From the NCBI GenBank assembly GCA_016284235.1, contig JAEEOK010000117.1, positions 1-64,000 on the forward strand: a stretch of 64,000 bases of DNA, written 5' to 3'. The position numbers were made by a program, and so were the translations under genes. Below the pieces are notes generated by a model. It searched no databases, was not told where the DNA came from, and worked only from the letters and a program-made list of their open reading frames with translations. Shown here piece by piece: positions 1 to 64,000 of the stretch (position 1 is the stretch's first letter; the number at the start of each line of letters is the position of its first letter). Source of the DNA: Succinivibrionaceae bacterium. Lineage in GTDB: Bacteria; Pseudomonadota; Gammaproteobacteria; Enterobacterales; Succinivibrionaceae.

Positions 1-2
1 AA

Positions 3-440
3 AAGTGCAAAGATAAGTTTGGCACTATTATCCTTGAATGCGACCTGGATATTCCTCCTGAGCTGGTTTACAAAATCTATAAAGAAAGGTGGCAAATCGA
101 AATTGTAATGAGATTCTATAAAAATGCGTGTCTGTTTGATGAAACCAGAGTGCATGATGATTACTCAATCATAGGAAGTGAATTCTGCAATTTCCTGTCA
201 ACTGTTCTATCATTTAAATTGATTAACAAATTTGATAAGGCTGAATTACTGAACACTTTTACCTATAAAAAAATCATGTCAATTTTAAAAAGAGCTAAGC
301 AAGCCAGAATTAACTCGGGTGACTGGCAACTTATAAATATGAATCCGTCTCAGGTTAAGGTACTTCAAAAGTTGTCTCTTTTACCACAAGATGAAGTACC
401 AACTAAAAGATCTCCTGGCAGACCAAAAAAGAATATATAG
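3..440 (+). mobile_element. IS4/IS1634-like transposase, C-terminal part (truncated by window start)
   Basis: Open frame from base 3: KCKDKFGTIILECDLDIPPELVYKIYKERWQIEIVMRFYKN... The YK.YKERWQIE motif is typical of the C-terminal catalytic Glu region of DDE transposases; tail KRSPGRPKKNI. Confidence 0.75.
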
Positions 441-454
441 TATTACGATTTGGG

Positions 455-632
455 AAAGTTCTATTTGAATGATAATTCTTGCGCCTAAAGCTTCTGCGAT
501 AACACGGGTGCGATCAGAAGATTCTGAATCAACTACAACGATTTCATTGCATATCTTTTTAAGACTTAATATGCAGTCTCTAATATTGGATTCTTCATTG
601 TATGTAATAACCACGCCGGTAATAGTCTTCAT
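455..632 (-). pseudogene. Family 2 glycosyltransferase (LPS core type), N-terminal fragment interrupted by the IS
   Basis: MKTITGVVITYNEESNIRDCILSLKKICNEIVVVDSESSDRTRVIAEALGARIIIQ is a GT2 N-terminus; after this the frame runs into IS end sequence. Exact junction approximate. Confidence 0.7.
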
Positions 633-662
633 AGAAATTCCAACTTAAAGAACGATTTAAAA

Positions 663-690
663 AGGGCTGAATAATTTTTTCAGCCCTCCT
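663..690 (-). terminator. Rho-independent terminator downstream of the minus-strand porin
   Basis: AGGGCTGAA-loop-TTCAGCCCT with a T-run when read on the minus strand. Confidence 0.6.
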
Positions 691-726
691 GTTTACGCAT
701 TTAAAAGATAATTAGTTGTGATTGAA

Positions 727-2145
727 TTACCACCAAGCTTCAACTTGAGCACCGAATATGTACTCATGCTGCTTACCCTCTGACAAGCCTGTATATTGTC
801 TATTCATGTAATCACCTGCTAGCCAGGAAGCAAATACTCTAATGGAAGGTCTAGCCCAGAACTGAGTCGAAGGAGACCACTGCTGTGCTAAAGTCAACTT
901 TGATACACCAAGTCTGTCTTTACGTTCTGTGTCTCCCCATCTTGTCCATTGAGTATTGGCAAGTGATGCATAACCAAATTCCAGAACTGTTGAAGTGTAA
1001 TCAGACCACTTGTATGAAGGTCTTAACACGAAAGCCCATTCATTACCTGTTGGATGTGACCAATTTGCACCTTCATAATTTTTACCACTTGCGTGCTTAT
1101 GAGCAAAGATAAATGCATAGCCTAAATTCCACTTGCTCTGCTCTATAACACCCCAGTCAATAATTCTGAGACCTGAACCTCTTTCACCGTATGGAATTAC
1201 AACATCTCCAGTATGATTTGCGGTATCTGTTATGCCACCAACACCATCAAATCCATTTTTACCATAGGAGACGCTTAATTTATTAAATCCACCGAAGAAG
1301 TTACCCTGGGTCCATTCAACCATGGCAAGGAAACCTGTATTTGATCTATGCTCAAGATCATTACCACTCAGCTGATCATGCATTGCATTTTTTTGTTCTT
1401 TTGAGAGATGCTGCCAAGCATAAATCAAGGCTATATCTAAAGTACCATCAGACCATAGAGGTATTCCGTTCCATCTAGCATCTAATTTGTAAGAATTTAT
1501 TGCATTATCCCTTGTTCTAGGTGCTGTCTTTTCCCATTTACCAACAAGGTATTCTCTATTTGGCCAATCATAAATAGTTGGATCAACGTCAACTTGTTGT
1601 TTAATTAAAGCAAATGATAACGAGCCAAGGTTATTCAGACCGATATTTTCAATACCAAAACCAGTACCAGAATTATTCAGATAGTAGAAATCCATAATGT
1701 GGATATCCTTACGCTGATAAAAACGCTTTCCGGCCCATAATTGAATACCAGATGGCATTTCATATCCAGCCCAAGCTTCTCTTAACGAAGTTCTCTGTCC
1801 ATTCCAAGCTGCTGTACCATCATGATCTCCGGCTCTATCACCGCCTCTGCCCACGCCTTGCCAAGAATTACCTTGGTAATCATACTGACCTTTTACACCA
1901 TCAAAATCTTCGTTTGTGCCATAAGCTATGAGAGTGTGAATCGTAAACTTGTTGTTTGCCTTGTTGTAAATCTCCTGTGAAAGTGATAACTCAGCATAAG
2001 TGTCACACTCATCACCTAGACGCCCAACTATGTGACCCTTGGATCCGTTTCCGATGCAGTATGCATTACCACCTTGTGATCCATAGTTTAAACCGGATCT
2101 CATATAACCGTGAAAATCAACTGCTGAAGCAGAAATTGATTTCAA
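727..2145 (-). CDS. LamB/maltoporin-family porin, mature region only (no signal peptide; TTG pseudo-start)
   Basis: VDFHGYMRSGLNYGSQGGNAYC...AGKRFYQRKDIHIMDFYYLNNSG...AQVEAWW matches LamB architecture and the paralogue at 7162-8520. Upstream of SASAVDF there is no hydrophobic signal sequence or RBS. Confidence 0.85.
   Translation of the reverse strand: MKSISASAVDFHGYMRSGLNYGSQGGNAYCIGNGSKGHIVGRLGDECDTYAELSLSQEIYNKANNKFTIHTLIAYGTNEDFDGVKGQYDYQGNSWQGVGRGGDRAGDHDGTAAWNGQRTSLREAWAGYEMPSGIQLWAGKRFYQRKDIHIMDFYYLNNSGTGFGIENIGLNNLGSLSFALIKQQVDVDPTIYDWPNREYLVGKWEKTAPRTRDNAINSYKLDARWNGIPLWSDGTLDIALIYAWQHLSKEQKNAMHDQLSGNDLEHRSNTGFLAMVEWTQGNFFGGFNKLSVSYGKNGFDGVGGITDTANHTGDVVIPYGERGSGLRIIDWGVIEQSKWNLGYAFIFAHKHASGKNYEGANWSHPTGNEWAFVLRPSYKWSDYTSTVLEFGYASLANTQWTRWGDTERKDRLGVSKLTLAQQWSPSTQFWARPSIRVFASWLAGDYMNRQYTGLSEGKQHEYIFGAQVEAWW
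2090..2135. repeat. 46-bp perfect inverted repeat, left copy
   Basis: Reverse complement TTTCTGCTTCAGCAGTTGATTTTCACGGTTATATGAGATCCGGTTT, identical to 7217-7262. Confidence 0.9.
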
Positions 2146-2222
2146 AATTAGTTTTATGTTTATAGAAAAATATTGAAGTTATGAGTGCTTTTTTTGTGCA
2201 CAAAATAAACATAATCTATATT

Positions 2223-2329
2223 AAAGTGTATAAAGAAATGTATATCAGATATTCTGATACAGTTATAGAGTTATCAATAGGTTAAAATCAAATTTCTAAC
2301 AAAGAATAATCTAAAAGTGTATAAAGAAA
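2223..2329. repeat. 16-bp direct repeats upstream of the integrase (2223-2238 and 2314-2329), with an internal dyad TATCAGA-TAT-TCTGATA at 2243-2259
   Basis: AAAGTGTATAAAGAAA occurs twice, 91 bp apart; dyad read directly. Confidence 0.75.
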
Positions 2330-3560
2330 GATATAAATTTAGTAAAATTGGAGCGGTTTTCATGGTTTTAGGTAAACTTAATAATCGAAAAATAGCAAAT
2401 TTATTAAAGCAAAACATAATTGGATTGGTTAATGACGGAGATGGACTGTATTTAAATATTTCATCAGCAGGACATTGTTCATGGGTCTTGAGATATACAA
2501 GTTCAACTCTTAAAAAGAAGCGCAATATGGGATTAGGAAGCTATCCGTCAGTTTCAATTCTTGAGGCTAGAAATTTGAAAAACAAAGCTAAATATCTAAA
2601 TTATACCGGCACAGATCCCATTGATGCACGTAAATTTAATGCTCACAATATAAATGTTGATGAAATATACAAAAAATGGGTTATCCAAAAGACAGCTCAA
2701 GCTGAGTCATTTACAAAAATCAAAGGGATTTTTGAAAAGTATTTGATCTGTAGAATAGCAGATATGAAAATTGCTGATATTACTGCTTTGCATATTTCTG
2801 AAATATTAGTTAGTCTCCAAAATGATAAAGGTATTTCTGTTACTGCACACAAACTTTGCCGGTATTTTAACCAGATGATGAATTATGCGGTTAATCTAGG
2901 CTTCATATCGTTTAATCCTTGCCAAAAGGTAGCATGTTGCTTAAATTCAGCTGTTACAAGGCATTTACCAAGCATTAAGTATACAGAGTTTGATCAATTG
3001 TTCAGGAATCTTGCCAAAGCCAAATTCAGAGGAACTTCGGTTTTTTTATTCATTTTTAATATTCTTACCATTGTCAGACCTAAAGAGGCGAGCTCAGCGA
3101 GATGGAGTGAAGTTGATTTAAAAAAAAAGTATGGATTATTCCGGCAGAAAGGATGAAAATGAATCGTGAACATCGCGTACCATTGTCAGATCAGCTTATA
3201 AAACTCCTAGAAAAACTCAAAAAAATTACAGGTAATTCTACTTATCTGTTTCCTTGTTATTATGATCCTAAAAAACCAACAAACAGCCAGACTGTTAATC
3301 AGATAATAAAAAGAATTGGATTTAAAAATAGGCTTGTAAGCCACGGTTTGAGAGCCACCGCATCAACATATTTCTATGAAAAAGGTTATAAACCTGAAGT
3401 TATAGAATCCTGTCTGGCTCATGTATTTGGAAATCAGACTGTACAGGCGTATAACAGAGGGGATTTTTTTAATCTTCGAATCAAACTTATGAGAGACTGG
3501 TCAAAAGTTGTATCAAAACAGTACGAAAAATATGAATCAATAAAAAATGAAGTTTATTGA
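2317..3560 (+). pseudogene. P4-type tyrosine integrase (DUF4102-like N-terminus), split by a frameshift at an A8 tract
   Basis: ORFs 2317-3156 and 3153-3560 join as ...ARWSEVDLKKK/VWIIPAERMKMNREHRVPLSDQ. Arg (IVRPKEAS), HxxR (SHGLRATAST) and Tyr (VQAYNR) are all present. More likely start ATG at 2362. Confidence 0.8.
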
Positions 3561-3661
3561 TGGACGGGTGCTGCGAACAAAAAACTGGATATCTGTACCT
3601 TTCGGATTGGCTGAATTTTGACGTATATTTCATCAGCCTGATTAGTCCGCCTCTTCAATAG

Positions 3662-3697
3662 AAAAGACCGCATATTATGAAACATGCGGTCTTTTTA
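3662..3697. terminator. Bidirectional terminator between integrase and GGDEF gene
   Basis: AAAAGACCGCAT ... ATGCGGTCTTTTT. Confidence 0.7.
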
Positions 3698-3712
3698 AGA
3701 TATTGAACTTTA

Positions 3713-5251
3713 TCAATCAGCTATCACATAGCAGTCTTTTCCGTTCTTCTTGGCTTCATGCAGAGAAGTTTCTGCTTTTTCTACTATTGTTACCGGATTG
3801 TCATTAGCTCCAAATACAGCTGCTCCGATAGAAACAGTTATCGTAACCTTGTTATCTTTGAAATGGAAAGGTATAGATTTAATAACTTCATTCAGTTTTT
3901 TAAGAGGAGATTCAAGAGACTTTCTGTCGGTTCCCAGGAAAATTACAACAAACTTTTCTCCAATATAGCGGGCAATAAAATCCGTCTCTCTGATTTTGGA
4001 CTGAAGTGCTCTTGCTATAACTTTGAGTGCTCGATCTCCGGCAGGATGTCCGTATTTTTCATTAATTGTTCTGAAATTGTCAACATCAACAAGCACAATT
4101 GAAAGAGCTTCCTTGTAGCGCTGCCAGCGTTTGTATTCATGCTCCATGCGGGTTTCAAATGCATTCTTGTTGCTTAGTTTTGTAAGACTGTCAATTATCA
4201 TGCGATTCTTTTGCTGCAGCAACTTTTGTTTGAATTCATCTGTTTCTGCAACCATTAATTTCAGTCTGTCCTGGATTTTTCCGATCGCTCTTACGTAATT
4301 GCTTTGTTTTTCTTCAACATTGTGATGATTTTCCATAGCTGTTTTAATGTGGGCAACCTGTGCAACAATGTTGTCCTTTAACTGCTGCAGTGTATCAACT
4401 TTGTTGATTGAATCGTTAATTTTGTCTATTGCAAGATCTATAGTGGCATTTGACTCTGATTCCTGGGCGTGAAGATCACGGGCAAGAGCAACAGAATTGT
4501 TGAAGTTGCTGTTAAAGAGACTCAGACTGTTGTTGAGCGTTGTAAGAAAAGTTCTCGCTTCATCACGCTCGATTTTGTAACTCTCTATAACAAGCTCCAG
4601 TACTTTAACTGAAATCCTTGGAAGCTCACTGGCCTTAACGTCAGAGAGAAGCTTATATCTTAAAAGTGTCAGCTCATCGGATATACTGCTTGGAAAATCC
4701 ATTTCGGATATTAATTGTTGAACTGTACTTCCGATATTATTCATCTCCTCGGCATCATAGATTTCTCCATTCATGCCACCCTTGTTTGAAACCATGTTGT
4801 TGTAGGCAACATTGTGAAGTTCGAGAAACTTCAGCATTTTTGATTGTTTTGATGTAATGCCACTTGCCTTGCCGTTTTCATTGTACTTGATGAGAGAATC
4901 CTTTATGTTTCTAAACATCTCAACTTTATCATCAAGAGCATTGATTGATTTTTCGATAGAATCAGTAGCAAAATCGACGGACTTGGACAGATCCAGAATT
5001 TCTTTCTTTAACAGATTTTCAAGTTTGCCCTTTTCTACGGCATATATATCGGAATCCATACTGTTCAGAAGTTTTTCTGTATAATCTTTATTCAGACGTT
5101 CCGAATCTGAAAATGATAGATGTTTCAGTAAGGAAACATACAGATTAATCGTTGATTCCTGTTCGGCCTTTCTTCTGGCCTGTAAATCCATAAGTTGTTT
5201 CTGTATTTCCCTAATTTTTTCCTTTAGTGACTCTTCAACACTTAAAGCCAT
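3713..5251 (-). CDS. GGDEF-domain protein with coiled-coil N-terminus (degenerate IGEKF signature)
   Basis: C-terminal SLTKLSNKNAFETRMEHEYKRWQRYKEALSIVLVDVDNFRTINEKYGHPAGDRALKVIARAL...RETDFIARYIGEKFVVIF; start taken at MALSVEESL. Confidence 0.85.
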   Translation of the reverse strand: MALSVEESLKEKIREIQKQLMDLQARRKAEQESTINLYVSLLKHLSFSDSERLNKDYTEKLLNSMDSDIYAVEKGKLENLLKKEILDLSKSVDFATDSIEKSINALDDKVEMFRNIKDSLIKYNENGKASGITSKQSKMLKFLELHNVAYNNMVSNKGGMNGEIYDAEEMNNIGSTVQQLISEMDFPSSISDELTLLRYKLLSDVKASELPRISVKVLELVIESYKIERDEARTFLTTLNNSLSLFNSNFNNSVALARDLHAQESESNATIDLAIDKINDSINKVDTLQQLKDNIVAQVAHIKTAMENHHNVEEKQSNYVRAIGKIQDRLKLMVAETDEFKQKLLQQKNRMIIDSLTKLSNKNAFETRMEHEYKRWQRYKEALSIVLVDVDNFRTINEKYGHPAGDRALKVIARALQSKIRETDFIARYIGEKFVVIFLGTDRKSLESPLKKLNEVIKSIPFHFKDNKVTITVSIGAAVFGANDNPVTIVEKAETSLHEAKKNGKDCYVIAD

Positions 5252-5513
5252 ATTACACCTGCAAGTATAGACAATACTGGAGAAATTATAATAGAAGATA
5301 CTTTGATTGTGGTAATATCTATGCATTGATCTGTGATCACGCTGAATGAATTTTCAGATCCTTTTGCGTAACTGTTATTAATTTTTCAGGTCTGCACGAG
5401 TAATTCTCGCCATGATTAAATCTGCTACGAATTTTCTATAACTATCGTGCAGTGACCATTCAGATTGAATCAAAATATTTGTACTTATACGGACTAATAC
5501 TGTTGAGGAGCTT

Positions 5514-5843
5514 ATGGAATCAAAGAAGTTGTTCATTTTGAGTAAATTAACTGAACTTGAAGATGAACTGAGAAATCTTGAATTGTGGACCAGAGAGACA
5601 TTAACAGAGGAACAGCTTAGAAGCAGTGCTCCTTTCGGCTGTGATGTTATGGATTTTCATGAGTGGCTGCAGCATATGATGATTCCCCGGCTTAAACAAA
5701 TAATAGAAAAGGGAGAGAAAGTTCCTTTTAAGATGGATACGGCATCGATGGCTGAGTATGTATATCGTGATGATATTTCAAAATACAGAAGACTGATTGT
5801 TATTTTAAAAACTCTTGATCGAGCCGTAAAAGTCTGCCTGTAG
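5514..5843 (+). CDS. yqcC: YqcC family protein
   Basis: Short protein with PFGCDVMDFHEWLQHMMIPRLKQII, resembling YqcC; adjacent to queF. Confidence 0.65.
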   Translation: MESKKLFILSKLTELEDELRNLELWTRETLTEEQLRSSAPFGCDVMDFHEWLQHMMIPRLKQIIEKGEKVPFKMDTASMAEYVYRDDISKYRRLIVILKTLDRAVKVCL

Positions 5844-5865
5844 CAGATTTTTGCCGCTTGGATAA

Positions 5866-6738
5866 CTATTGGCGTATGGTTCGCCCAATATCTTCAGATG
5901 TTTCAAAATTGCTTCTGAATGGATTTATGTCTATTCCCCCTCGTCTTGTGTATCTTGCGAACACTGTGAGCCTGTCTGGATGGCACCTGTTCGTGATATC
6001 TGTGAAAATTCGTTCGACGCACATTTCATGAAATTCATTGTGATTTCTGAAGGAAACGATGTATTTCAGCAGATTTTCGTGATCAATTCCCTGTCCTTCA
6101 TAATGTATGTAGACAGATCCCCAGTCTGGCTGCTGCGTAACAAGGCAGTTTGATTTAAGGAGATTAGAACACAGTTTTTCTTTGATATAACCCTTTTTCG
6201 GATCTGGTATGAGAAAGTTCGGATTGTAGTCATATGAATCTATCTCTATGGATTCATATGACTGCTCAAGACAAAGATAATTGCCGCATCCGGATGTCTC
6301 ACTATTAATAAAGAATGATTTTGGAATTATGCTGTGACTCAAAGGGTAGATTTCCAGCTGGATTGCTTCTTCTGGTGCAGGGGACAGTTTTGAAGTTAAA
6401 TCTCTGTGTACAGTGCTCTTCAGATCATCAAGAGACCGGATTTTAGTGAAATTAAAACTGTTCAGGTACAGTTTTAATGATTTAGATTCAACTAAGTTAT
6501 CTGTAGTGCACGGTATCTGCAGAGTACACAGCGCTGCTACCGGCAATCCGTTCATATTCAAAAAAGAGATTTCATAACAATTCCAAAGATCATACCCCTT
6601 AAACGGCAGCAAATCTTCGAGATTAAGCTTTTCGCGATTTAATGATCTGGGAATAGCAACCAGGAGGTCGGGATTGTATATCTTAGGATATGAGGTTTTC
6701 TGGCCAAGCGAGAAATGTTCGATATCGGATAAATTCAT
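5866..6738 (-). CDS. queF: NADPH-dependent 7-cyano-7-deazaguanine reductase QueF
   Basis: MNLSDIEHFSLGQKTSYPKIYNPDLLVAIPR...ESKSLKLYLNSFNFTKI...CPVTQQPDWGSVYIHYEG-like (here LVTQQPDWGSVYIHYEG); bimodular QueF pattern. Confidence 0.9.
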   Translation of the reverse strand: MNLSDIEHFSLGQKTSYPKIYNPDLLVAIPRSLNREKLNLEDLLPFKGYDLWNCYEISFLNMNGLPVAALCTLQIPCTTDNLVESKSLKLYLNSFNFTKIRSLDDLKSTVHRDLTSKLSPAPEEAIQLEIYPLSHSIIPKSFFINSETSGCGNYLCLEQSYESIEIDSYDYNPNFLIPDPKKGYIKEKLCSNLLKSNCLVTQQPDWGSVYIHYEGQGIDHENLLKYIVSFRNHNEFHEMCVERIFTDITNRCHPDRLTVFARYTRRGGIDINPFRSNFETSEDIGRTIRQ

Positions 6739-6925
6739 GATAATTCTCATAACAGATTGAAATTGAGATGTTCCTATCCCTGGGTGAAGACAGGAGACGG
6801 AGGTTAAGCAGTCAAGGATAAGAACTGTTGAGATGTTCAGAATGAAAAAAAAAAACACATCGTGAGTATCTTAATTAGTGTAGTAAAAGTGAAAAAAGTT
6901 CCAAGAGTTGCTAAAAGAATTGTGA

Positions 6926-6950
6926 TTTTTGTGATCTCTATCACAAAATA
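6926..6950. promoter_or_regulatory. CRP-type operator upstream of the intact porin gene
   Basis: TTTTTGTGATCTCTATCACAAAATA: symmetric TGTGA-N6-TCACA. Confidence 0.75.
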
Positions 6951-7008
6951 ATGCTAAAAATCATTTATATTTTGAACAATAAAAAATTTTTATACTAAAA
7001 TAAACGCA

Positions 7009-7027
7009 AATTTGGTGATACCAAATT
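7009..7027. promoter_or_regulatory. Palindromic putative operator AATTTGG-TGATA-CCAAATT
   Basis: Perfect 7-bp arms with 5-nt spacer between the CRP-type site and the likely -10 (TATAAT, 7088-7093). Confidence 0.45.
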
Positions 7028-7161
7028 AGAGATAGAAGTGAGAAAAAGTTAAATACATTTTGAGTTTATTTGTTTGCTTAATTTTTGTATAATCTCACTT
7101 GATAATTCGAAATGATTTGAATTATCTCCAATTTCTAACAATTCCACATGAGGATTTTATA

Positions 7162-8520
7162 ATGAAAGCAAAAATGCTTCCAATTACTGCGGTAGTTGCT
7201 TTAGCTTTAGGTTCAGTTTCTGCTTCAGCAGTTGATTTTCACGGTTATATGAGATCCGGTTTGAACTACGGTTCTCAGAGCGGTAATGCATACTGCTTCG
7301 GTAATGGTAATCTTGGTCATCTCCTCGGCCGTCTTGGTGACGAGTGCGATACCTATGCAGAAATTTCATTATCACAGGAAGTATACAACAAGGCAAATAA
7401 CAAGTTTACCGTTCATACTCTGGTTGCATACGGTTCTAATGAGAGCAACTGGGATGAGCAGGGTAACTCATGGCAGGGCGTAGGTAAAGGTGGTGATCGT
7501 GCCGGTGACAATGGTACTTCAGCATGGAACGGTCAGAGACTTTCTTTCCGTGAGGCTTATGTTGATTATGAAATGCCTTCAGGAATCACTCTTTGGGCTG
7601 GTAAGAGATTCTATCAGCGTAAAGATATCCACATCATGGATTTCTACTATCTGAACAACTCTGGTCACGGTGTTGGTCTTGAGAACATCGGTGTTGGTAA
7701 TCTCGGTTCTCTGTCATTTGCTATCATCAAGCAGCAGGTTGACATGGAAGATGTAGGTGCCGTTTACGGATGGCCTGATAATTCAAGATCAAACTCTGCA
7801 ATGAATTCTTACAAGCTTGATGCTCGTTGGAACGGTATTCCAATGTGGTCTGATGCAACTTTAGACGTTGCACTGATCTATGCATGGCAGAAGATGTCAA
7901 AGGCTCAGAAGGATGTTTATCATAACAACACTGGTTTCCTTGGTTTCATCGAGTGGACTCAGGGTAACTTCTTCGGAGGCTTCAACAAGTTAAGCTTCGC
8001 ATACGGTACCGACGCTCTTGATTATGCAGGCGTTCTCAACGGCGGTAACCACTTAGGTGATAACGTAATCCCTTACGACGAAGACGGTTCAGGTTTCCGT
8101 GTTATCGATTGGGGTGTTGTTGAGCAGTCTAAGTGGAACTTAGGTTACGCAGTTCTCTTTGCTCACAAGCATGCAAAGAATGCTAACTGGTCACATCCAT
8201 CTGGAAACGATTGGGCATTCGTATTGAGACCTTCTTTCAAGTGGTCTGATTACACCTCTACTGTTCTTGAGTTCGGTTACACCAATCAGAAGAACACCGG
8301 CTGGAACGGTTGGGCAACTCCAGACAAGAACCGCGTAAGTGCAACCAAACTTACTCTTGCACAGCAGTGGTCTCCAGCTACTCATTTCTGGGCTCGTCCA
8401 TCAATCCGTGTATTCGGTTCATGGTTGGCAGGCGATTTAATGCGTAATGAGTACACCGGTCTTTCTCACAACAAGCAGCACGAGTACATCTTAGGTGCTC
8501 AGGTTGAAGCTTGGTGGTAA
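7162..8520 (+). CDS. lamB: LamB/maltoporin-family carbohydrate porin, intact with signal peptide
   Basis: MKAKMLPITAVVALALGSVSASA-VDFHGYMRSGLNYGSQ...GKRFYQRKDIHIMDFYYL...GAQVEAWW; matches LamB topology. Confidence 0.88.
   Translation: MKAKMLPITAVVALALGSVSASAVDFHGYMRSGLNYGSQSGNAYCFGNGNLGHLLGRLGDECDTYAEISLSQEVYNKANNKFTVHTLVAYGSNESNWDEQGNSWQGVGKGGDRAGDNGTSAWNGQRLSFREAYVDYEMPSGITLWAGKRFYQRKDIHIMDFYYLNNSGHGVGLENIGVGNLGSLSFAIIKQQVDMEDVGAVYGWPDNSRSNSAMNSYKLDARWNGIPMWSDATLDVALIYAWQKMSKAQKDVYHNNTGFLGFIEWTQGNFFGGFNKLSFAYGTDALDYAGVLNGGNHLGDNVIPYDEDGSGFRVIDWGVVEQSKWNLGYAVLFAHKHAKNANWSHPSGNDWAFVLRPSFKWSDYTSTVLEFGYTNQKNTGWNGWATPDKNRVSATKLTLAQQWSPATHFWARPSIRVFGSWLAGDLMRNEYTGLSHNKQHEYILGAQVEAWW
7217..7262. 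repeat. 46-bp perfect inverted repeat, right copy
   Basis: TTTCTGCTTCAGCAGTTGATTTTCACGGTTATATGAGATCCGGTTT; partner at 2090-2135. Confidence 0.9.
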
Positions 8521-8569
8521 TCTTCTAAGATTAAACGTTTTATTGTGTAAAACTTTAATAAAATCAAAA

Positions 8570-8597
8570 GGGTCCGCGATGCGGGCCTTTTTTTTGG
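8570..8597 (+). terminator. Rho-independent terminator after porin
   Basis: GGGTCCGC-GAT-GCGGGCC followed by T8. Confidence 0.8.
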
Positions 8598-8664
8598 GTG
8601 AAAAAAATTTAAAAAAGAGGCTATAAAAACCTCTTTTAAGAAATAAGCTCCAAAAGTTGCAGAG

Positions 8665-10020
8665 CTAATCGATGAGTTTATAGCAGGGCGTATATTCCTC
8701 CTGAGAAAGTTTCATTCTACCCTGATTAACCATTTCCTCTAATAGTTTGTCAATGCTTTGGATAATTTCCTTGTCGCCGTGAAGCTCATAAGGTCCATAT
8801 TTCTGAACCATTGCCATTCCTTCCGGTTTTACATTGCCTGCAACAATGCCAGAAAAAGCATTTCTCAGATTAGTTATAAGATCACTCAAAGGCTGATTTT
8901 TGGTAAGGTTAAGATTTCTCATACTTTCATGGGTGGCAGGGAAATGCTGCTGCAGCACAGGATTTATCTTCATTTTCCAGTTGAAGTAGAACGAATCACC
9001 TAAATTTATCCTTTTTTCCATCACTTGTTCTGCGCCATCTGAACATATGTCTGCAACTTTGTCAGGATTATCAATTACAATATCGTACTGTCTTGCAGCT
9101 TCGTCACCTAGAGCTTTCCTAATAAACTTATCCAGTTCTTCAAAGTATTTTTCCGAACTCTTAGGTCCTGTCAGTACAAGAGGTATAGGCTGATCATTAT
9201 TCTCTTTGTCGGTTTTGATTCCAAGAATGAACATAAGTTCTTCAATCGTTCCCGGTCCTCCTGGAAATATCACAAAACAGTGTCCAAGTCTGAGAAATGC
9301 CTCAAGCCTTTTTTCTATGTCCGGCATAATTATAAGTTCCGTAACCATGGAATTAGGCGGTTCGGAGGATATGATAGAAGGCTCTGTCAATCCAAGAAAT
9401 CTGCTGTTTGTAATTCTCTGCATATTGTGACCGATTGCCGCGCCGTGCATCGGACCTTCCATGGCTCCGGGACCGCATCCGGTGCAGATGTTCATTTTTC
9501 TCAGTCCCAGTGCATAGCCGATTTTTTTTGTATATGAGTATTCTTTTTCAGGTATGGAATGACCTCCCCAGCATACAACCATGTTTGGTTCAACACCGGA
9601 AATGAATGCTCTTGCGTTTCTGAGAATATGAAATATCTGATTTGTTATAACGTTCTGGGAACCGATTAACTGCTGATTAAGTATTTTGCTCTGACTTTCC
9701 GTGTATACAATGTCTCTTAGAACGCTGAACAGGTGCTCCTCTATTACCTTAATAAGGTGACCGTTTATAAACGAGGTCTCAGGAGGATTGTACAGCTTAA
9801 GTTTTATTCCTCTCTCCTTTGAAATTACATCTATTCCGAAATCATGATATTTTTCGAACAATGCTGAAGGATCATCCGTGACAACACCGCTGTTCAGAAC
9901 AGCCAGGGCACATTTTCTGAATAACTCATACAGATGACCGTCTGCTGTTTTTTCAAGCAGTGCAACCTCCGACTGTGAAAGCTGACTCATGGATTTTTCA
10001 GGGTGTATATATGTAATCAT
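8665..10020 (-). CDS. ppnN: LOG-family nucleotide 5'-monophosphate nucleosidase PpnN (YgdH)
   Basis: GGPGTIEELMFILG (PGGxGTxxE) motif and N-terminal ITYIHPEKSMSQLSQSEVALLEKTADGHLYELFRKCALAVLNSG typical of PpnN. Confidence 0.88.
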   Translation of the reverse strand: MITYIHPEKSMSQLSQSEVALLEKTADGHLYELFRKCALAVLNSGVVTDDPSALFEKYHDFGIDVISKERGIKLKLYNPPETSFINGHLIKVIEEHLFSVLRDIVYTESQSKILNQQLIGSQNVITNQIFHILRNARAFISGVEPNMVVCWGGHSIPEKEYSYTKKIGYALGLRKMNICTGCGPGAMEGPMHGAAIGHNMQRITNSRFLGLTEPSIISSEPPNSMVTELIIMPDIEKRLEAFLRLGHCFVIFPGGPGTIEELMFILGIKTDKENNDQPIPLVLTGPKSSEKYFEELDKFIRKALGDEAARQYDIVIDNPDKVADICSDGAEQVMEKRINLGDSFYFNWKMKINPVLQQHFPATHESMRNLNLTKNQPLSDLITNLRNAFSGIVAGNVKPEGMAMVQKYGPYELHGDKEIIQSIDKLLEEMVNQGRMKLSQEEYTPCYKLID

Positions 10021-10222
10021 AAGAGACTCCTTAATATTCTTCTCATAATATATAGAAAAAACAAATATTGGTTTCTGATCTGTATATACTTTTCTGCAGA
10101 TTTTCCGGATTATGACGTATATCCTGATTCATTTATCTTAAGCTTTACTTTATTTGTGTTTCCTAATTTTTGAAATCATAGTAAAATCTTTGCGGTTTGT
10201 TTCAGATTATAAGGATTTTGAT

Positions 10223-11296
10223 GTGAAAAGACTTTTCCTCTCTTTACTTTTAAGCAGTGCTGTTTTGTACTCCGGGTGCAGCATGGTTGATCATATAATG
10301 ACCTACAGATCACCGGCTAATTACTCCGTTGAAGAGGCAGAGGGAATTTATAAGAATCTTTCTGTGGCTGACAATGTCTATGATAATGCGGTTATAGTCA
10401 GAGCTGCTATGTCTGATGATGTGGCATTCGATGAAAAGTCGCAGGTTTATAATTTTGATACGGGCAGGAGTGTTTTCAGAACTTACAATCTTCCGCTTAA
10501 TGCAACTAATCTCAAAGTTGAAATTTCTGTTCAGATCGGTGAAACAATTTTTGCTCCGACAGTTGCCTTGTTAAACAAGGATAAAAAACTGTTAAAAATG
10601 TTTGATTTCAATAGTTTTGAATACAGACCATACAATGATGTCGTTGCTGAAACAATGAAATTAAAGTTTAACCTCAATAATTTCTCTGCAGGTGAAAATG
10701 CTGCTGCGTACATGGTTATATTTACCAAGGATGAGGATCTTAAAACATCCACCAAGGTGGTCCATCCGGCAAAACTTTTCGCCCTGTCGCACCGTCAGGC
10801 CCCTCCTGAAGTTGCAGATCCGCTTATCCCTCATTCCCGTCTTGGTGCTATGACGGTTCTCTTTTCCATGGATGCTGAATCCATTGATTCGGTTTCTGAC
10901 TTCCTTGATGCGTTAAAGGGACCAATCTGGGGTGGAGAATCTCATCAGTATGTATCAGATGATGATGACGGCAGAGTAGGATCTTCTGTGGATGTTAATC
11001 TGCATGACGGTAATCTTAAGGTTGTGAATCCAAAGACTTCAGATGCTGCAGCCTCAACCGGAACACAGATCAGTGATGCCAAACATCAGTCTCAGGAACT
11101 GAAAAAGTCTCCAAGTTCACCGGCAGGTTCCATGATGAAGGAAACTGAAAAAATGTACAACGATATGATTGTCGCGTCAGTTAAATCAGGTGATATAGCT
11201 AAGGCAATGCAGCTTGCCGCTGAAGCCACAAATGCAGGTTCGGGATCAGCAAACGATACCCTGAACAGTGCACTTAGAAGTTATCATCGCAAGTAA
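10223..11296 (+). CDS. Predicted lipoprotein of unknown function
   Basis: GTG start, MKRLFLSLLLSSAVLYSGCSMVDHIM with lipobox (YSGC). Confidence 0.7.
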   Translation: MKRLFLSLLLSSAVLYSGCSMVDHIMTYRSPANYSVEEAEGIYKNLSVADNVYDNAVIVRAAMSDDVAFDEKSQVYNFDTGRSVFRTYNLPLNATNLKVEISVQIGETIFAPTVALLNKDKKLLKMFDFNSFEYRPYNDVVAETMKLKFNLNNFSAGENAAAYMVIFTKDEDLKTSTKVVHPAKLFALSHRQAPPEVADPLIPHSRLGAMTVLFSMDAESIDSVSDFLDALKGPIWGGESHQYVSDDDDGRVGSSVDVNLHDGNLKVVNPKTSDAAASTGTQISDAKHQSQELKKSPSSPAGSMMKETEKMYNDMIVASVKSGDIAKAMQLAAEATNAGSGSANDTLNSALRSYHRK

Positions 11297-11315
11297 TACG
11301 ATCTTTTATTTTTTC

Positions 11316-11340
11316 AGCACCGCAGATTGCGGTGCTTTTA
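11316..11340. terminator. Terminator between lipoprotein gene and glnD
   Basis: AGCACCGC-AGATT-GCGGTGCT TTTA. Confidence 0.65.
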
Positions 11341-11403
11341 GCTTTATCAATCAGCATTCTCCGATTGTCTGTCCGCTTCGTTCCTGTGTTTTTTTCCTGC
11401 GGA

Positions 11404-14100
11404 CTATGAGTTTTGGTTTTCCTCCTTTCCGTCAATTGCTCTGATAACTCCCGTTCTGAGTCTGTTTTTTTCTTCGTCATTGAGAGCTTTTCCGTTAAGA
11501 GAAATTGTAAATCCGTCGTCAGCTCGTTCTCCGGTTGTAGCTATTCTTGCGGCATGAATATTTACTCCGAATTCTTCAATTGCAGTTGCAATGGACGCAA
11601 GGAGTCCCGGTCGATCCAGTGCGGAGACCTCCATATGGGTAACACCGTTTTCTTCTGATCCGGGAATATCAAGATAAATAACTGAAGTTTTGATTTTGAA
11701 CTGCAGATATTTTTTCGGCATTGAAGTGCCTGAAGGAGAAGTGAATGTGGTATTTATCAGATTCATCATCATGAATTTTTTTAGCGGACCCATTTTTTCC
11801 GGAGGTATAGGAGAACCTTCCCTGGTGGTCACTGTGAAGGAGTCCATAATAAAACCGTCAGATGAACCCAGAATTGAGGCATTCATGATAGAAATCTGCT
11901 TCGCCAGAAGTATTTTTACTATGCGCGCGAAAATTCCAAGATGATCTTTCATGTAAACAAAAATTTCAGTTCCCAGGCGATTGACCGACTCTCCGAATAT
12001 AATCAGCGGCAGATCGCTTCTTTTATCATAACTCAGAATGTGCTTTGTATGATGGCAGATCTGAGACTTGTTGTGGCGGATAAAATAGTTTTCGCTGAAG
12101 GTATTCCAGAGTTCTGTCACTTTGTTTTTATCTATGCCGTCGGTGCAAAGAAGTTTCATTGTTTCCTTCTTGTTTTCCTCGACTATAAGAAGCCATTCTG
12201 AAGGATGGGACGGATCTCTTCTCAATGCCTTCTGGGTTGCATAATATAATTCCTTGAAGAGAGCATCCTTCCATGAGTTCCATGCAGTGTCGTTGGTTGC
12301 GCAGATGTCGGCAATGCTGAGACAGTAAAGATAATCAAGGTGTGTCTCATCCTGAACCATCGTTGCAAAATCGGATATTACATTTGGATCTGAAATATCT
12401 CTTCGCTGAGCAGTGTTGGAAAAATCAATATGGTGTTCTACCAGCCAGGTGAGAAGCCTAACTTCCGAAGGGGGAAGCTCGTGTTTTGCAAAGAACCTGC
12501 TGCTTATTTCAGCTCCTATTTGTGCGTGATGACCGCCCGGCCGTCCTTTGCCTATATCATGCATCAGCGCAGCTGCATAGAGCAGATGCTGCTTGGGGAG
12601 ATTATGGTATATTTCTCTGAAAAGATTTTTGGATGGATCAATGTTTTCAGTATGTGAAAATTCATGAATATTGCTGATAGTACGGTATGTGTGCTCATCA
12701 ACAGTATATGTGTGAAACATATCGAACTGCATCAGACCGGTAAGTCTCATCCATTCCGACATATACATTGTCATAATACCGTGCCGCATCATTATTTTAA
12801 GAGCCAGCAGCATTCCGTTGATATTATTTAGTATTTTGAGAAAATAATGCCGGCATTTGGGAATATCAATAAGTCTGATATTCAGTTTGTGTCTGGCTTC
12901 TTTGAGACTTCTGAGACATTTAGGGTACAGCCCTGTGATGTTTTTGTAATCTGCTGCCGATATGCAGGAAATAATGTACATCATTTCCATTATAGATGAA
13001 GGCTCTGTGATAAACAGATTGGGATCCACCACGTCAATCATGGTTCCCCTGAGAATGAACTTAGAATTTAGAACTTTGATTTTTGTCTCGTACTCATCTT
13101 TGAATATGGCCTCCTCATACATTTTCAGAAGCATTTGATTGATTTCTTCTATGCTCTGTGTGGACAGATAGAAGCGTATCATCAGATTTTCAACCGGTAT
13201 GTTGCCTTCTCCTATGTATCCGAGCATTTTTGCTACTGCCACCTGGCGATCAAAGGTGAGACGGTTGTCATTGCGTTTGCTTACAAACTGCAGGGCGAAT
13301 CTTACCTTCCAGATGAAATATGCACTGAAAAAAAGTTCGTGATATTCACTTTCTGTAATCAGTCCCTGATTCAGAATATCAACAGGTTTTGTGGCGTTTG
13401 AAAATTTTCTGGCGATCCACATAATGGTCTGGACGTCTCTTAATCCGCCGCACATATTTTTAAGATCAGGCTCAAGTCTGTACATTGTGTTTTTATACAT
13501 ACTGTGGCGCTGGGTCTGCTCTTCAATTTTTGCACGGAAGAATTTTTTGATTGGCCAGAATTTCTTTGGATCAGTAGCTGTCTGCAGCTTGTTGTAGGTA
13601 TCTTCAGAACCGCAGATCAGCCGCTTTTCAAGCAAATTGGTAGCAATTGTAAGATCTTCAAGACCTGCACTAATGCATTGCGAAACGGTTCTGACTGCAT
13701 GACCTACATCAAGTTTCAGATCCCACAGCAATGTAATGAAATCAGATATCTTTTCAGAGATGTCCCTGTCGAGTTCATTCTCTGATAGTATGAGTACATC
13801 TATGTCTGTAAAGGGATGCAGTTCCTTTCTTCCGTATCCGCCTACTGCGATAATTGCAAGTTCAGGATTGGTGTACAGATGAAACTGCCTGTAGAGCAGG
13901 GTTAGCAGGTGATCTATAAAACAACATCTGTCATCTGCAAGCTCCTGCAGACTGGTACCTCTGTAAAAGTTGTTGGCAAGATGGAGATTGAATGTCTCCA
14001 TGAGCTTTCTTCCGTTTTCGCGGGTGATTTCTCTGCTTCCGAGGTATCTTGCCAAAACATCGCTGAATTTCATGTTGACTCCGTCTGCTGAATACGGCAT
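11404..14100 (-). CDS. glnD: Bifunctional [protein-PII] uridylyltransferase/uridylyl-removing enzyme
   Basis: GGYGRKELHPFTDIDVLIL (NTase), HD domain AALMHDIGKGRPGGHH, C-terminal ACT domains. Alternative start at 14073. Confidence 0.95.
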   Translation of the reverse strand: MPYSADGVNMKFSDVLARYLGSREITRENGRKLMETFNLHLANNFYRGTSLQELADDRCCFIDHLLTLLYRQFHLYTNPELAIIAVGGYGRKELHPFTDIDVLILSENELDRDISEKISDFITLLWDLKLDVGHAVRTVSQCISAGLEDLTIATNLLEKRLICGSEDTYNKLQTATDPKKFWPIKKFFRAKIEEQTQRHSMYKNTMYRLEPDLKNMCGGLRDVQTIMWIARKFSNATKPVDILNQGLITESEYHELFFSAYFIWKVRFALQFVSKRNDNRLTFDRQVAVAKMLGYIGEGNIPVENLMIRFYLSTQSIEEINQMLLKMYEEAIFKDEYETKIKVLNSKFILRGTMIDVVDPNLFITEPSSIMEMMYIISCISAADYKNITGLYPKCLRSLKEARHKLNIRLIDIPKCRHYFLKILNNINGMLLALKIMMRHGIMTMYMSEWMRLTGLMQFDMFHTYTVDEHTYRTISNIHEFSHTENIDPSKNLFREIYHNLPKQHLLYAAALMHDIGKGRPGGHHAQIGAEISSRFFAKHELPPSEVRLLTWLVEHHIDFSNTAQRRDISDPNVISDFATMVQDETHLDYLYCLSIADICATNDTAWNSWKDALFKELYYATQKALRRDPSHPSEWLLIVEENKKETMKLLCTDGIDKNKVTELWNTFSENYFIRHNKSQICHHTKHILSYDKRSDLPLIIFGESVNRLGTEIFVYMKDHLGIFARIVKILLAKQISIMNASILGSSDGFIMDSFTVTTREGSPIPPEKMGPLKKFMMMNLINTTFTSPSGTSMPKKYLQFKIKTSVIYLDIPGSEENGVTHMEVSALDRPGLLASIATAIEEFGVNIHAARIATTGERADDGFTISLNGKALNDEEKNRLRTGVIRAIDGKEENQNS

Positions 14101-14279
14101 TTGCTGGGATATACCGATCTGTAATGTGCCTATGTTTAGCTGATGGCTATGCTGCAGCTACTGCTAAAGCCGCGGGATCCCTGCTTCACAGATCACCGCA
14201 TAGCGAATTACGTCTTATACGATTTCCGTGAGAATTGCTTACTCCGGTTTTTAAGTGCCGGCTTATATTTTCATATGCA

Positions 14280-14633
14280 TGATGATCCGTCAGTTAAGCC
14301 TTCATTCATGATATTCACGCCGGCATTCAGATTCCTGTCAGACAGCAATGAAACTCACCTTCTCTTACAGCGGGATCCTTATATCCTAACCTTATTAGAA
14401 CATATTTGACAACCTGGAATAGGGCAGGTACTTTGATTGCCTTTCTTTTGTACCGCAGTACCATGATTCAGGAGTATCGAAGAACTTCGACCATGAAACA
14501 TCAGATATTGAGTCAGCCGGTTTATTGTTCTTCAGCAGAACTTTTATATTCAAATTCTCCGCTGCTGTCATCAGGTTTTCGCAAATGGCATAGCGGAGCA
14601 TTTATGAATAAAGTCATTGCTCAGACTGCTGTC
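14280..14633 (-). pseudogene. Decayed IS200/IS605-type TnpB (RuvC / zinc-ribbon C-terminal part)
   Basis: Across frames on the minus strand: SNDFIHK..., ENLNIKVLLKNNKPADSISDVSWSKFF, GYKDPAVREGEFHC, SDRNLNAGVNI. These are in TnpB order, interrupted by stops and frameshifts. Confidence 0.75.
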
Positions 14634-14639
14634 TTCTCA

Positions 14640-15434
14640 TCAGTTGTGAAATACCGGACTGATTTCATTTTCATCACTGCGGTGGGTGGTTATTTCACAG
14701 CCGTCATCAGTTATAATCAGTGTATGCTCATACTGAGCCGACGGCTGCTTGTCGGCGGTGGTTACAGTCCAGCCGTTTTTCTTGTTGACCTTGCATTTCC
14801 ACGTACCTGCATTAATCATAGGCTCGATGGTAAAACTCATACCCTTTTGCAGAATTATATTTCTTGAAGCCGAGTTCTTATAATGAAGAACACACGGTTC
14901 TGTGTGAAATTCGGTGCTTATTCCGTGACCGCAGTAATCACGCACTACGGAGAAGCCCTCTTTGTCTGCTATCGGCTGTATTGTGTCACCGATTATTGAA
15001 AGAGGCACCCCCGGTTTTACAGCCTTTAGGGCTGCATAAAGTGATTCCTGAGCACATTTGCATAGTTTGTGGTTTCTTGGTGATACTTCACCGACGCGAA
15101 ACATTTTTGATGTATCGCCGTAGTATCCGTCTTTGATAACTGTAACGTCAATATTCACAATATCTCCGTTATGCAGGTGCTGAATGCCAGGTATGCCGTG
15201 ACAAACCACCTCGTTGACGGAAATGCATGTGGCTTTAGGATATCCGTGATAACCGAGACATGCGCTGATGGCATGCTGCTGATTTTCTATGAAATCCTGC
15301 ATTATTGTATCAAGCTCTCCGGTGGTAACTCCAGCCTTGACGTGAGGTTCTATCATTTCAAGGACTTCGGCCGCCAGCCTGCCGGCAATGTGCATTTTTG
15401 CTATGTCAGCTTCATCTAAAATTTTTATATCCAT
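14640..15434 (-). CDS. map: Type I methionine aminopeptidase
   Basis: YPKATCISVNEVVCHGIPG...GDIVNIDVTVIKDGYYGDTSKMF...GHGISTEFHTEPCVLHY...TIEPMIN. Confidence 0.95.
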   Translation of the reverse strand: MDIKILDEADIAKMHIAGRLAAEVLEMIEPHVKAGVTTGELDTIMQDFIENQQHAISACLGYHGYPKATCISVNEVVCHGIPGIQHLHNGDIVNIDVTVIKDGYYGDTSKMFRVGEVSPRNHKLCKCAQESLYAALKAVKPGVPLSIIGDTIQPIADKEGFSVVRDYCGHGISTEFHTEPCVLHYKNSASRNIILQKGMSFTIEPMINAGTWKCKVNKKNGWTVTTADKQPSAQYEHTLIITDDGCEITTHRSDENEISPVFHN

Positions 15435-15871
15435 TTTTAAGCCTTCTTTTACATTCTCTGTCGATATTCTAACATATTTTCAGTTTGCTAATGTTTGCAT
15501 GCTGCTATCCGGATCAGATGCAGGTGTTGACCAGACTGGTTTGGGATTATTTTGCATGGCTGATTATTTCTTTTCTTAACATCAAGCTTCCTTATATTTC
15601 GTGCTCGTGCGGTAACCGGCTCTCTGAACACATTCATAAAAGCTCATAAGTATGTGAATGCGTTCGTTTCACGACTTACCGGGTGTTAATGTTGAATTTT
15701 GTAATTAAAAGTTTATAATTAGTAGTTAGCGTATGGTAACTGATTTTTTTCGGTATTTCTATCTGAATTAATGAGGTTTATTTCAGGATCAGCTCAGCAT
15801 CTTCGGAATAATGTTGCTGCAGAGTATGGTCTACAGGTAGCGGAATTATCTATACAGGCAACAGTATTACT

Positions 15872-16171
15872 ATGTTTACGACTATCAGCATACTGTCAAA
15901 TCCGTGGCAGCTCATTCTTCCCAAGATAATTGTGGCCAGCTATCTGCCTGGCCGGATAAGATGTTACAGCGAACTCATCCGAAATCATGAAAACAATGCA
16001 TGTTTATTAAAAATGGCAGTCGGCAGATTTCATGAAATTAATGAGTTTAAGATCAATACACGGACTGGCTCCATTCTCATTTCATATGATGTAAATAAGG
16101 TGGCTAGGAACAGTCAGCTGCACGGCATTGAACAGTATCTGCGCAAAATTTACATGGAGTCGTCGAAATGA
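15872..16171 (+). CDS. Small HMA-like domain protein
   Basis: YLPGRIRCYSELIRNHENNACLLKMAVGRFHEINEFKINTRTGSILISYD: ferredoxin-like HMA pattern without CxxC; stop overlaps next start (ATGA). Confidence 0.6.
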   Translation: MFTTISILSNPWQLILPKIIVASYLPGRIRCYSELIRNHENNACLLKMAVGRFHEINEFKINTRTGSILISYDVNKVARNSQLHGIEQYLRKIYMESSK

Positions 16172-16887
16172 ACAATCTCTACATTTATGCCGGACTGATG
16201 TTGGTTAAACCGCTTCTGACATTCATTATCAGAAAAACGGGGCTGATTGGTCGTGGTGAGAGTGATATTCCCTTTTTTACACGCGTTCATGCCATATCCG
16301 GCAGAGTGCGATATCGCTGCGAATTGCTGCATGACAGTAGTTTTGCCGAAGATTTTGCTGACACCCTGAAATCGGTGCAGCATATTAAATCGGTCTCTGT
16401 AAACAGTCGTACCGGATCGGTGCTTGTTACATATTCGTGCAGAGATGAAATCATCAGCGATATTTTTACCAGACTCAACTTAGACCTTCAGAAGGTAGCA
16501 GGAAGAGAGAATTCTCCTGTAGAAATGCTTTTCAGTCTGTTCAAGTCAGTTCCAAAACTAAACAGCGTGACAGGAGGCCGAAAAGCACTGCCTGCAGTTT
16601 CAGACAAAAAAACGCTGAATTCTGACGTAATCAGATCTGCAAATGGATCAAGGTGTCTTAGAGAATCCTTCTTTGACAGTATGTCGGCCATAAGCAGCCA
16701 CATTACAAAACAGACTGGAGGCTATTTTGATCTGCCTTCCCTAATAGGAGCGATCCTAATTGTCCGAGGCATGTACAAAATGTTCAGATACGGACAGATG
16801 CCAAGCGGTCCCCAGTTAATCTGGTGGGGATACAGTTTTTTTAAATTGAGATGCTCACATGAAAAAGTTCTACCATTTCGTTCTTAA
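16168..16887 (+). CDS. HMA-like domain membrane-associated protein
   Basis: AISGRVRYRCELL...LKSVQHIKSVSVNSRTGSVLVTY; overlaps the following ATPase gene by 29 nt. Confidence 0.6.
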   Translation: MNNLYIYAGLMLVKPLLTFIIRKTGLIGRGESDIPFFTRVHAISGRVRYRCELLHDSSFAEDFADTLKSVQHIKSVSVNSRTGSVLVTYSCRDEIISDIFTRLNLDLQKVAGRENSPVEMLFSLFKSVPKLNSVTGGRKALPAVSDKKTLNSDVIRSANGSRCLRESFFDSMSAISSHITKQTGGYFDLPSLIGAILIVRGMYKMFRYGQMPSGPQLIWWGYSFFKLRCSHEKVLPFRS

Positions 16888-18988
16888 AATCCCTGCGGCA
16901 AAAGAAGTCAGAGAACTAATATCCCTTGAGGTAAGAGCCAGAAGGATACCAGGCGTAGTGAGTGCCCTTGCATGTAGCGACGGCACCATGAGCGTATATT
17001 TTGAAAGCAGACAGCAGGTGTCTGTCTTGAAAGAACTGCTGCATAGAGGAAAAGTACACTCAGATACATACAGCACGGCTGAAGTATCTGATCCGGAGAA
17101 GGAGGCAAGATCCTGCAAAATAAACGCGATAGTTTCTCTTGGCGGTTTTGCGTTACTGGAATTTGTCAAGCGCTGCCTTCCTGCATTTTTCTCCAAATTA
17201 ACTTTCGCCAGAAGCGCCTTTGTTATTCTTATCGCCAGAAATATTCTGAAAAATGGATTTGAAGGGCTAGTTAAGGATCATTCACCGAATGCTGATACAC
17301 TGACATCTACAGCTGTAATTGCGTCTCTGCTTGCCCGTAAGCCTGAATCCAGTCTTTCTCTTCTCGTACTGTCCAATTTTGCAGAGATGTTGTCTCTTTC
17401 AGCTGCTGAAAAGGCCAGAAAGCACATATCACATTTGCTTGGCATGAAGGAGAAGTTTCTCTGGAAAATCGTTGACGGCGTAGTAACAAAAGTTCCAATT
17501 ACTGATGTCAGGGTGAATGACCAGGTTGCTGTTTACCTTGGAGAAAAAATAAGTGTGGATGGAATCGTGGTCGGTGGCAGTGCTTCAGTGGATCAGTCAC
17601 CGTTGACCGGCGAGTATGTTCCGGTTTTCAAGTCACAAGGTGACACGGTTTATGCAGGCTCGATAATTAGAAACGGACAGCTTATCATAGAGGCATCAAA
17701 GGTCGGGGACGATACAAACCTGGCCCGCATAATAAATATGGTGGAAAATGCACAGAATCGCAGAGCTCCGGTGCAGAACTTTGCAGATCGCATGGCAAAT
17801 ATGCTGGTGCCTATATCCTTTATCGCTGCCGGACTTGTATACGCTGCGACCAGGGACATGCAGAGGGTGCTTAATATGTTCTTCATAGACTACTCCTGCG
17901 GTCTTAAGCTTTCCACGGCAACAGCCATTTCTGCCGCCATCAGCAAGGCGGCTCAGATCGGTGTTCTAGTAAAGGGTGGTAATTTTATTGAAAATCTTTC
18001 TGATATAGATACGGTGGTATTCGATAAAACAGGCACCATTACCTGCGGACATCCGGAGGTCACAGACGTTATAACTGCACAGGGAGTGGATAGAAATGAA
18101 CTTGTATCTCTCTGTGCTTCTGCAGAAAGAAACTCCTCCCATCCCCTTGCTGAATCCATACTGAATTATGCACGACAGAATGAGATCAAGATTCTGGAAA
18201 ATGCTGTCACGGAAGTTGAGGTAGGTCGCGGAATTTTTGCCAAAATTCGTACGGATAAGTCAGGAGAATCACTGATCCTTGTCGGCAGCAGAATCTTCAT
18301 GGAGGAAAACAGCGTTGCCGGAATAGAAAGTATGAAAATTCCTAATGATGCGTGGAATATCTTTTATGTAGCCAGGGATAAAAAAATCATGGGTGCAGTG
18401 CTTGTCTCAGATCCGATCCGTAAGGATCTTAAGAAAACCATTAACCGCCTGCGCAGAGAGGGAATTGATGAAATACTGATGCTGACAGGAGATTCGGAGC
18501 AGAACGCCATGTCTGTAAGCTGTCAGCTGGATCTTGACGGCCATCAGGCAAACATGCTTCCTCAGGATAAGGCGGATTTTATTGCCCGCAAGCAGATAGG
18601 TTCAAGGGTGATTATGGTCGGTGACGGTATCAATGATGCGCCTGCCTTGGCATATGCAGATATCGGAGTGGCCATGGGTGGTAAATCCACTGATATCGCC
18701 ATTGAATCAGCAGACATAACAATAACTTCGGATGAACCGTTAAAACTTCCTGAAATACTTAAAATAAGCCACAGAACAATGAATCTTGTGAGACAGAATT
18801 TCGCAATTACAATCGCCGTAAATTCGGTAGCTCTTCTGCTTGGGGCTCTTGGCCGCATCAACCCGCTTCTGGCAGCAACAATTCACAACGCATCGACTGT
18901 GGCTGTGGTTCTTAACAGTTCACGCATACTGCTTGGGAAAACAAATCTGCTCAAGCAGCGGACAACTTCAGGCAGCGGTGAAATTTAG
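16859..18988 (+). CDS. P1B-like heavy-metal P-type ATPase with non-canonical TM metal motif (DYSCGLKLS)
   Basis: TGEY, DKTGT, SSHPLAES, GDGINDAPALAYADIGVAMG all present; CPC replaced by SCG. Confidence 0.88.
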   Translation: MKKFYHFVLKIPAAKEVRELISLEVRARRIPGVVSALACSDGTMSVYFESRQQVSVLKELLHRGKVHSDTYSTAEVSDPEKEARSCKINAIVSLGGFALLEFVKRCLPAFFSKLTFARSAFVILIARNILKNGFEGLVKDHSPNADTLTSTAVIASLLARKPESSLSLLVLSNFAEMLSLSAAEKARKHISHLLGMKEKFLWKIVDGVVTKVPITDVRVNDQVAVYLGEKISVDGIVVGGSASVDQSPLTGEYVPVFKSQGDTVYAGSIIRNGQLIIEASKVGDDTNLARIINMVENAQNRRAPVQNFADRMANMLVPISFIAAGLVYAATRDMQRVLNMFFIDYSCGLKLSTATAISAAISKAAQIGVLVKGGNFIENLSDIDTVVFDKTGTITCGHPEVTDVITAQGVDRNELVSLCASAERNSSHPLAESILNYARQNEIKILENAVTEVEVGRGIFAKIRTDKSGESLILVGSRIFMEENSVAGIESMKIPNDAWNIFYVARDKKIMGAVLVSDPIRKDLKKTINRLRREGIDEILMLTGDSEQNAMSVSCQLDLDGHQANMLPQDKADFIARKQIGSRVIMVGDGINDAPALAYADIGVAMGGKSTDIAIESADITITSDEPLKLPEILKISHRTMNLVRQNFAITIAVNSVALLLGALGRINPLLAATIHNASTVAVVLNSSRILLGKTNLLKQRTTSGSGEI

Positions 18989-19056
18989 AATCAGTGATCT
19001 GATAAATTCCGGTCGCTGGAAACAGTAAATGAATGTTAATTTATTAGGAGTTGAAA

Positions 19057-19344
19057 ATGAATATTGATAAGGATTTTTTCTGGGGAATTGGCATAGGAGT
19101 CTTAGCCGGTGCTTTGGGTTATAAGTTGTATGCGGATAACAAGCAGACTATCATGGAATCACTTAACAACATAAAAAACAAGCTTGGCAGTGAATCATCA
19201 AATTGCACCGAACCTCAGATAGCCGGTATTACTGATGACAGCGAAAGCGAACCTGCCGAGATTGATCTGGCCGAACTTGAAAAACAGAAGGAGCATCTCG
19301 AGGATCTTATTGCAGAGCAGCAGTGCAAAAAAAGCGAAGCTTAA
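19057..19344 (+). CDS. Small single-TM acidic protein co-located with the P-type ATPase (DUF6110/YtxH-like)
   Basis: MNIDKDFFWGIGIGVLAGALGYKLYADNKQTIMESLNNIKNKLG...; follows the ATPase by about 70 bp. Family name from memory, tentative. Confidence 0.5.
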   Translation: MNIDKDFFWGIGIGVLAGALGYKLYADNKQTIMESLNNIKNKLGSESSNCTEPQIAGITDDSESEPAEIDLAELEKQKEHLEDLIAEQQCKKSEA

Positions 19345-19527
19345 TGTTCTGAAAAATACTCGTTGCTGAATGAGCTAATCACACCTACAAATCTGATCAG
19401 CCGCTGTTCCTGCATGCATCTGTCAGTTTATCTGTTTCAGAACAGCGGTGCCTGTAACGGGATTATCATAATCTGCAACAGCTGAGCAGCGTTATCAAGC
19501 ACCCCTGTTCCTGTGTGAAAAGCTGCA

Positions 19528-20649
19528 TCAGAATGATTCAAGACTGCTGTAAAGCATTTTCCAGAATCTGTCCTGATCTATGTCAATAATTATATTGGCC
19601 GGTTTTGTTCCTTCAGGAGCTTCATCCTTGTTGTACGGAACTGTTCTTCCGTACTGGGCGCCGGGAACAGTGACACAGTCGATATATGCGGTTCTCATTG
19701 ATGTGATAAGTGATGGATCTATTGTTACGGCCGACGCGATTACATCCCATACAAACCAGCTGAAATCCTTTTCCTTTTCAAACCGCTGAGCTATAAACGA
19801 ACTGTTGAAAAGTTTAAGCAGCTCCGGATTTTTTATATGTGACCGGATGGCTTCAAATCTTTCGCGGTTCATGATTGTCTTGTCTGTTACGTCAAGCGAG
19901 ATGAACAGCTGATTGTCAAACGGAGCTCTGAATGCGGTTTTGGCGGATTCCGGATCCAGCCAGATATTGAACTCTGCGGCTTCGTGTGCATTTCCCTTTA
20001 CCCATAATGCACCACCCATATATATGATTTCATCAAAAAGTGATGCTACTTCCGGATCTTTTTCCACAGCTTTTGCTATGTTGGTGGCAGGTCCGATTGC
20101 CACAAGTTTTATCTGATGCGGGTACTTGTGCGCCATTTCAATAAGATAGTCGACGCCGTCATTTCTTATGCTTACGGCCGGAGGATCCTTTTTATATATT
20201 TTTTTGTATGCATCCTGCCATGAACTCGGATTGTCTGTTTCCTGTGCCCCGATATAACTGTCCATTACATCACCGTAGTCAGCAAGTTCTTTTTTCAGAA
20301 GTTCCTTTGTAAAACCAGCTCTGCGGATCGGAAAATGGGAACCTATGGCCAGAGTCGGAGCCTTGTCAAGAGCACTGATCAGCTCAAGCTGCCTTACAAG
20401 ATGGGCGGTTCCGTCATTTGCCCAGGAGTTGCCGGTTACCGTTACAACGCCCATAAGATCAATTTCAGGATGGCGGTAAAGCATCATCATGGCAATGCCG
20501 TCATCAAACAGCGCAACCATGTCTGAATCAAGAATAACCTTCTGCTTCACCGGAGCGCCGGCCTTAGTCTCCTCTGCACAGGCAGGGTGTGCGGTAAGCA
20601 TAAGACACACGGCTGCGCCGAAAGCCAAACTTAACAGTCTTTTGATCAT
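19528..20649 (-). CDS. Exported nucleoside hydrolase (IUNH family)
   Basis: MIKRLLSLAFGAAVCLMLTAHPACAEE signal peptide, then VILDSDMVALFDDGIAMMML (DxD...DD) and VTVTGNSW. Confidence 0.85.
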   Translation of the reverse strand: MIKRLLSLAFGAAVCLMLTAHPACAEETKAGAPVKQKVILDSDMVALFDDGIAMMMLYRHPEIDLMGVVTVTGNSWANDGTAHLVRQLELISALDKAPTLAIGSHFPIRRAGFTKELLKKELADYGDVMDSYIGAQETDNPSSWQDAYKKIYKKDPPAVSIRNDGVDYLIEMAHKYPHQIKLVAIGPATNIAKAVEKDPEVASLFDEIIYMGGALWVKGNAHEAAEFNIWLDPESAKTAFRAPFDNQLFISLDVTDKTIMNRERFEAIRSHIKNPELLKLFNSSFIAQRFEKEKDFSWFVWDVIASAVTIDPSLITSMRTAYIDCVTVPGAQYGRTVPYNKDEAPEGTKPANIIIDIDQDRFWKMLYSSLESF

Positions 20650-21163
20650 TTTAAACCTCTTTTGCCTCTTTAACTGATTTTCAGCATCATTCCGCTGCGA
20701 CTGTATGATTTCATACAATTCAATACGCATGAACAGGGATGCCTCCTTTTAACTTCCTAAAGAATAAGGGTAAACAAAGGTATTCTGTAGAAAGTGCGGG
20801 TCTTTTTGTGATGTGAATAGAAAAAATCGAGAAGTTGAATAATTAACATGAGCAAAAATTGGGATAATGAGACGCCTGTGGCATTGTTTTACTGCAGGCA
20901 GTGTCTGCTTGCGGAGCGCTCAAGTTCGGGTTCGCTCCGTATACGGTGCTGTTTTAAAAAAAGAATCGTCTGTTTTCTTTTCATGCTATGCAGTTTATGA
21001 ATGCCGGCCGTTTGATAAGGACAGAACAGAAAATATGGCCTGGTGGTTAAACTGCCGTTTTTTTGTGTGTGTTTTCTTTCTTATTGAAAGAGAATAATGG
21101 TGAAGTTTGGTGAATTGATTTATCAAACTCTTAAAATTGAAACTTATTTATGTGCAATTGCTT

Positions 21164-23002
21164 ATGAAAAAAATTTTTGCGTTGACGGCTCTGGCTGTCT
21201 TGTGTGGATTGGCAGGTTGTTCGGCGATCAGTTCAGATGACAGCCGGTCTGATGCTTCAGAGAACAAAATTAAGAATATAAGTGCTGTCGATGACTCCAT
21301 CGCTGATAAGGTCGCTTACACTCTGGAGATTATTCATGTCAATGATGTGCATTCCTACATTGATCCCGTAGGTGTAACACTGAGAACCGACAAGGGAATG
21401 GTCAGAGTAAAGGCTGGCGGTCCCGAGGCAATAAAGTCGGTTATCGACAGCAGAAAGAAACTCAATCCGGACGTTCTGGTGATTTCAGCTGGAGATCAGA
21501 TTACCGGAAATGCCGCCAATTATGACATATATCACGGCAAGGCCGATGCTGCGCTTCATGGTATGTACGGAACGGATTTTTATGTGCTCGGCAATCACGA
21601 GTTTGATCATGGCGGAAAGGGAATAGCCACCTATGTGAGCTACATGAAGGAGCTTAGTCCTAAATCAGTGCTGATCAACTCTGATCTTACAGTGGGGCCG
21701 GACAGTCCTGTGACGGATACGGGGGTACCTGAATATTTCAGGGAGGTTGGCGGACGTACGGTTGCCCTTTACGGAGTAACTGCCGGCGATAAGATTCATG
21801 CGAGCTCATCTCCTGATCCTGATATGAAATTTGCCGATACGGTTTCGACAATCAACGCCCTTACGGCAAAAAACAAGGATAAGGCATCCATACATATTCT
21901 TGTTTCTCATCAGGGGGTGATTGCAGATCGCGCCCATTCATCCCTTCTTAATGATGTTGACATCATTGTCGGCGGCGATTCTCACAGTCTGTGCGGCAAA
22001 TTTTCAAAATACGGACTCAAGGGTGAGTGTACCTATCCTATGACCAGAGAAAACGCTTCAGGACACAAGATATGCGTGGTTCAGGCAAATGAGTACGGAA
22101 AGATTGTCGGTGATCTCAAGGTATCCTTTGATGCTGAAGGAAATGTTCTCAAGTGTGAGGGTTCTCCGTTTATGCCGCTGTGGCCGGATACGGCATATAT
22201 GAAGAAAGTGGCTGATCCGGCTGACGATACTCCTGAAAACGCAGCCGCTGCGGTTAAAGGTCTGATAGATGATCCTGAAAGTACGTTTATCGAGGCCAGA
22301 AACAACCGGACCGCTGCTGAAGCCATGGAACCGTACCGGAATGAAATCAAACAGCATTACAAATATCTCGGTCAGGCTCCCCAGGATTTGTGTTCAACAC
22401 GTTTTCCAACGGATGACTGTGTAGTCAAGAACGAGGTGAATCCGTACGGCTCCGAGAGCTGCCGAGTTTTCGGCATGGCATATCTTGACGGTACTGATGC
22501 ACAGATATTTTTGAGTAATTCCGGAGGCTACCGCGTAGATGTGGAGAAGGGTGATTTTACTGAAGCTTCGCTCCTCGGGGTCGCTCCTTTCAGTAATGAT
22601 CTTGCAATTCTTGATATTAAGGGCAGTGTTTTCGTTGATACATTGAATCAGGTTATCAGATATGTAGGTCAGGATCCTGCGGCCCGTGACGGAGGTACTC
22701 CGTGCGGATATGGTTTCACCTATTCAGTCGATATGAATGCCAAGAACCCTGTAACGCGGGTTACGGTAACCGATGCATCCGGCAGAGATGTTGAAATAGA
22801 TCCTAAGCGTACCTACAGAATTATGACTAATTCGTTCCTTCTTCAGGGCAAGGACGGATATCGAAATCTTAAACGTCAGAAGATAATCAGAAAAATAGGT
22901 GTTGATTCCGATGTAATGAGAAGATATCTGGCCGGACATGACAGTCTTCCTGTCCTTCCTGATAATTCGAGAACCATATCAGAGTTCAAAGACAGAGAGT
23001 AG
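21164..23002 (+). CDS. 5'-nucleotidase/UshA-like metallophosphatase, predicted lipoprotein
   Basis: MKKIFALTALAVLCGLAGC lipobox; HVNDVHS, SAGDQ, LGNHEFDHG, SHQG, GGDSH motifs. Confidence 0.88.
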   Translation: MKKIFALTALAVLCGLAGCSAISSDDSRSDASENKIKNISAVDDSIADKVAYTLEIIHVNDVHSYIDPVGVTLRTDKGMVRVKAGGPEAIKSVIDSRKKLNPDVLVISAGDQITGNAANYDIYHGKADAALHGMYGTDFYVLGNHEFDHGGKGIATYVSYMKELSPKSVLINSDLTVGPDSPVTDTGVPEYFREVGGRTVALYGVTAGDKIHASSSPDPDMKFADTVSTINALTAKNKDKASIHILVSHQGVIADRAHSSLLNDVDIIVGGDSHSLCGKFSKYGLKGECTYPMTRENASGHKICVVQANEYGKIVGDLKVSFDAEGNVLKCEGSPFMPLWPDTAYMKKVADPADDTPENAAAAVKGLIDDPESTFIEARNNRTAAEAMEPYRNEIKQHYKYLGQAPQDLCSTRFPTDDCVVKNEVNPYGSESCRVFGMAYLDGTDAQIFLSNSGGYRVDVEKGDFTEASLLGVAPFSNDLAILDIKGSVFVDTLNQVIRYVGQDPAARDGGTPCGYGFTYSVDMNAKNPVTRVTVTDASGRDVEIDPKRTYRIMTNSFLLQGKDGYRNLKRQKIIRKIGVDSDVMRRYLAGHDSLPVLPDNSRTISEFKDRE

Positions 23003-23023
23003 TTGTTTTAGGCGAAAAACTCA

Positions 23024-23060
23024 GGGGCTTCGGTTTTGTTCTGAAGTCCCTTTTTTTTTG
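23024..23060 (+). terminator. Terminator after 5'-nucleotidase gene
   Basis: GGGGCTTC...GAAGTCCC followed by T9. Confidence 0.75.
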
Positions 23061-23083
23061 TAGTAATTGACCAAAGATTAGGC

Positions 23084-23219
23084 TATAATCCACACGTCCC
23101 GAATTGCGGGCAGGTTTTATTTTTTTTACGACACACATTTATCGGTAGGTTCTGTCGGGTGCCGTTGATCGGTTGGCAGAATAAGATAAATGGAGGCATA
23201 ACCCAAAAGGAAAAAACAA
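23084..23219 (+). promoter_or_regulatory. rpsB promoter (-10 TATAAT, 23084-23089) and about 130-nt 5' leader
   Basis: TATAAT followed by a long untranslated leader before the rpsB ATG; rpsB leaders are autoregulatory in gammaproteobacteria. Confidence 0.45.
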
Positions 23220-23960
23220 ATGGCAAATGTAACAATGCGCGATATGTTGAAGGCTGGTGTTCATTTCGGACATCAGACCAGTTACTGGAATCCGAAGATG
23301 AAGGAATACATTTTCGGCAAGCGTAACGGCGTACATATCATCAATCTGGACAAAACTCTTCCTCTGTTTAACGAAGCTCTGAATTATCTCAGCTCTGTTA
23401 CATCAAAGGGCGGAAAGGTTCTTTTCGTAGGTACAAAGCGTTCAGCTGAAGAAGCTGTCAAGCAGGCCGCTGAAAACTGTGAATCTTTTTATGTTAATCA
23501 CCGCTGGCTGGGCGGTCTTCTGACCAACTGGAAGACTGTTAAGCAGTCTATCAAGCACCTTAAGGAGCTTGAAATTCAAGCAACCGACGGTACCTTTGAC
23601 AAGCTTACCAAGAAGGAAGCTCTTCTTCGTCAGCGTGAAATGGACAAACTTGAGAAGAGTATCGGCGGTATCAAGAACATGGGATCTCTTCCTGACGTTC
23701 TTTTTGTAATTGATGCCAACCGTGAACAGATTGCTATCAAGGAAGCAAAGAATCTTGGAATAAAGGTTGTTGCTGTTGTAGATAGCAACTCCAGCCCTGA
23801 TGGTGTTGACTACATCATTCCTGGTAATGATGATGCAATCCGTGCTATTGAACTCTATCTCAATGCCGCTTCTGACACTATCAAGGTTGCAAAGAGTGTT
23901 CAGGCTGAAAAGCAGCAGGCTGAAGAAAAGGATGCTCAGGAAGCTCCTGCCGAGGCTTAA
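23220..23960 (+). CDS. rpsB: 30S ribosomal protein S2
   Basis: [33 protein letters not shown]... Confidence 0.98.
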
Positions 23961-24020
23961 TTGTGAACGGGGGAAGAACTCTTGTTCTTCCCTTTTATAA
24001 CTTCAACATAAGGATTACAA

Positions 24021-24908
24021 ATGGCTAATATAACCGCAGCTATGGTTAAAGAACTGCGCGAGCGTACCGGCGCAGGTATGATGGATTGTAAAAAGGCTTT
24101 GATGGAAGCTGAAGGCAATATTGATGTTGCTATTGAAAATATGCGCAAGAGCGGACAGGCCAAGGCTGCCAAAAAGGCCGGTCGTGTTGCGGCTCAGGGT
24201 GTGATTGTTTCAAAGACTGCCGGTAACAAGGCTGTGCTTGTTGAACTGAACTGCGAAACTGACTTTGTTGCAAAGGATGCAGGTTTCAGGGCTTACGCTG
24301 ATAAGGTTGCCGAGCTTGCTTTAGCTAACGACCTTGAGGATGTGGCCAAGGTTAACGCTCTTGATTACGGTAACGGCGAGACTGTTGAGAATGTTCTCAA
24401 GGCTATGATTGCCAAGATTGGCGAGAATATGAATCTCCGCCGTATTAAGATTGCTTCTGCTGATAATCTCGGCGTGTATATTCACAGCAATAATTTAATC
24501 GGTGTTCTTGTCTGCATGAACGGCGGTGATGCAGAACTTGCAAAGGATGTTGCAATGCACATATGTGCAAGCGATCCGCAGTTTGTTAAACCTGAGGATG
24601 TATCTCCTGAAGTTATTGAAAAAGAGCGTAAAGTTCAGGTTGAACTTGCAATACAGTCAGGCAAGCCAAAGGAAATTGCCGAAAAGATGGTTGAAGGCCG
24701 TATGAGAAAATTCACCGGTGAAGTTTCTCTCACAGGTCAGGCTTTTGTTAAGGATCCAAGCGTCACTGTTGGTGATATGCTCAAGAGCAAGGGTGCCGAT
24801 GTTACTGCATTTACCCGTTTCAAGGTTGGCGAGGGTATTGAAGTTAAGCAGGTTGACTTTGCTGAAGAAGTCAAGGCTCAGGTAGCTGCCGCTCAGGCTC
24901 AGAAGTAA
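24021..24908 (+). CDS. tsf: Elongation factor Ts
   Basis: [35 protein letters not shown]... Confidence 0.98.
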
Positions 24909-25011
24909 CCGGACTTGAGTAAAAACAGCAGATCCAAGACTGTCTGCTGCTTATTCTGTCCGGCTGATCACTGAGAAGGTGAGCTGCAGTCCGGACAGGA
25001 TCAGATATTTG

Positions 25012-25041
25012 TAACCGTGGCGGAATGTCGCGGTTTTTTTT
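25012..25041 (+). terminator. Terminator between tsf and pyrH
   Basis: AACCGTGGCGGAATGTCGCGGTT followed by T-run. Confidence 0.6.
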
Positions 25042-25068
25042 AGGGTGAACAAGAGAGATTGCATACAT

Positions 25069-25794
25069 ATGAGTGAGACTGTATATAAAAGAATTTTACT
25101 TAAACTTAGTGGTGAGGCACTGCAGGGCAAGGAAGGATTCGGCATTGATCCTGCTATTTTGGATCATATGGCTCAGGAGATTAAAGAGATTGTTGAACTC
25201 GGAGTTCAGGTAGGTCTGGTAATCGGCGGCGGAAATATATACCGCGGTGCATCTCTTGCAAAGGCCGGTATGAACCGTGTTATCGGAGATCATATGGGAA
25301 TGCTGGCAACAGTAATGAACGGACTCGCTATGCGTGATGCTCTGTTCCGTGCGGATGTTGATGCCCGGCTTTTTTCTGCAATTACTCTGCAGGGAATCTG
25401 CCATCCGTACAGCTGGCTTGATGCAATTTCCAATCTGCGCAAGGGCAGAGTTGTGATCCTTTCCGCCGGTACCGGCAATCCTTTTTTTACCACAGATTCC
25501 GCAGCCTGTCTAAGAGGCATTGAAATCGAATCCGATGCTGTATTCAAGGGCACCAAGGTTGACGGGGTGTACAGTGCAGATCCTATGAAAGACAGCAGTG
25601 CGGTGCTGTACAGTGAACTTGATTATGATGAAGTGCTTGACAAAGAGCTCAAGGTTATGGACCTTGCTGCCTTTACTCTTGCAAGGGATCATAATTTGCC
25701 TATCAGAGTCTACAATATGAATAAACCGGGAGCACTTAAACGCATTATTCTCGGTTCGAATGAAGGAACTCTGATCCATCATGTGAAGAAGTAG
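25069..25794 (+). CDS. pyrH: UMP kinase
   Basis: [15 protein letters not shown]...GGGNIYRG...[16 protein letters not shown]. Confidence 0.97.
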
Positions 25795-25825
25795 GCGGAT
25801 TGCTGAATCTGTCGGATTTCAAAGA

Positions 25826-25862
25826 AAGATCGGTCGGCCGGACTGCTGACGGATCTTTTTTT
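25826..25862 (+). terminator. Terminator between pyrH and frr
   Basis: AGATCGGTC...GACGGATCTTTTTTT (one mismatch in stem). Confidence 0.6.
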
Positions 25863-26091
25863 GACTGCAGAAAGCTGATAACTTTTAGGACGGGCTGCAA
25901 AAGCATATTCTTATTCAGGTTGAATTTGAATACTGCTGTACAGCTGTCCGGAGGGTCAAGTCCGAGGATTCAGAAAGCATGTCTCAAACCGCTGCAGAGT
26001 GACTGGAGCACTCATCAGTTTTCTGATGTATCAGCTTTCTTTCACTTGTGGTAAAATGCCATGAGTTTGAATTTTATATCGAGGATATCCA

Positions 26092-26649
26092 ATGATTAAT
26101 GATGTTAAGGATTCTGCCAGGACCGGTATGGAAAAGGCTGTCGAGGCTTTCAAAAATCAGCTTTCACGCATTCGTACCGGTCGTGCCCAGCCGGCTCTTC
26201 TTGACGGCATAATGGTAGATTATTACGGCTCGTCCACTCCTTTGAAGCAGATTGGCAATATTGTCGCCGAGGATGCAAGAACTCTTGCTGTGACTGTTTA
26301 TGACAATTCTGCCATTAAGGCTGTTGAGAAGGCAATTATGGATTCGGGTCTTGGTTTAAATCCGCAGACCGCCGGCAACAATATCAGAATTCCGCTTCCT
26401 CCTCTTACTGAGGATCGCAGAAAGGAGCTGATAAAGATTGTTCGTGCCGAAGCTGAAAAGGAGCGTGTATCTGTAAGAAATGCGCGTCGTGATTCCAACA
26501 ATGATCTCAAGGCTCTTGTAAAGTCCAAGGACATTTCCGAGGATGATGAAAAGCGTGCACAGGATGAAATTCAGAAACTCACCGATTCCTATATCAAGAA
26601 GATAGAAGAAATTCTTTCTGCAAAAGAAAAGGAATTGATGGAAATCTGA
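26092..26649 (+). CDS. frr: Ribosome recycling factor
   Basis: [30 protein letters not shown]... Confidence 0.97.
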
Positions 26650-26669
26650 TCTTTTCTTTAATAGATCGA

Positions 26670-26707
26670 TGATCCTCATTTTGGATTTCTGAGATGAGGA
26701 TTTTTTG
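26670..26707 (+). terminator. Terminator after frr
   Basis: ATCCTCAT...ATGAGGATTTTTT. Confidence 0.65.
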
Positions 26708-26813
26708 TGTTGATAATCTTAGGAAAATGCCGGCATTAAACAACACCGCTGTTTTTCATCCTTTTCAACGAAATCTTTTAATAACATATCAATATAAGGT
26801 TTAGCTGCAGTAA

Positions 26814-27572
26814 ATGGCTCAGACATCAGTTCTTATTGATGGTACAGAAAATCCTGTTGTTCCAAGGCACGTGGCAATTATTATGGACGGCAACGGACGC
26901 TGGGCTGAAAAGCGTGGCAAAATGAGGGTCTTTGGTCACAGCAATGCTTCCTCTGCTGTACGCAGCGCCGTGAGAGTTTCATTGCAGTACGGTATAAAAA
27001 TTCTGACCCTTTTTGCTTTTTCTTCTGAAAACTGGCGCAGGCCGAAGGAAGAAATTGATTATCTGATGTCTCTTTTTGCAAAATTTCTTGATTCAGAAAT
27101 TCCTGAACTTAACAGCAAGGGTGTGAAAGTGAGATTTATCGGAGATCTGACAAAATTCTCTTCGGATCTTCAGGATAAAATAAAAACGGCAGAGAGTGAT
27201 ACCTCATCAAATGAGTCCCTGCTTCTCAATATTGCTGCCAATTATGGGGGACGCTGGGATATTGTCAATGCGTTCCGCAAAATAGCTGCCGATCCTTCAG
27301 TCGAACCTGATAATGTTACTGAAGAAATTTTTTCAAGTTATCTTTCAACGGAAGGCGAGGATGTGGATCTTATGATCCGTACGGGCGGGGAAATGAGAAT
27401 AAGTAATTTTCTCATTTGGCAGCTGGCGTATGCCGAGCTTTATGTGACTGACCTTCTGTGGCCTGACTTTTCTGATGATGAATATCTTAAGGCTCTGAAA
27501 TGGTTTTCAACCCGTGAACGAAGGTTCGGTTGTACAGGTAATCAGATCAGATCGTCTAAAATTGATCCGTAA
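26814..27572 (+). CDS. uppS: Undecaprenyl diphosphate synthase
   Basis: PRHVAIIMDGNGRWAEKRG...RTGGEMRISNFLIWQLAYAELY. Confidence 0.96.
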   Translation: MAQTSVLIDGTENPVVPRHVAIIMDGNGRWAEKRGKMRVFGHSNASSAVRSAVRVSLQYGIKILTLFAFSSENWRRPKEEIDYLMSLFAKFLDSEIPELNSKGVKVRFIGDLTKFSSDLQDKIKTAESDTSSNESLLLNIAANYGGRWDIVNAFRKIAADPSVEPDNVTEEIFSSYLSTEGEDVDLMIRTGGEMRISNFLIWQLAYAELYVTDLLWPDFSDDEYLKALKWFSTRERRFGCTGNQIRSSKIDP

Positions 27573-27583
27573 GTGGTATTCAA

Positions 27584-28441
27584 ATGAAACAACGAATTTT
27601 AACAGCTCTTTGGCTTATTCCTCTGGCTCTGCTCTGGATGTTCGCTTTCCCTTCAGAAATGTTTGTGGCGGGTTCGGTTTTTCTTCTCGGACTGTGTTCA
27701 TGGGAATGGGGCAAATTTGTATTTCCGGCAAAGCCTGCTGTATATGTAGCTCCGGTTATGCTTCTAGCGGCAGTCAGCTGCTTTTTGCTGAATCCCTTTG
27801 ATCCTTCGTTTGCATCACAGGTTGGATCTTCTCCTGTTTCGGTGGGACTGATTGGAATGGGGGCAGCCTGGTGGGTTATTGCTTTCTTTCTGGTTATTAA
27901 ATATCCTTCGGATATTGCACTGGTCAAATCACCGCTGCTCAATTCTCTTTTCGGTCTGGTTGTTCTGCTTCCTTTTTTCTGGTCTCTTCTGTTTCTGCAT
28001 GAAATGTCGCCGGCAGGGATTCTTCCTTTTGAGAAAGGTTCATCAAATCTGTTTTTTGTCATGCTTCTTGCGTGGTGTGCTGACAGCGGAGCGTATTTTA
28101 CAGGCCGGGCTTTCGGAAAACATCATTTGAGTCCGGCGGTAAGTCCGAACAAGACGGTTGAGGGACTTGCCGGCGGTGTTGCGCTTGCCCTGGCGGTGGC
28201 TTTCGGTATGACCTTCATTATGGATCACTACAGTGCCCTCTCGCTCGGTGTTGCTGTTGTACTTGCCGTTTCGGCCTCCGTGCTTGGCGATCTTGCTGAA
28301 AGTATGTTCAAGAGGGCTCTGGGGATCAAGGACTCAAGCAATCTTCTTCCCGGACACGGCGGAGTACTGGACAGAGTTGACAGCCTTACGTCTGCACTGC
28401 CGGTCTTTTCGCTGATCATGTATCTATTTGCAAGGGTTTAA
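27584..28441 (+). CDS. cdsA: Phosphatidate cytidylyltransferase
   Basis: C-terminal LGDLAESMFKRALGIKDSSNLLPGHGGVLDRVDSL signature. Confidence 0.95.
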   Translation: MKQRILTALWLIPLALLWMFAFPSEMFVAGSVFLLGLCSWEWGKFVFPAKPAVYVAPVMLLAAVSCFLLNPFDPSFASQVGSSPVSVGLIGMGAAWWVIAFFLVIKYPSDIALVKSPLLNSLFGLVVLLPFFWSLLFLHEMSPAGILPFEKGSSNLFFVMLLAWCADSGAYFTGRAFGKHHLSPAVSPNKTVEGLAGGVALALAVAFGMTFIMDHYSALSLGVAVVLAVSASVLGDLAESMFKRALGIKDSSNLLPGHGGVLDRVDSLTSALPVFSLIMYLFARV

Positions 28442-28446
28442 CAGTC

Positions 28447-29628
28447 ATGGAGAATATTACAGTTCTGGGTTCCACTGGTTCTATCGGACGAAGCACTCTT
28501 GACGTTATCCGCAGAAATCCTGATCGCTTCAGGGTGTTTGCTCTCGGTGCCGGAGGAAATGCGGATCAGATGTTTTCCGATGTTATGGAATTCAAACCTG
28601 ATTTTGCCGTTCTCAGCGATAAAAGCGGTGCGGAGAAGCTCAGAGAGCTTCTGAAGGCGGAAAATTCTGATACTGCGGTTCTCAGCGGATATGAGCAGCT
28701 GTCCTTTATTGCATCCCATGAGTCCTGTGATTCTGTCATGGCTGCAATTGTTGGCGCCGCAGGTCTTGTACCGGCTCTTGCCGCAGTAAAATCCGGAAAG
28801 AAACTTTACCTTGCCAACAAGGAGTCTCTTGTCATGACCGGCCATCTGTTTATAGAGGCTCTCAGAAAGAGCGGATCGCGGATCCTGCCGGTGGACAGCG
28901 AGCACAATGCTATTTTCCAGTCTCTTCCCCAGACAGAGCAGGAGCGGCTCGGTTTCTGCCATATGAAGGATGCCGGAGTATCCCGTATTCTGCTTACCGG
29001 ATCAGGAGGACCGTTCCGGCAGCTTCCTCTTGAACGCATGCCGTTTGTGACTCCCGAGGAGGCTGTAGCTCATCCTACCTGGAGTATGGGCAGCAAAATA
29101 TCTGTTGATTCGTCAACCATGATGAACAAAGGTTTTGAATTCATCGAGGCAAAGTGGCTTTTCAATCTGAACAACGAGGATATTCAGGTGGTGATTCATC
29201 CTCAGTCCGTTATTCATTCCATGGTTCAGTATGTTGACGGATCAGTCATTGCCCAGCTTGGCAATCCTGATATGCGTACACCTATTGCCAGAGTTATGGC
29301 ATACCCTGACAGGGTTGAGTCCGGTGTTGGAGCACTGGATTTTTGCTCTCTTTCCGGTCTGTCGTTCTTTGAACCGGATTACAATCGCTACCCTTGTCTT
29401 AAACTGTCAATTGACGCGTGCTGGTCAGGACAGGCTGCTACTACTGCTCTCAATGCCGCCAACGAAATTGCTGTATCGGCATTTCTTAATCATTCCATTT
29501 CCTACCCTCGTATTTATGAAATATGCAGTAAGGCGGTGGATCGTCATTGCGGTGATACTATTTCCGACGTGGATTCTGTTCTTGAGCTTGATAAAAAAGC
29601 CAGAGAAACTGCCACGGCACTCTTATAG
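28447..29628 (+). CDS. dxr: 1-deoxy-D-xylulose 5-phosphate reductoisomerase
   Basis: ITVLGSTGSIGRSTLDVI...ANKESLVMTG...PVDSEHNAIFQ. Confidence 0.97.
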   Translation: MENITVLGSTGSIGRSTLDVIRRNPDRFRVFALGAGGNADQMFSDVMEFKPDFAVLSDKSGAEKLRELLKAENSDTAVLSGYEQLSFIASHESCDSVMAAIVGAAGLVPALAAVKSGKKLYLANKESLVMTGHLFIEALRKSGSRILPVDSEHNAIFQSLPQTEQERLGFCHMKDAGVSRILLTGSGGPFRQLPLERMPFVTPEEAVAHPTWSMGSKISVDSSTMMNKGFEFIEAKWLFNLNNEDIQVVIHPQSVIHSMVQYVDGSVIAQLGNPDMRTPIARVMAYPDRVESGVGALDFCSLSGLSFFEPDYNRYPCLKLSIDACWSGQAATTALNAANEIAVSAFLNHSISYPRIYEICSKAVDRHCGDTISDVDSVLELDKKARETATALL

Positions 29629-29642
29629 GACATAACTGACAG

Positions 29643-31049
29643 ATGGATTTTTTCAGAAACTGTTTATTTTTTCTGATCGCTATTATTGTACTTGTGGGTT
29701 TTCATGAGTTTGGACATTTTATTGTTGCAAGAATCTGCGGTGTCAAGGTTCTGAGATTTTCTCTCGGCTTTGGAAAGGTTATTTTTGCGCATAAGGGAAG
29801 AGACGGCTGTGAGTACGCACTTTCTCTTATTCCGCTTGGCGGATATGTCAAAATGCTTGACCGGCGTGAGGGGGAAGTTTCTGATGACGAGGTCGAACAC
29901 GAGTTTACCTCGCAGAATGTGTGGAAAAGACTTGCGATTGTTGCCGCAGGTCCGGTGTTCAATATCATTCTGGCCTTTTTTCTGTATTATGCCATGTTTG
30001 TTATCGGCGTAGCGGCTGTCAAGCCGTATGTTACCGGTATTACAGCGGAATCACAGGCATGGCAGGCGGGACTGCGCAATGATGATCTTATCCTCAGAGT
30101 TGATGACAAGGATGTGATTGACTGGGAGGATGCATTATATGAACTCATTCAGCACGTTGGAGACGATTCGGTCCGTCTTACAGTTAGGGATCGGGCAGGC
30201 AATGTATCAGAAAAGCGTCTTGATCTTGCAGACTGGAGTATTCACAGGGATCAGGGCGGAAACATTTTTCAGCCTCTGGGATTTTCTCCGAAGTTTTACA
30301 ATATAACCCGCCGCATCGGTGCGGTGCTGAAGGATTCTCCTGCTGAAAAAGCCGGATTAAAGAAGGGTGATGAGGTAGAGAGCATTGACGGCCGCAGTGT
30401 CGAGTCATGGTTTGATTTTTCATCATATATTGCAGCAAGACCTGGACAGACGGTTACTGTTGGGGTTTTAAGATCTGATATTCCATCCGGGATTCTGGAT
30501 GGTAATGAGGAGATTAATTATGCCGATTATCCTTCGGAGAGGAAATTTTTCAGTGTGACGCTGGGCCGCGTCGGAGAGCCGGAGAGTCCCAAGGGGCAGA
30601 TTGGAGTCCAGGTTATGGTTGAGCCTCTGGAGGACGGAACACGTTTTATCCGCAAGTACGGCCTGGGTGAAGCTGTTTTTAAATCTGTCGATAAGATGAT
30701 TTCCGTATGTAAGATGACAGTTGTTACAATAGGCAAGCTTGTAAACGGATCAATTCCGGTGGAGAACATAAGCGGACCTATTGCAATAGCAAAATCAGCC
30801 GGAATAACAGCATCGATAGGAATTGAGTATTTTATAGGTTTTATGGCTCTGATCAGTATAAACCTGGGTATAATGAACCTTATTCCGCTTCCTGTTCTTG
30901 ACGGCGGACACATTATGTTTTATACCGTTGAGGCTTTGACAGGACGCAGGCTGCCGGATAAAGTAATGCTGGGTCTCATGTATTTGGGTATATTTGTGTT
31001 ATTATTAATAATGACGCTTGCTGTTTACAACGATATTGTTTTTGACTGA
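29643..31049 (+). CDS. rseP: RseP site-2 zinc metalloprotease
   Basis: HEFGHFIVARICGVKVLRFSLGFG, PDZ domains, NLIPLPVLDGGH. Confidence 0.96.
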   Translation: MDFFRNCLFFLIAIIVLVGFHEFGHFIVARICGVKVLRFSLGFGKVIFAHKGRDGCEYALSLIPLGGYVKMLDRREGEVSDDEVEHEFTSQNVWKRLAIVAAGPVFNIILAFFLYYAMFVIGVAAVKPYVTGITAESQAWQAGLRNDDLILRVDDKDVIDWEDALYELIQHVGDDSVRLTVRDRAGNVSEKRLDLADWSIHRDQGGNIFQPLGFSPKFYNITRRIGAVLKDSPAEKAGLKKGDEVESIDGRSVESWFDFSSYIAARPGQTVTVGVLRSDIPSGILDGNEEINYADYPSERKFFSVTLGRVGEPESPKGQIGVQVMVEPLEDGTRFIRKYGLGEAVFKSVDKMISVCKMTVVTIGKLVNGSIPVENISGPIAIAKSAGITASIGIEYFIGFMALISINLGIMNLIPLPVLDGGHIMFYTVEALTGRRLPDKVMLGLMYLGIFVLLLIMTLAVYNDIVFD

Positions 31050-31151
31050 TTCCGACAGGAATCAGCTGTTTATTTTTTTGTTTGATTGAGATATTTTTAT
31101 ACGACTTTTCTTCGACATGCTGATGTTGAAAATACGGTCGCAGGTGATTTT

Positions 31152-33557
31152 ATGAAAAGATTAGGTATCGGGCTGCTTGCTCTGGCAATGGGAATGTCTG
31201 CTGTGGCAGCTGAGATCAGGGATATAAAGCTTGAAGGGCTTCAGAGAGTCTCGCTGGGAGCGGTTCTTCTTAATATACCGGTCGGTGTCGGCGACAGGGT
31301 CGGTGACAGGGAAGTGGCCGAGGTAATCAAGAAACTCTATGCAACAGGCAATTTTGATGATGTCGATGCCGAATTGAGAAGTGACGGAACCCTGGCAATC
31401 AAAGTCAAGGAGCGTCCGACGATTTCAAGTATAGAATATGCCGGAAATGATGATATCAAGGAAGACAAGATTGAGCCTATAATAAACGATCTCGGTATTC
31501 GTGTCGGCGAACCTCTGAACAGAGCAAAGCTGACTGAGGTTGAAATGGGGCTTACTGAATATTATCACACCAACGGCAAGTATCAGGCAGTGGTCAAGGT
31601 CCTTGTTACAGATTTGCCGCGCAACCGCGTAAAGCTTCGCATTCAGTTCGCTGAGGGCAAGTCTTCCCGTATCAAGCAGCTCAATATCATCGGCAACAAG
31701 GTTTTTACCGAGAAGAAGATTCTGTCTGTTCTTGAACTTGATGATGATTCTCCGTGGTGGGATTTCTTCTCTTCCGACAAGTACAGCAAAACTAAGCTTG
31801 AGGGTGATCTCGAGAAGCTTAAATCGTTTTATCTCAATCGCGGATATATCCGCTTTGACATCAAAAATACTGATGTCTCCATCACTCCAGACAAGAAGGG
31901 CGTGTATGTGACTCTTAACATTCACGAGGGCGATCAGTATACGGTCAAGGCAGTGAATGTTTCAGGCGATCTTATTAAGCGTGACGATGAAATCAAGAAT
32001 CTGGTCACCATTGTTCCGGGCGATGTTTATTCCAAGCAGGTGACAACAAACAACGAGCAGATGATTTCGAATTTTGTGGGAAAGTTCGGTTATTCAGACG
32101 CACAGGTTGTTACCTATCCGAAGATTGATGATGAGAAGAAGGAAGTCGTCCTTAACATGTTTGTGACTCCGGGACCGCGGGTATCGGTTAATGAAATCAG
32201 GATTTCCGGAAACAAGGTTACAAAGGATGTGGTTGTCCGCCGGGAACTTCGTCAGTTTGAGGGTTCATGGCTTTCAAATGAAAAGGTTGAGCAGTCAAAG
32301 AAACGTCTGGGACGGCTCGGATTTTTTGAAAAGGTGGATATAAACACTGTCAAGATCCCTGGATCAGAGGATATGGTGGATCTTGAAGTTAAAGTAAAGG
32401 AGCGTCAGGTTAACTCCATATCTGGAACCGTAAGTTACGGTACGGTCTCGGGTATTTCATTCGGTGCCAAGCTGGCGCAGGATAATATGCTGGGTTACGG
32501 TCTCAGGGGTGAAATTGAATGGAGCTGGGCCAAGGCGCACCGCAAGTATTCCCTGTCTCTGAAGGATCCTTATTTCACACTTGACGGCATAAGTCTGACC
32601 GGAAAGGTGTACTATGATGACTATCGCGCCGGTGAGGATGATCTTATCAACTATGAGAACCGTACCATAGGTGCTGAACTCAGAGCCGGTTATCCGGTTA
32701 ATGAACTGAATTTTCTCGAGTACGGCATTAATGTGGAGCGCAGTCTGATTTCTCAGGTTCAGTCGTATGCTCAGATACAGAAGTTCTGGAATATCTATGA
32801 GCCGTATACTGATAAAGATAATCGTCTGAAGATCAATACCTATGCCTTAAGCTTTGACTGGACCCGCAATAATCTGGATAAGGGTATTTTCCCGATGGAC
32901 GGCGACAGGGAGGAATTCTGGATTAAGGTTGCCATACCCGGATCCGACATTCAGTACTACAAGGCTACGTTTGACGTTTCCAAATTCTGGCCGCTTACGC
33001 GTCAGCATGACTACAGTTTTAATTTAAGGGGAACTGTAGGCTACGGCAACGGTTACGGCAAGGTCAGGGGTTACAACCAGGTTCTTCCGTTCTTCCAGAA
33101 TTTCTATGCCGGCGGCGGTCCTTGGCTGAGAGGTTTTAAAAACAACTCTGTCGGTCCTAAGGCCATATATTCGTTCCCTTATGCAGGCACGATGTCTGAG
33201 GTGGGAACTTCAAATTCCATCGGCGGCAATGCAATGTGGGCACTTACAGCAGAGCTGATTGTTCCTACTCCGTTTGTGAGTGAGGAGTATGCCGATCAGC
33301 TTCGTACTTCAATTTTCTTTGATATGGGTAATGTCTTTGATACCACCTATGATCCGGGACGTTTTGATCACTGCATGGCTCACTGCAACAAGATTTATGA
33401 TATGAAGGATCCTTGGCGCTATCGCAGCTCCGTCGGTGTGACGCTTCAGTGGATGTCACCGGTAGGTCCGATTGCCATTTCCTTTGCACGTCCGGTCAAG
33501 GAGCGTGTCGGAGATGATACCGAGGTATTTTCTTTCAGTATTGGACAAACATTCTAA
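31152..33557 (+). CDS. bamA: Outer membrane protein assembly factor BamA
   Basis: Signal peptide, POTRA repeats (IRDIKLEGLQRVS), Omp85 barrel ending FSFSIGQTF; position between rseP and skp. Confidence 0.96.
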   Translation: MKRLGIGLLALAMGMSAVAAEIRDIKLEGLQRVSLGAVLLNIPVGVGDRVGDREVAEVIKKLYATGNFDDVDAELRSDGTLAIKVKERPTISSIEYAGNDDIKEDKIEPIINDLGIRVGEPLNRAKLTEVEMGLTEYYHTNGKYQAVVKVLVTDLPRNRVKLRIQFAEGKSSRIKQLNIIGNKVFTEKKILSVLELDDDSPWWDFFSSDKYSKTKLEGDLEKLKSFYLNRGYIRFDIKNTDVSITPDKKGVYVTLNIHEGDQYTVKAVNVSGDLIKRDDEIKNLVTIVPGDVYSKQVTTNNEQMISNFVGKFGYSDAQVVTYPKIDDEKKEVVLNMFVTPGPRVSVNEIRISGNKVTKDVVVRRELRQFEGSWLSNEKVEQSKKRLGRLGFFEKVDINTVKIPGSEDMVDLEVKVKERQVNSISGTVSYGTVSGISFGAKLAQDNMLGYGLRGEIEWSWAKAHRKYSLSLKDPYFTLDGISLTGKVYYDDYRAGEDDLINYENRTIGAELRAGYPVNELNFLEYGINVERSLISQVQSYAQIQKFWNIYEPYTDKDNRLKINTYALSFDWTRNNLDKGIFPMDGDREEFWIKVAIPGSDIQYYKATFDVSKFWPLTRQHDYSFNLRGTVGYGNGYGKVRGYNQVLPFFQNFYAGGGPWLRGFKNNSVGPKAIYSFPYAGTMSEVGTSNSIGGNAMWALTAELIVPTPFVSEEYADQLRTSIFFDMGNVFDTTYDPGRFDHCMAHCNKIYDMKDPWRYRSSVGVTLQWMSPVGPIAISFARPVKERVGDDTEVFSFSIGQTF

Positions 33558-33577
33558 TTATATATTGAGGTTAAAAA

Positions 33578-34093
33578 ATGAAAAAATTATTGACAGGTCT
33601 TGCTTTAAGTTTCGCTCTCGTTGCAGGATCCGCAGCTCAGGCTGCTAATCCAACCTCTGTTGCAGTAATCAATCTGCCGCAGATTCTGAAGGAGATTCCG
33701 CAGTCAGCTCAGGTAAAGAAAAAACTTGAATCAGAATTTTCAGGTCGCCAGGCTGAACTCAAGAAGCTTAATGATCAGTACACCGCTCTTGTTGAAAAAT
33801 TAAAGAAGAACGGTGCCTACATGAAGGAGCAGGAGCAGATCAGCACACAGCGCAAGGCTCAGGAGCTCCAGTCACAGCTTCAGATGAAGGGACAGGCTCT
33901 GATGGAGGATCAGCGCCGACGTGTAGCTGAAGAGGAAGCAAAGATTATGGAAAAGATTGCCACCGCTGTTGAGAAGATTGCAAAGCAGAGGGGATATGAT
34001 CTTGTTATCAATGGTGTTGCAGCTGTTGTTTATGCCAACGATTCTATTGATATTTCCAAAGAAGTTATCCAGATGGTCAGCAAGAGCAACTAA
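33578..34093 (+). CDS. skp: OmpH/Skp periplasmic chaperone
   Basis: MKKLLTGLALSFALVAGSAAQA signal, coiled coil, position between bamA and lpxD. Confidence 0.92.
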   Translation: MKKLLTGLALSFALVAGSAAQAANPTSVAVINLPQILKEIPQSAQVKKKLESEFSGRQAELKKLNDQYTALVEKLKKNGAYMKEQEQISTQRKAQELQSQLQMKGQALMEDQRRRVAEEEAKIMEKIATAVEKIAKQRGYDLVINGVAAVVYANDSIDISKEVIQMVSKSN

Positions 34094-34095
34094 TT

Positions 34096-35133
34096 ATGGC
34101 ATATACCTTAGGTGAAATCGCAGAGCGTCTTAAAGCTCAACTTCATGGTGATCCTTCAGTTCAGATTAGCAGAGTTGCCAATCTGAGTACAGCAGGCCAG
34201 GGAGATATCAGTTTTCTTAATGATGCAAAGTACAGGGCTGATCTTTCTTCTACCGGGGCAAGTGCTGTAATTATCAGAGAGTCTGATCTTGAACACTGTA
34301 AAACATCAGCGCTGGTAATGAATGATCCTTATGTCGGTTTCGCTTTAGTAGCTCAGATGCTTGATACTACTCCGAAACAGAAGGCTGGGATCCATCCGTC
34401 CGCGGTTATTGCAGAAGATGCGAAAATCGGCAGCGGTGTTTCTGTCGGTGCAAATGCTGTTATCGATTCAGGTGCACAGATAGGGGATGATGCGGTAATA
34501 GGTCCGAACTGCTATATCGGCTGCAATGCTGTTATAGGTGCGCGTACCAGGTTATGGTCCAACTGCAGTGTGTATCATAATGTCAAAATCGGTACAGACT
34601 GTCTGCTTCAGTCTGGTGCTGTTATCGGATCAGACGGTTTCGGTTACGCAAACGACAAGGGCAGATGGATAAAGATCCCTCAGCTGGGCAGCGTGATAAT
34701 CGGTAATCATGTTGAAATCGGAGCAAATACCTGTATTGATCGAGGTGCGATAGATAATACAGTGATTGAGGATAATGTGATTATTGATAATCTCTGCCAG
34801 GTTGCTCACAACGTTCGGATCGGATCAGGATCAGCCATGGCCGGCGCGGCGGTTGTTGCCGGATCCACATCCATAGGACGTTACTGCATTATAGGCGGAC
34901 GCAGTGTGTTTAACGGTCACATCAGTATATGTGACGGAACAACTGTTGCCGGTGCAACTTCCGTAATGCGCAGCATAACCAAACCAGGCACCTACTCGTC
35001 CGGTGTTCCGGAAATGACTGATCATAAATGGCGGAAGGTAATGGCATGCCTTCCTATGCTTGACGAAGTATACAAGACCGCCCGCAAGGCTCAGAAAATT
35101 GTAGAAGCCTTGAATGATCAGAAAAAGGATTGA
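34096..35133 (+). CDS. lpxD: UDP-3-O-acylglucosamine N-acyltransferase
   Basis: Hexapeptide repeats; GSDGFGYANDKGRWIKIPQLGSVIIGNHVEIGANTCIDRGAIDNT. Confidence 0.96.
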   Translation: MAYTLGEIAERLKAQLHGDPSVQISRVANLSTAGQGDISFLNDAKYRADLSSTGASAVIIRESDLEHCKTSALVMNDPYVGFALVAQMLDTTPKQKAGIHPSAVIAEDAKIGSGVSVGANAVIDSGAQIGDDAVIGPNCYIGCNAVIGARTRLWSNCSVYHNVKIGTDCLLQSGAVIGSDGFGYANDKGRWIKIPQLGSVIIGNHVEIGANTCIDRGAIDNTVIEDNVIIDNLCQVAHNVRIGSGSAMAGAAVVAGSTSIGRYCIIGGRSVFNGHISICDGTTVAGATSVMRSITKPGTYSSGVPEMTDHKWRKVMACLPMLDEVYKTARKAQKIVEALNDQKKD

Positions 35134-35155
35134 GTTATAATCTGTTGCTTTTTTC

Positions 35156-35183
35156 AGGATCGGTTCGTCCGGTCCTTTTTTGA
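35156..35183 (+). terminator. Terminator after lpxD with TTCG loop
   Basis: AGGATCGG-TTCG-TCCGGTCCTTTTTT. Confidence 0.6.
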
Positions 35184-35486
35184 TCCTTCTGTAAAAATCC
35201 AGCATTGTGCCAGCCGGTAATGCTTCTGCTTTCCTCTTGCTGCGGATCCCGGCTGAGTTTTAATTAAACCTGGTTGTTTGAAACATAAAAGATAAGATGT
35301 CATTATCAAGGCGTGAAATTGTAATAAGTTTCATCTGATACAGAACTGTAATTGATATTGATTCATAATTATATCCAAATATGTGACATAAATAATACAT
35401 TTATACTGGATTATTTGTATAATTATTAACTAATAACAAAATGATTGTTTTTATAAGGCGTATTTCGTAGAATACAGGAGTTTCCC

Positions 35487-36041
35487 GTGACTGATAATAA
35501 GTCATCCAAAATAAATTCCGAAGCGGAGAAAACAGATTCTCAGCATGACGAAAAGAACATGACCACAGTCTGCTATCTTGAGAGAAACGGACAGTATCTC
35601 CTCATTCACCGTGTGAAGAAGGAGAATGATATCAATAAGGATAAACTGATAGGCATCGGCGGTCATTTTGAAAAAGGAGAATCCCCGGAGGAGTGCATGT
35701 CCAGGGAAATGCACGAGGAATGCAACATAACTCTTAAGGATATGAGAATGCGGGGTTTTATAACCTTCGACTCAAACAAGTTCGGCTGCGTTTATATGTT
35801 TCTGTTCTCCGCCACGGAGTACGAAGGAGAAATTGCACAGGACTGCAGCGAGGGCGTACTCACATGGGTTGATAAGGAGCAGCTGCTCCGGAGCCCCGCA
35901 GTCTGGGAAGGTGACAGAATTTTTCTTAAACTGCTGGATGAAAGAAAGGATTTTTTCTCCCTGAAGCTCAGTTATGACGGGGAAAAACTTATCGGTGCCT
36001 GTCTTGATGGTAAACAGCTGAATCTGGATGAAGATATTTAA
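35487..36041 (+). CDS. NUDIX hydrolase
   Basis: Nudix box GHFEKGESPEECMSREMHEECNI. Confidence 0.85.
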   Translation: MTDNKSSKINSEAEKTDSQHDEKNMTTVCYLERNGQYLLIHRVKKENDINKDKLIGIGGHFEKGESPEECMSREMHEECNITLKDMRMRGFITFDSNKFGCVYMFLFSATEYEGEIAQDCSEGVLTWVDKEQLLRSPAVWEGDRIFLKLLDERKDFFSLKLSYDGEKLIGACLDGKQLNLDEDI

Positions 36042-36302
36042 CCATACCGCCTTTTTTTAGTCCGGCGTATCAGGATACTGACTCGAAATGATAATAACTC
36101 TGATGATATGCATGCGGATAAAGTGATGTACATCTCATTACTGAAATTCGTAAAAAAGAGATTTTCGAAATTGCCGCATCGATCAGATGCCTTTTTTTTC
36201 AGACAGAAAAAAAATGATATAATACGGCAATATGATCATTTTGATTTGAAGTAATTTTTAACTATTTGAATATATGTTTTTAATAAACAGAAGGATTTTA
36301 AA

Positions 36303-36779
36303 TTGAGTACTGAAGAAGTTAAAGAAGAGCAGCATCCTCTGAATGTTAGAGAAATTCAGGAGTTGCTTCCTCATCGCTATCCGTTCCTCCTTGTGGATAA
36401 GGTGGTTGATTATACCTACAATGACGAGAAGAAGGTTTTAAAGGCGATTAAAAATGTTACTGTTAATGAACCTTTCTTCCAGGGACATTTTCCTGGCAAG
36501 CCTGTATTTCCTGGTGTCCTTATACTTGAGGCCCTGGCTCAGGCAACAGGCATCCTTTCCTTCAAGGCTGTAGGAAAGCCCAAGGATGACGAACTTTACT
36601 ATTTTGCCGCCATTGATAATGCCAGGTTCAAGCGTCCGGTATTCCCGGGTGATCAGCTTGTTCTTGATGTTGTTCTTATCCGTGAGGTTAGGGGCGTTGC
36701 CAAATTTAGCGGCACGGCTTCTGTAAACGGAGAGGTTGTATGCACAGCTGAACTTATGTGTGCAAAAAGAAAGGCCTGA
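36303..36779 (+). CDS. fabZ: (3R)-hydroxymyristoyl-ACP dehydratase
   Basis: [17 protein letters not shown]...[26 protein letters not shown]. Confidence 0.96.
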
Positions 36780-36793
36780 TAGGAAAGAAAGTT

Positions 36794-37600
36794 ATGATAG
36801 ACAGTACAGCAAAGATAGACAGTTCAGCTGTTGTACATGAGACGGCCATTATCGGTCGCAATGTGGTTGTTGGTCCGGGTGTTGAAGTCGGTCCGTACAC
36901 TCTGATTGGTGATAATGTTGAAATAGGAGCCGGAACTAAAATTATGTCCCATGTTGTGCTGAAGGGCCCGACAAAAATGGGATGCCGCAATATTGTCTAT
37001 CAGTTTGCTTCGATCGGAGAGGACTGCCAGGATAAAAAGTACGCCGGAGAGGAAACCAGTCTTGAAATCGGTGATGACAATGTATTTCGCGAACACTGTT
37101 CTGTTCATCGGGGAACTGTTCAGGATCAGGGTTTGACCAAAATCGGCTCACGCAATCTTTTCATGATCAATTCTCATGTAGCCCATGACTGTGTTATAGG
37201 CAATGACTGTATATTTGCAAATAATGCAACTCTTGCCGGACATGTTCATATTGGTAACTATGTAATATTCGGCGGACTGACTGCGATTCATCAGCACGGC
37301 CGTGTGGGTGATCATGCGTTTATAGCCGGATGTGCCGGTCTTAACAAAGACTGTCCTCCTTTTGTTATGGCTGCGGATCACTATGCCAAGCCGGTTGGTA
37401 TTAATTCCGAAGGTCTCAAGCGCCGGGGCTTTTCATCTCAGCAGATTGAGAGCATCAGACATGCATACAAGATCCTGTATCGTCAGAATCTTTCTCTGGA
37501 GGATGCAAGAAAAGAGATTTCAAAGCTTGCTGAGCAGGAACCTTGTCTTCTGGTGATGGTGGATTTCCTTAATGCTACGCAGAGAGGAATAATCAGATAA
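36794..37600 (+). CDS. lpxA: UDP-N-acetylglucosamine acyltransferase
   Basis: [35 protein letters not shown]..., hexapeptide repeats, [21 protein letters not shown]. Confidence 0.96.
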
Positions 37601-37601
37601 T

Positions 37602-38747
37602 ATGTCCAAGCCACTGCTGATAGGCATTGTTGCCGGCGAGGTTTCCGGAGATAATCTGGGTGCCGGTCTTATTACCGAAATACGTCGCAGACTTCCTAAT
37701 GTTTCCTTTGTCGGAATAGGCGGTCCGAGAATGAGAGCCGCCGGTCTTAATGTCTGGTATCCTGTTGATGAACTTTCTGTTATGGGACTGGAGGTTATCA
37801 GAAAATTAGGCAGAATTCTTAAACTCCGCAGAGAAATAATCAAAAATATGAAGGAGGAGCAGATAGATCTGTTTATTGGAATCGATGCTCCTGATTTCAA
37901 TCTTTCGGTAGAAGAGAGTCTTCATGCCGCCGGAATCAAAACGGTTCATTATGTCAGTCCGTCGGTGTGGGCATGGCGTCAGAACAGAGTTTATAAAATC
38001 AAAAGGGCTGTGGATCATGTACTGTGTCTGCTTCCTTTTGAGAAGCGCTTCTATGATGAGTATGAGGTGCCGGCTACATTTGTAGGGCATACGATGGCGG
38101 ATCTGATCCCGCTCGATACGGACAGAAACATGTCCCGCAGGATGCTTAATCTGAATGAAAAGAGTTTATATCTTGCAGTTCTGCCAGGCAGCCGCACCGG
38201 TGAGATCAGGGCTCTTTCCCCGGTTTTTCTCAAGGCATGTCAGATCTTGAAGAAGGATTTTATCAATTTAAAGCTGATTGTTCCCATGGTTAATTCTCAG
38301 CTGAAAGATATGTTCAGCGAGTATGTAAAAAAATACGGCGAAGGATTGGATATTACAACATTTGTGGGACATTCACGTGAAGTGATGTCTGCAGCCGATG
38401 CTGTTCTTCTTTCATCCGGAACAGCCACTCTTGAGGCCATGCTTATCGGCAGACCGATGGTTGTCGCCTATAAACTTTCAAAGATCGCTGAGATGATTGC
38501 CCGCCGCCTTATAAAGATTGACGTGGTGTCTCTTCCTAATCTGCTGATTGATCGAAAACCTGTGCCAGAACTTCTTCAGGATGACTGTACGCCGGAAAAA
38601 CTGGCAGCGGCTGTCAGCAGGATCCTCAAGTCCGATAATCAGGAGCTGCTGGAGGATTTTAGAAAAGCTCACGTTCAGCTGATTAAAAATGCCGATGAGC
38701 TGGCTGCTGAAGTGTGTATCAGTGTTATCAACTCTGACGGTGCCTGA
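37602..38747 (+). CDS. lpxB: Lipid-A-disaccharide synthase
   Basis: GIVAGEVSGDNLGAGLI...VSPSVWAWRQNRVYKI...LPGSRTGEI. Confidence 0.96.
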   Translation: MSKPLLIGIVAGEVSGDNLGAGLITEIRRRLPNVSFVGIGGPRMRAAGLNVWYPVDELSVMGLEVIRKLGRILKLRREIIKNMKEEQIDLFIGIDAPDFNLSVEESLHAAGIKTVHYVSPSVWAWRQNRVYKIKRAVDHVLCLLPFEKRFYDEYEVPATFVGHTMADLIPLDTDRNMSRRMLNLNEKSLYLAVLPGSRTGEIRALSPVFLKACQILKKDFINLKLIVPMVNSQLKDMFSEYVKKYGEGLDITTFVGHSREVMSAADAVLLSSGTATLEAMLIGRPMVVAYKLSKIAEMIARRLIKIDVVSLPNLLIDRKPVPELLQDDCTPEKLAAAVSRILKSDNQELLEDFRKAHVQLIKNADELAAEVCISVINSDGA

Positions 38748-38961
38748 GAATATATTCTTCATGTATATATCATTTTTTTGATTGTGCATGCAGTTTTTTT
38801 TCTGAAGTACATGTGTTTTGCATGTATTTCGATTTTTTGACAGGAAGTCCCGTCCGGTGATCCGGCGGAGTCATTCCTGCTTAATTCTGATGTATCTCTA
38901 ATCAACGGCCTTCTTTTGCCGCTGATTAGTCCCTGTCCCGGTTTTTAATAATGGATCCCGG

Positions 38962-39600
38962 GTGATCTTTTCAAATTTTACGGATGAAGCTATGAGTTTT
39001 GTATATCCTGTTGATCCCCGCTTGTCACTTGTATGCGGAGTGGATGAGGTCGGCCGCGGACCGCTGGTCGGTGATGTGGTGACGGCAGCGGTTATCCTGG
39101 ATCCTGCACACAGAATAGAAAACCTGACTGATTCAAAAAAACTCTCGGCTAAAAAGCGCGAAGCTGTTTATGCAGAGATTGTTGCTCATGCAAAAGCCTG
39201 GGCTGTGGGTCGGGCGTCTCCTGCTGAAATTGACGAACTTAATATTCTTCATGCAACCATGCTTGCAATGAAAAGGGCTGTGGAGGCGCTTTCTTTAAAG
39301 CCTGACTATGTGCTTGTAGACGGCAACCGCGTTCCTGATTTATACTGTCCCGCTACGGCTGTTGTAAAAGGGGATCTTCTTGTTCCCGAGATCAGTGCAG
39401 CATCAATAATTGCCAAGGTTACACGCGACAGGGAGATGGATCTGCTGGCGGAAAAGTATCCGCAGTACGGATATGACAGGCATAAGGGATATCCGACAGC
39501 CGCTCATCTGGAGGCAATAAAGAAATACGGTATAAATGAACTTTACCGGAAGAGTTATGGTCCGGTTCGCAGTATTCTGACAGAAATGGAGAAGTTATGA
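38962..39600 (+). CDS. rnhB: Ribonuclease HII
   Basis: [23 protein letters not shown]...[12 protein letters not shown]. Alternative start at 38992. Confidence 0.95.
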
Positions 39601-42600
39601 GTGAAGAAAAAGGGATTGCAGAGAAAAAGAAGCTTAAGTTTGTTCATCTGAGAATCCATACGGATTTTTCTCTGGATGACGGTCTTCAGCATGTGGAGAC
39701 ATATTGTAAGTACGCGTCATTGAATCACTGGCCGGCTTTAGCCATAACTGATCGCATGAATGTTTGCGGTCTTGTGCGTCTTTATGCACAGGCATCTAAC
39801 GGTAACAAGGAGAAGTTTCCGGGAGGTGTTAAACCTATTGCCGCGGTTGATGTAAATGTCAGTGATGAATATGCCGAGCATGAGGCAACTCTTCTGACGC
39901 TGTATGCCATGAATGAGAACGGATATCATAACATCTGCGAGATTATATCGAGGGGGCACCGCCGCGGCAAGCAGCCGTGCAACGGAACAGAAATGCCTAC
40001 AATTGATCTGTCGTGGTTTACTGAACGAAACAGCCATGATACTTCGGCATATGCAGATGATATTATTGTTCTGTCCGGAGGAAGAGTCGGAGCTCTTGGA
40101 AAATATCTTCTTAAGGGCAGAGATGACATAGCAGAGGAACTTCTGGAATTTTACAAAAAATGGTTCCCGGATCGTTTTTATCTTGAACTTACCCGTACTG
40201 ATCGGGAAAACGAGGAGCAGTACAATCGTCTGGCCGTAGATCTGGCGCAGAAGCATGATCTTCCGGTGGTAGCAACTAATGATGTTGTGTTCATGGAGGA
40301 GGAGGACTTTTTTTACCATGAGGTAAGAGTAGCCAGCCAGATGAAATTCACAATGGCAGATCCCCGCAGACCGAAGCTTTATTCAAAGGAACAGTATCTG
40401 AAGACACAGGAGCAGATGTGTCAGCTTTTCAGTGATATTCCGGAAGCTCTTGAAAATTCTGTGGAGATAGCCAAACGCTGCAATGTGTATATTCCTCTCG
40501 GCACGCCTCATCTTCCGCGTTTCCCTGTACCGAAGGATTTTGTGCCTACTGATGATATGCGTAAGCGTGTTCTTGGAATCTGGACAGAGTATGATGCCAA
40601 GGCTGCAAAAAAACAGAATCGCGAACTGGTGGATTTTACCAAGTTTTCAGAGGAAAAACTCGCAGAGCTTGAGGATAAAATGCGGCTGTGCTGCTATTTG
40701 ATCTGGCAGTCTGAGACAGGTCTTGAGAAGCGTCTTGCCGTGCTGTTTCCTGATGAGGCAAAACGCAGTGATGAGCGTCCGAAGTATTATGAGCGCCTTT
40801 ATATGGAACTCGGCGTTGTTATCGGAATGGATTTCCCGGGATATTTCCTTATAGTGATGGAGTTTATACAGTGGGCCAAGTCTCACGGTATTCCTATCGG
40901 TCCTGGAAGAGGCTCCGGTGCCGGCTCTCTTGTTGCCTACTCCATTAAGATTACTGATCTCAACCCTCTTGATTTTGCTCTTCTTTTTGAAAGATTTCTG
41001 AATCCTGAGCGAGTTTCCATGCCTGATTTTGATATAGACATCTGCAAGGATCGGCGCGGAGAGGTTATTCAGCATGTCGCGGATCTGTATGGTCATGATG
41101 CTGTGTCGCAGATTATTACCTTTGGAACAATGGCGGCCAAGGCTGCGATAAAGGATGTGGCAAGAACACTTAACATGTCGTACACCTTTGGCGATCAGCT
41201 GGCCAAACTTATCCCGGCCGCTCCCGGAACCAAGATAAATGATGCTTTTGATGTTGAAAAGAATACCAAGCATCCGGAGGATGTTGAGCTTCTTAAAAAC
41301 CGTTATGAAAGCGAGCCCGAGGTAAAGGAGGTTATTGACATTGCCCGTAAGCTTGAGGGCGTTACCAAGAGTACCGGCAAGCATGCCGGAGGTGTGGTTA
41401 TATCTCCTTCGACCATTGTCGATTATTCTCCAATCGCTCTTGATACGGATAACAACCCGGTAACCCAGTACGACAAGCACGACATTGAAGATGCCGGCCT
41501 TATCAAATTTGACTTTCTCGGACTTAAGACTATTACACTGATTAAGACTGCACTGGACAGAATCAATGAGCGCATGAAGCGTCAGGGCAGGGATCCGGTT
41601 GATATAGATACCATACCCCTTGATGACAAGCAGTGTTACGAGGTTCTCATGTCCTGTGAAACAACCGGAGTGTTCCAGCTTGAATCAAGAGGAATGCGGG
41701 ATCTGATCTCAAAGCTCAAGCCGGACCGCTTTGACGATATGATTGCTCTTGTGGCGCTGTTCAGACCGGGACCTTTGGAATCCGGTATGGTTGATAACTA
41801 TATCAACCGCAAGCACGGAAGAGAGGAGGTTTCTTATCCGATGCCCGAGTACCAGCACGAGTGTCTGAAGCCTATTCTTGAGTCAACCTACGGTGTGGTT
41901 GTATATCAGGAGCAGGTTATGCAGCTTGCTCAGGCTCTTTCCGGATATACGCTCGGCGAAGCGGATCTTCTCCGGCGCGCCATGGGTAAGAAGATCCAGG
42001 AGGAAATGATACGTAACCGCAATATCTTTGTGGAAGGTGCTGTTAAGCTCGGGCGGGACGCATCTATTGCCGGTAAGATTTATGATATTGTTGAAAAGTT
42101 TGCCGGCTACGGATTTAACAAATCCCACAGCGCCGCCTATGCACTGGTGGCATATCAGACATTATGGATGAAGGTTCATTATCCGGCTGACTATCTTGCC
42201 GCTCTGATGACCGGTGACAAGGACAGCAAGGATAAAATAGTTGCCTATGTTGCCGAACTGAGAAGACTCGGAATTAGGATCTGTCCTCCTGATGTTAATC
42301 TGTGTCAGTATGATTTTATTGCGAGTGATGATGGAGCCGTGATTTACGGTCTTTGCGGTATATCAGGAATCGGAGAGGGAGCGGTGGAAGAAATTGTCAG
42401 CCACCGCAAGGACGGACCGTATAAAGATATTTTTGATTTCTGCTGTCGTGTTGATTTGAAAAAATTCAGCAGAAACTCGCTTGAAACGCTTACCTGGGTC
42501 GGAGCTTTCGACAGTATTGGACCGCACAGAAATGCCATTCTGGAATCTCTTGATGTGGCTATAAAATATGCAAATGACAGGAATGCTGATGAAATGGAGG

Positions 42601-43361
42601 GGCAGTTCGATTTGTTCAGCACCGGTAAATCAGTTGATCCTTACCGTCCGACTTATGCTGATAAACCTGAACTACCTGATATTGCATGGCTGACCAAGGA
42701 AAAGCATTACCTCGGACTTTACCTGACCGGTCATCCGATTAACCAGTACCGCAGCGAAATATCCCACTACGGCGCAACCAAGATCAAGGATCTTACGCCG
42801 GTATCCGGACACACCGGCGGCAATGACAGTCAGGTGACGGTTATCGGTTATGCACATGAGGTCAGGTGGATTACCACTAAAAAGGGTACAAGAATGGCCA
42901 CCATTCTTCTTGATGACGGAACTGGTGATATTACTGTGCTTGCTTTTGCCCGTACGGTCGAAAAATGTGAGGAGTACATCCAGCAGGATACCGTTTTGTT
43001 CATCAGGGGCTCTGTGAAACCGGATTACAGATCGGCCCAGGATGAAAATTCAGAGGATCTGCCGATAAATCTGATTGCAGATGATGTTATTTCCCTGACA
43101 TCAGCCCGTAATGAAAATGCCGCGTGCATACTGGTTACCGTTAGAGAGGAACAGTGCAGCGATAAGTTTATATATCAGCTTATGGGTCTCCTGGAGCAGT
43201 ACCGATCTGAAAACGAGCTTCCCGTAAAACTCTGCTACAAGACCGGCAAGGGCTGCATTGTGCTTGATCCTGACAAGGCATTTAGGGTAAGACCGAGTGA
43301 CGAACTGCTTATTGATCTTCAGACACTTGTAGGAAAGGATCAGATAAGCGTTGAATTTTAA
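39597..43361 (+). CDS. dnaE: DNA polymerase III subunit alpha
   Basis: PHP domain start; [49 protein letters not shown]. Confidence 0.97.
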
Positions 43362-43372
43362 AGGAGTGAGAA

Positions 43373-43798
43373 GTGCCCGGTTTGAGAAAGACTTACACTG
43401 TTGCCTTGCTTATAATGTCTCTGATTCTTGTTACAAGAGTTCTTCATTATGCCATGGGACATTATGATAATAGGACAAACAGAAGGGAGGATGCGCTCAA
43501 TGTTCTCGGACACGCTGTCGCCGGCAAGCTGAGCAAAATCAGTTACGGAGGCTCTAAGGTAAGGATAGTTTCCGCCGGAGCTGACGGAGAAAATGCGGTA
43601 TATGCAAGGCTTAGGATTTATGCCGGCACAGATGCGATATTAAAGCTCAGAGGCAGTCAGCTGTCAGAATCCGAACTCAGAAACTCGGTATGCAGGGGTC
43701 GTGACAAACTGGCTCTGAAGTATGTGGATAAAATCAGAATTGAATATGAAAACAAAAACGGTGAGGAAGTTTTAAGATCGACATTTGACGGATGCTGA
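43373..43798 (+). CDS. Hypothetical protein with N-terminal hydrophobic segment
   Basis: ORF 12 bp after dnaE with LRKTYTVALLIMSLILVTRVLHYAMG; no family recognised. Confidence 0.5.
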   Translation: MPGLRKTYTVALLIMSLILVTRVLHYAMGHYDNRTNRREDALNVLGHAVAGKLSKISYGGSKVRIVSAGADGENAVYARLRIYAGTDAILKLRGSQLSESELRNSVCRGRDKLALKYVDKIRIEYENKNGEEVLRSTFDGC

Positions 43799-44034
43799 AT
43801 GAAAAATATATGAACTGCTTTATCTCAGTTTTGTTGTAAATAAAGCAGGTTCATGGTATCCCAGCTGCTGTGATGTTTTATTTTGTGATCTTCTCTGTAT
43901 GCTTAATCTTTTTAGGATGCATTGAGGGGTAATATGTAAAAAATAATTATGTTTTTTTGCTATAATACCGTAAATTTACGTATCGCTGTTACAGAAAGCG
44001 ATGCTTAGTAGTGTAGTTTTTATTAGGATGAGTT

Positions 44035-44991
44035 ATGGATTTAAATTTCTTGGATTTCGAACAGAAAATTGCTGAGCTGATTGCGCAGACCAATGAACTC
44101 AAAAGGGTAAGCGAGTCCAACGGCGGTGAAGTCGATCTGTCAAAAACCATAAGTTCTCTTGAGCATGCAACGGATAAGCTTACTAAGGAAGTATTTTCAA
44201 ATCTGGGAGCATGGCAGATTTCCCGATTGTCGCGTCATCCTATGCGTCCGTATTCTCTGGATTATATAAGTCGTATATTTACTGAATTTGACGAACTCTG
44301 CGGAGATCGTAATTTCTCTGATGATCAGGCTATTGTTGGCGGTACTGCAAGAATTGACGGCAAACCATGTATGGTTATAGGCCATCAGAAGGGCAGGGAT
44401 ACCCAGGAAAAAATCAAACGCAACTTCGGAATGCCTCGCCCTGAGGGTTACCGCAAGGCTCTCCGCCTGATGCGTCTTGCTGAACGTTTTCATATGCCGA
44501 TCTTTACATTTATTGATACCCCGGGTGCATATCCCGGAGTCGGAGCCGAAGAGCGCGGTCAGGCTGAGGCAATAGCTAAAAATCTGAAGATAATGAGTGC
44601 ATTGAAAGTTCCTGTTGTCTGTACGGTTATCGGTGAAGGAGGATCCGGCGGAGCTCTCGCCATAGGCGTTGGTGACAGAGTGAATATGATGCAGTATTCC
44701 ACATACTCGGTTATTTCTCCTGAAGGTTGTGCTTCCATTCTCTGGAAGAGTGCCGACAAGGCATCAACGGCGGCTGAAGCCATGAATATTACAGCTGACA
44801 AACTCCTTTCTCTTAAACTCATCGATAATGTGGTTGAGGAGCCTCTTGGAGGTGCTCACCGCGATTACGATAAAGCGGCGGAAAATCTTAAGGTACGCAT
44901 CCTTGCCGATCTGGATGAATTGTCAGCTTTGTCTGCAGATGAACTGCTGGAGCATAGATTTAATCGTCTGATGTCCTACGGTTACTGCTGA
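44035..44991 (+). CDS. accA: Acetyl-CoA carboxylase carboxyltransferase subunit alpha
   Basis: [22 protein letters not shown]...[24 protein letters not shown]. Confidence 0.97.
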
Positions 44992-44997
44992 TAATCA

Positions 44998-46323
44998 ATG
45001 AAACCTTCATCATGCACAGTCTCTCTTGAGCAGCGTTTCAGAGAGGCTTTTTTGTATCTTGATCCTGCTCCGCGCCATGGTGTTATTGCATTGTCCGGCG
45101 GTGCTGATTCTGTGGTTCTTGCCTGGCTTCTTACGCATTTAAAATCTCTCTTTTCTGATGACTTCATGCTCGAGGCTGTGTATGTTCATCACGGTATCAG
45201 TTCTCATGCCGATGAGTGGGCACAGTTCTGTTCATCATATGCCGCCTCTCTTGGCATACCTTTCACCTGTGAAAGGGTAAAACTTGATTATTCAAATGGA
45301 GACGGCGTGGAGGCAGCCGCACGCAGAGCAAGATATGAGGTTCTTGGCAGGCATATGAGAGGATCAGAATCTGTTCTTTTTACTGCTCATCATGCCAATG
45401 ATCAGGCAGAAACATTTATGCTGGCGCTGAAAAGAGGTTCCGGACTTCCAGGACTTGCCTCCATGCAGACCGTAAGAGATTTTGCTGGAGGCAGACTTTT
45501 CCGTCCAATGCTTAAAATCAGCCGTTCTGACATAGAACAATTTGCCTTGGAGCATGATCTTTCGTATGTTACTGATGATTCCAATGCTGATGAGCATTAT
45601 GATCGTAATTTTCTCCGCCACCGGATTATTCCTCTCCTTCAGGAGCGGTTTCCAGGTTTTCTTGATATGGTCGGATACAGTGCCGGTTATATAGCTGAAG
45701 CCGATATGATAGTATCCCAGGTGGCTGAATCTGATTTTTCCGCCTGTCGTCTCACTGATTCCTCACTCAGAATTTCAGAACTTTCAAGTCTTTCTGCTCC
45801 AAGGGCGGCAAATGTGCTGCGGTACCTGTGGCACAGGGTGACCGGATCATATCCGTCGCGCAGCCTTATAAAAAGTGTGCTGAATGAAATTATTCCCGCA
45901 CGGTGCGACGCCAGTCCGTGTTTTGTCGAGGACGGTTATTCATGCAGAAGGTTCAGGGACGGTGTCTATGTCGTCAGGGAGCAGGAGCAGTCTTATAAAG
46001 GCCGGATCAGAGTTGAAACCGGATGCATTTTTGAATTAGGAGGGCATCACTGGATCCTGGAGCAGTCTTCTGGCTGCGGTTTTGCCGAACTGCCTGAATA
46101 CCTGTCTTTTGATTATCCTTTCAGCACAGTTCTTCATCCTTATACAAGACAGCACAGCAGAAGTCTTAAGAAGATTTTTTCAGAACTCAACATACCTGTG
46201 TGGGAGAGAACAGGCATACCTCTTGTTGTTTCAAAGGACGCTGTGCTGGGAATATTTCCGGAACTTCCAAATCGATCGTGCTTTACAGGCGAGAACGGGT
46301 ATATATTCAGACGTCTTGACTGA
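44998..46323 (+). CDS. tilS: tRNA(Ile)-lysidine synthase
   Basis: IALSGGADSVVLAWLL (SGGxDS), HHANDQAETFMLALKRGSGLPGLASM. Confidence 0.95.
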   Translation: MKPSSCTVSLEQRFREAFLYLDPAPRHGVIALSGGADSVVLAWLLTHLKSLFSDDFMLEAVYVHHGISSHADEWAQFCSSYAASLGIPFTCERVKLDYSNGDGVEAAARRARYEVLGRHMRGSESVLFTAHHANDQAETFMLALKRGSGLPGLASMQTVRDFAGGRLFRPMLKISRSDIEQFALEHDLSYVTDDSNADEHYDRNFLRHRIIPLLQERFPGFLDMVGYSAGYIAEADMIVSQVAESDFSACRLTDSSLRISELSSLSAPRAANVLRYLWHRVTGSYPSRSLIKSVLNEIIPARCDASPCFVEDGYSCRRFRDGVYVVREQEQSYKGRIRVETGCIFELGGHHWILEQSSGCGFAELPEYLSFDYPFSTVLHPYTRQHSRSLKKIFSELNIPVWERTGIPLVVSKDAVLGIFPELPNRSCFTGENGYIFRRLD

Positions 46324-46750
46324 GACCAGCGATTTATCCGGCATATAACCAGACATCAGCAGTTATATTTTGTTTTAATTATCTGATCAACGGCTTCTTC
46401 TGATATTCTTACTCTGTCATCCGGTTCTACTGCTGCTAATTTTCAACTCTTAGAACTGCTATTTCGGTTTTGGCTTTAGACAGCAGAACCAAATCTGCAA
46501 AACTTTCACCGGATTCCATGTTTGATTTGTGATCCTTTATGATAGAGGCACTGTTTGTTAGAAGTCCGTTCATGAAGCAGGTTTTTACTGCACTATAAAA
46601 AAAAGAAAGTGCATCGGCATAACCAATGCACAAACAAAATCTCAATGAGCAAAATTTCCACTAACATATGTTTAGAGTGTGTTTTTTTCAAAAAGTTCCA
46701 TAAAAAATATAATTTGATAAAAACTTATCCAACTTATGTTTTAATCACGC

Positions 46751-47971
46751 CTATCCGAGCCTGATAAGTCGGGCCATATAGAATCCGTCAAATCCCGTCT
46801 CAGACGGATAGACAGTCCGTTGCTCCTCCAGTTTGTATTCGTCAGGATGATTCTTCAAAAAGTTTCTTATCTGAAGCTCGTTTTCAACCGGCATTATGGA
46901 GCAGGTTGAATAGACCAGCTTCCCGCCGGTTTTTACCATCTTTGAATAATTTTCAAGTATTTCCGCCTGGGTGGCATACAGTGCATTCAGACGGGATGCT
47001 GTATCAGACCATTTTATATCAGGATTTCTTTTTAGTACGCCAAGGCCCGAGCATGGAACATCAAGCAGTACGCGATCTGCAGAGCCGTGCAGGCGTTTAA
47101 TAACCTTGCTGGAGTCTATCAGCCTTGTTTCAATGTTGAATGCACCTCCTCTCTTGGCTCTCTGCTTAAGATTTTTCAGCTTCCATTCAGCAACATCCAT
47201 GGCTATGATTGTGCCCTTTCCCTTTGTCAGAGCAGCAAGATGCATTGTTTTACCGCCGGCACCGCTGCATGCGTCGATTATTCTCATTCCGGGGTGAACA
47301 TCAAGAAACGGTGCTATGAGCTGAGAACCTGCATCCTGTTGTTCAAAAAAACCGTTGGCAAAAGCATTCATTTTAAAAAGGGATGCGTCAGACAGTATTT
47401 CAAGTGCGGTTGGTACTCCTTCAACATCTCTGGTGTTGACATTTGAGCGCAGAAGCGTTCTGACAAGCTCTTCCTTTGTTGTTTTAAGAGTGTTTACTCT
47501 GATGAACCTTTTGGGTGCGTCTGCCAGTGCATGACGCTCTGCCGGCCATCTTTCTCCAAGTTCATAATCTCCGTGAACTTCAAGCCACTCGGGACAGCCG
47601 TCAAGCAGAGGCTTATTCTTTTTCAGATCCTTGTTTCTTACACGTACTTCATTGACATTCAAAGGAGGTGTTCTTGCACCTTCCGTCTGATGCAGATTGT
47701 TGATTATGTGCCATACATGTACCAGATTATCAATGTTGGTCGCCGATTCTGTCTGTTTTACCTTTATATCAAGAAGTTTGAGAAAATAATTCAGTCGACG
47801 CATGATGTCGCCTACGACCCTTGTTATAAGAGCCTGTTCCCTGTTGCAGACGTTTACCTTGTGAAAGAAAATTGAATATGATTCATCTATGCTTTTATCT
47901 TCATGAAGAATGGCATGGAGTACTGATGTTGCCAGTCGGAACTGGAAAGGTGTAAGAGTATTTATTTTCAT
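46751..47971 (-). CDS. RsmB/NOP-family rRNA (cytosine-5) methyltransferase
   Basis: DACSGAGGKTMHLAALTKGKGTIIAMDVAEWKL...VLLDVPCSGLGVLKRNPDIKW...YSTCSIMPVENE. Confidence 0.88.
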   Translation of the reverse strand: MKINTLTPFQFRLATSVLHAILHEDKSIDESYSIFFHKVNVCNREQALITRVVGDIMRRLNYFLKLLDIKVKQTESATNIDNLVHVWHIINNLHQTEGARTPPLNVNEVRVRNKDLKKNKPLLDGCPEWLEVHGDYELGERWPAERHALADAPKRFIRVNTLKTTKEELVRTLLRSNVNTRDVEGVPTALEILSDASLFKMNAFANGFFEQQDAGSQLIAPFLDVHPGMRIIDACSGAGGKTMHLAALTKGKGTIIAMDVAEWKLKNLKQRAKRGGAFNIETRLIDSSKVIKRLHGSADRVLLDVPCSGLGVLKRNPDIKWSDTASRLNALYATQAEILENYSKMVKTGGKLVYSTCSIMPVENELQIRNFLKNHPDEYKLEEQRTVYPSETGFDGFYMARLIRLG

Positions 47972-47989
47972 ATGAAAGCTTTGTCAGGA

Positions 47990-48589
47990 TCAGAATGTAA
48001 TTTCGTCAAGAGTTTTGGAAAAACTGGGCAGAAAAACATCTTCAAAATATTTTATTGCAGGTGATTTTGCTGCTCTTTCGTCAAGAGAGGCGCGAAGCCT
48101 TTCCGATGCTGCAGAGAATTCGGTATTGTTGGCTTTGATTTCTGTCATGCATTTTATATATGCACACATTGTATCAGCGTCCTTGACGATCCTCATAACG
48201 CGCTCATCGGCTCCGCTTCCTGTTATTATGCCTCTGAATGTATCTCTAAACTCCTCCGGCAGCATGGCGATAAGTTTTTCCTCTGCCATTATCTCGAGTT
48301 TTTTGTACTCTTTGGCAATGTCTCTGTTCTGATATTTGACCGGAGTCGGCAGATCACCGGTAAATACCTCCGGGGCGTCATGGTATAAGGCTACAACGGC
48401 AGCCGCTGAGGCATCAATGTCTGAACCGGTCAGTTTATTTTCTATGAGGGCCATCATGTGGGCAATCATGGCTACCTGGAGACTGTGCTCCGCTATATTT
48501 TCGGTGCTGACATTTCGCATCAGCGCCCACCTGCCAATCAGAGACATTCTGGCAAGCTGTGCAAAAAAATGGCTTTTTTCCTTATTCAT
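47990..48589 (-). CDS. yfbR: 5'-deoxynucleotidase YfbR
   Basis: LARMSLIGRWALMRNVSTENIAEHSLQVAMIAH...ALYHDAPEVFTGDLPTPVKY; next to alaA as in E. coli. Confidence 0.93.
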   Translation of the reverse strand: MNKEKSHFFAQLARMSLIGRWALMRNVSTENIAEHSLQVAMIAHMMALIENKLTGSDIDASAAAVVALYHDAPEVFTGDLPTPVKYQNRDIAKEYKKLEIMAEEKLIAMLPEEFRDTFRGIITGSGADERVMRIVKDADTMCAYIKCMTEIKANNTEFSAASERLRASLDERAAKSPAIKYFEDVFLPSFSKTLDEITF

Positions 48590-48594
48590 ATCTT

Positions 48595-49806
48595 TTATTG
48601 ATGATAGGTTTTCAGAAAATGAGCAAATCTTGATGCCGCATCTTTAAGAATTTCCTCATTAGGAATAAACGTGACTCTGAAATGATCCGGTCTTGACCAG
48701 TTGAAACCGGTTCCCTGGACAATCAGGAGATGCTCCTGTCTGAGCAGATCGAGCACCATTTTCCCGTCATCCTTGATGTTGTACTTCTTTATGTCAATTT
48801 TCGGGAACATATAAAGAGCGGCCTTCGGCTTTACTGCAGTGATACCCGGTATTTGCGTGAAAAGATCATAAACGAGATCTCTCTGTCTTCTGAGTTTTCC
48901 TCCGGGAACTATCAGCTCATTGATTGACTGATATCCGCCGAGAGCTGTCGGAATTGCCATCTGGAATGGAACATTGGCACAAAGACGCATGGTGGCAAGC
49001 AGCTCCAGACCGCTGATGTATCCAGCCGCCTTGTTTTTCGGTCCGCTGACCACCATCCAGCCCTGTCTGAAACCGCAGGCACGGTATGCCTTGGACAGTC
49101 CGTTGAAGGTTATGGTTAGAACATCGTCGCTGAGTGTGCACAGACTGCGATGTGCTGTATCATCATAGAGAATCTTGTCATATATTTCATCTGCATAAAT
49201 AATCAGATCATGCTGCCTTGCAACCTCTATGATTTCAAGAAGTATGTCGGTGCTGTACACGGCTCCTGTCGGATTGTTAGGATTGATGAGGATGATACCC
49301 CGGGTTCTTGATGTTATTTTCTTTTTGATGTCGGCAACATCAGGAAACCATCCCTGCTGCTCGTCACAGATATAGTGAACAGCCTTGCCTCCTGCAAGGT
49401 TTACTGCAGCAGTCCACAGCGGATAGTCCGGTGCCGGTACAAGCATTTCATCGCCGTTGTTGAGAAGTGCCTGCATTGACTGAACAATAAGTTCTGAACA
49501 TCCGTTGCCGATAAAGACATCGTTGACATCCACATCCCGGAGTCCCTTCTGCTGATAGTGCTGAACAATAGCCTTGCGGGCGGTGAACAGTCCCTTTGAA
49601 TCACAGTAACCCTGATTCTGCGGAAGATTGACGATAACATCCTTCACTATTTCTTCCGGAGCGTCAAAGCCGAAAGGCGCCAGGTTTCCGATATTAAGCT
49701 TAAGAATGCGGTGTCCTTCCTCTTCCAGTCTCCTGGCTTCCTGATGTACGCTTCCTCTTATGTCGTAGCATACATTGTCTAATTTATGAGCTTTATCTAT
49801 AAACAT
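48595..49806 (-). CDS. alaA: Glutamate-pyruvate aminotransferase AlaA
   Basis: RGSVHQEARRLEEEGHRILKLNIGNLAPFGFDAPEEI...INPNNPTGAVYS...FNGLSKAYRACGFRQGWM. Confidence 0.93.
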   Translation of the reverse strand: MFIDKAHKLDNVCYDIRGSVHQEARRLEEEGHRILKLNIGNLAPFGFDAPEEIVKDVIVNLPQNQGYCDSKGLFTARKAIVQHYQQKGLRDVDVNDVFIGNGCSELIVQSMQALLNNGDEMLVPAPDYPLWTAAVNLAGGKAVHYICDEQQGWFPDVADIKKKITSRTRGIILINPNNPTGAVYSTDILLEIIEVARQHDLIIYADEIYDKILYDDTAHRSLCTLSDDVLTITFNGLSKAYRACGFRQGWMVVSGPKNKAAGYISGLELLATMRLCANVPFQMAIPTALGGYQSINELIVPGGKLRRQRDLVYDLFTQIPGITAVKPKAALYMFPKIDIKKYNIKDDGKMVLDLLRQEHLLIVQGTGFNWSRPDHFRVTFIPNEEILKDAASRFAHFLKTYHQ

Positions 49807-49977
49807 TTTTTATAACCTTTCGTATGACCGTGTCTATGTAAAACGAGTCTGTGTCCTTTCCTTTGATTATATCACGTGAGCATTGCATATTTTCCGTCCG
49901 GTTGAACTTTTGCTGGTGAAACTGTATTGCATACCCTTTACCGCATTCCTGCTCTGAGCATTCCGGACAGAACTGCT

Positions 49978-51645
49978 TTACTGCCTGAAAACCGGAGTTT
50001 TCTCTTCTCTTAAGTATTCAAGAAGATTCCGCTCATATTCAAAATGAGGAAGAAGTTTATTTTCATCATTCATCAGTTTGTACTCCGCCGTGTCAGGAGA
50101 ATAGTCATTGGTAAAAACAACAAAAGGTACGAGGTTGTTGTTTACCGTTTTTACATAGCCTGCGAGGTTTCGGACATGTCTGATGGTTCCTGTTTTTGCA
50201 ATGATATTTCCTTTGAGAGGAGGCTTTATCACGCTGGCTCTTTTCAGCATTGTACCGCTTTCTCCTGAAACAGGAAGCAGATCGAGAATATGAAGTCTGC
50301 TGTCATTGTTTTTTATGTACTTCAATACCTGAAGCATGGTGCTGACTGTGATCAGATTGTATGATGACAGTCCGCTGCCGTCATATAGATCCGCACCTGC
50401 GAACTGTATACCGGCCTTTTCTTTCAGAATGCCTTTTACACCCTGCGCTGCGCTGTATATGGTAACCGGTTTTTTCAGATAGGATCTGGCAGCGGCTGCG
50501 GCAATTGCTTCAGCATAGAGGTTGTCGGAAAATTTGAGCATATGCTTTACCATGACCGGAAGTTCTGCCGAAACCGAGGTATCAAGAACAGTAAAACCAT
50601 CGACCGGTCTGCTGGAGAAATCGATTTTTCCGGTATATGAAATGCCTACTTTTCTCATGGCAAGGCGGATAATATCCTTTGCCCAGAGTTTCGGATCCTG
50701 CACGGCAAATTTGAAATTCTGCAGATAAGTGCGTCTGCGGTTGAGTTCTTCATTAAAGCATCCTGTTACTCTGTACGTATTGTCGATAGACGGTTCAACA
50801 ATAAGAGGACAGCTGCCGTCAGCTATATCCTGTTTCGGTTTCGGCTCGACGTCGAATGCTATTTTAACAGGCTGATACTCTGTCAGCATCGGCTGTGAGA
50901 AGGTCCTTGCCCCCCTGTTAAGATTTGCTTTTGTTATTACGCAGTTGTGATCAATTATTATTCCGCCGGCTGGTGCGGCAAAGCACAGAGTAAGATCCTC
51001 CCATGGCCATCCGGCTCCTCTGGTGTATCCCTTAAAAACGCTTGAATTTATAATGATGTCGCCCTTAATTTTTCTGACACCGCTATCTTTCAGATTCTGG
51101 AACATTTTTACCAGTTTTTCAGATGTGAATGTCGGATCTCCGGAAAATTCAATAATCAGATTACCGTCGATGATGCCGTTGCTTTGCTGCTTTCTTGCAT
51201 TTTTGGCGTCTGTTCTGATACTGGTCTTGAATCTGTATCCGCTGCCTAGCTGAGTAAGTGCAGCTGCTGCTGTAAGAACCTTCATGGTGGATGCCGGCGA
51301 CATCAGACGGTTTAGATTTCTGCCGCCATCCTGCTTTCCCGGAAGTGACCATGCGGAGCCTACAAGACTGCCGTTGGCTGTTCTGATAGGAGATGGTGCC
51401 GGAACTGTCTGTGTTTCTTTGATCTTTGTATTCTGATTTGATCGTGAATGGACCTGAACATTCTGATTTGATCGCGAATGGCCCCGAGCACTCTGATTTG
51501 TCCGTGAATGGACCTGAGTACTGTGCGGTTTTGCTGAAACACTGTGATTTCTGCTGACAGTCCGGGCATCAGTTATGCTGATACCGCTGGTTATCAGTCC
51601 TGCAATAATTGCGGTTACGGTTAATATTTTACGGTATGAATTCAT
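49978..51645 (-). CDS. dacB: D-alanyl-D-alanine carboxypeptidase/endopeptidase (PBP4)
   Basis: SPASTMK (SxxK), SDN, KTGT motifs; N-terminal signal and repeat linker. Confidence 0.9.
   Translation of the reverse strand: MNSYRKILTVTAIIAGLITSGISITDARTVSRNHSVSAKPHSTQVHSRTNQSARGHSRSNQNVQVHSRSNQNTKIKETQTVPAPSPIRTANGSLVGSAWSLPGKQDGGRNLNRLMSPASTMKVLTAAAALTQLGSGYRFKTSIRTDAKNARKQQSNGIIDGNLIIEFSGDPTFTSEKLVKMFQNLKDSGVRKIKGDIIINSSVFKGYTRGAGWPWEDLTLCFAAPAGGIIIDHNCVITKANLNRGARTFSQPMLTEYQPVKIAFDVEPKPKQDIADGSCPLIVEPSIDNTYRVTGCFNEELNRRRTYLQNFKFAVQDPKLWAKDIIRLAMRKVGISYTGKIDFSSRPVDGFTVLDTSVSAELPVMVKHMLKFSDNLYAEAIAAAAARSYLKKPVTIYSAAQGVKGILKEKAGIQFAGADLYDGSGLSSYNLITVSTMLQVLKYIKNNDSRLHILDLLPVSGESGTMLKRASVIKPPLKGNIIAKTGTIRHVRNLAGYVKTVNNNLVPFVVFTNDYSPDTAEYKLMNDENKLLPHFEYERNLLEYLREEKTPVFRQ
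51431..51520. repeat. Three 30-bp tandem repeats within dacB
   Basis: Units at 51431, 51461 and 51491 encoding (V/G)HSR(S/T)NQ(S/N)xx. Confidence 0.85.
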
Positions 51646-51769
51646 GATTTTCTGTTAATTTAACTTTTGGAACTTATCTAAATCTGTCACATTCCAGGTA
51701 AAGACCGGGGATATGCAACCTGCCGCTAATCTGATCATTTCTGTTAGGTCGTACTGCAGGGCTAAGCAG

Positions 51770-52159
51770 TCACCCGTCTCTGATTTTGAAGCTATGGCTG
51801 CTGATACAGCGGCATGAACTCTTAATCACAGGAACTCTTGACTCATCTATCGTGACAGCGGATTTGAACTTTGCCGGTTTTTCATTCCTGCCTGAGACAC
51901 TGTCCTGACGTACGTTTTTACTGCTTATGCTGATGATGCTTTCTGCTCCACGAATACTCTGTATTGTCAGAGCTGACGGCAGATTATTCTTTGCATCGGT
52001 CGATGTGTGCTTACTGCCGGATGAACCCTTTACGGCATTAGAAACCATGCTGTTTACAGTATTGATATACTTGTTCACAGCATCGACAGTAGGATTTTTA
52101 TGATCACCTGTCATATGAATTTTTATTGTTTCCGATAGCCGCATAATTGATGCCTGCAC
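51770..52159 (-). CDS. Hypothetical protein
   Basis: 129-aa ORF without recognised motif in an otherwise sparse 1.1-kb gap. Confidence 0.3.
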   Translation of the reverse strand: MQASIMRLSETIKIHMTGDHKNPTVDAVNKYINTVNSMVSNAVKGSSGSKHTSTDAKNNLPSALTIQSIRGAESIISISSKNVRQDSVSGRNEKPAKFKSAVTIDESRVPVIKSSCRCISSHSFKIRDG

Positions 52160-52750
52160 GCTTTCTGATTTTCTGTTTATTGTTTATTTGTCAGCCGGTG
52201 TGTGCCGCTTTCTGTACTGACAAAAAAACTGTTTGTCCAAAGAATCGGCAGCGTTGTTTAAACCGGGAAAATTATGTCTCGGATTTTTGAAAACAAATCT
52301 TACATGCTCAACTGTTCTTTGTGTTCTGAGCTGTGGTCTGCATGCACATATTCAGGCATGATTATCTTTTCGCAAAATATTTGCCTTATAGCCTCACTGT
52401 TTTAGGCGGTATCCGGTATTTATTTTGCGGAATTGAAATTCAGCGGCTGAACCGCTGTTTAATCCGAGCTGTCAGTTCAGACACGTAGCATAGTTTCATC
52501 AGCACCCAGAAGTATGAAAGCTTCGCCAATGCCAGACAGTATAATACCACACACTAGAATATCTGAAAAATACAGCAGGTACGGGAGACTGCAATTCTGC
52601 CGTACTGCCGGGGCAGGATGAATCTGGATTATACAAAAGGTAGGTAGAAACGACACCCGCATCAGCCGACTTCTGCGTTTTTATTCGCGTCAAAGCATAA
52701 ATCTATTCTGATGCGGTATTTTTGACTGATTCTAACAGTATGGTTCAAAA

Positions 52751-55306
52751 TCAGAATTTGAACTTTTCAACCATTTTCTTCTGCTCGGTTGCAAGATTGT
52801 CAAGAACAAGGCATGAGTTCTTTGCTTTTTCTATTTCTCCTGCATTTATATCCGAGAGTTCTGAAATGCGGTTGACGTTATTGGCAACCTCATTAGACGT
52901 GCAGCGCTGCTCTTCAGCTGCACTGGCTATCTGGTGTGCCATGTCGTTAATTGTTGTTAAAATCGCTTTTATCTCTTCTATGGACGAATTTGCAGCCGAT
53001 GTCTGCATGACTGAGTGCTCCATTTCTGTTTCGCAGTCGTGAATGGTTGATACGCAGCGGGAAACGGTCGTCTGCAGTGTTTCGATAAGTTTTTGCACCT
53101 CGTCCGTGGAAACAGCTGTTTTCTGAGCAAGATTCCTAACCTCGTCTGCCACAACGGCAAAACCGCGCCCGTGTTCACCGGCACGTGCAGATTCTATGGC
53201 CGCGTTAAGAGCCAGAAGGTTCGTCTGTTCCGCAATATCCTTGATTACTCCTACTATGGATCCGATGTCATCACTCATATCGCTTACCTGCTTGACGGCA
53301 TCAGACGTTCTCTTGAGTTTATCCGAGAGATTGTGATTTGTTGTTATATTTTCACTCATGGTCCTGCGACCTGATTCAGCTGCATCATTTACCTCGATTA
53401 TTCGATGCAGGGAGTTTTCTGCAGATTCAGCAACATTGTCAGCAGAAGCTCTCATCATATTGATGGAATTTACGATTTGAGTTGTTTCATTCTTCTGTAT
53501 CTGAATTTTTTCCGCAGTACTGCTCATGGATTCGCTGTTTGAATGTGCGTTCTCCTGAAGGGTAATGGCTGATTTACTGATATTGCTTACTGTATTTCCA
53601 AAATTTTCTATCAGAGTGTTCATTTTTTGTGCGAGATAGCCGAATTCGCTTTTTGAACGGAATTTGACCGGCACAGTCATATCACCCTCGGCAAGTGCGT
53701 TGATGGAGGTTACAATGCGTGTAAGCGGAATATTGATTACTCGGCCGACTACATAAGCAACCATTACGGCAACGAGAACACCGAAAACAATTACAACTAT
53801 CAGTTTTATATAACTTGCCGTTATTATCTTATACGCACCGTTTACAGCAGCATTCATCTGCATGTTACTTTTCGATGACAGGGCGGCAATTGTTTCACTC
53901 AGAGCCATCAGCTCCTCATTTGCTTTCAGAGTCTTGTTCTTTAACGCTGTCTTCTGCCGGACAAGTTTCAGATGTTCCACCAGAACGCCTGAATCATCGG
54001 CCACGCTTACGGCGAAGTTTTTGTAGTATCTGCCGAGATCGTTTTCAAATGTGGAAAGATTTCTCTTTATTTCATCGATTTTATCCATGTATATTTTTAC
54101 GGTATTTTTGTTTTTCTTTACCGTTTCTTCTATCTGAGCAAGATTTTCACTGCTCAGAGCTGAATCAGTGCTTGTTACCAGCATTCCTTTGAACGGCTCC
54201 GGAGCAAGCATCAGCTGATGCACATAGTCATCCTCTTCCTTCATTATTGCCTTAACGTTGTTGTATTCTTCCGAATACAGCGTAACAAGAGCTCTGAAAG
54301 AACTTATCTCCTTGTTCAGTTTTTTCTGCTGTTGAACCTGATCCAGGTAGTCCCTGGCAATCGTGCCTGTATATGATTCGTATTTTGCAAGATGCTCCTT
54401 GAGTGATGCCAGAAGTTCTGTGAATTTCTCTTCGTTCTCAATCAGAGGAATGAATTCATCAACTGACTGCTTGAACAGGGAGTTTTGCATCTTGTATATA
54501 TCTGTAAGTTTTTCTATTTCTTCTGGATTTTTGGATGTCAGAATCTCAACAAGCGCTTTGTGAGATACGTTGATGTCCTTTTCAAGCTTTCCTGCTTTGA
54601 TTACAAGAGGTGTGGTTGTTTGCGTCACCTCATTAAATGCTTCATTCAGATTGCTGAAGGCGTTGAAGCTTGAAATACCGGATATGAGCAGCATGACCAT
54701 AAGAATGCCGAATCCGTAGTAGACAAGCTTTACTACAGGAATGTTTTTGAAGATTGTTGTTATTCTGAGCCGGGATTTCTTTTTGACCGGGGCTTCTTCC
54801 TTCTTTTCAGCAGCATCTTTTTTATTAGACTGAGCTTCTTTTTTGCGGTTATCTTTTACGTTATTCGTGACAGCTTCGTGTTTGGATGTTTTTTCTGCGG
54901 TGTCTTTATTCCTTTCTGTCCTGTTCAGAATTCCTCGGACAGACTGATCCTTCTTTAAGCTGCTGTCGAGACTAGGTTCCTTAGATGACTTCTCACCTGA
55001 CGCTGTGCTTTCAACTTTTTTGTCAGACGGCATGGAATCATTCTGGTTTTCGTTTTTTTTATCTGATTCCTTGTTTGTGTTGTGCTTTTGTAATTCGCTA
55101 ATACCGGTAATGATGCCGGTTCCTCCTGTTTTGGAATCAGCGGAGTCTGCCCTGGTGATTTTGGCATCGTTCTTCCTGCCCTTTTCAGCATCGGTATTCT
55201 GCTTTGCCTTGTTTTTCAGTCCAAGTCTTTGGGCTATTTGGACACCGTTCTTTCGGAATCCAAAGCTCATTGCTGATTTGTGCTGGCTTTTGAATCTGTT
55301 TTCCAT
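52751..55306 (-). CDS. Methyl-accepting chemotaxis protein with long N-terminal cytoplasmic extension
   Basis: TM, HAMP, and hairpin signature [40 protein letters not shown]. Confidence 0.93.
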
Positions 55307-55559
55307 AGTTCGACTCTTATAACATGAGTTCCTTACATTTTAATTGTTTTTTGCAGACAAATAATTGATCACTGTTTGATATTTATGCCGGCAGTGTTCT
55401 TTGATGCAAATTTAATGCATTTATCTCAAAGTAAGTCTTTTGTGACGAATTTCTCAGTTTGATTCTTTTGCTGTATAATTGACAGCGTTTAAGTCGTCCT
55501 GAAGTTTTGATAAACTTTCGTTGCCGGCAGGTGCTTGTTAAATTCCCGTGGAGATCAAG

Positions 55560-55907
55560 ATGGCTGAAGAAACCATTTTTAGCAAAATTATTCGTCATGA
55601 AATACCGTCTGATATTGTATATCAGGATGATATGGTAACCGCATTCAGAGATATAAGTCCTAAAGCCAAGGTTCATATTCTCATCATTCCCAACAAGGTT
55701 ATCCCGTCAGTTAATGAAATCGAAGAAGAAGACGAGAAGGTTATCGGGCATCTTTTTACGGTAGCCCGCAAGGTGGCTCAGATGGAGGGGATAGCACAGG
55801 ATGGTTATCGTCTGATATTCAACTGCGGAAAAAACGGCGGTCAGGAGGTTCCTCATCTGCATATGCATCTTTTAGGCGGTGAGCAGCTCAGAGGTTTTGG
55901 ATTCTGA
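55560..55907 (+). CDS. hinT: HIT-family purine nucleoside phosphoramidase
   Basis: [24 protein letters not shown]...[13 protein letters not shown] (HxHxH). Confidence 0.95.
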
Positions 55908-55929
55908 GAGCTTGTGTGGTAGTTGTTGT

Positions 55930-56685
55930 ATGAGAAGTTTATTTTGTCTATTGTTGGTTGCAGCGGTATCATTGTCAGGGTGTTCAATGCTCAGATATCA
56001 GTACAGTGATCGCGGTCGTATAGAAGCTGACAGAGCCTCATCTTCGTCTGTTGAAACGGCATCGGGAGCCAGGGTGGAGATTGTTGATTCCAGCACGGTA
56101 ATGACTATTGACGGATCCGATGACAGCAAGCCTCTGATTACCGAGGACAGTCAGTTGGTTGCCGCTGCGGACTTACCTTCACAGGATTCATCTTCGGTTC
56201 AGGGCAGTGTGCCTTTGAAGTCAGATAGACAGGAAGAAGTAGCTGCTCCGGTTTCTGTTTCATCGTCAGCGGCATCATCAGTTGATCGCAATGTGATTGC
56301 TACATCCAATTCTATGATAGCCAAGTCCTACGGATCCATTCCTAACGGTTCTTTGATATATGTTGAAAAGGTTGTGTGCGATCCTCCTCTGGTGTACAAG
56401 ACTGATGCTTTGACTACATCCGTGGAGAACAGTTATGCCGGATCCGGCAAATTCAAGTTGGCTTCAGCTGAAAGTGTTAAACGCCTTCGCTCCAATTTTG
56501 AATACCAAAGTGTTGCCAATAACGGCGATTGGGGAAATCTGGCAAATCTGGCGCGAAGTGAAAAATATGATTACGTATTTTACGGTGCCATAGGTGAACA
56601 GAGCGGGAAGAAGCTTTTAACATACTATCTTATCAAAGTTTCTACCGGTGAAATTGTCTGGGAGAATACCAGTAGCGTAAGTTAA
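55930..56685 (+). CDS. LpoB-like lipoprotein (putative penicillin-binding protein activator)
   Basis: MRSLFCLLLVAAVSLSGCSM lipobox; C-terminal YDYVFYGAIGEQSGKKLLTYYLIKVSTGEIVWENTS resembles LpoB; downstream of hinT as in E. coli. Confidence 0.65.
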   Translation: MRSLFCLLLVAAVSLSGCSMLRYQYSDRGRIEADRASSSSVETASGARVEIVDSSTVMTIDGSDDSKPLITEDSQLVAAADLPSQDSSSVQGSVPLKSDRQEEVAAPVSVSSSAASSVDRNVIATSNSMIAKSYGSIPNGSLIYVEKVVCDPPLVYKTDALTTSVENSYAGSGKFKLASAESVKRLRSNFEYQSVANNGDWGNLANLARSEKYDYVFYGAIGEQSGKKLLTYYLIKVSTGEIVWENTSSVS

Positions 56686-57007
56686 TGCTTCTGCATGGAA
56701 AAAAAAACAGTATATCAGGACTCGTTGTTGAAGATTTGCAGCCGGGTTCTGATTTTTTTTGCTCTCTGCAAATTCGAGTTGTAAATATCTGATTCGATAG
56801 TCAACCTAATATGCACCCGTATGCATACTAATTTTCTAATTTAAAAAAAGATAGAAACCTTTGCTGCATAAGGGTTCCCGCCTTAAATTTTTTCAATTTG
56901 CAGCGGAACACAGGCCATGTATTCGAAAAAATGCTCTGATGATTTGATTATCCCAGGGAGTGTGAGTAATCCATGATGTCCTTACCGTTGTTAACCATCT
57001 GTTTCCT

Positions 57008-57913
57008 TCAGATCACGGGAGGCTTGCTCACAGCATACATTTCTTTTATGTGCGTGATAAACTTTGTTGCCAATGCGTTTGGATGTCTATCATTATCCCA
57101 GGAGAGTAGATATTCTACATTTATTGCAGGAACTATTTTTTTTATTGTAACATTTGTGCTCGACGAGATATTCTTAGCTACGGATGCTGGGAAAATGGCA
57201 ATTCCAAGATCTCTGTTTACAAGTTTGGCGGCATTGGAGGAGTGAGCTGTTTTAACTATAAAATGAGGTTCCTTTTTAAAATTTTTAAACCAGCTTCTTA
57301 TTTCATCTTCACGCGATCGTCTTGAAGAAATTATCAGATCATTATCTATAAGTTCCTCCAGCGTAATGTATTGTTTTTTTGATTTGCCAAGGGGATTGTT
57401 TGCAGGAATAATTGCTACCCAGTTTTCAGAAAATACCTTAAAGCCATCCAGCAGATCAGAGTTGGTCGGAGTCATTGTAATTGCAAGATCTATAAGACCT
57501 GATTTCAGACGATCCGTCAAATCATCAACATTTCCGCACCATAAGTTGTACGTTACATTGGGATAGAGTTTTTTAAATGATTCTATCCATTCTGCCACGA
57601 GCGTCGGACCATTGCTGTCAACATGACCGATGTAGAGCGTGCCGCTGATGCCGTTTTGCATTTCAGATATTTCTGTTTTAGTCATATCAACCAGGGTTAA
57701 GAGCTGTTCTCCTCTTCTCTTAAAGGCTAAACCTTCAGCAGTCAACGTCAGATGTCGCTTCCCTCTTATAAACAGACTGCATCCAAGTTCATCTTCAAGT
57801 TCCATAAGAGCTCTGCTCAGCGGCGGCTGTGACAAATGCAGTTTTTCCGCTGCTCTGGTGATGTTAAGTTCTTCGGCTGCAGTCATAAAATAACGAATTT
57901 GTCTTAAATCCAT
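57008..57913 (-). CDS. LysR-family transcriptional regulator
   Basis: MDLRQIRYFMTAAEELNITRAAEKLHLSQPPLSRALMELEDELGCSLF. Confidence 0.93.
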   Translation of the reverse strand: MDLRQIRYFMTAAEELNITRAAEKLHLSQPPLSRALMELEDELGCSLFIRGKRHLTLTAEGLAFKRRGEQLLTLVDMTKTEISEMQNGISGTLYIGHVDSNGPTLVAEWIESFKKLYPNVTYNLWCGNVDDLTDRLKSGLIDLAITMTPTNSDLLDGFKVFSENWVAIIPANNPLGKSKKQYITLEELIDNDLIISSRRSREDEIRSWFKNFKKEPHFIVKTAHSSNAAKLVNRDLGIAIFPASVAKNISSSTNVTIKKIVPAINVEYLLSWDNDRHPNALATKFITHIKEMYAVSKPPVI

Positions 57914-58444
57914 AAATATCTCCTCTTCGGTTTTTATTATACCTTAAAAGTATCGTTATGTTGTTGTTATAGTATTTTATTTGTTTTTAACAGAGATCTA
58001 TAATTTTTGCGAATTTTAGGAATATGAACACGGTTGTTAAAGAATATCACGAGCAGTTAATAAATATCGTGGCATTGAATATAGCGTTCAAAAAAAGATG
58101 AACATAAATTAAGTTTTACGATATTTATTTGCTTCTTTGTTCATATGACGGTGCGGATGGATGACAGAGTGTCTGTATAACCGAGTATTGCTCATCAATA
58201 CCGGCAAGTATGGATGAACAAAAAAACAGTGCATGAAGGACAGAGTAGTGTGAGTACAGGTTCATCATGCTTCTGATGATTTCAGCCGGGATTACTGAGC
58301 TGCCCTGACTGCCGTAACAGGGAAGAGTTTTTACGGCGAAATATGCGGATAACAATAAACTGAACCGGTCCAGGTATGCATATAAGTCCGGGAAATACAT
58401 ACTTTATCGAATGATTTAATTTTAAGTTTGCTCTTACATGTGCA

Positions 58445-61400
58445 ATGGAGTTTTACAACATGTCTGTATACGAACAAGATTATTACGAAGCCAAGCATGA
58501 AGCATTAGCAACTGAGCACGATGCATGTGGTATTGGAATGGTTGTCAACATGGATGGCAGGAGAGAGTACCGAACTCTTGATGATGCGCTGTCTATTGTG
58601 GAAAAGCTTGAGCATAGAGCCGGTAAGGATGCTGCCGGAGAGGTTGGTGACGGAGTTGGTATTTTATTGCAGGTGTCCCACGGTTTCTTCAAAAAAGCCG
58701 CCGCCGATTCTGGAATCAGTTTAGGAGATGCCGGAGATTACGGCGTAGGAATGTTTTTCCTTCCCCAGGATTTGAGAAAAAGGACATTCGCAAAGAGACT
58801 TTTTCAGGTAAATTGTGAAAAAAACGGACTGAAAATTCTGGGCTGGAGAGATGTGCCGACAAATCCGGCAATTCTTGGTAAAAAGGCTCTGGACTGCATG
58901 CCGTATATTGCACAGTGTTTCATTGAAAGACCTGCGGATTGTTCAAAAGGCATTGATTTTGATCGTAAGCTTTACGTATGCAGACGTGAATTTGAACAAA
59001 GTGCAGATGACACATACATCAATTCACTGTCCTCCAGAACAATAGTCTACAAGGGCATGTTTTTGGTAGGTCAGCTGCGCCGTTTCTATACTGATTTGCA
59101 AAGCAGAGATTATGAAACGTCCATTGCCATGGTGCATTCCCGCTTTTCTACCAATACAACTCCATCATGGGAAAGAGCTCATCCGTACCGTCTTATAGCT
59201 CATAACGGAGAGATAAATACGATACGCGGAAATCATGATCGCATGCTTGCGCGTGAGGAAACTCTTCACACTCCATGGCTGGATGAATATGCTGACAAGA
59301 CATTTCCTGTAATCCACGCTTCTGGTTCAGATTCAGCCATGCTGGATAATACACTTGAATTTTTTATGATGAACGGTGTACCTCTCCCTTTGGCGGTTAT
59401 GATGATGATCCCCGAGCCATGGAAGAATGATACCTACATGGAGCAGGAGAAAAAGGATTTTTATCACTACTATGCAACCATGATGGAACCTTGGGACGGA
59501 CCTGCGGCTATTTTATTTACCGACGGTGAAATTGCAGGTGCCACACTGGATCGCAACGGCCTGCGCCCTTCAAGATATTACATTACTGACGATAACCGCC
59601 TGATTTTATCCTCTGAGGTCGGTGTGCTTGATATAGATCCATCGCATATTGTCAAGAAATCACGTTTGCAGCCGGGTAAAATTCTGCTGATTGATACCAG
59701 CAAAGGCCGTCTGATTTTAGACGAAGAATGTAAAGAGTTATATTCTAAAAAATATCCGTACGGTGAATGGCTTTCTTTAAATCTGCTTCAATTATCTGAA
59801 CTTAAAATCCCGAATAAAAAGATTCCGACCCACAGTCAGGAAATGAGGGATCGTTTATACAGAGTATTCGGTTATACGTATGAAGATGTAAAAGAACAGA
59901 TCCTGCCGATGGCCTCTAATGCGACTGAAGCTACAGCTTCTATGGGACATGATATTCCTTTGGCGGTATTATCTGAAAAACATCAGCTGCTGTTTTCATA
60001 CTTCAAGCAGCTGTTTGCCCAGGTTACCAATCCGCCGATTGATTCAATCCGTGAAGAATTGGTCACCGACACATCAGTTTATGTTGGTTCGGACGGAAAT
60101 CTTCTGGAACCGTGCGGTGAAAATTGCAGGGTTCTGCAAATCAACAATCCTATTCTGACAGGCGTTGATTTACTTAAAATCAAATCTCTGGATCAGGAAG
60201 GCTTTAAGAGCGGCGTCGTATCCATTCTCTACTATAAGAACACTTCTTTGGAAAAGGCTATTTCTCAGCTTATTGTTAATGTTGATCGTCTGTGCAGCAA
60301 GGGCGTTAATATCGTGATCCTTTCTGACAGAGGAGTTGATGAAAACCATGTTCCTATTCCGTCGCTGCTTGCCGTTTCCGCTACAGAGCAGCATCTGGTA
60401 GAAACCAAGAAGCGGACAGCAGTCTCTATAGTTTTAGAAAGCGGTGAACCTAGAGATGTTCATCAGATGGCAACTCTGCTTGGTTTTGGCGCAAGAGCCA
60501 TAAATCCTTATCTTGCCCATGAATGCATAGCAGAACTTATAGACAAGGCAATTTTAGACAAGGATTATCACACCGCTATTGCGGATTACAACTCCGCGGT
60601 GCTGCACGGCATTGTCAAGACCGCCGCCAAGATGGGTATTTCAACATTACAGTCATACCAGTCAGCCAAGATTTTTGAGGCAGTGGGAATTTCAAAGAAC
60701 GTTATTGACAAATACTTTACGGGCATAACAAGCAGAGTGGGCGGAATAGATCTGGATGAAATTTCCGAGGGCATTCTTTTCCGTCATGATCGTGCTTTTG
60801 ATCCTATGGGTCTTGCAGTCGACACCAGTCTTGACAGTACTGGATTCCATGGTCTCAGAAGCGGAGTTGATAAGGAGGATCATCTCTATAACCCTCAAAC
60901 AATTATTGCGCTGCAGAGTGCAGTCAGGGCTGGAAGCTATGAGATGTTCAAAAATTATTCAGCCATTGTGGACAATGAAAAGCCTCATACCCTGAGAGGA
61001 TTAATAGATTTTGTCAAGGTTGATAATCCTATCCCTCTCGAAGAGGTTGAACCGGTTTCCGAGATTGTCAAACGCTTTAAGACGGGTGCCATGTCGTATG
61101 GTTCAATCTCCAAGGAGGCTCATGAAACTCTGGCTGTTGCCATGAACCGTCTGGGCGGTAAATCAAATACTGGTGAAGGCGGTGAGGATCCTGCCCGTTT
61201 CGGAACCGAAAAGAACAGCAAGATTAAGCAGGTGGCATCCGGCAGATTCGGAGTAACAAGCGAATACTTAAATAATGCTGAAGAAATCCAGATCAAAATG
61301 GCTCAGGGAGCAAAACCAGGAGAGGGCGGTCATCTTCCAGGAAAGAAAGTCTATCCGTGGATTGCTGAAAGACGATATTCAACTCCAGGTGTTTCATTGA

Positions 61401-63028
61401 TATCTCCTCCTCCTCATCATGACATTTATTCAATTGAGGATTTGGCTCAGTTGATTTATGACCTGAAGAATGCCAATAGAAAAGCAAGAATTTCGGTCAA
61501 GCTGGTATCGGAATCCGGCGTGGGAACTATTGCCTGCGGAGTTGCAAAAGCCGGTGCACAGGTAATTTTAATATCAGGCTACGATGGAGGTACCGGTGCC
61601 GCTCCGGCAAGTTCGATTCATAATGCAGGACTGCCGTGGGAATTAGGACTGGTTGAAGCTCATCATTCTCTTATAGAAAACGGCCTCAGAGGCAGGGTTG
61701 TTATTGAGGCGGACGGCAAGCTTATGAGCGGCAGAGATGTGGCAATAGCTGCACTTTTGGGTGCTGAAGAGTTTGGATTTGCCACTGCTCCTTTAGTGTC
61801 CATGGGCTGCATGATGATGAGAGTCTGCAATAAAGACACATGTCCTGTCGGTATAGCCTGCCAGAATGAAACTCTTAGAAAGCGCTTCAGCGGCAAGCCT
61901 GAGCATGTAATGAACTTTATGCTTTTCATTGCCGAGGAGCTGCGCGAAATCATGGCTTCACTTGGAATCAGAACAGTGGAGGAAATGGTGGGAAGAAGTG
62001 ATTTGCTCAAGGTTAAAGAGAAGCAGATCACAAAGCGTGCAGAGATGGTAAATATGAATCTTATTTTAGATCAGTCCTTTGCCCATGCAGAAGAAAGCCA
62101 TTTCATAGCAGAAGAAGCCTATGATTTTAAACTTGAAAATACCATCGACGAGAGTCTCTTCCTGCCAAAATTCAATAAATGGAACGGTAAGGGCAAATTG
62201 ACTTTAGATGATGTGCAGATTTCAAGCACAAACCGAAGTGTGGGAACCATACTGGGCTCCTGCATAACTGAAAAATACGGATCGTCACTTGATGACGACA
62301 GTGTTCAAATCTCTTTAAACGGAGGCGGCGGCCAGAGCTTTGGAGCATTCATACCAAAGGGTCTTACTTTAAAACTCACCGGAGATGCAAATGACGGTTT
62401 CGGTAAGGGACTCTCGGGAGGAAAGCTGGTTGTAATTCCTTCCGGAAATGCATCATATGAAGCTTCAGAGAATGTAATTATCGGAAATGTCGCCCTGTAC
62501 GGTGCAACATCGGGATCTGCCTATATCAACGGTATTGCAGGTGAAAGGTTTATGGTAAGAAATTCAGGAGCAACGGCTGTATGCGAAGGCTGCGGAGATC
62601 ACGGACTTGAGTATATGACCGGCGGAAGAGCAGTGATCCTGGGTGAAGTCGGTAAAAATTTTGCCGCAGGCATGAGCGGAGGAATTGCCTACGTTCTGGA
62701 TCAGAATCACAGTCTCTACATGAGAACCAACAAATCTTTAATTGAGATGACAGAGCTGAAGGATCCTGACAGAAAGGAGCTCAAAGAGATTCTGACGGAT
62801 TATGAAAAGAGTACTAAGTCCAAAAGAGCGGCGGAGATTTTAAGTGATTTTGAATCCTGGGTTCCCCTGTTTAAAAAGATTATTCCTCTTGATTATAAGA
62901 ACATGCTTACTTTAATCGGCAAGTATGAAGAGCAGGGAATACGTCATGATCAGGCGGTTTATGAAGCTTTTAAGGATGTGGCATCAGGATCCTCGGACGC
63001 TGCAATTCGACAGTTAAAGAATGCATAG
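58445..63028 (+). CDS. gltB: Glutamate synthase large subunit
   Basis: EHDACGIGMVVNMDG (N-terminal amidotransferase Cys), FMN and Fe-S domain motifs (CMMMRVCNKDTCPVGIACQ). Confidence 0.97.
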   Translation: MEFYNMSVYEQDYYEAKHEALATEHDACGIGMVVNMDGRREYRTLDDALSIVEKLEHRAGKDAAGEVGDGVGILLQVSHGFFKKAAADSGISLGDAGDYGVGMFFLPQDLRKRTFAKRLFQVNCEKNGLKILGWRDVPTNPAILGKKALDCMPYIAQCFIERPADCSKGIDFDRKLYVCRREFEQSADDTYINSLSSRTIVYKGMFLVGQLRRFYTDLQSRDYETSIAMVHSRFSTNTTPSWERAHPYRLIAHNGEINTIRGNHDRMLAREETLHTPWLDEYADKTFPVIHASGSDSAMLDNTLEFFMMNGVPLPLAVMMMIPEPWKNDTYMEQEKKDFYHYYATMMEPWDGPAAILFTDGEIAGATLDRNGLRPSRYYITDDNRLILSSEVGVLDIDPSHIVKKSRLQPGKILLIDTSKGRLILDEECKELYSKKYPYGEWLSLNLLQLSELKIPNKKIPTHSQEMRDRLYRVFGYTYEDVKEQILPMASNATEATASMGHDIPLAVLSEKHQLLFSYFKQLFAQVTNPPIDSIREELVTDTSVYVGSDGNLLEPCGENCRVLQINNPILTGVDLLKIKSLDQEGFKSGVVSILYYKNTSLEKAISQLIVNVDRLCSKGVNIVILSDRGVDENHVPIPSLLAVSATEQHLVETKKRTAVSIVLESGEPRDVHQMATLLGFGARAINPYLAHECIAELIDKAILDKDYHTAIADYNSAVLHGIVKTAAKMGISTLQSYQSAKIFEAVGISKNVIDKYFTGITSRVGGIDLDEISEGILFRHDRAFDPMGLAVDTSLDSTGFHGLRSGVDKEDHLYNPQTIIALQSAVRAGSYEMFKNYSAIVDNEKPHTLRGLIDFVKVDNPIPLEEVEPVSEIVKRFKTGAMSYGSISKEAHETLAVAMNRLGGKSNTGEGGEDPARFGTEKNSKIKQVASGRFGVTSEYLNNAEEIQIKMAQGAKPGEGGHLPGKKVYPWIAERRYSTPGVSLISPPPHHDIYSIEDLAQLIYDLKNANRKARISVKLVSESGVGTIACGVAKAGAQVILISGYDGGTGAAPASSIHNAGLPWELGLVEAHHSLIENGLRGRVVIEADGKLMSGRDVAIAALLGAEEFGFATAPLVSMGCMMMRVCNKDTCPVGIACQNETLRKRFSGKPEHVMNFMLFIAEELREIMASLGIRTVEEMVGRSDLLKVKEKQITKRAEMVNMNLILDQSFAHAEESHFIAEEAYDFKLENTIDESLFLPKFNKWNGKGKLTLDDVQISSTNRSVGTILGSCITEKYGSSLDDDSVQISLNGGGGQSFGAFIPKGLTLKLTGDANDGFGKGLSGGKLVVIPSGNASYEASENVIIGNVALYGATSGSAYINGIAGERFMVRNSGATAVCEGCGDHGLEYMTGGRAVILGEVGKNFAAGMSGGIAYVLDQNHSLYMRTNKSLIEMTELKDPDRKELKEILTDYEKSTKSKRAAEILSDFESWVPLFKKIIPLDYKNMLTLIGKYEEQGIRHDQAVYEAFKDVASGSSDAAIRQLKNA

Positions 63029-63055
63029 GTAAGGAATACGGAAAGGTAAAAGTAT

Positions 63056-64000
63056 ATGGGTAAGGCTACAGGTTTTCTCGAATTTGATCGTTGCGAGGAT
63101 GCATGGATCCCAGCAAAAGACAGAATTAAGAATTTTAACGAGTTTCATGTACATCTGAACGAAGAATCCAGAAAGTGTCAGGCCGGCAGGTGTATGGCAT
63201 GCGGCGTACCGATGTGCCAGTCAGCTCTGCGCCTGAAGGGAATGGTAACAGGATGTCCGCTTCACAACCTTGTACCTGAATGGAATGACGAGATATACAG
63301 CGGACATTATGAACATGCACTGTCCAGACTTTTAAAGACCAGTAATTTTCCGGAATTTACCGGCCGCGTCTGTCCGGCACTTTGTGAAAAGGCCTGTATC
63401 AACGGTATGCATGGAGCTCCTGTCACGATACATGACAATGAACTGTTCCTGATCGAAAAGGGGTTTGCGGAAGGATGGATAAAACCGCGCATACCGTCTC
63501 TCAGAAGCGGCAAGAAGGTTGCTGTCGTCGGTTCCGGTCCTGCCGGACTTGCTGTAGCCGATCAGCTTAACCGCCGCGGTCACAGTGTTACGGTATTTGA
63601 AAGAGAAGCTCAGATTGGAGGTCTTTTAATGTACGGCATTCCAAACATGAAGCTTGACAAGAAGGTGATAGAGCGCCGCCGCAGACTCATGGAGGCCGAG
63701 GGTGTGATATTTAAGACCAACTGCGATATCGGCAGAGATGTTTCCTTTGCAGATTTACAGGAAAGGTATGATGCGGTTGCTCTTTGCTGCGGCGCCAAGA
63801 AGCCTAGAGATTTGAATCTTGCAAACCGTGACAGCTGCCGTGATATCCATTTTGCAGTCGATTTTCTCAAATCCGCCACATGTGATCTGATGAACGGTGT
63901 TGAGCAGTGGTCAATAAGTGCCAAGGATTTGAATGTGGTGATTGTCGGAGGCGGTGATACAGGTAATGACTGCCTTGGAACATGCATCAGACAGGGTGCC
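63056..64000 (+). CDS. gltD: Glutamate synthase small subunit (partial, runs off window)
   Basis: MGKATGFLEFDRCEDAWIPAKDRIKNFNEFHVHL...CQAGRCMACGVPMCQ...VAVVGSGPAGLA. Confidence 0.95.
   Translation, partial: MGKATGFLEFDRCEDAWIPAKDRIKNFNEFHVHLNEESRKCQAGRCMACGVPMCQSALRLKGMVTGCPLHNLVPEWNDEIYSGHYEHALSRLLKTSNFPEFTGRVCPALCEKACINGMHGAPVTIHDNELFLIEKGFAEGWIKPRIPSLRSGKKVAVVGSGPAGLAVADQLNRRGHSVTVFEREAQIGGLLMYGIPNMKLDKKVIERRRRLMEAEGVIFKTNCDIGRDVSFADLQERYDAVALCCGAKKPRDLNLANRDSCRDIHFAVDFLKSATCDLMNGVEQWSISAKDLNVVIVGGGDTGNDCLGTCIRQGA

What the first reader, a model, noticed from the sequence alone, without database searches (positions are those of the whole stretch)
2090..7262. Putative invertible porin expression switch: 46-bp perfect inverted repeats, two outward-facing porin bodies, one promoter plus signal peptide inside
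Seen directly: two LamB-type porin genes lie in opposite orientation. The left one (727-2145, minus) starts abruptly at SASAVDF with no signal peptide, RBS or promoter. The right one (7162-8520, plus) has a CRP-type site, a -10 and a full signal peptide. At exactly the signal-peptide/mature junction both carry the same 46 bp in inverted orientation (2090-2135 and 7217-7262), identical even at wobble positions, while the flanking coding sequence differs frequently at synonymous sites. The lone promoter and signal peptide lie on the inner side of the repeats, and a tyrosine integrase lies between them. Inversion of 2136-7216 would disconnect the right porin and connect promoter plus signal peptide to the left porin. 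Inference: a two-state porin phase/antigenic switch. Alternatives: a one-off homologous recombination or gene conversion, or a porin duplicate broken by integration.
Basis: partly seen in the sequence, partly recalled or inferred. Interest (0 to 1): 0.85.

Follow-up and report, generated by a model that had tools for sequence, protein, structure and literature searches.

The report
Porin head-and-body inversion switch
Two versions of a sugar-channel gene lie back to back and share one on-switch and export signal that could be flipped from one to the other, and related gut bacteria show the same export signal joined to different channel bodies, so this looks like a way of swapping an outer-surface protein, although nobody has yet seen it flip within one population.

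Summary
A 46-bp perfect inverted repeat sits at the signal-peptide/mature junction of two LamB-type porins. Only the right copy has a promoter, a perfect CRP motif and a signal peptide. Inversion of 2136-7216 would fuse the signal peptide in frame to the left body and strand the right one.

The 46 bp alone is modest evidence (p about 0.012 given shared amino acids). Comparative evidence is stronger.
- The left body is intact, under purifying selection, with low codon bias.
- In one congener the same head is joined to a different body; the highly biased body beside ppnN is frameshifted.
- Another congener also has a body lacking a signal peptide, starting at the same CTGCTTCAGCAG with unrelated sequence upstream.
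- In two other genera inverted porin pairs share sharply bounded 130-bp heads that evolve in concert while bodies stay distinct. One promoter carries body b in one species and a c-type body in another, with the gene between them inverted.
- Solo tyrosine recombinases adjoin these porins in three separate cases.

Not shown: both orientations in one population, or activity of this integrase, whose frame is broken at a poly-A run. Best reading: an inversion switch of a known general kind on an unreported substrate, or a slower homologous-recombination version of it.

The parts
727..2135 (-). LamB-type porin body 'L' without signal peptide, SD or promoter; silent in this orientation
   Evidence: PF02264 E 1e-81; no CRP motif or minus-strand promoter match upstream; dN 0.19 with saturated dS against R; low codon bias
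2090..2135 (-). 46-bp inverted repeat, left copy, containing the core CTGCTTCAGCAG
   Evidence: only two copies in the genome
2223..2238 (+). 16-bp direct repeat AAAGTGTATAAAGAAA, copy 1, a possible arm-type site
   Evidence: exact pair, 0.09 matches expected by chance; function inferred
2314..2329 (+). 16-bp direct repeat AAAGTGTATAAAGAAA, copy 2
2362..3560 (+). solo tyrosine integrase (Arm-DNA-bind_3, Phage_int_M, Phage_integrase), frame broken at the A run 3120-3128; R, K, HxxR, H, Y present once both frames are read
   Evidence: orthologous tail in G002 with dN 0.11/dS 2.2
3713..5326 (-). GGDEF diguanylate cyclase, passenger in the putative invertible segment
   Evidence: same neighbour in G002
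5514..5843 (+). yqcC (DUF446), passenger
   Evidence: yqcC lies beside the porin head in relatives
5866..6738 (-). queF, passenger
   Evidence: conserved beside the porin head in G001 and G002
6930..6945 (+). CRP-type motif TGTGATCTCTATCACA
   Evidence: perfect motif upstream of the head in G001 and G002 too
7135..7163 (+). promoter-like match, weak: 4 such matches found in the region against 2.5 in shuffles
7162..7230 (+). start codon and signal peptide (the expression head), MKAKMLPITAVVALALGSVSASA
   Evidence: 100% nt identity with G002 through the signal peptide
7217..7262 (+). 46-bp inverted repeat, right copy
7231..8520 (+). LamB-type porin body 'R', in frame with the head (ON)
   Evidence: PF02264 E 8e-84; strong codon bias
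2136..7216 (.). putative invertible segment (5,081 bp): integrase, GGDEF, yqcC, queF, promoter and signal peptide
   Evidence: in-silico inversion keeps the frame and swaps the expressed body; inversion itself not observed

Best explanation
The locus is a two-body, one-head porin system. The head (CRP-regulated promoter plus signal peptide) sits at the right end of a 5.1-kb segment bounded by inverted 46-bp repeats centred near CTGCTTCAGCAG in the signal-peptide/mature junction. Inversion of 2136-7216 moves the head from body R to body L and back, so one of two LamB-type porins is made at a time. SHOWN: the repeats, the single head, frame conservation on inversion, constraint on the silent body, and, across species, heads joined to different bodies with bodies of inverted pairs swapping sides. 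INFERRED: that inversion is reversible in living populations, that it produces a phase switch, and that the adjacent solo tyrosine integrase (or an orthologue with an intact frame) catalyses it. On this model the 16-bp direct repeats act as arm sites that stay on the segment, so each inversion regenerates one armed and one bare site.
For: Inversion gives an intact 487-aa SP+L fusion. L is open and constrained (dN 0.19, dS saturated), unexpected for a long-silent pseudogene. In congener G001 the yqcC-queF-CRP-SP head is joined to a low-bias body followed by a GT2 gene, while the high-bias body beside ppnN is frameshifted. In congener G004 a body lacking a signal peptide begins at the same 12-bp core with unrelated upstream sequence. 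G002 keeps int-GGDEF-yqcC-queF-head and its contig ends 53 bp past the start of the repeat. In two other genera paralogous heads (-40..+90) are 87-97% identical with unrelated upstream sequence. Heads cluster by genome or genus, bodies by type. The yqcC-side promoter (362 bp, 84% identical) carries body b in G011 and a c-type body in G028, with ypl inverted between them. A solo tyrosine recombinase lies 269-387 bp from the porin in all three species of one genus. The G000 integrase has no cargo and no tRNA/tmRNA neighbour, unlike its nearest relatives, and its tail is conserved in G002.
Against: No genome or read set with the inverted arrangement of this very locus was available. The integrase frame is broken in this assembly. 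L has low codon bias, so it is rarely or weakly expressed. The TCC base shared by L and R points to homologous exchange. In genus g11 inverted pairs with recombining heads have no recombinase nearby. Given amino-acid identity, a 46-bp run is only p about 0.012. G001 could be a different rearrangement (its GT2 neighbour is not the GT2 beside L), and residue matching of its expressed body to L rather than R is only 31:20 (p 0.16).
Confidence: 0.48

Rival explanations
1. Slow, RecA-type homologous recombination: inverted porin paralogues exchange or convert their 5' ends now and then over evolutionary time. The 46 bp is a recent conversion or crossover tract, L is a silent archive, and there is no dedicated switch; the integrase is incidental.
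For: Exact tracts of 26-84 bp between paralogues are common in the family. Heads evolve in concert in a genus with no recombinase next to the pair. The derived TCC 30 bp from the core is shared by L and R. The integrase frame is broken. R is the long-term expressed body by codon bias.
Against: It does not explain why bodies lacking a signal peptide break at the same 12-bp core in two species with unrelated upstream sequence, nor why three unrelated tyrosine recombinases sit beside these porins, nor why a headless body stays intact.
Confidence: 0.36
2. A porin copy broken by a mobile element: an integrase that uses the porin signal-peptide junction as attachment site inserted into L, the rest of the element and L's own head were lost, and L is now a stranded body.
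For: The integrase is of a phage/island type (NF007246/PRK09692, PHROG integrases) whose nearest relatives lie at tmRNA genes. Arm-like repeats lie between int and the site. Truncated porins beside a transposase or unrelated genes occur in the sister genus (G013, G023).
Against: Att repeats of an integrated element should be direct, not inverted; there is no cargo; the integrase and its place are conserved in G002 at saturated dS; L is not decaying.
Confidence: 0.12

Closest known systems
Dichelobacter nodosus omp1 multiple site-specific DNA inversion (Moses et al. 1995, cited in PMC5903667; details from general knowledge)
   Same: Outer-membrane protein genes, one promoter plus 5' coding part that is inverted onto alternative bodies, crossover inside the coding sequence
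   Different: Here two LamB-type porins with the crossover at the signal-peptide/mature junction, housekeeping genes and a P4-type integrase inside the segment; inversion not yet seen
Campylobacter fetus sapA S-layer inversion (general knowledge)
   Same: Single promoter, conserved 5' head, divergent bodies, silent headless cassettes
   Different: sap heads are about 600 bp and recombination is RecA-dependent in the main; here the shared part is 46 bp (about 130 bp in sister genera)
Invertons driven by tyrosine recombinases (FimB/FimE-type, UpaE switch, Bacteroides surface loci; PMC6083910, PMC4747536)
   Same: Inverted repeats and a tyrosine recombinase controlling a surface protein
   Different: Those invert a promoter element; here a 5.1-kb gene-bearing segment with a protein fusion at the crossover
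P4-type / ssrA-targeting island integrases (PRK09692 family; CP4-57 IntA type from general knowledge)
   Same: Arm, core-binding and catalytic domains; nearest relatives at 36-40% identity
   Different: No tmRNA or tRNA, no cargo, beside a porin body

Membership tests
DNA-inversion OMP switch (omp1/sap kind) | Inverted repeats at which inversion exchanges the gene body joined to one promoter and 5' coding head | tested here: met
   46-bp repeats; in-silico inversion gives in-frame SP+L and headless R
DNA-inversion OMP switch (omp1/sap kind) | Silent alternative body lacking promoter and start | tested here: met
   L lacks CRP motif, promoter match and signal peptide
DNA-inversion OMP switch (omp1/sap kind) | Both orientations occur in one population | not testable with these tools
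   No reads or second genome of the species held; only between-species swaps seen
DNA-inversion OMP switch (omp1/sap kind) | A recombinase or RecA shown to drive it | not testable with these tools
   Adjacent integrase frame-broken in the assembly; no experiment
Integrated P4/ssrA-type island or prophage | Integrase adjacent to tRNA/tmRNA attachment site | tested here: not met
   No tRNA or tmRNA in the 64-kb window, while 7 of the 9 nearest relatives examined adjoin tmRNA
Integrated P4/ssrA-type island or prophage | Direct att repeats flanking cargo genes | tested here: not met
   Repeat is inverted; genes between are chromosomal GGDEF, yqcC, queF
P4-type tyrosine integrase | Arm-binding, core-binding and catalytic domains with R-K-HxxR-H-Y | tested here: met
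   PF13356, PF22022, PF00589; residues in alignment; split over two frames
LamB porin | PF02264 above gathering score | tested here: met
   276 and 283 bits against 25.1
Maltoporin LamB (NCBIfam NF006860) | Score above the curated cut-off 394 | tested here: not met
   300 and 338 bits; LamB-type porins of unproven sugar preference

The most novel reading that the evidence does not exclude
A family-wide porin-swapping system in Succinivibrionaceae-type rumen and gut bacteria, in which solo tyrosine recombinases, recruited more than once (one from the tmRNA-island type), invert chromosomal segments at the signal-peptide/mature junction of LamB-type porins, so that one regulated head is fused in turn to alternative porin bodies.
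Probability: 0.3. Interest if true: 0.8.

Novelty: new variant of a known kind. Interest (0 to 1): 0.62.

Why it matters
LamB-type porins are known as phage receptors and as the entry route for sugars. A switch that exchanges the porin body under one CRP-controlled head would let a rumen/gut lineage change receptor or substrate range without losing expression. No report of porin phase variation in this family was found in the open-access library. The comparative signature (heads homogenised within a genome, bodies conserved across genera) gives a way to recognise such systems from draft genomes, and may explain why assemblies break at this gene.

Tried and rejected
IMG/VR searches with the integrase and the porin found no relatives. 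No further 46-bp copies or silent bodies exist in the own genome, so a multi-cassette shufflon is not supported here. Residue matching to show that G001's expressed body is the L orthologue was inconclusive (31:20, p 0.16). A longer palindromic core was not convincing. The idea that the g8 and G000 recombinases are orthologues was dropped (about 21% identity). I first read G011 and G021 as inverted relative to each other; flanking genes showed they are the same arrangement read from the other strand, and that G028 (and, for the yqcC side, G014 and G024) differ.
Full report
WHAT WAS CHECKED. The window is the first 64 kb of contig C104 of a 2.94-Mb, 133-contig draft genome. Its relatives are Succinivibrionaceae/Aeromonadales metagenome genomes. 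The left ORF (727-2145, minus) and right ORF (7162-8520, plus) are both LamB porins, 71% identical in DNA over aligned sites. They share an exact 46-bp inverted repeat at 2090-2135 / 7217-7262; the next-longest shared run is 20 bp. No other copy exists in the genome. Because both proteins share the same residues there, I tested codons only: 13 degenerate shared codons in a row are identical, against 47% identity elsewhere; a run this long anywhere has permutation p = 0.012. So the repeat is real and unusual, but by itself moderate evidence.

ANATOMY. The right copy carries a perfect CRP motif (6930-6945) and the signal peptide MKAKMLPITAVVALALGSVSASA; a perfect motif also lies upstream of the head in G001 and G002. 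The left body has none of these. An in-silico inversion between the repeats makes a 487-aa in-frame SP+L protein and leaves R headless, with stop codons a short way upstream. The segment holds a tyrosine integrase, a GGDEF protein, yqcC and queF. The integrase is split into two frames by a nine-A run, where ten would restore the normal motif; short-read assembly error, a real mutation and slippage cannot be told apart here. Between the left site and the integrase lies an exact 16-bp direct repeat pair, AAAGTGTATAAAGAAA at 2223 and 2314, expected 0.09 times by chance. It could be a pair of arm-type sites, which is inference.

IS THE SILENT BODY ALIVE? L against R gives dN 0.19 with saturated dS, so both have been held by selection for long. 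Codon bias differs strongly: C-ending FYNDH codons 0.59 in R and 0.32 in L, CGT arginine 0.60 and 0.18. R has been the heavily expressed body, and L a kept but less expressed one.

THE SAME GENUS. G002 has the same order integrase-GGDEF-yqcC-queF-head (L072), with the integrase tail at dN 0.11 and dS 2.2, so the integrase has stayed by the locus under constraint. The contig ends 53 bp past the start of the repeat, and the body beside ppnN starts on another contig. G001 has the yqcC-queF-CRP-SP head joined to a low-bias body that is followed by a GT2 gene, while a high-bias body sits next to ppnN, frameshifted and with a different tyrosine recombinase beside it. In the window it is the ppnN-side body that carries the head, so the head has changed partner between species. 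G004 has a body lacking a signal peptide, downstream of kdsA, beginning at exactly CTGCTTCAGCAG, with upstream DNA unrelated to the left flank of the window. Its ppnN contig begins in the last 20 bases of a porin. Contig breaks at the porin in three congeners fit several bodies, or strain mixtures, per genome; this is suggestive only.

OTHER GENERA. In G011, G021, G028 and in G014, G024, G029, LamB porins form inverted pairs by the yqcC/ypl genes. Each pair shares a head from about -40 to +90 at 87-97% identity, with unrelated sequence upstream and divergent bodies downstream. Heads resemble their genome-mate (G011 b/c 97%), while bodies resemble their type across genera (b/b 76-78%, b/c 53-60%). 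This is concerted evolution confined to the head. The yqcC-side promoter of G011 matches that of G028 (84% over 362 bp), but carries body b in G011 and a c-type body in G028, and ypl between the porins is inverted. So inversions with breakpoints at porin heads have happened in this family. In all three g8 species a solo recombinase with recognisable catalytic residues lies 269-387 bp from porin c. In g11 none was seen nearby, so a recombinase is not always needed, or not always adjacent.

THE INTEGRASE. It belongs to the P4-like integrases (NF007246; PHROG integrases). Its nearest relatives in the order are 36-40% identical, and seven of the nine examined adjoin tmRNA. Here there is no tRNA or tmRNA and no cargo. 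That, plus conservation in G002, suggests retention for a local role, but does not prove it.

HOW IT MOST LIKELY WORKS. The head is flipped between two bodies by inversion at the signal-peptide junction, giving one or the other porin. Between-species exchange is shown; a reversible switch inside populations, and the role of the integrase, are inferred. One observation argues for homologous exchange at least in part: the base C in AGATCC, 30 bp from the core, is shared by L and R but is T in G001, G002 and G004. I give 0.48 to the inversion switch, 0.36 to slow homologous exchange without a dedicated switch, and 0.12 to a porin broken by a mobile element.

COMPARISON. The logic is that of D. 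nodosus omp1 (Moses et al. 1995, cited in PMC5903667) and C. fetus sap (general knowledge): known kind, new substrate and architecture. Searches of the open-access library found no account of porin phase variation in this family.

Noticed in passing
window 1-460: Transposase remnant at the contig end that appears to interrupt a WaaE-like glycosyltransferase (381-632, minus) just downstream of the left porin.
   Followed up: partly
L149:3093-4442, L150:5889-7349, L151:14798-16126: A divergent solo tyrosine recombinase conserved beside a LamB porin in three species of another genus, weakly matched by Pfam but with R-K-HxxR-H-Y residues; relatives in G008, G009, G024, G033.
   Followed up: partly
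L099:4330-5565: G001 has a third, different tyrosine recombinase between its frameshifted porin body and ppnN.
   Followed up: partly
L155, L156, L157, L158: In G013 and G023 several porin copies are truncated at the 5' end beside a transposase or unrelated genes, one inside the signal-peptide sequence.
   Followed up: partly
L154:7626-8894: In G029 the b-side promoter carries a c-like body, a likely gene replacement by conversion.
   Followed up: no
window 7080-7262 against L072: The 5' UTR and signal-peptide DNA is 98% identical between G000 and G002 although neighbouring genes have saturated synonymous sites; either strong nucleotide-level constraint or recent exchange.
   Followed up: no
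L100:5800-6030: Array of TTTTGGAGAATTGCGATCATGA-like repeats between kdsA and the headless porin body in G004, resembling transposon-end binding sites.
   Followed up: no
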